NCBI GenBank assembly: GCA_026414705.1
Contig: JAOAIM010000001.1
Coordinates: 19,932-59,193, forward strand
DNA: 39,262 nucleotides
Reading direction: 5' to 3'
Source of the DNA: Verrucomicrobiia bacterium
GTDB lineage: Bacteria > Verrucomicrobiota > Verrucomicrobiia > Limisphaerales > JAOAIM01
Part shown: positions 1 through 39,262 of the stretch, piece after piece
Layout of the letters: every line of letters starts with the position of its first letter
How positions within the stretch are numbered: the stretch's first letter is position 1
Program-made: the position numbers and the translations under genes
The notes under the pieces: generated by a model
Told to the model about the DNA's origin: nothing
What the model saw: only the letters and a program-made list of their open reading frames with translations
Databases searched by the model: none

Positions 1-3000
1 CGACGCGGTTGATGTAAAGGCCGGGCCAGTTGAAGCGCAGCCGGAATTGTCCGGGTTCGCGGATGAATTCCAAATTGGGTCGGGCGAAGGTGACCGGCGG
101 CACGCCCGGAATGCCCAGCCCGTCACGCGGGTCGGAGCCCTCGAACATTTCCTGGAGATTTTGGTAGCCATCGCCGTCCCAGTCGCCAAACGCGTCCTGC
201 CCGTAGCCGAAGAACAGTCGCTCCCAGGTGTCCACCAACAGGTTGCCGTCGAGGTCGGAGTCGCTCGCCATTGGGATGCTGGTGAGGTTGACGCGGATGA
301 CCTCCAGGGCGAGGCCGCCCGGCGGATTGGGCAGGTCCGCAAACGCGCGCACCTGCAGGAGGCTGCCGGGCAACACGGCGAAGGAATCGGGCAGGTCGTA
401 GGGCGAACCGTCGTTTTTGTAGAGCTTCACGGGCGTGCTGCCGGGATGCAGCGTGAATTGAATCGGCGCGGAGCCGCCGCCCGGCAGCGTGGCGGTAAGC
501 AACACGTTGGTGACCGGACGCGGCGGCACGGCGGCCAAAATGCTCGCGGCGCCCGCGTGCGCGCTGGCGAAGATGCCGTGGAAGATCGAGAAGTCGCTGT
601 ATTCAGCGTCGTAGTTGCCGGTCCGGAGGAAACGGCGCAACTGGTCCAGCGGCGGCGTGAACCGGGCGGGGTTGGCGTTGTTGTGCGTGCTGCAGATGTC
701 GAAGATTTCCGTGGCGACGGCGCGCAAGTTCATGATGGCGCCGGCGCTGGAGGTTTCGACCAGGTTGCTGATGGTTTGGTAGAGCGTGCTCAGCCGCCAG
801 GCCGGGATGCCGTTGGTGGGCTCGGTTTCCAGCCAGAGCAACAGCTCGCGCGAGAGGTTGGTGCGCGCGGCGTCGCCGGGCCGGAATGAGAACAACGTGA
901 TGTTCGTGCCCCAGGGCAGACCGCGCGAGACGAGGATGTCGCCGATCTTGCGCTCGACCAGCGCGGCGGTGAGCGTGTCGCGCACGGTCAGGTCGCCCTT
1001 GCTGATCGGGCGGGTGAGGCCGGCCCAGGCATTGGAGGCGGCGGCGATCCAGGCGTTGGCCTCGGCGACGAGGTTGCCGCCGCCGAAGGTGTAGCTGACC
1101 GACAGCGGCGTGAACTGCGGGGCCACCAGCAGGCCGACCAGTTCGCGGCCCAGGCGTTTGTCGGCGTTGGCGGTGAGGATGTCGAAGTGCAGCTCGGTGG
1201 CCTCGACCAGCAGGCGGTCTTCGGGCTGAACGATGATGTTGGTCAGGCGCGCGGCGGGATTGAGCACGCCGGGGATGCTCAGGTTGGTGACCGAGCCGAC
1301 CGCGAGCAGACTGCCCGCGGCGGTGAAGACGCGCAGCACCGTGCCGGTGGCCGCAAAGGTGGGCGTGTCCGCCGGGCCGTCGTAGGGCCGTGGGGTGACG
1401 GCGCGGTCAAAGGCGGCGTTGAATTCCAGGCGCGGCGCGTTGGTGGGCACGCTGCCGGCCGCCAGCGGGTTGGTGCCGCGCAGCAGTTCTTCCAGGTCGG
1501 AATACCCATCGCCATCGGAGTCGGAACCGCCGTTGGGGTCGAGTCCGCGCCCCAGCTCAACAAAGTCGGGCACGCCGTCATTGTCCGAATCGAGCGTGGA
1601 GGGTGGATCGGTGAAGGCGTAGGAAGCGGAGCGGATGGCGGATTTGGCCAGGCCGGTGGGCGGGCGCGCGTAGTATTGCACGGTGACGTTGGTGAAGAGG
1701 CGCACCGGCGCGGTGTATTGCACCCACGCACCGCTGCCGATGCGGTAAAAGGCCAGATGCGTCGGGTCGCCAGGGGTCAGCGTCATGTCAATGGCGCGAT
1801 TGTAGCGGCCGGGTTCGGGCGCGATGCGCACTTCGCTGACTTCATCGCCCGCCGGCGCCCGCAGGCTGAAGACGGAGATGAAATTGGTGTATTGGTTGAT
1901 GAGACCGAAGTTCACACCGGAGGGAATTTCGCCCAGCGCGGTGGCAGTGGGATTGCGCAGGCCGTTGGTCGGGCCGGTGTAACGCTCGGCGTTGACGGTG
2001 ACGATGGGCGGCGCGCCGGTCGCGCGGAATTGCGAGGTCCAATCGCCCGCGTTGAGCACGCGCACCAGGCCCGGCTGGTTGGTCACGAACGGCTCGCCGC
2101 GGAAGAGCAGGACATTGCCCGCCGCCGAGACCCGCCCCAAAAACGGCAGGCTGCCGGACTGCCCGGCGATGTAGTTCGTGCCGGTGAAATTCCACGTCTG
2201 GAATCGTGTCGAAAGCCCCGTGCCGGCGTCGCCGGACAGGAGCATGAAATGGCCGTTGCCCAACAACGCGGCGCCGGTGAACTCCTGAGCGGCGTCGGCG
2301 GTGAAACTTTGCGCCAGCACGGGTGCGCTGACGCCATTGAAGTCGAACACGTCCGCCTGCGTGCCGTTGGCATAAACGACCAGCAGACGCGGGGTGCTGG
2401 TGCCCGGAACGACGTAAATGCGCAGCACGCGTCCGGGGAAGTTGAAGCTGTTGGCCGCGCCGAGACTGAAGATGCCCGCCGTGGGTTCGAGCACCTGATG
2501 CCAGATCAATTCCACCGTGCCCGGACGGTAGAAGAGCAGTTGGCTGAGCGGATTTGTGGCGCTGAAACGGCCGAACACGTATTCGCTGCCGGCGGCGAGG
2601 GTTTGCATGAGCGTTTGCACGACGCTGCCGGTGCTCAGGTCGTAGGCGCGGAAGGTGTCGGTCGCGCCGCGGAACATCACTCCCAGTCGGTCGGTCGCGC
2701 CGAGCTTGAGGCTGACGCGATTGGCGCGCTCGATGCGTGAGGCAATCACGGCGTCTGACCACACGCCGAAGGCGACGCCGTTGGTGTTGCGCAGGGCGGT
2801 GAAGCGCGTGGGCGTGCTGTTGTTCCAAATGCTGCCCACGAACAGGTCGTCCAGCGCGGTGTTGCCGCCCCCGCCGATGTCAATGACGCCGACGGTGTTC
2901 GGGCCGATTGAGGGAATGTAAATCGGCAGCGGCACGGGCACGGCGGCAGCGCTGGAGGGATCGAGCAGGTTCAGGCGATTGGCTTCGGGCGCGGTACACA

Positions 3001-3286
3001 CGAAGGCGTCGCGGGTGGTTGTGGTGAGCCGGCCCACGCCCAGGCCGGAGGCGTTTTGAATGCCACTGGCGCGGGTGGCGGCCCAGGTGGTCACGCCGGA
3101 CGCGGTTTGGTAGCCGACGCGGTAGCCACCGGTGGCTTTGTCCACAAGCAACACGTCGGTGCGACCATCGCCGTCGAAATCGCCCGCGGCCTGGAATTCG
3201 GTGACCGTCTCATACACGAAAGCACGGGTGGGGAGTGCGGTCAGCCCCAGCGCGAGGAGCGCGATCGCGATTGGGAGCGGAGGTTT
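1..3286 (-). CDS. giant secreted protein with calcium-type repeats (C-terminus beyond window)
   Basis: The minus-strand frame is open from the left edge to about 3286 and continues beyond the window. I followed it codon by codon over 1-1560 without interruption. It begins with a hydrophobic stretch (PLPIAIALLALGLTALPTRA) typical of a signal peptide, followed by an FG-GAP/VCBS-like segment with the calcium loop DFDGDGRTD. Further on comes a chitobiase-like C-terminal-type module. Two blocks resembling thrombospondin type-3/EF-hand loops follow: DSDNDGVPDFVE with DSDGDGYSDLEE near 1500-1590, and DSDLDGNLLVD with DWDGDGYQNLQE near 130-270. Such loops bind calcium in known families, so an extracellular or outer-surface location is inferred; no enzyme domain is seen. 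There is no ATG, GTG or TTG in frame in the two dozen codons before the hydrophobic segment, and the frame continues back into the repeat at 3345. The stated end is therefore only where protein-like sequence starts. Confidence 0.8.
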
Positions 3287-3344
3287 GCAACGGGCTCGCG
3301 CGGCGATCGAGAATTTACAGTAAGGCCGATGGGGAGTGAGCGAC

Positions 3345-3393
3345 GGCTCGCGGACTGCCAGTCCGCGATACAGCAGGCTGCCAGCCTGCGCTA
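3345..3393. repeat. twin-hairpin repeat unit, copy 1
   Basis: Two adjacent perfect hairpins: CGGACTGCCAGTCCG at 3351-3365 (6-bp stem, GCC loop) and GCAGGCTGCCAGCCTGC at 3373-3389 (7-bp stem, GCC loop), joined by GCGATACA and followed by GCTACAA. The same layout, with different but still self-complementary stems, recurs elsewhere in the window. Confidence 0.85.
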
Positions 3394-3407
3394 CAAGGCG
3401 GGCGAAC

Positions 3408-3710
3408 GCGCTCACCCTCACCCTCACCCTCTCCCTCAAGGGCGAGGGAACAGTCACAGAGCGCTCCTGGATTGCTCGGGCGCATGCCGGCTCTCCACGC
3501 GCGGCCCGCGTTCTCCCTCTCCCAGCGGGAGAGGGCCGGGGTGAGGGAGAGCCAACCGCGCGCCGTTGAGTTCCCGCGCTCAGGAACGCCAGCGGTAACC
3601 CAAGTTTCCAACCGCTCGTAGCGCCGATTGAAAATCTGCGGTGAAGCGGATTTGCAATCAGCGACGGCTCGCGGACTGCCAGTCCGCGATCCAGCAGGCT
3701 GCCCACCTGC
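3408..3710. repeat. 303-bp direct repeat, copy A
   Basis: This segment matches 7374-7676 at a constant offset of 3966 bp, with no gaps and about a dozen substitutions by eye. It contains a CCCTCACC-rich block, the palindrome CCCTCTCCCAGCGGGAGAGGG core at 3515-3535, a 120-bp less repetitive part and a twin hairpin at 3672-3710. The two copies bracket the frameshifted secreted-protein gene. Confidence 0.9.
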
Positions 3711-3734
3711 GCGACAAAGCGGGCGAACCCGCGC

Positions 3735-3870
3735 ACCCTCACCCTGACCCTCTCCCTCAAGGGAGAGGGAACAGTCACAGAGCGCTCCTTGATTGCCCGT
3801 GCGCGTTCCGGCTCTCCGCGCGCGGCGCGCGTTCTCCCTCTCCCAGCGGGAGAGGGCCGGGGTGAGGAAG
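3735..3870. repeat. CCCTCTCCC palindromic repeat block
   Basis: A further copy of the first half of the 303-bp repeat. It has the ACCCTGACCCTCTCCCTCAA block near 3741, a shared linker (ACAGTCACAGAGCGCTCC) and the palindrome CCCTCTCCC-AGC-GGGAGAGGG at 3836-3856, followed by CCGGGGTGAGG. Confidence 0.85.
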
Positions 3871-3916
3871 AGCCGGTCGGTTCGGATTGAATTGCCACGC
3901 TGGCGAGCGTTGTCCG

Positions 3917-4031
3917 TAGCGCAGGTTTCCAACCTGCCGTATCGCCGACTTCCAGTCGGCAAAGCGCAGCGGCCGACACGACGGCCAGCGGGTTGGAAAC
4001 CCGCGATACAGCAGACTGGAAGTCTGCGCCA
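3917..4031. repeat. two inverted twin-hairpin units
   Basis: Four hairpins: GCAGGTTTCCAACCTGC (3921-3937), CCGACTTCCAGTCGG (3945-3959), GCGGGTTGGAAACCCGC (3988-4004) and GCAGACTGGAAGTCTGC (4011-4027). The first pair is joined by CGTATCG and preceded by GTAGC. The second pair is joined by GATACA and followed by GCCACA, i.e. the same unit in the opposite orientation. Loops are TCC in one orientation and GGA in the other. Confidence 0.85.
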
Positions 4032-4086
4032 CAGGGCGTGATGCCGACTTCGGGCGCGCCGCACACTGAGAATGCCAATTTCCGCG

Positions 4087-7000
4087 TCATGGCACGTCCA
4101 TTTCGTTGGTGGGGATGACCTCGGCGATTTCGCCGTTTTTGCGGAAGCGGACCAGCAGGTATTTGTAGCGCGCGCCGGAGATGACCGGTTGGGTGTCGGG
4201 CACCATCATGAAGAACAGATGCAGCGTGTCGGTGAGCACCAGCCGGTCATACACGATGTAGGAATCGCGCAGCAGGCTGTTGGTGAAACGCAGGATCTGA
4301 TTGGCGAAGGCGATGCTGTAGTTGGTGATCTGGTAGGAGATGTTTTCCAGCAGGGGCGTGACCTGCACGATGTCGCCGGAGACCTTCGGAAAGAGGCTGT
4401 TGGTGACCTGGAAGCGATAGATCATCATCGGGAAAAGTTTTTCGCCCGCCGGGTTGGTATAGACCAGGCTCATCGGGTCCACCGCGCCGTTGATCCATTG
4501 CGGGCGCTGGGCAACCTGCACGGCGCTGTTGGAGGTGAACAGGGGCCGAGCCGACCACCACCACCGCGCCGGTGAATGGGGCCTGGTAGGCTGCATGCCA
4601 CACCGCGCTGATGCCCAGCGGCAGGTTGGTGTCGCCCAACTTGAAGACATTGTTGGTGTTGAGGGGCGGCAGGCCGCGCGCGGGCCACGGGATCGTGCAG
4701 AGCGGGAAGTTGGTGTTGGCCGGATTCCAAACGAACTGTTCGATGTTGCTCGGTTCGCTGACGTTGCCATCGCGCCCGACGGCTTTAACGAAGACGGTGT
4801 AGGTGTTGCCCAGTTCGATGTTGCACGGCACGGCAAACTGCGGCCCGGGGCCGAAGCCCGGCCCGATGCGCGGGCTGTCAAAGAGGTAAAAGTCCAGGGT
4901 GTTGGTCTGGCCGGCGATGACCACGGTTTGCGTGACCGGGTTGGGCTGGAGAATCGAGGGCGCGCGCAGGCTCAGGAAGCCGGGAGCGAGATTGGACCTG
5001 ACGGGGTTGGGATTGCCGGCGACCCATACTTCAAAACGCTCGAGTCCGGGCGGCGGACAGAACCAAGTCATGGTCATTCCGGGGTTGTTGGTTGTGCCGG
5101 CGGCCACCAGCGGTGAGAGCAACGGCACGGGCAGGGGCGCCGAGGGCGCGCTGCTGACGCAACCGAGCTTGACCAGCGGACTGGGGTTGCCGTGTTCGTC
5201 GAGCATTTGCAGGAAGTAACAAAGAGTCGCGCCGCCCGGCGGCAAACCGTCGTCCTGACAGGTCACGCTCGGTGCGCCGCCAATCGCGCCGTAACAGATC
5301 AACGTCAGCGGCCCCTCGTCCACCTTGCGATACAGACGCCACTCACGGCTGCCGGGGGTGGGGAAGCCGATGACCACGATGTTGGTGCGGGTGCCGGCGG
5401 GCGTGATGGGATCATGGCGGTTGCAACCGCTACCCGGACGGGCTCGCTGAGCCATCAAATCCGCCTCGAAATACACCGGGACGATGTCGTTGATCCACGC
5501 TTCCAGCAGGTAGATCGGCACCGGTTCGGGCATGGCGCCGAACTGGCCGTCGTGGGTGAGCACCGCCGCCTGTATCAGCGCAAACCGGCCGTAGCGGACG
5601 TTGGTTGAGATGAGCGAGTAGGTGTGAACGTTCTGCCCGGGCGCATAGGTCATCCAGCCGGTGAAAAAGCTTTGGATGACCTGGTATTGGGCGTCGAGGA
5701 TGGTGACCGCGTAGCTGAGTTGTGCGATTTGAGGGCTTTTTCGCTCGGTGTGGAGACGAAGGACAATCTGGCCCGGCGACGCGTTGCCAATCGGATCGCC
5801 AATCCGGACGTAACGGGCAAAGGGTTTGAGGCAGTGAATCCAGATTTCGCCCGTGGGCGCGTCCGGGCCGACGCGGTCGCGCAACACGCCGAACGCGGGG
5901 GCGCTGTTGCCGGAGAGGTTCGGTCCGCACGCGCCCTGATCCTGTGCGCGCACCGAATACCAGAAGGTGCGGCCCAGATCGGTGGCGACCGAGGGCGCGC
6001 CCGCGCCGTCGTCCAGGTAACTGGCGGTGGCCACGCCGTTGGTGTGGCGGACGATGGCGATGCGGTTGTTGGTGGGGTTGCCGGAGAGGGCGTGCATCTG
6101 GTTGAGGTTGGTCCAGCGATAGACCCAGTAGTTGGTGACGGCGTCCACGGCGTTGGTGTTTTGATCCCAGATGACGCGCAGGAACTGGCGCGGCGTGCCG
6201 CTGACAAACGCGTAGTCGTTGACCACGCGCACTCGCTCCGGCGGCGCGGGCGGGTTGCGATCGCACACCGTGATGAGCGTGCCGGGCGACACCAGCCCGT
6301 CGCGGCCCAAAATGTCGCGGGCGGTGACGAAGTAGTAAAAGCGCGCGCCGTTGGTGAAGCCGAGGTTGACGTAGCCGGGGCGGAAACGCCCGTCGTCGTC
6401 GGAGTAGAAAAACGTTTCCGGATCGCCCGCGGGCGGCGGGTTGAAGTTGGCGACGTTGCCGGTGGTGAAATCCTTTTCCGTGAGGATGGGCAGGTTGTTG
6501 CAGCGTTTGACGTGCTGGGGCGCCGTGAGGGCGCGGGCCAGAAGCACGCCCGGCGGCGGCGGCGTGAGGTCCCAACGGTTGGTCGTGGCTTCCGCATACG
6601 CGCGCGTGACGCGCCAGACGTTGAAGCCGTAGTGCAGGAAGCCCATGCGCCGGAGCGGATCGGGCGTGGCCCAACGCAGTTTGACGTTGATGTCGCCGCG
6701 TGGCGAGGGATCGGGCACTTCGACCGGCGCGCCCGGCGGCGGCAACACCGGCGGCGCGCCCGGTTGCAGGGTCACGCGCCCGATGACGCCCTGGTCGGTT
6801 TGCGTCGCCGGATCGAACAGCCGCACTTCGAACGTGGTTTGCGTCGTCAACACGTCCGCATACGCCACGCCCAGGGCCAGCGCCACGCCCGGATGCACCC
6901 GCGCCATGAGCAGCAGGTTTTGGAAATACTCCTCCTGGCCGAGCGATCCGCGAATGGCGGCGGAAACCTTCTCCGCCCGCGAAATGCTCGGCGAGGGCAT

Positions 7001-7366
7001 GAGCGCCTCAAAGAGCGCGTGAAGGTCCTGTTCAAGCTTGAGCGGGTCTTGGCCGAGATTTTCAGCGCGGCGTAACAACGGTTCAATGTTGCGCGGGTCG
7101 GTTTGCTGGAAGACAACGCTCACGCGCTGGAACGGCGCGGTCGAAGCGGCGTCGCCGGGCTTGGCATAAATGGCGTAAGTGCGACCGAGCACCAGGTTTG
7201 GGCTGCTACCCTGCCAGTAAAGGTAGGCCCAGTGGCGGCCGGCGGTGTCCTGAATGGTCGTGCCCGCGGTCGAGATGAGGTTGTCGAGCCCCTCCTGGGC
7301 GCGAGCGGCCGCGAAGCAACACAGCGCCAGAAACGCGGCGGCGATGAAGGCGCGAACTGGAGGCAT
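4087..7366 (-). CDS. large secreted fibronectin-III-like protein, frameshifted near C-terminus
   Basis: A leftward gene for an exported protein of about 1,092 residues. The start is the ATG at 7366, because it begins a clean signal peptide (MPPVRAFIAAAFLALCCFAA, cleaved about ARA-Q). Upstream codons in the same frame only decode the repeat. The body is mostly beta-type sequence with several fibronectin-III-like modules (for example FLRVIWDQNTNAVD and YWVYRWTN) linked by proline-rich stretches; no catalytic motif is seen. At 4542-4545 (GGGG on the plus strand, CCCC in the gene) the frame shifts by one base. Upstream protein reads AVVVVGSA in one frame and continues sensibly only in another (LFTSNSAVQVAQRPQW), ending at 4087. 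Removing one C restores a single frame. This is either a sequencing or assembly indel or a real mutation making a pseudogene. It may act with the neighbouring secreted genes, but no shared function can be shown. Confidence 0.8.
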
Positions 7367-7743
7367 CGAAGCGGCGCTCACCCTCACCCTGACCCTCTCC
7401 CTCAAGGGCGAGGGAACAGTCACAGAGCGCTCCTGGATTGCTCGGGCGCATGCCGGCTCTCCACGCGCGGCGCGTGTTCTCCCTCTCCCAGCGGGAGAGG
7501 GCCGGGGTGAGGGAGAGCCAACCGCGTGGCGTTGCGTTCCCGCACTCAAGAACGCCAGCAGTAACCCAAGTTTCCAACCGCTCGTAGCGCCGATTGAAAA
7601 TCTGCGGTGAAGCGGATTTGCAATCAGCGACGGCTCGCGGACTGCCAGTCCGCGACCCAGCAGGCTGTCGGCCTGCGCGGCAAGCCGCAGCACCGAGTTC
7701 GAATTGTCCTTGTACGCTGCTCGTTCCATGCGCTGCGTCCGGT
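7367..7743. repeat. repeat-filled gap including 303-bp direct repeat copy B
   Basis: The gap is occupied almost entirely by copy B of the 303-bp repeat (7374-7676). It includes the palindrome core at 7481-7501, a perfect hairpin CGGACTGCCAGTCCG at 7638-7652 and a decayed partner GCAGGCTGTCGGCCTGC at 7660-7676. No gene or obvious terminator is seen between the flanking minus-strand genes. Confidence 0.85.
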
Positions 7744-10700
7744 TCAATAGTCCACGTCCCACGAGCCGTTTTCGTAGGTGATGCCCACGCTCTTGCTGAA
7801 CTCGATGCAGAAGGGGCACGGGCCGACCTTGCCGCTGAGGTTGCCGCGTCCGTTGAAGCGCAAGTTGTCGCCGCTCTTGACGCCGACCATTTTGACCTCA
7901 CCCCGGATGGTGACGATGCAGAGCGCCTCGCCGAGCACACCGGCTTTCATCACCCCGCCGTAGGTCGGGCCTTCGAGGAAATAAAACGCGCCCGCGCCGA
8001 TGCCCGCCGAGATGTTGAACAGGCACGAGGCCGGAATGCCCAACACGGCTTCGGAGATCGGGATCCAGCCCTCGCCATACAGGTAACCGCCGGTGAACGG
8101 CGGGCTGCCCAGCACCGAGGCCACATCCGGATCAATGAGCCGGATCGGGTCGAGGGTGCAGGTGCGCCCGAAGAAAATGCCGCCGGACAGATCGTAGTTC
8201 TGGATTTTGATGCCGGCCAGGGCGGCGAGGTAATTCTCGTTGAGGCCGAAGGCGACCGACGCGCCAAGCTTGTAAATCTTGAACGACTCGAAGTCCAGGC
8301 CGCCGCGCACATTGAGGCTGCCGGCCATGCCGAGCGGTTTGAAGGGGCTGTTTTGGAAGCTGAACTTCGTGGCCACGTCGGCGCGCAGGTCGGGGCTGAT
8401 CCAGTCCAGCTTGACGTCGTTGGCGCCGAGGGTGACCTCGGTGGCGCTGTCACCGCTGAAACCGCAGCCGGGTGTGGCCGAGGAATCCAGTTCTTTGATG
8501 ATCAGGTAGGCGTTGAGCTCCATTTCTTCGGGCACGCGCCATTGGAAGCGGCCGTCGAGCCGGAGCATTTTGAGCGAGTCGCCGTTGATGAGGGCGTGGC
8601 CGTCAATCTGGCCGGCGCCGATGACCTCGCTCAGGTCGCCCAGGGCGTTGTTGATGGTGTTGTCCAGCTCGGCGAGCGTCTGGCCGATGAGATCGCGGAT
8701 GACCTGATTGATCTGTTGGAAGACGCTGTCCACCGCTTCGCGGAAGAGCGCGTCGAGGTCGTAAAGCCGCTGGCGCAGGGAGACCTGGAGGCTGGCGGCG
8801 ACGGCGGTTTCGTAGAAGCGCTCGCGGATGCGGGCGCGGATCATCTGCTTGAGTTCCTCGGCGGTGAAGTGGACGAACGGGTCGTCAATGGAGTAGTTCA
8901 GGCCGTTGAAGAAGGCGCGGATTTCAGAGCTGGCGCGGGTGGTGGCGTTGGTCAGTTCGGCGGCGGCGCTTTTGAGTTTGAAGTCGAGTTCCTGGGCGAA
9001 TTCCTGGCCCAGCGCGACCTTGGCGCGCACTTCGCCCAGGGCGCGTTGCACCTCGTTGAGCGTCTGAACGATCTGCTGGAGGGACGGCTCAATTTCCCGC
9101 ATGAAGTTGCTCAGGTGCGGTTCGGCGACGGCGTTGATGAATTCGTCGGCGAGCTGGCCGACCAGTTCACCGATGAGTTCTTTGACGATGGGCCGCTGGC
9201 CGTCCACGATGCGGAGCAGGCCGTTTTTGACCTCGCCCAACGGCACGCCGTTGGTGCCCTTGGAGATGGTGCCGGTGATGGCGCTGATGGCGTTGGTGAT
9301 TTCGTCGAGCGTGTCGGAGAGTTCCTTGAGCAGGCCCAGCGGTTGGGCGGCGCCGTCGGCCAGGAACATCAACTGCCGCGAGACGTTGGTGAGCACCGCG
9401 CCCGCGCCCGAGCCGATGAGGTAGTTGGTGAGGACCTGGCTGACACGGTCGGGGAACTGGCCCTTGGCGGTGGGCGGCAGGGCGGCCCACTCGGCCTGCA
9501 ACCGGGCATAGAGCGCGTCCACGGTCGGGTCCACCGTCCGGCGCAGGACCTCGTCGAAAAACCCGTCGAGCGTGGTGGCCAACATGCGGTCGAGATTGGC
9601 CGCGCCTTCAAAGAGCACGTCGCGCACCTCCTGACCGGCGGCGTTGGCCAGGGCTTGTGCGACGCCCAATTGCTCTTCGACCGCGTTGAAGACCATGTTG
9701 GCGAGGTTGATCCGGGGCAGGCCGTCGTATTGGATGCCGAAGTCCAGCGATGCGTTGGCCGGGTCCATGTAAGTGATCTCGTGCTGGACTTTGAAGACGA
9801 GCAGGTCGTTGGTGAGGCTGAAGAGGGAGCGGAACGTGCGCGTGCTGTCGTTCCAAAGCAGCGGATAATCAAAGTCCACCACGCCCAGCCAGAGGCGCTG
9901 CGCGCGCGGATGGTATTGTTGGCCGGGGTTGTTGCGGTAGTTGGCGAGCGTGACGCCGGGCGGGAAACCGAAGTTGTTTTCGTCAAAGTAGGCGGCATTG
10001 AAAAAGTCGTTGCCGCCGACGCGCCAGCCGTAATTGGGATTGCTGCTGCCCGCGCGCGGCCAACCGCCGGCAAGCCAGATTTGCGGCGCGGGCGTGACGC
10101 CGTTGGTGCGGGCGGCGGTGTGCAGGTGCACTTTCACCTCGTCGAAGAAGGGCACCTTCATCTTGCCGGCGATGTTGAGGAAGCCCACCGTCGGCAGGTT
10201 GGCGGGATTGCTGTTGGAGTAGCTGCTGTAGTAGGCGTCGGCGACGGGTGTGACGGTGTAGGCGGTGTTGGTCGGGCCGCGCAGTTGGAAGCGGCTGGGC
10301 AGTTTCAGGCGCGAATCAATGCCCGCCAGGCCGAAGGATTTGGGGATGAGGTTGCCGTTGGTCTGGAAGCCCAGGAAGCCGGTGAGCGGTTGATCCACGT
10401 GGCTGGCGTAACCGCGCACGCCCACGACCAGCGAGCCTTTGCCGGGATTGCATTCCTCGCCGGGGTTGCTCTTGAACTGAATGGCCAGCGGCTCGAAGTC
10501 GGCGTTCCACCAGGCCAGTTTTTTGAAGGTCTGACTGGAGGGCGCGACCTTGGCGCCGAGCAACGCGCCGACGCAACTGAACTTGAGCTCCTCAAAATCC
10601 AGCGTGAAGTCGGACGGATACGGCACGCGGAGGTTGCCGAAGGTGCGCGAGTCCACGTTCTGGCTGTCGAGGAACGCGACGCCGTAGTTGGCGAATTCCA

Positions 10701-13674
10701 TCTGGTAACCGAGCAGGAAAATCGGCGAGGGGAACGCGCCGGGGAACGCCTCGTGCAGGCCGGAGACGCCGCTCAGGCGCGCGTAGTATTTGGAGCAACC
10801 GCTCAGGCCGTAAGGCCCGACGGTCCGGCCGCCCAACACGCTGAGAGCCAGTCGCCATTTGTTGGACTGAACGCGGAAGTTCAATCCGGCGTAATCCGCC
10901 AGCCCCAGCAGATAGCCGCTGGTGATGGGTCGCTCGACGTAAGCGGGGTTGGTCGCCATCACGCCGCTCAACAGGATCGCGGCCGGTCCGCGCTCGCGCG
11001 GCAGCGGATTGAGATCGCCCCGCACGAAGTGACCCGGCACGTGCAACGCGGCGTTGGTGAAGCCGAGCACCTGCTGCGCATACGCGCCCGAACCGGGGAT
11101 GTAACCCCAAGCCAGGTTGTGCGCCGGCGTCAACGGGCCGTGCGCCACCAGGCCGCCGTCCGGGGTGAAGCGCAACACCCCGCCCACCGGCGCGAGGGTC
11201 GGGTAATTGGTCGTGGGCACGGCGTCACAGCCCGGGCAGGAGGTCGTGTAGGGCACGGTGACGGTGGTGACGCCGAACAACGCGCTGTTGGTGTTGGGCA
11301 CGCCCAGGTCGCGCTCAACAATCAACGTGCCGCGGTTGGTCCAGGCGATGTGCGTGTCATAGGGGAAATGGGTGCGGAACTGGCCGTTGTTGAAGCGGGC
11401 GATGAAGCTCATTTCGGCCGCGCCGTCGGCGTTGGCATAGACCACCGCCAAATTGGTCGTGGTCGCGTAGTCCACGTAATTGTAGTAACCGTTGTTGTCG
11501 CGCTTGAACCACATCGTGGCCGGGTCCACCGTCAGCAGCGAGTAATACGCCTGGAAGTAGTTCTCCCAGAATCGGGTGTGGAACAGGAAGGTGTTGCTGA
11601 TGCCCACGGTGAAGGAGCCGGCGTTCACATTCCAAACCAGGCCATCCGCGCCAATCCACAACGGTTTGGTTTCCTCCGAGCACCACACCCCCGTGGCCGG
11701 CGCGTACGTCAGCGTGCTGGCGGTGGGCGTGAGGCTCTGGCCGAGGGGGATGTTGATGAAATCCAGCGTCGCCTCGTGGTAACGGAGCGTGTCGAGGTTG
11801 GCGGCGTTGGTCGTATAACTAAAGCCGGTGGGCAAGATCACCGTCACGTTGGCCCGGGCGCCGGCCGTGTCGAGCGTGATGCGACCGCGCGTGATGCGCA
11901 CGCCCGCCACCGTGGCGGTGTCCGGGCTGGGCGCGTTGAGCACGACCGAGCCGGAGGCCAGTTCGGCGATGCCGTTGGAGCGCAACCGCACGTTGAGCGG
12001 CGTGCCGTCGCCGTAGGTGTGGCCCGGGTTGCCGATCACCACGCCGCTGTTGTTGTTGACGGCCAGGACGGTGTTGATGAAGCCCGCGCCCAACGTGCCC
12101 GGCGCCGGATGGTTGGCGATGCTGCTGAAGGTGGTTTGAATGCTGCCGAAGTCCAGTCGCCCGTTGAAATGCAGCAGCCGTTCGGTGGTGCTGTTGGTTG
12201 AGTTGCCCGCCAGCGCCGGTTGGCCCGGTTCGTTGGTGTGCGAAATCGTCACCTGCAGGTAATAGGTCTGGTTGACCGAGTCCAGTTGGACGGCGGGCAC
12301 AATCGGCAGCACGGTCGAGCGAATCCGCACGCGGGGCATGACCGGGTTGCTCGAACCCGGCTCGTAACTGAAGGTCGAGTCGGTGAACACCAGCCGGTTG
12401 GTCGCCAGCGGCACGGGCAGCCCGCCGGCGGTGCGCAGCGCAAAATCGAACACCAGCGGGAAATTGATGATCGGGTTGGCCGGGTTGGTGAAGTTGTCGT
12501 AGCAGTAGGTTTCGTAGTTGAGCGTGAAGAGGAAATTGCTCAGGCCGGAGGCGGTGTTGATCATGTAAATGCGGTTGGTCTGCGCGCCCGCGAGCCGCGT
12601 GAGGATGTTGTAGGCCAGGTCGGTGCTCAGCAGGTTGGTGAAGTGGAAGAACTGATACGGCCCGTCGGTGCGCACCAGACCGGTGTCCACGCCGCCGCGG
12701 AAGAGGCGGCACTCGATGCGGTAAGCGTCGTAGGGATCGAGCCGCGCCGCCGGGCGCAATGCCGCGGCGTTGGTCAGGAGCAGCTTCTGCCCGGCCAGCA
12801 GCGTCAGGTTGGTGACCAGGTTGAAGGTGTAGGTCGCGTTGGTGACGCCGTTGGTTTCGAGGATGGGGAACGGCGCGTTGGCCGAGTTCAAGAGCCGGAA
12901 TTGCAGGCGGTAGGTCAGGTTGGTGGGCGTGGGCGTGAAATTTTCGACGGCGACAATCGTTTGCGCGCGCAACGCGTCGCGGTGGTAGGCCGGGTTGTTC
13001 GTGAGCCGATCCGAGTCAATGACGTAGCCGGTGTAGTTGGTCAGCGCGAGGGCCGTGAACTGCTCCATGACCGGCGCCGTGCCGCTGGTGACCTCGATGT
13101 CGTCCAGATACCAGCCCTCGCGGTTGACGATGTAATCGCTGAAGAACTCGAACCGCAGCGTGCGGCTGGTGCCCGCGTAGGCGTTGAGGTTCAACGAGGT
13201 CTCCGTCCAAGCGCTCAACGGCACGCCGTTGGACCAGAGCACCGTGCCGTCCAGCAGCACCCGGCAGTAATCCCAACCCGTTTCGATGCTCGGCACGAGA
13301 TTCCAGAAGCGCAGATTGACCCGCGAATGGCCGGAGAGGTTGATCGTCCGGCTCAGGTAAGCGGTCATGTTGTTGGTGTATTGCGGCGCGCCGGAGGTGC
13401 CCGCGTAACCGATGCCCGCGCAGTAACCCTTCCAGTTGCCGCTGCGCGGGGCGCGCCCGCCAAACGCCGCGTCCACCCGACCCCAGTAAGCCAGCCCGTT
13501 GGTCGGATTGTCATCGCCCACGCTCCAACTGCCGGGGAACGCGCCCTCGAATCCCTCAAACAACAGCGTGGTTTGGCCACGCGCCGCACTGCCCCCGCAA
13601 AACAACCCGAGGATGGTCAACAGCGCGAAAACGGCGCCGTTCAGAGGTCGCCCACGATGTCGCCGCTCTGGCAT
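7744..13674 (-). CDS. 1,976-residue secreted protein with jelly-roll domain and helical insert
   Basis: Start ATG at 13674 is chosen because it opens a signal peptide (basic MPERRHRGR, then AVFALLTILGLFCGG, cleavage near ARGQ at about 34). Residues 37-190 look like a choice-of-anchor J/MAM-type jelly-roll domain (LLFEGFEGAFPGSW, YLDDIEV). A long beta-rich, Asn/Thr-rich region extends to about 1,320. Residues about 1,320-1,680 switch to amphipathic, probably coiled-coil helix (for example KELSDTLDEITNAISAITG, EIEPSLQQIVQTLNEVQRAL). The last 300 residues return to beta structure with Gly-rich alternating hydrophobics and a CPFC pair near the end, and the protein stops at SWDVDY. No PEP-CTERM or LPxTG sorting signal is present. 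The composition suggests an extracellular or outer-membrane-associated structural or adhesin-like protein; that role is inference. I do not recognise the overall architecture. It lies in line with two other giant exported proteins but is separated from them by repeats, so co-transcription is uncertain. Confidence 0.88.
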   Translation of the reverse strand: MPERRHRGRPLNGAVFALLTILGLFCGGSAARGQTTLLFEGFEGAFPGSWSVGDDNPTNGLAYWGRVDAAFGGRAPRSGNWKGYCAGIGYAGTSGAPQYTNNMTAYLSRTINLSGHSRVNLRFWNLVPSIETGWDYCRVLLDGTVLWSNGVPLSAWTETSLNLNAYAGTSRTLRFEFFSDYIVNREGWYLDDIEVTSGTAPVMEQFTALALTNYTGYVIDSDRLTNNPAYHRDALRAQTIVAVENFTPTPTNLTYRLQFRLLNSANAPFPILETNGVTNATYTFNLVTNLTLLAGQKLLLTNAAALRPAARLDPYDAYRIECRLFRGGVDTGLVRTDGPYQFFHFTNLLSTDLAYNILTRLAGAQTNRIYMINTASGLSNFLFTLNYETYCYDNFTNPANPIINFPLVFDFALRTAGGLPVPLATNRLVFTDSTFSYEPGSSNPVMPRVRIRSTVLPIVPAVQLDSVNQTYYLQVTISHTNEPGQPALAGNSTNSTTERLLHFNGRLDFGSIQTTFSSIANHPAPGTLGAGFINTVLAVNNNSGVVIGNPGHTYGDGTPLNVRLRSNGIAELASGSVVLNAPSPDTATVAGVRITRGRITLDTAGARANVTVILPTGFSYTTNAANLDTLRYHEATLDFINIPLGQSLTPTASTLTYAPATGVWCSEETKPLWIGADGLVWNVNAGSFTVGISNTFLFHTRFWENYFQAYYSLLTVDPATMWFKRDNNGYYNYVDYATTTNLAVVYANADGAAEMSFIARFNNGQFRTHFPYDTHIAWTNRGTLIVERDLGVPNTNSALFGVTTVTVPYTTSCPGCDAVPTTNYPTLAPVGGVLRFTPDGGLVAHGPLTPAHNLAWGYIPGSGAYAQQVLGFTNAALHVPGHFVRGDLNPLPRERGPAAILLSGVMATNPAYVERPITSGYLLGLADYAGLNFRVQSNKWRLALSVLGGRTVGPYGLSGCSKYYARLSGVSGLHEAFPGAFPSPIFLLGYQMEFANYGVAFLDSQNVDSRTFGNLRVPYPSDFTLDFEELKFSCVGALLGAKVAPSSQTFKKLAWWNADFEPLAIQFKSNPGEECNPGKGSLVVGVRGYASHVDQPLTGFLGFQTNGNLIPKSFGLAGIDSRLKLPSRFQLRGPTNTAYTVTPVADAYYSSYSNSNPANLPTVGFLNIAGKMKVPFFDEVKVHLHTAARTNGVTPAPQIWLAGGWPRAGSSNPNYGWRVGGNDFFNAAYFDENNFGFPPGVTLANYRNNPGQQYHPRAQRLWLGVVDFDYPLLWNDSTRTFRSLFSLTNDLLVFKVQHEITYMDPANASLDFGIQYDGLPRINLANMVFNAVEEQLGVAQALANAAGQEVRDVLFEGAANLDRMLATTLDGFFDEVLRRTVDPTVDALYARLQAEWAALPPTAKGQFPDRVSQVLTNYLIGSGAGAVLTNVSRQLMFLADGAAQPLGLLKELSDTLDEITNAISAITGTISKGTNGVPLGEVKNGLLRIVDGQRPIVKELIGELVGQLADEFINAVAEPHLSNFMREIEPSLQQIVQTLNEVQRALGEVRAKVALGQEFAQELDFKLKSAAAELTNATTRASSEIRAFFNGLNYSIDDPFVHFTAEELKQMIRARIRERFYETAVAASLQVSLRQRLYDLDALFREAVDSVFQQINQVIRDLIGQTLAELDNTINNALGDLSEVIGAGQIDGHALINGDSLKMLRLDGRFQWRVPEEMELNAYLIIKELDSSATPGCGFSGDSATEVTLGANDVKLDWISPDLRADVATKFSFQNSPFKPLGMAGSLNVRGGLDFESFKIYKLGASVAFGLNENYLAALAGIKIQNYDLSGGIFFGRTCTLDPIRLIDPDVASVLGSPPFTGGYLYGEGWIPISEAVLGIPASCLFNISAGIGAGAFYFLEGPTYGGVMKAGVLGEALCIVTIRGEVKMVGVKSGDNLRFNGRGNLSGKVGPCPFCIEFSKSVGITYENGSWDVDY

Positions 13675-13894
13675 CTTTGTGAATGCAGCCGTGCAGCAAG
13701 CGGGGCCGGCGTGAACACAACCTGATTTAACGCGACGAGCTTCCATTCCAAGCAAGCGCGAATCGTTGCATAACTCATAATCATCTCGCCGCCCGGATGC
13801 AAACGGAAATCGTTTCCAGCAGGCACCCTTCTCGCCCAGCCCGGCCGCGACGCGTCTTCGGGCACCGCACGGTACCGCCGCTCTGGCAAACCCA

Positions 13895-13933
13895 CCGACT
13901 GCCGGTCGGCCACGTCGCAGATTTCCAATCTGC
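13895..13933. repeat. twin-hairpin repeat unit
   Basis: CCGACTGCCGGTCGG (13895-13909) and GCAGATTTCCAATCTGC (13917-13933), followed by GCTACG. The second hairpin has the stem GCAGATT/AATCTGC, differing from the other copies by paired changes that keep complementarity. Confidence 0.8.
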
Positions 13934-13941
13934 GCTACGCT

Positions 13942-13997
13942 CCCACGCTCCGCGCTCTGACGCTCGGACGCTCCGAAGCTCTCACGCTCCAAGCTCC
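13942..13997. repeat. 8-bp tandem repeat (ACGCTCNN)
   Basis: About seven imperfect units with an 8-bp period: CACGCTCC, GCGCTCTG, ACGCTCGG, ACGCTCCG, AAGCTCTC, ACGCTCCA, AGCTCCG. It directly abuts the 7-bp tandem repeat that follows. Confidence 0.75.
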
Positions 13998-14268
13998 GTT
14001 CGATGTTCGATGTTCAATGTTCGTTGTTCGATGTTGCGCAGCGCGCCCGCCCGCGCTCCCTCTCCCAGCGGGAGAGGGCCGGGGTGAGGGAGAACGCATC
14101 TTGAGCAAGAGGGTATTCAAATGCTTGCGGTGCCTCACCCTCACCCTGTCCCTCTCCCTCGAGGGAGAGGGAATTGCCCAAGCCGCCCAAGGGCAACGCG
14201 ATGACCCGACCCGTGGCTCACGCGCGCTCCCGTTCAAAGTTCAAAGTTCAAGGTTCAAAGTTCAAAGC
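13998..14268 (+). repeat. composite repeat module, copy 1
   Basis: Ordered blocks: a tandem GTTCGAT-type array (13998-14036), a 21-bp palindrome CCCTCTCCC-AGC-GGGAGAGGG (14058-14078) plus GGGTGAGGGAGAACGC, a CCTCACCCTCACCCTG block with a 24-bp perfect palindrome centred on CTCGAG (14149-14172), and a tandem GTTCAAA-type array (14232-14268). The same blocks in the same order, with divergent spacers, appear reverse-complemented at 17351-17620. Confidence 0.88.
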
Positions 14269-14302
14269 CAACCCAGTGAACCGTTGGCCGGATGGCGACG
14301 CA

Positions 14303-14716
14303 TCAGTCGGTGTCCACCGGACCGCGCAGACGCTTGATTTCGGCGCGGCGGGCTTTCTCGGCCAACATGCGCTCTTTGGCGCGTTTGGAGCGTTTGCGTT
14401 TCTGACGCCGAATTTTTTCGATCTCGGCGCGGCGCGCCGCGACGAAGCCCTTTTGGAGTTCCTCGATCTTGTCGAGCAACAGGCGTCGCGCCAGGAAGCG
14501 ATTCAGAGCCTGGTGGCGGGTGGCCTGGCATTTGACGCGCAGGCCGGTGGGCCGGTGCAGGAGCATCACGCAGGTGGCGGTTTTGTTGACGTTCTGGCCG
14601 CCCCGTCCACCGGAGCGCACGAAGGTTTCCTCCAGGTCGCTCTCGCGCACGCCCAGCGTGGCCATGCGTTGGGCCAGTTGTTCGAGTTTTTCGGGCGAGG
14701 GCAACGGAGCGCTCAT
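14303..14716 (-). CDS. release-factor-like peptidyl-tRNA hydrolase domain protein (GGQ)
   Basis: A 137-residue protein with the class I release-factor catalytic loop [13 protein letters not shown]39-G40-Q41 are intact. The following segment ([20 protein letters not shown]) is typical of the RF-1 domain. It lacks the codon-recognition domains of RF1/RF2, so it belongs with the short ArfB/C12orf65-like group that releases peptides from stalled ribosomes. The last 45 residues are strongly basic ([14 protein letters not shown]), as expected of a tail that sits in the mRNA channel of an empty ribosome. Known family members hydrolyse peptidyl-tRNA on the ribosome in the cytoplasm; whether this one rescues stalled ribosomes is inference. 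Start ATG at 14716. The sulfatase gene ends 101 bp upstream on the same strand, so joint transcription is possible. Confidence 0.9.
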
Positions 14717-14817
14717 GGCGAAAAATTATCCGGCGGCCCGTCGCCGGGCAAACCCGCTGCCGCATCGGCGGCGTTCCAGGCGCACGTGCGCGGCGGATGA
14801 GAGCCGGGCCGGGAGCT

Positions 14818-16371
14818 TTAATTCGCGTCGCGATTGAGGGGTTGGTCCACGACCAGGGCTTTGGGGAAATCGGCGGCGCGGTCGCCACCGCGGGAGCGCA
14901 GCCGTTTGTTGGCCGAGCCGCCCAGCGGCGGGTTGAGCGGGATGTGCAGCCCGCCCATTTCCTCCATGAGCGCGTAGAGGCGCTTTTCCATGTCGCGGGC
15001 GATTGGCGCATGTTGGCTGTCGTAAAGCAGGTTGCGGGATTCCTCCGGATCGGTTTGCAGGTCGTAGAGTTCGTCGGCGTCCCAAAGGCCGTAGTAGGTG
15101 ATGAATTTGAAGCGGTCGCCGCGCAGAGCAAAAACGGTGGGTGTTTGCGGGAAATTTTTCTCCCAGTAATAGACGTAGAGGAATTCGCGCCGCCAGGGGA
15201 CGGATTTGCCCTGGGCCAGCGGCAGGAGGCTCGCGCCGTCCATGTGCGGCGGCCGGGCCAGACCCATCGCCTCCATCACGGTCGGGGCGATGTCAATGTT
15301 GGCAACCATTTGGGTGAGCACCAGTCCGCCCTTGAAGAGGCTCGGGCATTGCATGATCAGCGGCACGCGAATGGAGGTTTCGTAAGCGACCCGTTTGTCA
15401 ATCAAACCGTGCTCGCCGAACATGAACCCGTTGTCGCTCATGTAAATGACGAGGGTGTCCTCAAGGACGCCCATCTTCCTGAGTTGTTCGAGCACGCGCC
15501 CGACGCTCTCGTCCACGGCGCAAAGCGTTTCGCCGTAGCGTTTGTAGTAGCGCTCGATGTCCAGGTCGCTGTGGTAGGGAAAGTCCACGCCGTGCCAGGA
15601 GTTGCGCTGGTCGCGCACCCAGCGGGGCGCGTTGTCGGCGGCGGTGGGGGCGTTGGTCTGGGTGCGCGGACGGCGCAAGGGCAGGTCAGCGAACCGGCCC
15701 TTGTGGCGCTCGGCGGGCACGAAGTCGGAATGCACCGCTTTGTGCGAGAGATAAAGGAAAAACGGTTTTTCGGCGGGCTTTTGCCGCGCCAACCACTCGA
15801 TGGCGTAATCGGTCAACTCGTCGGTGATGTAGCCCTTTTGTTTCACACGCTGGCCGTTGACGTTGAGCGTGTAATTGGGGTTGGGCGGCAGGTAATGGCC
15901 CTGACCGCGAAAGCTCACCCAGAAATCGAAGCCCGGTTGCGGATCATCCGACGCGCCGCCCATGTGCCATTTGCCGATGAAAGCGGTCGCGTAACCGGCT
16001 CGCTGAAGGTATTGCGGAAAGAAAATCGTGCCCGGCGGCACGGGCCGGTTGTTGTCAATGACCCGATGCCGAAACGTGTAGAGCCCGGTGAGAATCGAGG
16101 CGCGGCTGGGCGAGCAGAGCGAGGTGGTGACGAAGGCATTCTTGAAATAAACACCGTTGGTGGCGATGGAATCGAGCACGGGCGTTTGCGCAAGCGGGTG
16201 TCCCAGAAAACTCATCGCGTCGTAGCGGTGATCATCGGTGAGGATGAACACGACGTTGCGGGGTTTGGCGCCGGGCAGCGCTTGCGGCACCACCTCGTTG
16301 GGCACGGGAACGACGGCGGCCGGCGCGACCGCCGGCGCGGCCAGCAGGAGCAGCGCGATGCGCAGTTTCAT
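14818..16371 (-). CDS. secreted sulfatase (formylglycine type)
   Basis: A 517-residue arylsulfatase-family enzyme with a signal peptide (MKLRIALLLLAAPAVAPAA). The metal-binding start NVVFILTDDHRYD contains D46-D47, and the sulfatase signature CSPSRASILTG follows with C86. In this family C86 is converted to formylglycine and the enzyme hydrolyses sulfate esters in the periplasm or outside the cell. Later motifs GKWHMGG and YMSDNGFMFGEHG supply the usual lysine, histidine and DN metal ligands. Length is normal for the family. Substrate cannot be told from sequence; polysaccharide sulfate is common in this phylum. No maturase gene is nearby; the Cys-type site needs either FGE or an anaerobic radical-SAM enzyme encoded elsewhere. 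The start ATG at 16371 is divergent from the FHA gene. Confidence 0.96.
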   Translation of the reverse strand: MKLRIALLLLAAPAVAPAAVVPVPNEVVPQALPGAKPRNVVFILTDDHRYDAMSFLGHPLAQTPVLDSIATNGVYFKNAFVTTSLCSPSRASILTGLYTFRHRVIDNNRPVPPGTIFFPQYLQRAGYATAFIGKWHMGGASDDPQPGFDFWVSFRGQGHYLPPNPNYTLNVNGQRVKQKGYITDELTDYAIEWLARQKPAEKPFFLYLSHKAVHSDFVPAERHKGRFADLPLRRPRTQTNAPTAADNAPRWVRDQRNSWHGVDFPYHSDLDIERYYKRYGETLCAVDESVGRVLEQLRKMGVLEDTLVIYMSDNGFMFGEHGLIDKRVAYETSIRVPLIMQCPSLFKGGLVLTQMVANIDIAPTVMEAMGLARPPHMDGASLLPLAQGKSVPWRREFLYVYYWEKNFPQTPTVFALRGDRFKFITYYGLWDADELYDLQTDPEESRNLLYDSQHAPIARDMEKRLYALMEEMGGLHIPLNPPLGGSANKRLRSRGGDRAADFPKALVVDQPLNRDAN

Positions 16372-16475
16372 GCCGTTACTCTACGGTGGCTGAGCGCGGC
16401 GTGGAAGCGATGAATGGGGCGCCACGCGCCATGAACGCCGAACTCAATCCCGCAGGCCGCGCGAGACAAATGCGT

Positions 16476-16503
16476 TTGACTTGATGGGGGTCGGCAACAT
16501 AAT
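16476..16503 (+). promoter_or_regulatory. sigma-70-type promoter for the FHA gene
   Basis: TTGACT at 16476-16481, a 16-bp spacer, then CATAAT at 16498-16503; each hexamer matches the consensus at five of six positions. Transcription would start near 16510, about 14 bp before the ATG at 16524, and there is no obvious Shine-Dalgarno in between. Confidence 0.6.
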
Positions 16504-16523
16504 GCGCCGAACGAATCACGCGT

Positions 16524-17054
16524 ATGGCCAAACTCGTTATCCTCACCGAAGGCATGACCGGTCGGTCGCACGAGTTGACGGCGGAAAAAACAACAATTGG
16601 CCGGCTTGAGGATAACACGTTTACCATCGGTGACCCGTCGGTTTCGAGTCATCATTGTGAGGTGCTCTTGCGCGGCAGCGAGGTGATCGTGCGCGACCTC
16701 AACTCCACCAACGGCACTTACATCAACGGCGAACGCATCACCGAAGCGCCGCTCAAACCGGGTCAAATCTTGCGTCTGGGCCAGGTGGAACTGCGACTGG
16801 AAGCCGAAGCCCCGCCGGCGCCGGCGGCCGCCGCCGCACGCAAAACCCCGGAGGGCACGATGATCCTGCAACGAGGCATCAGCCCGACCGACCTTGAACA
16901 GTCCGCCCGCGCCAGCTTTGACACCGTCGGGGCGGGTTTTTCCAAAAAGGACGACAAAGCCGGGAAGATTTTCCTCTACGTTTCGATCGGTGTCGGCGTG
17001 GTGATTGTAGCGCTGTTGATTTACGCCTTCTTCATCGCCCGGACCGGCGCGTAA
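16524..17054 (+). CDS. FHA domain protein with C-terminal membrane anchor
   Basis: A 176-residue protein. Residues 1-95 form a forkhead-associated domain, which in known proteins binds phosphothreonine peptides. The conserved positions are present: GR at 26-27, SSHH at 41-44 and NSTNGTYING at 60-69. A Pro/Ala linker (about 95-110) leads to residues 150-172 (IFLYVSIGVGVVIVALLIYAFF), a single membrane helix followed by the short tail IARTGA. The domain order implies a cytoplasmic FHA module tethered by a C-terminal anchor. No Ser/Thr kinase is encoded nearby, so its phosphoprotein partner is unknown. It is transcribed alone, divergent from the sulfatase, with a good promoter. Confidence 0.93.
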   Translation: MAKLVILTEGMTGRSHELTAEKTTIGRLEDNTFTIGDPSVSSHHCEVLLRGSEVIVRDLNSTNGTYINGERITEAPLKPGQILRLGQVELRLEAEAPPAPAAAAARKTPEGTMILQRGISPTDLEQSARASFDTVGAGFSKKDDKAGKIFLYVSIGVGVVIVALLIYAFFIARTGA

Positions 17055-17140
17055 AGGCCCAGAGCGCGCTCTCACCTCTGACTGCGGTTCCCGGAATCTC
17101 GCCGAAATAGGCCCTTGCCCCGCGTGCGCCGAGGCGCAGC

Positions 17141-17179
17141 GCAGGTTCCCAGCCGGCCGGTTTGCCGACCTGGAGTCGG
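17141..17179. repeat. degenerate twin-hairpin unit
   Basis: GCAGGTTCCCAGCCGGC (17141-17157) and CCGACCTGGAGTCGG (17165-17179) keep the spacing and loop sequence of the hairpin family. The first has lost full pairing and the second retains a CCGAC/GTCGG stem. Confidence 0.55.
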
Positions 17180-17350
17180 GGCATTCAAAGCGGTAACAAA
17201 CCGCCGCGCTTCAAAACGGCGTTGCAGTGGCGGAGCGGCCCGGCACCGGCGAGGCCTTTGGAGTGGACCAGCCTGCTGGCGCTTGAACACGCGGACGTTG
17301 TGTCAGATTCGGCCGCCAATCAAAGCGCCGACGCCAACAAACAGAACCCC

Positions 17351-17620
17351 GAACTTTGAACCTCGAACTTTGAACTTTGAACGGGGCCATGCGTGAGCAC
17401 CGGGCGAACAAGCGCGCGAATGGCGGCGTGGGCAGTTCCCTCTCCCTCGAGGGAGAGGGACAGGGTGAGGGTGAGGCCGCCGTGAAGATTTGAGCGCCCC
17501 GATTTCACGACGCGTTCTCCCTCACCCCAACCCTCTCCCGCCGGGAGAGGGAGCGCGGGCCTGCGCGGGTTGGGAAACATCGAACAACGAACATCCAACA
17601 TCGAACATCGAACGACGAAC
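17351..17620 (-). repeat. composite repeat module, copy 2 (inverted)
   Basis: This is the reverse-complement layout of 13998-14268: a GAACTTT-type tandem array (17351-17382), the 24-bp CTCGAG-centred palindrome (17437-17460) with GGGTGAGGGTGAGG, the palindrome CCCTCTCCC-GCC-GGGAGAGGG (17531-17551), and an ATCGAAC-type tandem array (17578-17620). Blocks are nearly identical to copy 1 while spacers differ. Confidence 0.88.
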
Positions 17621-17686
17621 GGGGCGGCGTGAGGGGAGGGATTTTCCGGCGTTTTTCTGGCACGCGATTGGCTTGATCAAGCGGGC

Positions 17687-17929
17687 ATGAAAGCCCGAAA
17701 ACCCAACTCCCTGGAAAAGCGTTTGCGTCGGCACGCAGCGGTGGCCGCCCGATTTGCGCAGCGGCTCTGCGGCGACCGGGCGCAGGCGCGGGCGCTCACG
17801 CGACGCGCAATTCAGGTCGCCCTGCAACGCGCCCGGTTTGTGCCGGTGCCGCGCGATTTGCGGGCATGGTTGCTGACGCTGCTGTTCCACCAGTTTCTGC
17901 TGACTCGCGCGCGGTGTTTCGCCGCCTGA
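17687..17929 (+). CDS. small protein resembling sigma factor region 2 only
   Basis: An 80-residue basic protein. Residues 21-74 align by eye with region 2 of ECF-type sigma-70 factors: FAQRLCGDRAQARALTRRA matches the usual LtGdradAeDlvQe pattern, and DLRAWLLTLLFHQFLLTRAR matches the dlraWLltI..N...r.R helix that contacts core polymerase and the -10 element. It stops right after this helix, so region 4, which reads the -35 element, is absent. It is either a relic of a truncated sigma gene or a small sigma-like protein. The acidic QE of region 2.2 is replaced (TRRA), which argues against normal core binding. It is preceded by a repeat mosaic and is convergent with the metalloprotease gene, 37 bp away. 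Start ATG at 17687; no clear ribosome-binding site. Confidence 0.55.
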   Translation: MKARKPNSLEKRLRRHAAVAARFAQRLCGDRAQARALTRRAIQVALQRARFVPVPRDLRAWLLTLLFHQFLLTRARCFAA

Positions 17930-17966
17930 AGCCGGCCCGCTGTCTGGCGGTTCGCGCACGAGCGTC

Positions 17967-20102
17967 TCAAGGGCGCGTGACGCTGAGGCGGTAAAACACG
18001 GCCGGTGAGGAAGGGTCGAGCCGGTTGGTGAAACTGCGCACGGTGCAGGGCAGATTCGTCGCGCCGGCCAGTGGGACAAACCCGAACCACGGGTTGGTGC
18101 TCCACCAGATGCTGTAAAGCCGACCGGTTGCGGTGTTCCAGGAAAGAACGTCGCCCCCGGGGACGGGGGTGAGGGTGAGGCGCAGGCGGTCGTTCGGATC
18201 GTTCGGATTGAGTCCTGCGAGCCAACATTCCCACAGCGGCAGGCCGTTGGCGCCCGGGCGCGTGACGGCGTTTTCGAAGTCGTTCGTGTAGCCGTGCGCG
18301 GCCAGCCACCAGAGCGGTGTGGGATGGTTGGTCGTGAAGATTTCGGCGAACTCGGCGGTGAGGGCGAGGTCGTTGGTGAGGGTGAGGGTGAGGGGATTGT
18401 TGGTGGCGGTGAAGGGGCCGTTCCATCGTTCGAAGCGGAAATACGTTGCGGGCGTTGCGGCGAGTTCGACGGTTGCACCCAGCGGAAAGTTGCCGGCGGC
18501 GGGGCTGACCGTGCCACGCTCCGGCGCGTTGGCGGCGAGGGTCAACTGCACCGTGGGCAGCGTAACGTAACCGGTGATGAAGTATTGTCCGAGGCTGCCG
18601 TAGGCGGTGTAACCGGAGGGCGAAGGGTTGGTGGGATTGCCGGTGGCCGAGTTGCGGATCCAGAGGAAGTAGTCGCCCGCGGGCAGGTTGGTTTGAATCT
18701 GAGCGGTGGTCTGGCCGCTGGGATCGGCGCTGGCGCGCAGGTTGCCGGAGGCGTCGTAAAGCTCCAAGCGCACGTCCAGGTTGCCGCCGCGCGTGCCGGA
18801 GGGCATCATGGACGGTGAGACCGTGAGTTTAACCTGACCCGCGCCGGTTCGGAACGAAAACACGTCCACGTCGGTGTTGCGCTCCAACACGCCCTTGTTG
18901 GCGGGGTTGAGGTTGTCCGGGTCCGTTTCGGGCGTGGTGGCGAGGATGTTGGTTGCGTCGGTGAGGGCCAGCGGCGTGGCTGTGAGCGGGCTGCCGCCGT
19001 GGTCGTCCGGGCTGAAGGCGAGTTTAGCCGAGATGACGGCCAGGTCGTCCTGGGTGTTGTTGGCCATGTGGTATTCGCCCCGGGACCACTGGGTGACGTT
19101 GCGGTTGTAGGCAGCACCCATGATCGTGCCCCAGGAGATCTGGCCGCTGCCGTGCCCGCCGTAGTATTCAGTGCCGTCGGTTTTGCCGTCGTGGCTCAGG
19201 CCCAGGTTGTGGCCGACCTCGTGGGAGACGGCTTCTGCGATGTAAGCTTCGTTGCCGGAGAGGTTGTTGCAGTAAATCCAGGCGGGGCGGAAGTTGGCGA
19301 AGCTGTAAAGCCCGAAGACGTTCACGTAGGCGACGCCGCCGGCGGTGGAGGATGGATTTGCGGCGCCGTTGGCGTCGGTGTTGCGCGTGATGAGGGCGTG
19401 GGCGACGCGGCTGTGCATCGTGGGCGGGCGCTCCGTGGTCACGTCCACGTTGAAGGGCGCAAAGTCCTCGGCGACGCGGCGCCAGATGGCCTTGATGGCG
19501 GCCTGCTCTGCGGCGCTGAACGTGGTGTGGTCGCTGTCCGTGCTGAACGCCACGGCCGGGATCACGGAGCGTCCGAGCGAGTTGTTCCAGGCGGTGTTGG
19601 TGACAATTTCGCCGCTGAAGTTCAGGAAGATGACGTTGGAGGCGCCGGGTCGGCTGTGGAAAATGAGGCTCGCGGGAAAGGGACTGACCGGCAGCGGGCT
19701 GCTTTGGGATTCATCCGCGCCGCCGGCCGGGCTTCCCTGAGCTGCGGTTCCGGCCTCCGAGGCCGGGGCGTCGTCAGAGGCCGGGGCGGTGGCGGGGATC
19801 GGAAAATGGTCCTCGTAGAAGAGGTCGCCTTTTGCGTCGGCGCGCAGCGAGCGCAAATCAAGCTCGGTGAAGTGGAAACCGCGCAGGTTGTCCAGTGCGC
19901 GCTGTCGGACGGCGGCGGGGAGCGATTCGAGTCGGGCGCGAAACGGGCCGGGTGGGAGGTCTTCGAGGCGTCGGAGCGCGCCGGCTGGGAATTGGCGCGG
20001 GCCGGGAGCGGCGGGCTGACCGAAGGCGGCGCACGCGAGAAAAAGAAAGGTTGCGATTGCGAGAGCGCGCAACGCTGCAACCTGGTTTCGTCCTGCTTGC
20101 AT
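17967..20102 (-). CDS. secreted metzincin-type metalloprotease
   Basis: A 711-residue exported protease. Start ATG at 20102 is chosen because it opens a signal peptide (MQAGRNQVAALRALAIATFL, then FLACAAFGQ). The zinc site HEVGHNLGLSHDG has H294, E295, H298 and H304 followed by Asp, the HExxHxxGxxHD form of reprolysin-like metzincins. The Met-turn TIMGAAY follows. A bacterial pre-peptidase C-terminal-like beta domain (DVDVFSFRTGAGQVKLTVSP) comes next. After it is an InlB-B-type repeat (GTVSPAAGNFPLGATVEL, FERWNG), and a C-terminal module ending VFYRLSVTRP that resembles the tails of many verrucomicrobial secreted proteins. Family knowledge gives zinc-dependent extracellular proteolysis; the substrate is unknown. 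An intrinsic terminator lies 229 bp upstream, so the gene has its own promoter, which I could not place. Confidence 0.93.
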   Translation of the reverse strand: MQAGRNQVAALRALAIATFLFLACAAFGQPAAPGPRQFPAGALRRLEDLPPGPFRARLESLPAAVRQRALDNLRGFHFTELDLRSLRADAKGDLFYEDHFPIPATAPASDDAPASEAGTAAQGSPAGGADESQSSPLPVSPFPASLIFHSRPGASNVIFLNFSGEIVTNTAWNNSLGRSVIPAVAFSTDSDHTTFSAAEQAAIKAIWRRVAEDFAPFNVDVTTERPPTMHSRVAHALITRNTDANGAANPSSTAGGVAYVNVFGLYSFANFRPAWIYCNNLSGNEAYIAEAVSHEVGHNLGLSHDGKTDGTEYYGGHGSGQISWGTIMGAAYNRNVTQWSRGEYHMANNTQDDLAVISAKLAFSPDDHGGSPLTATPLALTDATNILATTPETDPDNLNPANKGVLERNTDVDVFSFRTGAGQVKLTVSPSMMPSGTRGGNLDVRLELYDASGNLRASADPSGQTTAQIQTNLPAGDYFLWIRNSATGNPTNPSPSGYTAYGSLGQYFITGYVTLPTVQLTLAANAPERGTVSPAAGNFPLGATVELAATPATYFRFERWNGPFTATNNPLTLTLTNDLALTAEFAEIFTTNHPTPLWWLAAHGYTNDFENAVTRPGANGLPLWECWLAGLNPNDPNDRLRLTLTPVPGGDVLSWNTATGRLYSIWWSTNPWFGFVPLAGATNLPCTVRSFTNRLDPSSPAVFYRLSVTRP

Positions 20103-20330
20103 CGGCTCTGGCGGTCGTGGCGCGGCCTGAAAGCGGACAGTGGGGCTGTTCGCCTTCGGGGCACCGCAAGCCGGTGGCTTGGCCAAAGGGCCACCGGCGG
20201 TCGCCCAGACCGCTCAAAGCCAGAGTCGTTCCACCCTTGAAGGCGGGATTGGTTGGGGGGCCGAGGGTCGTCCGAGCCGCCTCAGCCGCCTGAGACGATG
20301 GGGTCAGGCCAAAGCGGGCATCGGATGGCT

Positions 20331-20371
20331 AAAAAAATGTCCCTGCCCGACCTTGCGGTCGAACAGGGACA
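20331..20371 (-). terminator. intrinsic terminator of the candidate RNA gene
   Basis: Read on the minus strand: TGTCCCTG (20371-20364) pairs with CAGGGACA (20345-20338), enclosing CGACC-GCAA-GGTCG, and is followed directly by seven T residues (20337-20331). This is a strong rho-independent terminator. It points leftward, so it ends a transcript coming from 20372 or beyond, where there is no protein gene. Confidence 0.9.
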
Positions 20372-21180
20372 AATTGGGGGTGGGAGTGCGCCACGCTCTC
20401 TTTCCCGTGCCGGCATTAGGCGCTCCCGCCGCAGCGGGGCTGCCGGCTTCCCGACGCCATTCTCCACGGCAAGCGGAGTCATCGGCCTCGTGGCAGGGCC
20501 GTCCGGCGCCTTGCGGCCCCGGATTATTGAGTGAGGCTTTTCAGCTCGCTTGGGCTGGTGGTTGCGCCACCGGCTTGCGAACCAGGTCAAGACACGGCTG
20601 CGGTGACGTCCCGCGTCTTAACCGCTTGGCATTGGGCGGCCACCGCTTTTGGCGGTGCGTTGACCAAGGCCACGGGTCTCGCCTCTTACCTCTCAGGTTG
20701 TCTTTCGCCCGCAGTCCAGCGGTGTCTGTTTGGACATCGCCGGCGTTCGGAAGCTTTTCACGCGGCCTGCCGAGCCGTCGTGGTCTTCCCGACGCTGACG
20801 CTCCGTTTGTCCGCCTTTCGGCGGTTTTCGCTGGGCGGACCCATGAGCTGGAGTCCGCCGGAGTCGCCTGCGCCGTGCTGGTGCGCAGTAACAACCGTGT
20901 GCCCTCCGGGCAACTGCGATTCGCTCAAGCCCGAAACCAGCCTGAGCTACTTGACTCGACTCGGAGCGGCTTCTGATCGCTCCTTGCCGCCGAGCCCCTG
21001 CTTCGCGTCGCTGACACGCGCGAACGTGCCAGAGGGGCTGGTGAATCCTGCCTTCGTCCGCCCGACCTTGCGGTCGGGTTACAAAGGGGTCGGGCCAACC
21101 AGCCTGACCCAACCTTTCCCCGGTCACCCGGGCTTATCTCGAACCGAGCGGCTGCAGCCTCGCGGTTGCAACCACCGATT
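20331..21180 (-). ncRNA. candidate large structured RNA (about 0.85 kb), unidentified
   Basis: No frame on either strand gives protein-like sequence, but the region is tiled with hairpins. Pairs seen include 20409-20447 (GCCGGCA/TGCCGGC), 20464-20493 (CCACG/CGTGG), 20589-20619 (nine pairs with one G-U in the minus-strand RNA), 20641-20657 (CACCGC/GCGGTG), and 20811-20824 (CCGCC-GAAA-GGCGG in the RNA). Others are 20884-20918 with a nested 20900-20912 stem, 20923-20947 (eight pairs), 20993-21039 with nested 21011-21032 (seven plus eight pairs), and 21061-21078 (CCCGACC-GCAA-GGTCGGG). Several loops are GNRA tetraloops on the minus strand, the same strand as the terminator. I looked for the conserved cores of RNase P RNA, tmRNA, SRP RNA and group I/II introns and did not find them. 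The 5' end is not defined; it probably lies between 21100 and 21230. Strand and 3' end are the secure parts. Confidence 0.6.
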
Positions 21181-21239
21181 CTGTTCTTTCAATGAACTGC
21201 CAACAGCTTAACCCGATTCGCTCGCCTGACAACAAATTC

Positions 21240-21415
21240 ATATCCACAACTTGTTCACGGGTTGGGAGGCAGCGCGCGTTTGTGCGAACAGCCGTTTTGC
21301 CGCGCAATTCGCAAGGTTTCGCGCCTGCTGCGCCAAGTTATCCACTGCAAAAACGGTCTTCCCGGATCGCCCTGTGAAAAAGTTTTTTGTGGAGGTCGCG
21401 CGATTTTTTTTCCGC
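21240..21415. other. DnaA-box-like cluster beside A/T tracts
   Basis: Near-consensus DnaA boxes (TTATNCACA): ATATCCACA at 21240-21248, TTATCCACT at 21338-21346 and TGTGAAAAA at 21373-21381 (reverse strand), each one mismatch off. A weaker TTGTTCACG lies at 21251-21259. Two short A/T-rich runs follow at 21376-21388 and about 21403-21411. The stretch is gene-free, between the candidate RNA and a small basic gene. It could be a replication-origin element, a DnaA-regulated promoter or chance. Confidence 0.35.
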
Positions 21416-21548
21416 GCTCGACGATCGCACGACGCCCCGCCAGGTCGCTCGCTGCGAACGTGTGAGCAGCGACGCAGCCGGAGCGGGAGCGGATCGCGGG
21501 GCGGGGCGCGCAGTGCGGTGTCGGGCCTGCCGGCGACGCGCGGGCTCA

Positions 21549-21584
21549 GAAAAAAACAAGCCATCCGCATGGGGATGGCCTGTT
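21549..21584 (-). terminator. intrinsic terminator after the small basic gene
   Basis: On the minus strand AACAGGCCATCC (21584-21573) pairs with GGATGGCTTGTT (21566-21555), twelve pairs including one G-U around a six-base loop, and runs into seven T residues (21556-21550). It lies 25 bp past the stop codon at 21609. Confidence 0.92.
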
Positions 21585-21608
21585 ATGACGGGCTTAGTTT
21601 GGGGCGGT

Positions 21609-21863
21609 TTACGCGCTTTGCTGGGGTTCGCCCACCGGTGCGGGCTGGGTTTCAGCCTGCGACGCGGGTGGTGGTTCCGGAGCGGGCTGGGTTTCGGTGG
21701 CCGGTTTGGCCTCGGCTGCGGGTTTTGTTTCGGCAACGGGCTCGGGCTGTTCGGTGGTGGCGGCGGCTTTGGCGGCGCGCCGGGCTTTCGCAGCCAGCTT
21801 TTTGCGTTTCCAGTAGGCCTTGCGGCGACGGCGTTTGAGAACTTTGTTGTATTGCCTGGTCAT
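21609..21863 (-). CDS. short, highly basic protein with Ala/Pro/Glu-rich tail
   Basis: An 84-residue protein. Residues 1-32 (MTRQYNKVLKRRRRKAYWKR and on through KKLAAKARRAAK) are extremely Lys/Arg-rich with an aromatic YW pair. Residues 33-84 are a low-complexity tail of Ala, Glu, Pro, Thr and Gln in an approximate PEPxAETKPA repeat. No known family is recognised. The charge pattern suggests nucleic-acid or ribosome binding by the head with a flexible acidic tail; this is inference. It is real rather than a shadow because it has its own strong terminator just after the stop and lies 46 bp from a divergently transcribed lipoprotein gene. It reads toward the DnaA-box-like cluster and the candidate RNA, but the terminator separates them. 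Confidence 0.8.
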   Translation of the reverse strand: MTRQYNKVLKRRRRKAYWKRKKLAAKARRAAKAAATTEQPEPVAETKPAAEAKPATETQPAPEPPPASQAETQPAPVGEPQQSA

Positions 21864-21909
21864 ATCGAACTTTACATCCCAATGCGGTTACGATTTTGTG
21901 GGCCACACT

Positions 21910-22470
21910 ATGTTGGCGGGGGCGGTGCGGTTCAACATCTATTTGGTTTTGGCGTTGGCGCTGGTGAGCAACGCGGGTTGTCGCAGCGCCGGCAGCGGGC
22001 GGGGCAAACCGGTGGCCACGCTGCGTGTGCACGTGGAGGCGGCGCCCGAGGAAGCGCGCATGAGCCGGGAGATTTCGCTGTTCCGCTCCAACCCATTGTC
22101 CCTGCGGGTGCAGCGGGTGCCGTTGCTTGACGAAGCGAGCGTGGCCGAGGCGCGGGTGGTGGAGGACGCGCTGGGCGGATTTGCGCTTGAGATTCAGTTG
22201 AACACGCACGGGACGATGCTGCTGGAACAGGCGACAGCGACGCACGGGGGCCGGCGCCTGGCGATTTTTTCCGAGTTCGGCAAAAAGCTTTCCAACGCGC
22301 GCTGGCTGGCGGCGCCGTTGATCCAACGGCGGGTTGAAAACGGGCTGCTGCGGTTTACGCCCGACGCGACGCGGGAGGAGGCGGAGCAAATCGCCGCCGG
22401 ATTGAATCGCGTGGCCGAGAAACTCGGCCATCGCGAGCGGCCCGGCAAACGCAAGCCGTCCACCGATTGA
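21910..22470 (+). CDS. lipoprotein-like protein with SecD P1-head-like domain
   Basis: A 186-residue exported protein. Start ATG at 21910 is chosen because it begins a lipoprotein-type signal (FNIYLVLALALVSNAGC). The residue at -3 of the cysteine is Asn rather than Leu, so lipidation is probable but not certain. The C-terminal 90 residues (ARVVEDALGGFALEIQLNTH, then ATATHGGRRLAIF, NARWLAAPLIQ and TPDATREEAEQIAAGLNRV) follow the pattern of the SecDF P1 head domain. In SecD this periplasmic domain sits between membrane helices and helps pull proteins out of the translocon. Here it stands alone, without SecD transmembrane helices. Its stop overlaps the start of the next gene (TGATG), so the two are translationally coupled. 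A role at the cell envelope is likely; the exact function is unknown. Confidence 0.8.
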   Translation: MLAGAVRFNIYLVLALALVSNAGCRSAGSGRGKPVATLRVHVEAAPEEARMSREISLFRSNPLSLRVQRVPLLDEASVAEARVVEDALGGFALEIQLNTHGTMLLEQATATHGGRRLAIFSEFGKKLSNARWLAAPLIQRRVENGLLRFTPDATREEAEQIAAGLNRVAEKLGHRERPGKRKPSTD

Positions 22471-23549
22471 TGAGCGCGGCGTGGTCGGTTGCAGGGCGGG
22501 CGCGGTGCGAGCTTCGGGCGCGGTGGCTGAGAAGCGTGGCCGTGCTGGCGTTGCTGGGCGCGGCGGTTCGCGCCCCGGGCCAGCCGTTTCACCTGCCGAC
22601 GGCGAACCGCGCGCTGTTCGAGTCCGGCGGCGGCGAGCGGTTTTTGGTCGGCACCACCGGCAAACCGTGGACCAGTGGGGGCTTTGGTTGCGTGCGTTCG
22701 GACGGGCGGCAGTTTCACGAGGGGCTGGACATTCGCTCAGTGGAGCGAGACCGGCACGGCGAACCGCTCGATCCAGTGCTGGCGACCGCCGACGGGGTCG
22801 TGGCCTACATCAACCGGCGTCCGTCGCTCTCTAACTACGGCAACTACATCGTGCTCGGCCACCGGGTGCACGGGCTGGAGGTTTATTCGCTTTACGCGCA
22901 TCTGCGGGAGGTGTCGGCGGGGCTCAAGCCGGGGCATCCGGTCACGGCGGGCCAGGCGCTGGGCGTGATGGGGCGCACGGCCAACACGCGCGAAGGCATT
23001 TCCCGGGAGCGCGCCCACGTGCATTTCGAGCTGGACCTGTTGGTCAACGAGCGCTTCGAGGCGTGGTTTCGCCACCGATTTCCCAAGCAGCGCAATGATC
23101 ACGGCGTCTGGAACGGACAGAATCTGGTCGGGCTGGATCCGCAACAGGTGTTTCTGGAGCAACGGCGGCTGGGCGCGCGCTTCAACCTGTTGCGGCTGGT
23201 GCAAAACCAGACCGAACTGTGCCGCGTGTTCGTGCGCGCGACGCAGTTTCCGTGGCTGCGCCGTTACGCGGCGCTGGTGCGCTCCAATCCGCGCGCCGAA
23301 CGCGAGGGCGTGGCCGGATACGAAGTGGCGCTCACGTTCAACGGCCTGCCGTTTGAGCTGATCCCGCGCAGCGCGGCTGAGGTCGGCGGCGGCCGGCAGG
23401 CGGCTTCAAAGGGCTCGCGGTTTCTGCTGCTGTCGGTCAATGAGGCCGAAGCGGGGCGAAACCCGTGTGGCAAACTGGTCACGCGTCGCGGCGGGCGATG
23501 GGAGTTGACCTGGCAGGGGCAACTGGCGCTGGAGCGGTTGACGTATTGA
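22470..23549 (+). CDS. secreted M23 (LytM-type) peptidase
   Basis: A 359-residue protein with an N-terminal signal segment (about residues 19-37, [19 protein letters not shown]). Residues 60-195 form an M23 peptidase domain: zinc ligands H83 and D87 in FHEGLDI, H144 in YSLYAHL and the HVH pair H183-H185 in HVHFELDL. All catalytic residues are present, so it may be an active peptidoglycan endopeptidase cutting cross-links in the periplasm. The C-terminal 150 residues are not recognised and may bind the wall or a partner. The ATG at 22470 overlaps the stop of the SecD-head-like gene; a TTG three bases earlier is an alternative. The paired arrangement suggests a joint envelope function. Confidence 0.93.
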
Positions 23550-23634
23550 GCGGGCTGGGAGCGGTCGCCGCACATTTGCGTGGCGGGCACGGCGCGGCGC
23601 GCTATTGTTAGGTCAGGCAGCCATCGGAAGAACG

Positions 23635-24507
23635 ATGAAGCGACTGCATTGGCCAGGGACCGTGGGGCGCGGCGGCAACGGGCCGGCGCGGTGCGGCTCG
23701 AGTGATGAGCCGAATGGCCGGGCGCGGCGCAGGGCCGCGCTGCCGCCGGGCGGGTTCACGCTCGTGGAACTGCTGGTGGTGATTGCGATCATCGGGCTGC
23801 TGGCGGCGTTGTTGTTGCCCGCGCTCAACCGCGCCAAGCAGCGCGCGCTGACGATCAGTTGCCTCAACAACCTCAAGCAACTTCAGCTCTGCTGGCACGC
23901 CTACGCGCATGACAACGAGGACGTGCTGACGCCGAACAATTTCGTCTATTCGGTCGTGGTCGGCGGCACCAACGACGCGCAATTGCACGAGGATGACATG
24001 ACGTGGTGCCGCTCGATCGCGCCGCTGGACGGTTACCCGATCAACGAGGAAACCTCGCTGCTGTTCCGCTACAACCGGAATGCGGAGATTTATCGCTGCC
24101 CCGCCGACCGCTCGACGGTGCGCGACCAGCCGAGCAAGCTTCGCAATCGCAGTTACAACATGAGCAACAGCGTCCATTGCCGGGCCGACAACCATTTCCG
24201 CAAATACAGCGAAATCCGCGTCCCCACGCAGTTGTTCGTGTTCATTGACACGCACGAGGACACGATCTGGGACGCGACCTTCGGGGTGCTGCCGATGGGC
24301 AGTTGGTGGCAGGATTACTGGCTGGATGTGCCGGCCGACCGGCATCAACAGGGAGCGAACCTGACGTTTGCCGACGGCCACGCCGAGCATTGGCGCTGGC
24401 GCGCGCCCAAGCGCGGCCTGCGCATCGGCGGGCGCGCCGCCGGGCCGGACGATCTGGCCGACCTGCGCCGACTCCAACAACACATCAAGGGCGCGGGCGG
24501 GAACTGA
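23635..24507 (+). CDS. pseudopilin-like protein 1 (prepilin-type N-terminus)
   Basis: A 290-residue protein with the type IV prepilin/type II secretion pseudopilin signal: a long basic leader, cleavage G40-F41 in [20 protein letters not shown] and the conserved Glu at mature position 5. A prepilin peptidase would cut and N-methylate it. The globular part has features common to large verrucomicrobial and planctomycetal paralogue families: a conserved [10 protein letters not shown] after the helix, a YRCPADRS motif and a terminal [11 protein letters not shown]. Start ATG at 23635 has GGAAG five bases upstream; a TTG at 23605 is possible but weaker. It probably makes extracellular or periplasmic filaments or surface proteins; specific function unknown. 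It is followed 54 bp later by a second member. Confidence 0.9.
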
Positions 24508-24561
24508 CGACGCTGTGCGCGCGTGTGATGGTGCCGTGAGGCCTCCAGCGGAGCGAGCAGC

Positions 24562-25509
24562 ATGAAGCGACCGGATGTGCCGCCAACACCTGCGCGAAGC
24601 GCCCGGGCCGAACGGGAGTCGCGCGGGTCGCAGAGGTTCGACCGCGCGGCGCGTCGCCGGGCGGGCTTCACGCTGGTGGAACTGCTGGTGGTGATTGCGA
24701 TCATCGGGATTCTGGCGGCTTTGTTGTTGCCCGCGCTCAACAAGGCCAAACAGCACGCGCATCGGTTGCAGTGCCTCAACAATCATCGCCAGCTCACGCT
24801 CGCGTGGAAGATGTTTGTGGACGATCAGAACGGGGTGTTGCCCTACGCGAGCCACCACGCCTACACCTTCCCGAATCAACCTTCCGTGCCGTGGGTGACC
24901 GGCAGCCTGGATTTCAACCCGGCCAATCCCTCGAACTGGGACGTGGAGGTGGACATCAAGAAAAGTCCGCTCTGGCCCTACTGCGGGAACAGCACGGCCA
25001 TTTGGAAATGTCCCGCCGACCGATCGGCGGTCACGGTCAACGGCGTGCGCCGTCCGCGCGTGCGCAGCATGTCCATGAACCTGTGGGTGGGTGGCTTTGC
25101 CGGCTACGATGGCGGGCTTTCAGGTGGGAAGAACTGGCCGCTGGGCACATACGGCGGCGACCCGTGGCGCGTGTATTTGAAGTTGTCCGATTTCGTCAAT
25201 CCCGGCCCGGCGCACACCTGGTTGTTGCTGGACATGCGGGAAGACAGCATTGACTGGGGCAACTTTGCCGTGGACATGACCGGTTGGCCGGATCAGCCGG
25301 AGCGAACCGGATTTTACGACCTGCCCGGCAGCTATCATCATCGGGCGGGCGGGCTGTCGTTTGTGGACGGCCACGCTGAAATTCGGCGCTGGCGTGATGA
25401 GCGCACCATGCCGCCGCTTCAGCCCGACGGGTTTGTTCTGGACCATTTTGCTTCGCCCCACAACCCGGACATCGTCTGGTTTCAGGAACGCACCACGCGG
25501 AGGCGATAG
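24562..25509 (+). CDS. pseudopilin-like protein 2 (prepilin-type N-terminus)
   Basis: A 315-residue tandem paralogue of the preceding gene. Its leader ends at G35-F36 in [20 protein letters not shown]. The conserved [18 protein letters not shown] and [11 protein letters not shown] motifs are all present. The C-terminus ends [15 protein letters not shown], closely matching the tail of the third paralogue at 31 kb but not that of its neighbour. ATG at 24562 is preceded by GGAGCGAG. It is likely co-transcribed with the first and convergent with the PpiC gene. Function as for the family: processed by prepilin peptidase and exported; role unknown. Confidence 0.92.
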
Positions 25510-25535
25510 GGCCGCAAAGGCGATTTGCTCGTTCA

Positions 25536-25552
25536 CTGATCCGTCGGATCAG
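25536..25552. terminator. possible hairpin terminator between convergent genes
   Basis: CTGATCC-GTC-GGATCAG is a perfect 7-bp hairpin 27 bp past the pseudopilin stop and 130 bp before the end of the convergent PpiC gene. There is no proper T-tract (ATTGATCTT follows), so its activity is doubtful. Confidence 0.3.
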
Positions 25553-25682
25553 ATTGATCTTGGCGGATCGGGGCGAGAGTGGCGGGGGTGCTTGCTTGCG
25601 TAACGGCGCCGTTTGGAACAATGCCGTGGGGTCGCGCCCAAAGCGGGGACGGGACGGCTCGGGTCGGCGTCGGGGTGGGCGT

Positions 25683-26774
25683 TCAGGGCGCGGCGGGGCT
25701 TGGCGGGCTGGTGGGCGACGCGCCGGTGGCCGGACGTGAAGCGGCTTCGGGCAGTCTGAGTTTTTCGTCAAGGATCACGACATTTTTTTCCTGTTTGAGG
25801 CGCGCGAGGAAGTCGGGCAGTTGCCGGGCCAGCTCGCGCTGTTTGAGGGCTTCCTTGATGTCGTCACGGACCTCCTCGAAGGGGATTTTGCGGGCGGGGA
25901 GTTTTTCGTGGAGTTTGATGATGTGGTAGCCGTAGGTGGTGGTGACGATGTCGCTGATCTGGTTGGTGTTGAGGGAGAAGGCGGCCGACTCGAACTCGGC
26001 GACCATGATGCCGCGGGGGAAGGTGTATTCGCCGCCGCGGTCTTTGGAGCCGGGGTCTTCGGAAAATTCCCGGGCGAGTTTGGCGAAGTCCTCGCCATTG
26101 CGGGCGCGTTTGAGGAGGTCTTCGGCGAGTTTGCGTTTGGCGGCTTTTTGTTCGGCGGGCAGTTGCTCGCCGGTGTTGGGGTCGCGCGTGCTCAGCAGGA
26201 TGTGACTGGCGCGCACCCGTTCGGGTTGTTCGAACCGGGCGGGGTTTTCCTCGTAGAACTTGCGCGCTTCCTCGTCGCTGATGGTGACGTTGATCTCACG
26301 TTCGAGGACGGCGGCGGCGGTGGACTCATCAATCATGCGCCGGAGCAACTCGTCGCGGGTCATGCCAACGGCCTTGAGCTGGCGCTCAAAAGCCTCATCG
26401 GTGCCGTAACGTTTTGCGATCAGCTCAAGGTTCTTCCGGGCAACGTCGCGGCCCCTGGCGCGGTCCGGCTCGGTGGCGCGGGTCAGGAGCAGTTGAATCT
26501 GGATGAGGCTCTGGAGCAGTTGGGGCTCCATTTGGCGCATCTGATCGGCGGTGACGATGGTGCCGCGCGCGGCGGTGGCGGCTTTGAAGCTGATGACGGC
26601 GGCGTCGAGCTGGCTGCGTTTGATCTCGAAGCCGTCGCCCCGGGCGACGACGGGGTCGCCGAACAGTTCGGTGAGGGTGCGAGTGGCCGAGGCGGGCTTG
26701 TCGTTGGTGGCGGCGTTGGCGGACAGGCCGGCGCTCAGGACCAGGCCGAGCGGCAGGATCAGGCGAATATGCAT
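25683..26774 (-). CDS. periplasmic PpiC/SurA-type peptidyl-prolyl isomerase
   Basis: A 363-residue exported protein. Start ATG at 26774 gives a signal peptide (MHIRLILPLGLVLSAGLSAN, cleavage ANA-A). Residues about 45-190 are a SurA-like N-terminal helical domain that would hold client proteins. Residues about 190-290 are a parvulin-type PpiC domain: RVRASHILL, LAREFSEDPGSKDRGGEYTF, then YGYHIIKL. In known homologues it isomerises Xaa-Pro bonds and chaperones outer-membrane proteins. The C-terminus is Pro/Ala-rich. It starts 16 bp after the serA stop, so the two are probably co-transcribed, an unusual partnership with amino-acid synthesis. No close link to BAM genes is seen here. Confidence 0.94.
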   Translation of the reverse strand: MHIRLILPLGLVLSAGLSANAATNDKPASATRTLTELFGDPVVARGDGFEIKRSQLDAAVISFKAATAARGTIVTADQMRQMEPQLLQSLIQIQLLLTRATEPDRARGRDVARKNLELIAKRYGTDEAFERQLKAVGMTRDELLRRMIDESTAAAVLEREINVTISDEEARKFYEENPARFEQPERVRASHILLSTRDPNTGEQLPAEQKAAKRKLAEDLLKRARNGEDFAKLAREFSEDPGSKDRGGEYTFPRGIMVAEFESAAFSLNTNQISDIVTTTYGYHIIKLHEKLPARKIPFEEVRDDIKEALKQRELARQLPDFLARLKQEKNVVILDEKLRLPEAASRPATGASPTSPPSPAAP

Positions 26775-26790
26775 GGGCAGGCTTTGAGGA

Positions 26791-28389
26791 TCAGAGGGTG
26801 ATGACGTGGACGTTGCGGATGTCGGGGTCGCGCTGGAGTTCATCGAGGACGGCCTGGGGCGGCGGGCTGTCAAGGTTCAAGACGGTGAGGGCGTAGCCAC
26901 CGGCGGCGTCGCGGTTGAGGCTCATGCTGGCGATGTTGACGTTGTGTTTGCCGAGCAGGGTGCCGAGGTAGCCGACCATGCCGGGGCGGTCCTTGTTGTT
27001 GAGCAACAGGATGGTGCCGCTGATGGGGATTTCGACCGGGGTGCTGTAGAGGCGCACGATGCGCGGGTTGTTGGGCGAGCCGAAGAAGGTGCCGCCGGCG
27101 GAGATGACCTTGCGCGCGTTGGCGAAGACCTGCACGTGCAGCCACTCGTTGAAGGTGACCGGTTCGTTGGAGCGTTTTTCCTCGACGGTCAGTCCGAGCG
27201 TGGAGGCGATGCTGCGGACGTTGACGGGGTTGAGGTCGCGGACGTCGGCGCGCGAGAGGAATCCGACCAGGATGGCGCGGGTGATGGGGTCAATGTTGGG
27301 CAGGTCCTGCGCGCGGCCGCCGTAGGTGACGTGGAGGCGGTCCACCTGCGGCGGGGCCAGTTGCGCGAGCAATTTGCCGAGTTTCTCGCCCAGGGTCATG
27401 TAGGGCTTGATCAACTCGTAGGTGCGCGCGTCCAGGAACGGCAAATTGACGGCGTTGCGGACCTCGCCGGTGAGCAGGTAGGCGGTGATGACCTCGGCGA
27501 CCTCGATGCCGCATTTGTCCTGGGCCTCGACGGTGCTGGCGCCCAGGTGCGGCGTGAGGATGAGGTTCGGATGCTGGCGGAAGGGATGATCCGCGGGTAA
27601 GGGTTCAATGGCGAACACGTCCAGGGCGGCGCTGGCGAGCTTGCCGGATTCGAGCGCGTCGAGGAGGTCTTTTTCGACGATGATTTCGCCGCGGGCGCAG
27701 TTGACCAGGCGCACGCCGGGTTTCATTTTCGCAAACGCGGCGGCGTTGAGCATGCCGCGTGTCAGATCGGTCACCGGCATGTGCACGGTGATGAAGTCGG
27801 CGACGCGATAGAGGTCGTCCAGGTCGGCGGCCATCTCCACGCCGAGCGATTGGGCGCGGGAATCCGGCAGGAACGGGTCGTAGCCGACGACGCGCATGTT
27901 GAAGCTCAGGGCGCGACGGGCGACCTCGCTGCCGATGCGGCCCAGGCCGAGCACGCCGAGGGTTTTGCCGGCCAGCTCGATGCCCTGAAATTGTTTGCGA
28001 TCCCACTGGCCGGCGCGCATCGAGGCGACGGCCTGGGGGAGTTTGCGCGCCAGGGCCAGGATCATGGCGAAGGCCAGTTCGGCGGTGGAAATGGTGTTGC
28101 CGCCGGGGGTGTTCATGACCACCACGCCCCGCTGCGTGGCGGCTTCCACGTCCACATTGTCCACGCCCACGCCGGCGCGGCCGACCACGCGCAGTTTTTC
28201 GGCAGCCTCCAACACGCGGCGAGTGACCTTGGTTTCGGAACGCACCACCAGGGCGACGGCATCGGCCACCTGCGGCAGGAGTTCCTCCTCACTCAGGCGC
28301 TTGGGCAGGACGGTGACCTGAAATTCGGGGCGCTGTTGGAGCAGGGCGATTCCCTTGGGCGACACCGGGTCGCAAACCAGTATTTTCAT
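26791..28389 (-). CDS. serA: D-3-phosphoglycerate dehydrogenase
   Basis: A 532-residue enzyme for the first step of serine synthesis (3-phosphoglycerate plus NAD to 3-phosphohydroxypyruvate, cytoplasmic). The Rossmann motif LGVLGLGRIGSEVARR lies near residue 145. The substrate and catalytic parts are VVMNTPGGNTIST, NCARGEIIVEKDLLDAL (catalytic Arg) and HLGASTVEAQD (catalytic His). The length and order match the long form: substrate domain, nucleotide domain, an allosteric substrate-binding domain (about 320-450) and a C-terminal ACT domain (GTILLLNNKDRPGMVGYLG) that senses serine in known enzymes. Start ATG at 28389 matches the family start MKILVCDP. It sits between exbD (81 bp upstream) and the PpiC gene. 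Confidence 0.98.
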   Translation of the reverse strand: MKILVCDPVSPKGIALLQQRPEFQVTVLPKRLSEEELLPQVADAVALVVRSETKVTRRVLEAAEKLRVVGRAGVGVDNVDVEAATQRGVVVMNTPGGNTISTAELAFAMILALARKLPQAVASMRAGQWDRKQFQGIELAGKTLGVLGLGRIGSEVARRALSFNMRVVGYDPFLPDSRAQSLGVEMAADLDDLYRVADFITVHMPVTDLTRGMLNAAAFAKMKPGVRLVNCARGEIIVEKDLLDALESGKLASAALDVFAIEPLPADHPFRQHPNLILTPHLGASTVEAQDKCGIEVAEVITAYLLTGEVRNAVNLPFLDARTYELIKPYMTLGEKLGKLLAQLAPPQVDRLHVTYGGRAQDLPNIDPITRAILVGFLSRADVRDLNPVNVRSIASTLGLTVEEKRSNEPVTFNEWLHVQVFANARKVISAGGTFFGSPNNPRIVRLYSTPVEIPISGTILLLNNKDRPGMVGYLGTLLGKHNVNIASMSLNRDAAGGYALTVLNLDSPPPQAVLDELQRDPDIRNVHVITL

Positions 28390-28470
28390 AAACCAGTGAG
28401 GCAGTCTAAAGACCGGGGCGGGCGAGGTCAAACGCCGCGTCCCGCCGGCGCCGGGCCCTCGCGCAGCGGC

Positions 28471-28890
28471 TCAGGGTTGCGCCTTGGCGGGGGCGATGGC
28501 GAAGGAAACGCGTTGAATGCCCTCGCGGCGAACGATGTCGAGCACGCGAATGACCGCGCCGTGGGAGGCGTCCTTGTCGCCGCTGATGTAAACCGGCAGG
28601 TTGGTGTTGAGGCGGAACTTGTTGGAGAGGATGGACTGGAGCTCGGCGGTGGTGACGAGTTTTTTCTCGACGTAAACGTCGCCGGCCTTGTCCACGGAAA
28701 TGTTGAGGATGTCAGGCTTGAAATCGCGCGTGGCCATTGTGGCGGTGGGCAGGTCCATTTTGATGGACTGGAGGTGAATCATCGTCAGGCTCGCCATCAT
28801 GAAGGAGGCGAGCAAAAAGAACATGATGTCAATCAGCGGGATGATTTCGATCCGCGCCTTCTTGTGAGGCAATGGAGAACCGATTCGCAT
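28471..28890 (-). CDS. exbD: ExbD/TolR-type biopolymer transport protein, canonical
   Basis: A 139-residue inner-membrane protein. The single helix IIPLIDIMFFLLASFMMASL carries the aspartate (IDIMF) that in ExbD/TolR takes up protons. The remainder is a periplasmic domain with the usual ExbD fold pattern (LNISVDKAGDVYVEKKLVT, LPVYISGDKDASHGAVIRVL). It would work with ExbB and TonB to energise outer-membrane transport, or as a TolQ/R-like pair. Start is taken as ATG 28890; a TTG two codons earlier is possible. It lies 24 bp after exbB. Confidence 0.95.
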   Translation of the reverse strand: MRIGSPLPHKKARIEIIPLIDIMFFLLASFMMASLTMIHLQSIKMDLPTATMATRDFKPDILNISVDKAGDVYVEKKLVTTAELQSILSNKFRLNTNLPVYISGDKDASHGAVIRVLDIVRREGIQRVSFAIAPAKAQP

Positions 28891-28914
28891 GGCCAATCGG
28901 GCGGGGACAAACGC

Positions 28915-29574
28915 TCAATCTTCCTGGCGCACCACCTGGGTTTCATACCCGCGCTGCTTGGCGGCCTGCACCATGACCTCGACGTTGGTGGCCGCCGACT
29001 GGAGTTCAAACTCCAACTGCGCGAGTTTGCGGGAGAAGTAGTTGAACGGGATGAGGGCGAAAATTGCAATGGCCAGGCCGCACATCGTGGCGATGAGGGC
29101 CTCGCCGATGCCGCCGGTGATCTGGCCCATCGCGCCCTCGACGCTCTGGTCGCCCAGCGCGATGAAGGTGCGGAAGATGCCCGCCACCGTGCCCAGCAGC
29201 CCCAACAACGGCGCCAACGTCACCAGGGTGTCCATCACCGTGAGGAAACGTCCGGCCTTCTGCAACTCCGCCCCGGCGGCCACCTGCAAGGCCCCTTGCA
29301 GGGAGGCGTGATGGTGGTTGATGCCGTGCCAGATCATGCGAATCACCGGGTCTTCGGAGTCCTTGGAAAGTCGGGCGGCCTCTTTGAAATCGCCGTTTTC
29401 CAGCGCCGCGAAAATTTTCTCCAGCGTGGCGGGGTCGCGTTTCCGGGCCTCGCGCGCCCACCACACGATCCGTTCACCCACCACGGCCACCGCGACGATG
29501 GCCGTAATGAGAATCGGCCACATGATCGGGCCGCCGGCCTCGAAGTATTTCACCAGAATGTTTGCGAGCATCAT
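28915..29574 (-). CDS. exbB: ExbB/TolQ/MotA-type proton channel protein
   Basis: A 219-residue protein with three membrane helices: ILITAIVAVAVVGERIVWW near the N-terminus, then TLAPLLGLLGTVAGIFRTF and ALIATMCGLAIAIFALIPF. The last two helices carry the conserved channel residues of the MotA/TolQ/ExbB family (LLGTV and ALIAT threonines). A cytoplasmic loop lies between helices 1 and 2. It forms the proton-conducting pentamer around ExbD helices in known systems. ATG at 29574 starts MMLANILVKYF; the next codon is also Met. It is 108 bp downstream of tonB and 24 bp upstream of exbD, forming one transcription unit. Confidence 0.96.
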   Translation of the reverse strand: MMLANILVKYFEAGGPIMWPILITAIVAVAVVGERIVWWAREARKRDPATLEKIFAALENGDFKEAARLSKDSEDPVIRMIWHGINHHHASLQGALQVAAGAELQKAGRFLTVMDTLVTLAPLLGLLGTVAGIFRTFIALGDQSVEGAMGQITGGIGEALIATMCGLAIAIFALIPFNYFSRKLAQLEFELQSAATNVEVMVQAAKQRGYETQVVRQED

Positions 29575-29682
29575 AAATTCACAATGGCGTTGCGTCCTGC
29601 CGCCGCCGGTCACCGCCCTCAGCCGGAAGACGGTCGCAGACGGTATGCGAATTCAGACGCGATTGTCCACGACGATTTTACC

Positions 29683-30411
29683 TCAGCGCAACAGGCGGAA
29701 CTCGATTTCCAGGGTGTGCACCCGCACTTCCCCGGGCGGATTTTTCAAGCGCAGATGCCGTCGGGTGTGTTCGAGGGCGGCGTTGTCCAAAATCTTGTAG
29801 CCGGAGCTTTTTTCGATCTCGACCGACGCGACGCTGCCGTCAGGGTTGACCACGATCCGCAACACGACCTTGCCCTGGTAGCCCAGGCGCAAAGCCAGCG
29901 GCGGGTATTCGGGATGCGGATGCCCGCCCCAGTCGGCGATGCTCGGATTGTAGCGGGTGGGATTGGAAGTGGGCGGGGGCCGTTCGATCTTGGCGGGCGG
30001 CGGCCCGGCAAATCGCACCGGCGCCAGCACCACCGGCCCCTCGACGGGCACGGCAAAGGCCACCGCCGCCGGGTTGGCCGCGACCACCGTCGCCACCACC
30101 GGCGTTTCCGGCGCCAGGTCCTGCAGCTCGTCGGGTTCGGGCGGTGGCGCGTCGGGGTTTTCAGGCTTGGGTTGTTCCACCACCGGCTCAATCACCACCG
30201 GCACGAACTCGACCGGCTCCGACAGCGGCTTGACGCGCACCGCAGGCGGCCTGAGCCCGACGATGCCGATGACCAGAAAAAGGGCGCAAACCGAGTTGAC
30301 CCACGCCAGGCGCCGGCTCGGGTCACGATACTCCTGCGGCAGGCACAAACGCGCCAGGTCTGACGACAGGACGTATTGCCGCGCGGGGGCAGTCGGGTTT
30401 GTAGCGTTCAT
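29683..30411 (-). CDS. tonB: TonB-like energy transducer
   Basis: A 242-residue protein. It has a cytoplasmic N-terminus, one membrane helix at about 37-53 (VNSVCALFLVIGIVGL) and a Pro-rich periplasmic spacer (KPENPDAPPPEPDE and more). The C-terminal TonB domain has HPEYPPLALRLGYQGKVVLR, VNPDGSVASVEIEKSSGY and AALEHTRRH. In known systems the C-domain pulls on TonB boxes of outer-membrane receptors using the ExbB-ExbD motor, encoded directly downstream. Start ATG at 30411 is chosen because longer versions only add low-quality sequence. No TonB-dependent receptor gene is in the window. Confidence 0.95.
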   Translation of the reverse strand: MNATNPTAPARQYVLSSDLARLCLPQEYRDPSRRLAWVNSVCALFLVIGIVGLRPPAVRVKPLSEPVEFVPVVIEPVVEQPKPENPDAPPPEPDELQDLAPETPVVATVVAANPAAVAFAVPVEGPVVLAPVRFAGPPPAKIERPPPTSNPTRYNPSIADWGGHPHPEYPPLALRLGYQGKVVLRIVVNPDGSVASVEIEKSSGYKILDNAALEHTRRHLRLKNPPGEVRVHTLEIEFRLLR

Positions 30412-31079
30412 GACGACAACGCAACAAAGCGAAAGTTGCCCCGCCAGCGCATCCGCCGGGGCCGCCCGATGCGCCGTTGGGCGTGGCTCAGAATTCTTGA
30501 GCGAACCGTTTGACCGACTTCGACCGACATCTTCTTCAAACCTCCCGCACCCGTGCGGGACGCTCCCTAAGGATTGCCACAGCCTAGACAATAAGCAGCA
30601 GCCTGCAACCGTATTTTTCAACAACGCCCCGTTTGGAGCGGCGGATGGATCAGGCGAGCCACCTCGCCCGGTCGCCCAAACGGTCTTTGTGTGAACTCAA
30701 TCCATCAAAAACGTTTCACACCAATCCCGGCCCAACAACAGAGCGGCCCATTCAACGCCTGACTCATTGCCAACCTTGCGACGCCGACACGATGCGTCCT
30801 CAACGTTGCCAGGCAACGCAGCGGTTCGGCGTCACCCCGTGAATCGTTCCCAACCCACCCCGACTATCCGGAGTCGAACCGTGCGCCTGAAAAATCTGGC
30901 CGCCGCGGCGCCGCCAATGTTGAGCCGATGACTCCCGAACCTGGCCGCGATGTGATCCGAAGGCGTTCGCGTTGCGGTTCCACGATCGCGACGGAGACCG
31001 CCGGTTTGCGCCAAAAAATGTTTGACCCATTTCATCAAAAAAGCTAAGGAAGCCCTGGCAGGTGAGCGAAGTTCTTGCC
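30412..31079. other. 668-bp divergent intergenic region
   Basis: It separates tonB (leftward) from a pseudopilin-like gene (rightward). It contains a hairpin TCCCGCA-CCCG-TGCGGGA at 30543-30560, in the probable leader of tonB, and a near-palindrome CGTTGCCAGGCAACG at 30804-30818. A weak leftward promoter-like pair TTGCAG/TAGGCT lies around 30586-30615. Nothing else was recognised; no protein or tRNA is supported. Confidence 0.5.
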
Positions 31080-31958
31080 ATGAGAACCCTGTGCGTGTCT
31101 GACGATTTTAAGAAAGCGGGCTGCAGCAACACGTCAGGCCCGTGGCCGGGACTGACACCGCCCAAAGCCGCAGGCGCGGGATTCACCCTCATCGAATTGT
31201 TGGTCGTCATTGCGATCATCGCCATCCTGGCGGCGATGCTACTGCCCGCCCTTACCCGGGCAAAGCTCAAGGCCGGCTGCATCGCCTGCATGAACAACGG
31301 ACGCCAGATCGGCATTGCCTGGCTCATGTATGCCGATGACCACAACGGCCACCTGGTGACGGCCTTTAGCAAAGTCGAAGGCGGCTGGTTGAACGGCTGG
31401 CTCGATTACAACGGCGCGACGGACAACACCAACGTAATCCACCTGCGGGAAGGCTTGCTTGGCCCGTATCTGCAAAACATTGCGGTGTACAAATGCCCGG
31501 CCGACCAGAGCCTGAGCGGCCCGCCCAACGGGCGGGTGGGTCTGCCGCGGGTGCGAAGCATCTCGATGAACCAGGCCTTTCGGCGACATGCCCAGGAACA
31601 TTGGAGCGCGCCGCCGTGGCGCATTTACCAAAAGACCGCCGACCTGACCAAACCCGAACCGGTGAACCTGTGGGTGATCATTGATGAAAATCCCGACAGC
31701 GTGAACGACGCGGCCTTTGCAGTTTTCATGGACCTCCCCGGCATGAGATGGCAGGACGGCCCGGGTGTCGGACACGGCGGTGCGTGCGGATTCACCTTTG
31801 CCGACGGCCATTCGGAAATCCGCAAGTGGAGGGATTCGCGCACGATCTCGGGCCTCATGGCCACAACCTACACGCGCCGGTTTTACTACGGCACGATTCA
31901 GGCCAACAACCCGGACATTGTCTGGATTCAGGAACGCACCACAGCCAGGGCCCAGTAG
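31080..31958 (+). CDS. pseudopilin-like protein 3 (prepilin-type N-terminus)
   Basis: A 292-residue protein (298 if the GTG at 31062 is used). That GTG has AAGGA about 11 bases upstream, so the start is not settled. The prepilin signal [20 protein letters not shown] is cleaved after G34. [20 protein letters not shown] and [11 protein letters not shown] follow the family order, and the C-terminus [16 protein letters not shown] nearly repeats that of paralogue 2. It is exported by the pilin/type II route after prepilin peptidase processing; the function is not known. It stands alone between two long non-coding stretches. Confidence 0.9.
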
Positions 31959-32394
31959 GCGCAGCAACGCAGCCATCCCCCGCCCAACTCGCCTGTTCTC
32001 GCTTCAACAATTTCAAACCTGCCGGCCTTTTGCCCGACCGGTCTTGGCAAACTCTTGGACCGCCGGCAGAAGGAGGGCCCGCGGTTTTCCGCCGCGAAAC
32101 GCGGTGCTCTGGAAATCGGACCCCACGCGTATCCAACGCGCGGTGCTGTCGCCCCGTCATCAACGCTGCGCTTCATGGAAAATCCGCTGCGGCAACCTCG
32201 GGAAAATTCATCCGCCGCCTGGGGCTGCGCCGGCCCTCGATTCGGACCGGACGGTTCCGGTCGAAGACGCCCACGCGCCTGCTGGCGTGCTCGACGACGC
32301 TGCAGCCCGATCCTCGCCATGCACGCGCGCGCCGTGCCGGTGAATTGCCTTTCGCCCAGCCGACAAACCTCCACATTAACGCGCGGGACATCGT
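31959..32394. other. 436-bp intergenic region, nothing recognised
   Basis: There is no protein-like frame, clear promoter or repeat of the families seen elsewhere. Some GC-rich inverted segments (for example around 32080-32125) could fold, but without a terminator or conserved motif I make no call. Confidence 0.5.
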
Positions 32395-33252
32395 ATGCAG
32401 ATGACGGCCAGCGCCAGAGTTCCCCGGCACCGCGTGCGGCAGGCCGGGCGCGACGCGGCTCGGCTGCGGATGCTGTTGATCATGCTGCTGGCCGGCGGAT
32501 TGCAAGGCGTGTGCGCGTTCGACCTGACTGAGGCGCCGGACGCATTCCGGGCCTCTCAACCCCCGGCCAGTTTCGCTGTGCGCGCCGCAGAACGTTTCGC
32601 CGTCGCCCAGGCGCGTTTCGCCACGGCGCCCACCAACGTGACCGCCGCATGGGAATTCGCTCGCGCCGCGTTCGATTGCGCGGAATTCGCGACCAACAAC
32701 ACCGAACGCGCCGCGCTGGCCGAGCAGGGCATCGCCGCCGCGCGACAAGCACTAACCGGCGACTCGAACTGCGCCCCGGCGCACTATTACCTGGGCATGA
32801 ACCTCGGCCAACTGGCCCGCACCAGAACGCTCGGCGCGCTGCGGCTCGTCTCAGACATGGAACGCGCCTTCAAGGCCGCACGCGCTCTGGACGCGCACTT
32901 CGATTTCGCCGGGCCGGACCGCAACCTCGGATTGCTCTACCTCCAAGCGCCCAGCATCGGCAGCATCGGCGACCGCAAGAAGGCGCGGCAGCACCTCCAG
33001 CGCGCGGTGGAGCTGGCCCCTGACTACCCCGAGAATCATCTCAACCTCGCCGAAGCGCTCTGGAAGTGGGGCGACCGCGACGGCGCATTGCGCGCCTTTA
33101 CCGCGCTCGACGAGATCTGGCCGCAGGCGCGACTCCGCTTTGACGGCCCGGACTGGGAGGCAGCTTGGGCCGACTGGACCGCGCGGCGGCAGCGTTTGGA
33201 CGAGCAGCTTCACCACGCGCTGCGACGCGAACGTCCGCCCAAGCCCCGCTGA
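32395..33252 (+). CDS. exported TPR protein (TatT-like)
   Basis: A 285-residue protein. A hydrophobic segment at about 25-41 (RMLLIMLLAGGLQGVCAF) looks like a signal peptide after a long basic start. It is followed by helical repeats of the tetratricopeptide kind: CAPAHYYLGMNLGQLARTRT, then DRKKARQHLQRAVELAPDYP and NLAEALWKWGDRDGAL. The middle part (MERAFKAARALDAHFDFAGP) is similar to the TRAP-transporter T-component (TatT) group of periplasmic TPR proteins; that assignment is tentative and no TRAP transporter genes are adjacent. Likely a periplasmic scaffold or binding protein. It converges on ispE, with two bases between the stop codons. Confidence 0.8.
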   Translation: MQMTASARVPRHRVRQAGRDAARLRMLLIMLLAGGLQGVCAFDLTEAPDAFRASQPPASFAVRAAERFAVAQARFATAPTNVTAAWEFARAAFDCAEFATNNTERAALAEQGIAAARQALTGDSNCAPAHYYLGMNLGQLARTRTLGALRLVSDMERAFKAARALDAHFDFAGPDRNLGLLYLQAPSIGSIGDRKKARQHLQRAVELAPDYPENHLNLAEALWKWGDRDGALRAFTALDEIWPQARLRFDGPDWEAAWADWTARRQRLDEQLHHALRRERPPKPR

Positions 33253-33254
33253 GT

Positions 33255-34157
33255 TCAGGCGACTTGCCCCGCGGCGCCCGCCGTGGCCGCAACCAGCGCC
33301 GTCCAGCAGCTTCGGCCGAACTTCACCAGAAATTTTTCTCGCAGCGCCTCGGCTTCGCGCCGGTTCTCCACAATGGCAAACGTCGTCGAGCCGCTGCCCG
33401 ACATGAGCGCCGCAACCGCGCCGTGCGAGCGCAAAAATTCCTGAAACAACGCCAGCAGCGGATACTTCTCCAGCACCGGCGCCTCCAGCGCGTTGTAAAA
33501 ATGTCGCGCCGCCGTGAACAGATCGCTGCTGCGCAACAACGTCGCAAGCTTGCGGGCGCGACCCGGCGTGCCGTTGAGTGCGCCGGGAAACCGCGCAAGG
33601 TTTTGATACGCCCAGGCCGTCGGCACGCCAAAACCCGGATGTGCCAGCAAAAAAAACGTCCCGCGCAAGGTCGGAAAAAAATCCAGCGGCTCGATCCGCT
33701 CGCCCCGTCCGGTGGCAAGCGCCGGCCGCGACTGCAGGAAAAACGGCACGTCGGATCCGAGCGCCGCCGCCAGCGCGTGCAACCGCTCCGCAGCCAGCGG
33801 GTTTCCGAACAATTCGTTCAACCCCAGCAGCGTGGTTGCGGCGTTGCTGCTCCCCCCACCGAGTCCCGCCGCCAGCGGGATTTGTTTCTCCAGTCGGATG
33901 CGCACGCCGTCGCGGATGCCGGCGGCTTCCAGAAACGCGCTGGCGGCGCGATGGACCAGATTTCGCCCGTCGGTGGGCAGACCGGCCTGGTCGCATTCCA
34001 GTTGCACCCCTCCGGGCGCGGTTTCAAACACCAGCCGGTCGCAAACCGGCACCGGATGCAGGAGCGTTTCGAGTTCGTGGAAGCCGTCGGGTCGCCGGCC
34101 CAGCACGTTGAGCAGCAGGTTGACCTTGCAGGGCGAGAGTTTTTCGAGCGTGGCCAT
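33255..34157 (-). CDS. ispE: 4-diphosphocytidyl-2-C-methyl-D-erythritol kinase
   Basis: A 300-residue GHMP-family kinase of the MEP isoprenoid pathway. It phosphorylates CDP-methylerythritol with ATP in the cytoplasm. Substrate-side motif SPCKVNLLLNVLGRRPDGFH at about 8-27 (K11 and N13 conserved), ATP-binding loop PLAAGLGGGSSNAATTL near 95-110, and the third motif ALMSGSGSTTFAI near the C-terminus are all present. Start ATG at 34157 fits the family; the long upstream extension is not protein-like. A strong terminator 54 bp upstream separates it from the lipoprotein gene before it, so it probably has its own promoter. Confidence 0.97.
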   Translation of the reverse strand: MATLEKLSPCKVNLLLNVLGRRPDGFHELETLLHPVPVCDRLVFETAPGGVQLECDQAGLPTDGRNLVHRAASAFLEAAGIRDGVRIRLEKQIPLAAGLGGGSSNAATTLLGLNELFGNPLAAERLHALAAALGSDVPFFLQSRPALATGRGERIEPLDFFPTLRGTFFLLAHPGFGVPTAWAYQNLARFPGALNGTPGRARKLATLLRSSDLFTAARHFYNALEAPVLEKYPLLALFQEFLRSHGAVAALMSGSGSTTFAIVENRREAEALREKFLVKFGRSCWTALVAATAGAAGQVA

Positions 34158-34210
34158 GTTCGCGCGTTGCGCGCGCCACGTTAGGCGGGCGGCGCGGGGA
34201 CGGCGAGAAA

Positions 34211-34242
34211 CAAAAACGCGCCGGGCGTTGCTCCGGCGCGTT
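34211..34242 (-). terminator. intrinsic terminator between lipoprotein gene and ispE
   Basis: AACGCGCCGG (34242-34233 on the minus strand) pairs perfectly with CCGGCGCGTT (34224-34215) around an eight-base loop, followed by further T residues to 34212. It lies 18 bp past the lipoprotein stop codon. Confidence 0.85.
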
Positions 34243-34259
34243 GGATGCAAACGGCGCGT

Positions 34260-34700
34260 TCAGTGATCGAACACTCGAAACCGGCTGCCGGGGAACATCG
34301 GCGCGATGTCGCCTCCGCTGTAACCGGTGGCCGTGTCGGTCGCAAAAAGCGAATCATCCATCAGCCCCGGCTTGTAGTTGTCCGGAAACACCGGATCGGG
34401 CTTGAGGTAGCTGGTGGCCACCGGCTTGTAGGGCGGCAAGGGGAAGGTGGCGATCTCGTAGAGGCCGATTCCGGTGCGGGCGAGCGTCCGGTTGAAGCCG
34501 CGCACCAGCCCGGTGGTGTAGGCGCGTCCGGGCGACTCAAACAGGGCGGTTTGCTCGACCGTGCGCCGCAATTCGCCCATGCGCAAAATCTCGAAGGTGT
34601 TGCCCAAACCGCGACCAAGTTTTTGTTCCGGCCCGGCGCAACCGGCAACCATCAACCCGGCCACGCACGCCACGGCGAGAAGAGGGATACGCGTCTGCAT
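34260..34700 (-). CDS. exosortase-associated-type lipoprotein (TIGR04073-like)
   Basis: A 146-residue lipoprotein: signal MQTRIPLLAVACVAGLMVAG with cysteine 21 in the lipobox-like VAGC. The mature part shows the pattern remembered for the TIGR04073 family, RKLGRGLxN near the start (here QKLGRGLGNTFEI), a central GLVRGFNRTLARTGIGLYEI and a FPxPPYKP motif (FPLPPYKPVATSYL). That family is found in genomes with an exosortase/PEP-CTERM sorting system; its molecular role is not known. No exosortase or PEP-CTERM protein is in this window. It is the last gene of a minus-strand run and ends at a strong terminator. Confidence 0.8.
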   Translation of the reverse strand: MQTRIPLLAVACVAGLMVAGCAGPEQKLGRGLGNTFEILRMGELRRTVEQTALFESPGRAYTTGLVRGFNRTLARTGIGLYEIATFPLPPYKPVATSYLKPDPVFPDNYKPGLMDDSLFATDTATGYSGGDIAPMFPGSRFRVFDH

Positions 34701-34862
34701 AGCAATTTATTTCTGCGCGCACACTACACCGGGCCGGGCTGATGTAAAGCGCCGAGTTGCGCGGCGGGCGCAAGCCGCTTGAGATTCCGCACCGGCCAAT
34801 CCCGGGATCAATCCCGGCCTCTCGCAAGCGCGCGGGTTGAGCGCCGGCTCCTCGTCGCCGCT

Positions 34863-35087
34863 TCAAAATTCGGTGGGCGGGTTCATTCGCCCGCAATGCG
34901 GGCATCGGGAGCGATCCACGTCGGGGTCATCCGTGTAAACGCACTCGCACTGCTCGCACCGGAAGATGCGGTCGCGGCTGGCCGCCGGATGAAACCGGCG
35001 TTGGCGCAGCTCGCTGTAAACGATCAAGCCCGCCAGCGCCGCGAGCGTCAGCGCCACGTACGCGAACACGAGTGTGGCGGTGGTCAT
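34863..35087 (-). CDS. small membrane protein with zinc ribbon
   Basis: A 74-residue protein. Residues 6-27 form one membrane helix (LVFAYVALTLAALAGLIVYS). After a basic stretch (ELRQRRFHP) comes a rubredoxin-like zinc ribbon, FRCEQCECVYTDDPDVDRSR then CPHCGRMN, with two CxxC pairs. Start ATG at 35087 has GAGG six bases upstream; the longer open frame above it is repeat-poor but not protein-like. The basic linker after the helix suggests the ribbon is cytoplasmic. The role is unknown. It lies between the atypical TonB-like gene and the lipoprotein gene on the same strand. Confidence 0.82.
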   Translation of the reverse strand: MTTATLVFAYVALTLAALAGLIVYSELRQRRFHPAASRDRIFRCEQCECVYTDDPDVDRSRCPHCGRMNPPTEF

Positions 35088-35184
35088 GGATGCCTCGGCA
35101 ACTAGGACGGGTGATCGTTGAAACGGTGATGGGTTGAGCGGAGCGGGCGGGCTTCGCGGGTTGGGGTGTGGGGTCGAGGAAGCT

Positions 35185-35982
35185 TCACGGCGTCGGACCG
35201 GGTGGGGGGGTCGGCGGCAACGTGCTCCATTGAAACACCATCGTGCCCGTTTGCAACGCGGCTGCGTCCGGGGCATCGGACAACGGCTCGAACCGCGCGG
35301 CGCGCGCCACGTTCAGAGCGAACTGATCCGCGTCCGGCAAACCGCTGCGCCCCAGCAACGTGGCCGAGCGCACCCCGCCGTCGGCGTGCACCAGCACCCG
35401 CACCACACTGTTGGTCAACAGGTCCGCGGCGGGCCAGGCGGGCAGTTCGGGGGGATTCAACAAACGGCGACCGGCCAACCCGTCCGTGATCACAAGCGCC
35501 GAGCGTGTCGGCAGACCCGGCGTCGGTTCGCGCCCGGCAGTCGGCGCGGATTCGGGGAGCGCGGTCACCAACAACTGAAATCGTGCCGGCCGGCTGGCGC
35601 GCTCCAGCTCCACAAACCGCCTTCCCAGCCCGGCCGGGTCAAGGGCGAGCCACTGCGGCGGCTCGATCGGCCGTGGTGACGGCACGTTGGCCGCCGGCGT
35701 CTCCAGCCACGCCCGCCCGGCAAAACCCGCCCGGTGCGGCAGCGCAAACAGGGTGGGATCGTTCAACACGAGCGTTTCGGCATCCTGGGGCGCCAGCCGC
35801 AGCAAGGGTGCGACGGCGGGCGGGCGCACCGGCGTCGGCCCGCGCTGGCCCAGCGCAAAAAGCACGGCCAGTTGCGCGGCAAACAGCGCAATCACGCCCA
35901 GCACCAGGCGTCGCTGCGACCACGGCCGCGGTTCGCTCGGCGGCGGCATGACGGCAAGCACCGGGGCAGCCTTCATCCTCAC
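35185..35982 (-). CDS. TonB-like protein of the second Exb set
   Basis: A 265-residue protein. It has a short cytoplasmic N-terminus, a membrane helix at about 25-45 (RRLVLGVIALFAAQLAVLFA), a long Pro/Ala-rich periplasmic middle and a C-terminal part resembling a TonB domain (VVRVLVHADGGVRSATLLGR then ADQFALNVARAARFEP). It is more divergent than the TonB at 30 kb and lacks the YPPLA entry motif. The GTG at 35982 overlaps the exbD stop (GTGA), arguing for coupling; an ATG two codons later is the alternative. With ExbB and ExbD upstream it completes a TonB-ExbB-ExbD-like complex. Confidence 0.8.
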   Translation of the reverse strand: MRMKAAPVLAVMPPPSEPRPWSQRRLVLGVIALFAAQLAVLFALGQRGPTPVRPPAVAPLLRLAPQDAETLVLNDPTLFALPHRAGFAGRAWLETPAANVPSPRPIEPPQWLALDPAGLGRRFVELERASRPARFQLLVTALPESAPTAGREPTPGLPTRSALVITDGLAGRRLLNPPELPAWPAADLLTNSVVRVLVHADGGVRSATLLGRSGLPDADQFALNVARAARFEPLSDAPDAAALQTGTMVFQWSTLPPTPPPGPTP

Positions 35983-36437
35983 GGGGGGTCCGGGCGAGCC
36001 GGCGTTTCGCGGCCGGAAGACCGCGGCACGACGACTGACGCCGGGCGCGTCGCCAGCAGGGCCTGCCGCACGCCGGCCTCCCGCGCCAGCGTCGTCAACC
36101 GCACCAAAAACTCATACTTCACGGCCTTGTCCGCCTGCACGATGAGCGTCAGCGACTCGCCAAACTCGCGCGCGGCATCGGCCAGACGCGATTTGAGTTC
36201 GGCCTCGGTGACCAGCCGGTTGGCGAAGTAAAGTTGTTGCGCGGCGTCCACTGCAACGGTCACGGCGGGCTTGTCCACGCCGGGCACGTCCGCCGCCACG
36301 GGCAATTCCACCCGAAATCCGGGCGTATAAACCAGCGGCCCGAGCATCACAAACAGCACCAGAAGAAAAAACACCGACGCGACCGACGGAAGGTCGAGCA
36401 CGTTGTCCAGACGCCGAACCTGACGGTGAAATTTCAT
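35979..36437 (-). CDS. ExbD-like protein lacking the membrane aspartate
   Basis: A 152-residue protein with the ExbD layout: short N-terminus, one membrane helix (about 17-33) and a periplasmic domain (AVTVAVDAAQQLYFANRLVT, LTLIVQADKAVKYEFLVRL). The helix reads DLPSVASVFFLLVLFVMLGP. Aligned with the canonical IPLIDIMFFLL of the other ExbD here, the proton-binding Asp is replaced by Ala. The codons are unambiguous (TCGGTCGCGTCG). It may therefore not couple to proton flow in the normal way, or the nearby Asp of DLP may substitute. One base separates its ATG from the exbB stop. Confidence 0.88.
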   Translation of the reverse strand: MKFHRQVRRLDNVLDLPSVASVFFLLVLFVMLGPLVYTPGFRVELPVAADVPGVDKPAVTVAVDAAQQLYFANRLVTEAELKSRLADAAREFGESLTLIVQADKAVKYEFLVRLTTLAREAGVRQALLATRPASVVVPRSSGRETPARPDPP

Positions 36438-36438
36438 G

Positions 36439-37065
36439 TCACCCGCCGCGGCTCTCCACGCCCTCGCTCACCAGGTGAATCACCTCGGTCGCCACGCGCT
36501 CCATTTCGCTGACGATCGCGCCGATGCGACTGACCAGGTAATTGTGACCGGCCTGCAGAGGAATGGCCACGGCCAGTCCGGCGGCCGTGCAGGTGAGCGC
36601 GCGCCAGATGCCGGACGATAACGCGCTGATTTGCGCGTTCAGGCCGGCGGTCTCGACCTGTTGAAACACGTCCATGAAGCCGAGCACCGTGCCCAGCAGG
36701 CCGAGCAGCGGCGCCAAGCGCCCGAGCGTCGCCAGCAAATCCATCCTTTGTTCCAGGCGAACCACCTCCTCCTGACCGGCAAGGGCCAGCGTTTCGCGCA
36801 GCCGTTCGCGGTCCTGCTCCCGGTTGAGGATGGCGGTTTTGACCAGCCGCGCCACCGGCCCGGGCGTGGCGTCGCAGATCGAGGCGGCTTCCAGCACGTT
36901 GTTGCGTTTCAGAACGGTGCGGACTCCGTTGAGGAACTCGCTGGTGTTGATTTGGGCCCGGTGACAATACAGGAAGCGCTCGACGAGCACGGCCACGCCC
37001 GCCGCCCCCGCCAGCAGAATCAACCACATCATCGGCCCGCCGTGAGCCAGCGCATTCGGCAGCAT
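36439..37065 (-). CDS. ExbB/TolQ/MotA-type protein of the second Exb set
   Basis: A 208-residue protein with three membrane helices: MMWLILLAGAAGVAVLVERF, then LAPLLGLLGTVLGFMDVF, then ALTCTAAGLAVAIPLQAGH. The conserved channel threonines (LLGTV and ALTCT) are retained, so the ExbB half looks normal even though its ExbD partner lacks the usual Asp. Two predicted starts are close; ATG at 37065 gives a complete first helix (MLPNALAHGGPMMW). It is first of a tightly packed set exbB-exbD-tonB-like, an order different from the tonB-exbB-exbD set at 28.5-30.4 kb. Confidence 0.93.
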   Translation of the reverse strand: MLPNALAHGGPMMWLILLAGAAGVAVLVERFLYCHRAQINTSEFLNGVRTVLKRNNVLEAASICDATPGPVARLVKTAILNREQDRERLRETLALAGQEEVVRLEQRMDLLATLGRLAPLLGLLGTVLGFMDVFQQVETAGLNAQISALSSGIWRALTCTAAGLAVAIPLQAGHNYLVSRIGAIVSEMERVATEVIHLVSEGVESRGG

Positions 37066-37176
37066 GGCCGTGTTATAGAAGCCGCCCCGCGAACTTCAAA
37101 GCGCAAACTCGCTCACGCAGGCCGGGAGGCAGCGTCCCGCCAAACAGCTCGCAGGCCCGAAGCGGATGCAACCCAT

Positions 37177-38418
37177 TCAGTGCAGCCAGAGCAGCAGGGC
37201 CATGCCGACCAGCGTCGTCAGAATCGTCACCGGAATGCCAAATTTGGCGTAATCCCAGAAGCCGACCTCGACGTGCCCTCGAGCCGACTCGACCACGATG
37301 ATGTTGGCGACCGAGCCGAGGATGGTGAGGTTGCCCGCGAACGTCGTCGCCAGCGCCATGCCCTTCCACATCAATTCGGGGTCGCTGAAGTTGCCCATCC
37401 ATTTCCCCGCCACCAGCACGAACGGCACGTTGGAGAAGACGTTCGAGCCAAGGGCCGAGAACCACGCCAGGTTCCACGCCTGGCTGGTGACCGAGCCGTC
37501 GAAAAGGCCGCGCAACCGTTCGTAAATCTGGTCCGGCAGGCCGGTGCCGTTGATTCCTTCAACCACGATGAACAGCGCGGCGAAGAACACCAACAAGTGC
37601 CAGTCCACGAGTTTGAGCACTTCGTGCGTGTCGCGTCGCGCCAGCACCATGATCAACGCCCCGCCGGCCAGCGCCGTCCAGGCCAGGTTCAATCCGGCCA
37701 AAAAGCCCGCAAACACCAGCGCAAACACCACCACCGTCAGGCTCAGCAACCGCCGGTGCGGTTGGCGTGCCGGTGTTTCCGGCTGTCGGATGGTTGCAGC
37801 GCGCAGCACCTTTCGGAACCCCACCGAAAGCACGGCGTATTGAATGGCCAGCCCGGCCACGGCGGCCGGCAACATCGCCGCCGAGAAGCGCACGAAGGGA
37901 ATGCCCGACAAGTGGCCGATGATCATGTTTTGCGGGTTGCCGACGAGGGTGGCGACGCTGCCGAGGTTGGCGCTCATGGCCAGCGCGAGCAGATACGGCG
38001 GCAGCGGCAGTTGGCCGCGCACCATCACGGCCACCACCAGCGGGGTGAGCATCAGGCACACGGTGTCGTTAACCAGCAGGGCCGAGAGCAGTCCGGAGGT
38101 GAGGATCAGGTAGAGCAGCAGTCGCTGCGGCGTGCGCGCCATGCGCAAAATCCAGTCGGCGGCCCACTCGAAAAATCCCGCCAGCCAGAGGTAGGCGGAG
38201 ATGAGCATCATGCCCAGGAGCAGCACCAGCGTGTCGTAATCCACGGCGCGGTAGGCGTGTTCGGGGGTCATCACGCCGCAGGCGACCATCAGCACCGCGC
38301 CCAGGAGCGCGGCAGCGGGGCGGTTCAGCGGCAAAATCTTCAAACGCCGCCCGCTGATGAGCAGGTAGGTGACGGCGAAGATGGCGATGGCGAGCAGTTC
38401 GCGAAGTTCGGGATGCAT
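37177..38418 (-). CDS. ArsB/NhaD-superfamily ion transporter
   Basis: A 413-residue inner-membrane protein with about 10-12 hydrophobic segments and two-fold symmetry. Family signatures: [20 protein letters not shown] in the first half, the anion/cation-site loop [14 protein letters not shown], then [16 protein letters not shown] and [16 protein letters not shown] in the second half. These match the ion transporter superfamily that contains ArsB, NhaD and the YbiR-type members. The transported ion cannot be decided from sequence. It begins 18 bp after the hisF stop, probably in one transcript, and ends about 110 bp before the second exbB. Confidence 0.92.
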
Positions 38419-38436
38419 GTCGGACAGGCGAGCGGC

Positions 38437-39213
38437 TCAGACCAACCGCACCGGGATGCCGCGCGCGGCGAGGAAGTGTTTGACCTGACCGACCGTGTAT
38501 TGGCCGTAGTGGAAGACGCTGGCGGCGAGGACCGCGTCGGCCCGGCCCTCAAGCAGCACCTCGGCCATGTGTTCGAGCGTGCCCGCACCGCCACTGGCCA
38601 CCACCGGCACGCCCACCGCCTCGCTGATGCGCCGCGTAATCACCAGATCGTAGCCCGCGCGCGTGCCGTCGGCGTCAATCGAGTTGAGCACGATTTCGCC
38701 CGCGCCCAGCGCCACGGCGCGTTGCGCCCATTCCACCGCGTCCAGGCCCGTGGGCCGCCGTCCCCCGTGCGAGAAGACCTCCCACTGCTCCGGCGCGACC
38801 TTCTTGCAGTCAATCGAGACCACGATGCACTGGCTGCCGAATTTTTCGGCCCCTTCGCGAATGAGTTCGGGTCGCGCCAGGGCCGCCGAGTTGATGCTCA
38901 CCTTGTCGGCGCCGGCGCGCAGCATCTGGAACATGTCCTCGACGGTGCGGATGCCGCCGCCGACGGTGAGCGGCATGAAACACTGGTCGGCGACGCGCTC
39001 GATCACCTCCACCATCGTGGCGCGCCCGTGCGCGGTGGCGGTGATGTCGAAAAACACCAGCTCATCGGCGCCCTGCTCGTTGTAGCGCAGGGCCAGTTCA
39101 ACTGGATCGCCGACGTTGCGCAACTCGCCCGCCTCGGCGCGACCGAACCGCACGCCGCGGGTGACCTGGCCGTCGTGCACGTCCAGGCAGGGAATGACCC
39201 GTTTGGCCAACAT
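38437..39213 (-). CDS. hisF: imidazole glycerol phosphate synthase cyclase subunit
   Basis: A 258-residue TIM-barrel enzyme of histidine synthesis. With HisH-supplied ammonia it converts PRFAR to imidazole glycerol phosphate and AICAR in the cytoplasm. The start [12 protein letters not shown] puts the catalytic aspartate at position 11, as in known HisF. The second catalytic Asp is in [10 protein letters not shown], and phosphate-binding loops [11 protein letters not shown] and [13 protein letters not shown] are present. ATG at 39213 matches the family start; an in-frame ATG at 39222 is an alternative. Other his genes are not in the window. Confidence 0.98.
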
Positions 39214-39262
39214 CGGTTTCATTGAACCGGCAGGGCGGGTCGCGCGCAATTTCTTTGGCGAC

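Follow-up and report, generated by a model that had tools for sequence, protein, structure and literature searches.

A MISL RNA gene in a Verrucomicrobiota chromosome, with a probable promoter of its own, an intrinsic terminator and candidate pseudoknots

Judged from its sequence, the locus described here is a MISL RNA gene on the chromosome of a Verrucomicrobiota bacterium, whose order probably includes Limisphaera. It is thus a member of a known RNA family and not a new kind of RNA. It lies on the minus strand of the window, by which we mean the whole stretch of 39,262 nucleotides that was analyzed. Comparison with its relatives showed what is best read as a unit complete in itself, whose RNA is pseudoknotted and subject to strong selection on its structure. 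Taken jointly, the identity of the locus, the gene boundaries given below and its reading as a free-standing structured RNA are proposed with high confidence. Among bacterial RNA families without an assigned function, MISL counts as one of the larger: the literature that we found gives none, and the sole MISL paper among it used the RNA as a chemical-mapping example. The paper describing the family is reportedly that of Weinberg and colleagues from 2017.

Identification of the RNA

Comparison of the window with all 4227 Rfam families gave a single match at gathering scores, RF03079 (MISL RNA), at positions 20383-21139 of the minus strand. The cmscan alignment covers model positions 1-751 of 751, with no truncation, and its score of 561.4 bits is well above the gathering score, 274.6 (E 5.9e-170 in the window). 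Within positions 20100-21700, MISL was the only Rfam match up to E 1. At gathering scores in the whole window, and to E 1 within 20100-21700, no match was obtained for the models of RNase P RNA, tmRNA, SRP RNA and group I/II introns, in agreement with the first-pass annotation, nor for those of OLE, GOLLD, ROOL and HEARO. The source genome contains one copy of MISL.

The first-pass annotation had described an unidentified large structured RNA gene, transcribed from the minus strand toward its own terminator, and had added that such RNAs are often new. The structured gene, its strand and its terminator are supported by our data. "Unidentified" is wrong, because the RF03079 match is full-length and high-scoring; a hit to a known family is what that annotation had itself named as refuting its label, and the scan of all Rfam models that it had recommended returned one. 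With the locus identified as MISL the claimed novelty is removed. MISL consensus helices coincide exactly with the two nested hairpins that it had described, one at 20884-20918 enclosing 20900-20912 and the other at 20993-21039 enclosing 21011-21032. The locus shares the nested structure and the conserved core of RF03079, but the gene adds to the model a 5' hairpin and a variable hairpin, P0 (together about 60 nt), a 3' terminator and the pseudoknots described below.

A protein-coding origin of the conserved region was rejected, as the first-pass annotation had already judged. None of the five ORFs overlapping the RNA region had a Pfam match, and no reading frame is kept among the homologues: the lengths of the near-full-length ones fall about equally often into each of the three frame classes (31/27/25). 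The 871-nt strand folds at z = -9.0 relative to 20 dinucleotide shuffles.

Gene boundaries, promoter and terminator

The RNA gene probably measures about 870 nt, from window position 20331 to approximately 21198/21199 on the minus strand. Of the extent proposed earlier, 20331-21180, the terminator end stands, whereas the start of the RNA is more likely placed near 21198 than at 21180. In a comparison of about 97 loci, read on the RNA strand, the gene reaches some 60 nt upstream of the start of the Rfam model. Going upstream from that start, one finds P0, then a hairpin of the form GUUC-NUUGANA-GAAC, and then, at a fixed distance, a -10 element (TA...T) and a -35 element (TTG). The Rfam model does not include this 5' extension. 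The elements found in the window are the following:

21227-21232, minus strand: -35 element TTGTCA, recognized by position-specific conservation in 91 non-redundant loci and missed by the consensus scan of the window
21205-21210, minus strand: -10 element TAAGCT, separated from the -35 by a 16-nt spacer; position-specific conservation (TA...T)
21183-21197, minus strand: 5' hairpin GUUC-AUUGAAA-GAAC, boxA-like and preceding the Rfam model; it hardly varies among 91 non-redundant loci, and its loop covaries with 21042-21045
21142-21181, minus strand: variable hairpin P0, which separates the 5' hairpin from the Rfam start; 36 compensatory events against 3-14 in the controls, with 87% pairing
20672-20687, minus strand: AAGAGGCGAGACCCGU, among the most conserved stretches (conserved runs 20682-20687 and 20672-20679); AAGAGGC is partly in a stem and the rest is unpaired
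20331-20371, minus strand: intrinsic terminator with a 15-pair stem, a GCAA loop and T7; stem found in the window and compensatory change among relatives

The consensus scan listed no promoter in the window, whose own elements match the consensus weakly, and the case for the promoter therefore rests on conservation. Since the -35 and -10 elements keep a fixed distance from the 5' hairpin, the transcript probably starts within a few bases of it. The terminator is real, with its 15-pair stem, GCAA loop and seven T residues on the minus strand, but its stem, previously described as perfect, is not strictly so, as it includes two G.U pairs. The 14 core pairs of this stem are 95% paired in 94 relatives and all 14 show compensatory change; by a simple test, an intrinsic terminator follows MISL in 84 of 96 loci. 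The conservation of promoter, 5' hairpin and terminator suggests that MISL is a self-contained unit.

Pseudoknots and the 5' hairpin

Covariation was evaluated in 94 aligned sequences and summed within clades, with parsimony events on the tree and helices whose partner was slid by 1-3 bases as controls. This analysis recovered the Rfam helices as well as helices absent from the nested model. In the 94 sequences, 86% of the Rfam pair cells hold standard pairs. Of the 25 highest-ranking covarying pairs after clade correction, 14 are Rfam pairs and several of the others fall in the new helices. Compensatory change in homologues, proposed earlier as a check on the RNA reading, was thus seen both in Rfam helices and in added ones. 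Five pairings of the pseudoknot type were supported; in the RNA numbering, index 0 corresponds to window position 21199 and window positions descend from there. All sides lie on the minus strand, and the partner sides were located by covariation:

Pseudoknot a: loop side 21188-21191 (UGAA) with 21042-21045 (UUCA, within a conserved AUUCAC segment); RNA 8-11:154-157; 100% paired; 6 compensatory events, slid controls 0-1
Pseudoknot b: 5' side 20891-20896 (GGUUGU) with 3' side 20696-20701 (ACAACC); RNA 303-308:498-503; 96% paired; 25 compensatory events, controls 0-7
Pseudoknot c: 5' side 20709-20714 (CUGCGG) with 3' side 20598-20603 (CCGCAG, in a hairpin loop); RNA 485-490:596-601; 93% paired; 26 compensatory events, controls 1-7
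Pseudoknot d: loop side 20491-20495 (UGCCA) with 3' side 20455-20459 (UGGCG); RNA 704-708:740-744; 100% paired; 10 compensatory events, controls 0-1
Pseudoknot e: loop side 21019-21023 (UCGCG) with 3' side 21003-21007 (CGCGA); RNA 176-180:192-196; 97% paired; 14 compensatory events, controls 0-3

With the partner slid by 1-3 bases, pairing in these five helices fell to 11-62%. RF03079 is devoid of them because a nested covariance model cannot represent pseudoknots, and pseudoknots b to e may already appear in the published MISL drawing.

Pseudoknot a joins the loop of the 5' hairpin, UUGANA, to a conserved internal segment of MISL, UCAC. Pair 11:154 was found as A-U, U-A, C-G and G-C; the remaining three pairs are invariant and hence uninformative on covariation. 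As pair 11:154 joins the outermost 5' loop to the internal UCAC, the 5' hairpin is likely to be part of the folded molecule, and constructs beginning at the Rfam boundary would miss one conserved long-range contact.

The 5' hairpin also resembles a transcription signal. The MISL element GUUCAUUGAAA is similar to the boxA of rRNA leaders, which reads GGTCTTTGAAAACTG in the source genome, TGTTCATTGAAAATTG in genome G137 and TGCTCATTGAAAATTG in genome G024, the two kinds of element sharing a UCNUUGANA core, and it sits where the transcript probably begins. A true boxA on nascent MISL could recruit NusB/S10 and render the polymerase resistant to Rho along a long untranslated transcript. Against this, the variable position of the element tracks its internal MISL partner and not the rRNA boxA of the same genome: in family f66 (probably Opitutaceae), for instance, MISL mostly has UUGAUA and the rRNA leaders have UUUGAAA. 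Moreover, the GUUC/GAAC palindrome is missing from rRNA boxA. We consider a genuine boxA unlikely and disfavor it as the sole explanation of the element, whose variation follows the pseudoknot partner; boxA activity is possible as a second role.

A separate observation concerns window position 20680, whose covariation with 20540/20538 (RNA index 519 with 659/661) is among the strongest and involves non-standard pairs beside the GAGGC/GCCUC stem. It is probably due to a tertiary contact.

DnaA-box-like sites upstream of the promoter

Tandem 9-mers, about 11 bp apart, closely precede the -35 element; they read GTGAAYAA and TGTGSATA on the RNA strand and resemble TTATNCACA. In the window they correspond to two sites:

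21240-21248, plus strand: DnaA-box-like site ATATCCACA, with one mismatch to TTATCCACA; the commonest position of strict TTATNCACA boxes
21251-21259, plus strand: TTGTTCACG, the tandem partner of the first DnaA-box-like site; GTGAAYAA is conserved here, from -61 to -54

Of 97 MISL upstream regions, 36% have strict TTATNCACA boxes and 72% have loose ones; in flanking control stretches of these loci the figures are zero and 2.2%. The sites hold a fixed place beside the promoter, with conservation at -62 to -43. The tandem pattern occurs once in the 3.9-Mb source genome, at MISL, and across 14 genomes most of the other matches are MISL promoters, genome G097 having three elsewhere; in most genomes tested the pattern is close to unique. 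MISL is not located at dnaA, the two being roughly 0.16-2.2 Mb apart in complete genomes.

Such placement would allow DnaA, bound at the tandem boxes upstream of the -35, to tune MISL synthesis to replication or growth; we put this forward tentatively, as a possibility that falls short of an even chance. A broader proposal, in which DnaA sets the synthesis of a replication-coupled large RNA, and this RNA serves the Verrucomicrobiota cell cycle as a ribozyme or RNP core pseudoknotted at its 5' end, appears less probable still. The strong enrichment and conserved placement of the boxes could also mean that the locus acts in the first place as a DnaA-binding site, for titration or in the manner of DARS/datA, with the RNA being secondary. 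The strong structural constraint on the RNA would not be expected from a function of the DNA only, and makes this explanation very improbable.

One of the matches outside MISL in G097 is upstream of a gene whose start looks, by eye, like that of parB. Also in this genome, a promoter-like region near 2639243 (locus L208), not at MISL, has the same tandem pair of DnaA-box-like sites together with TTGACG and GATAAAGT. This locus is possibly a second member of a regulon.

Proposed function

Our data suggest that a single RNA of about 870 nt is transcribed from its own sigma-70-type promoter, starting near 21198 and ending at the terminator at 20331. Comparative evidence shows that this RNA folds into a multi-domain structure held by at least five pairings of the pseudoknot type, one of which ties the extreme 5' hairpin to the interior. 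Once folded, MISL may act in trans. The RNA core of a ribonucleoprotein or a catalytic RNA is its most likely role, and to this we give about even chances. The family becomes open to direct experiment now that its gene ends are corrected, its promoter has a candidate regulator that can be tested and its long-range contacts yield exact base-swap predictions.

OLE is, like MISL, a large, ornate, free-standing bacterial RNA, but it belongs to a different phylum, has no Rfam match at the locus and offers at most an analogy as regards function. GOLLD and ROOL, which are RNAs of bacteria and phages, are also large and intricately folded; MISL differs from them in its lack of their Rfam match, of phage or plasmid records and of a symmetric kissing-loop signature. 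OLE, ROOL and GOLLD were seen as homo-oligomers by cryo-EM (PMC12286853), and MISL might likewise form homo-oligomers or cages in which at least one long-range pairing is intermolecular. MISL resembles them in kind by its size and by an elaborate fold with several pseudoknots, and covariation cannot separate intramolecular from intermolecular pairs. Nevertheless, the raiA motif, which is also large, is a monomer, and symmetric kissing loops are marked by a covarying palindromic loop (PMC12286853). No such loop was found in MISL, where no palindromic loop with several palindromic variants stood clearly above its shuffle, and symmetric kissing loops were accordingly rejected. Oligomerization is thus regarded as a rather unlikely alternative to an RNP core or ribozyme.

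Distribution and inheritance

Under strict filters, MISL was found above the cut-off in 102 of the 245 genomes from the order of the source genome and in 28 of 388 genomes sampled across the phylum, and more than 100 relatives are known to us from this order and other classes of Verrucomicrobiota; 14 control genomes had no match. In a FastTree tree, MISL sequences were monophyletic in 11 of the 14 families with several members, which suggests mainly vertical descent. The absences do not seem to be search artefacts: 20 negative genomes still had no MISL after rescoring of up to 22 candidates instead of 3 and after BLAST, and in one of them, genome G006, a congener of three MISL-positive genomes, the flank that these congeners share gives way to unrelated sequence at the place expected for MISL. 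As far as sequence comparison goes, the history of MISL is one of vertical descent with repeated real losses, and the gene is dispensable at the phylum level. A phage or plasmid element was rejected, as no phage or plasmid record matched MISL; a search of viral contigs by the exact core pattern was likewise negative.

Two genomes (G574 and G399) have two full-length copies each. Shortened copies, or copies of the 3' domain only, were seen inside contigs at loci L157 and L158 (model 607-750 and 383-750), the latter with DnaA-box-like sites just upstream, and similar partial matches (model 605-750) occur in G227 and G012. The short copies at L157 and L158 are degenerate copies, assembly faults or minimal variants. 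In family f24 (L118-L121), MISL measures about 942-948 nt and is longer than the consensus by an insertion of nearly 190 nt.

Neighboring genes

The neighbors of MISL differ between families and none is universal, arguing that MISL is not the leader of one particular gene and favoring an independent, trans-acting RNA. A conserved structure followed by an intrinsic terminator is what a structured 5' leader or riboswitch of the downstream gene would present. However, downstream genes are not conserved between families, and in the window the next gene (20186-17967) begins some 145 nt past the T-run and has a reprolysin-like secreted protein as its product. A leader or riboswitch is, of the alternatives weighed here, the one with the least probability, and a very small one.

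No obligate protein partner was found among the neighbors of MISL loci. About 40 loci share an upstream divergent pair of genes, for a lipoprotein-like protein with a SecDF_P1_head domain and an M23 peptidase (window 21820-23549, plus strand), and about 24 loci encode, on the downstream side, a protein read by eye as transcription terminator Rho. In approximately 41 of 98 loci, MISL is directly preceded by the gene for a small, very basic protein (window 21863-21609, minus strand; MGKQYNKxEKRKRRxAYLKRKK, MTRQYNKVLKRRRRKAYWKRKK...), which belongs to no Pfam or NCBIfam family and is possibly a ribosome- or RNA-binding protein. It was present in 17 of the 20 Verrucomicrobiota genomes searched. 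Its role as an obligate partner was rejected, as it occurs in relatives without detected MISL and often far from MISL.

Elsewhere in the window, similar low-complexity ORF translations (LTLSLKGEG, LPLPAGEGRGEG) recur at about 3050-4060, 7100-7940, 13800-14240 and 17100-17600, which suggests a dispersed intergenic repeat in several copies. Three similar pseudopilin-like proteins, alike in their N-termini, are encoded on the plus strand at 23605-24507, 24562-25509 and 31062-31958.
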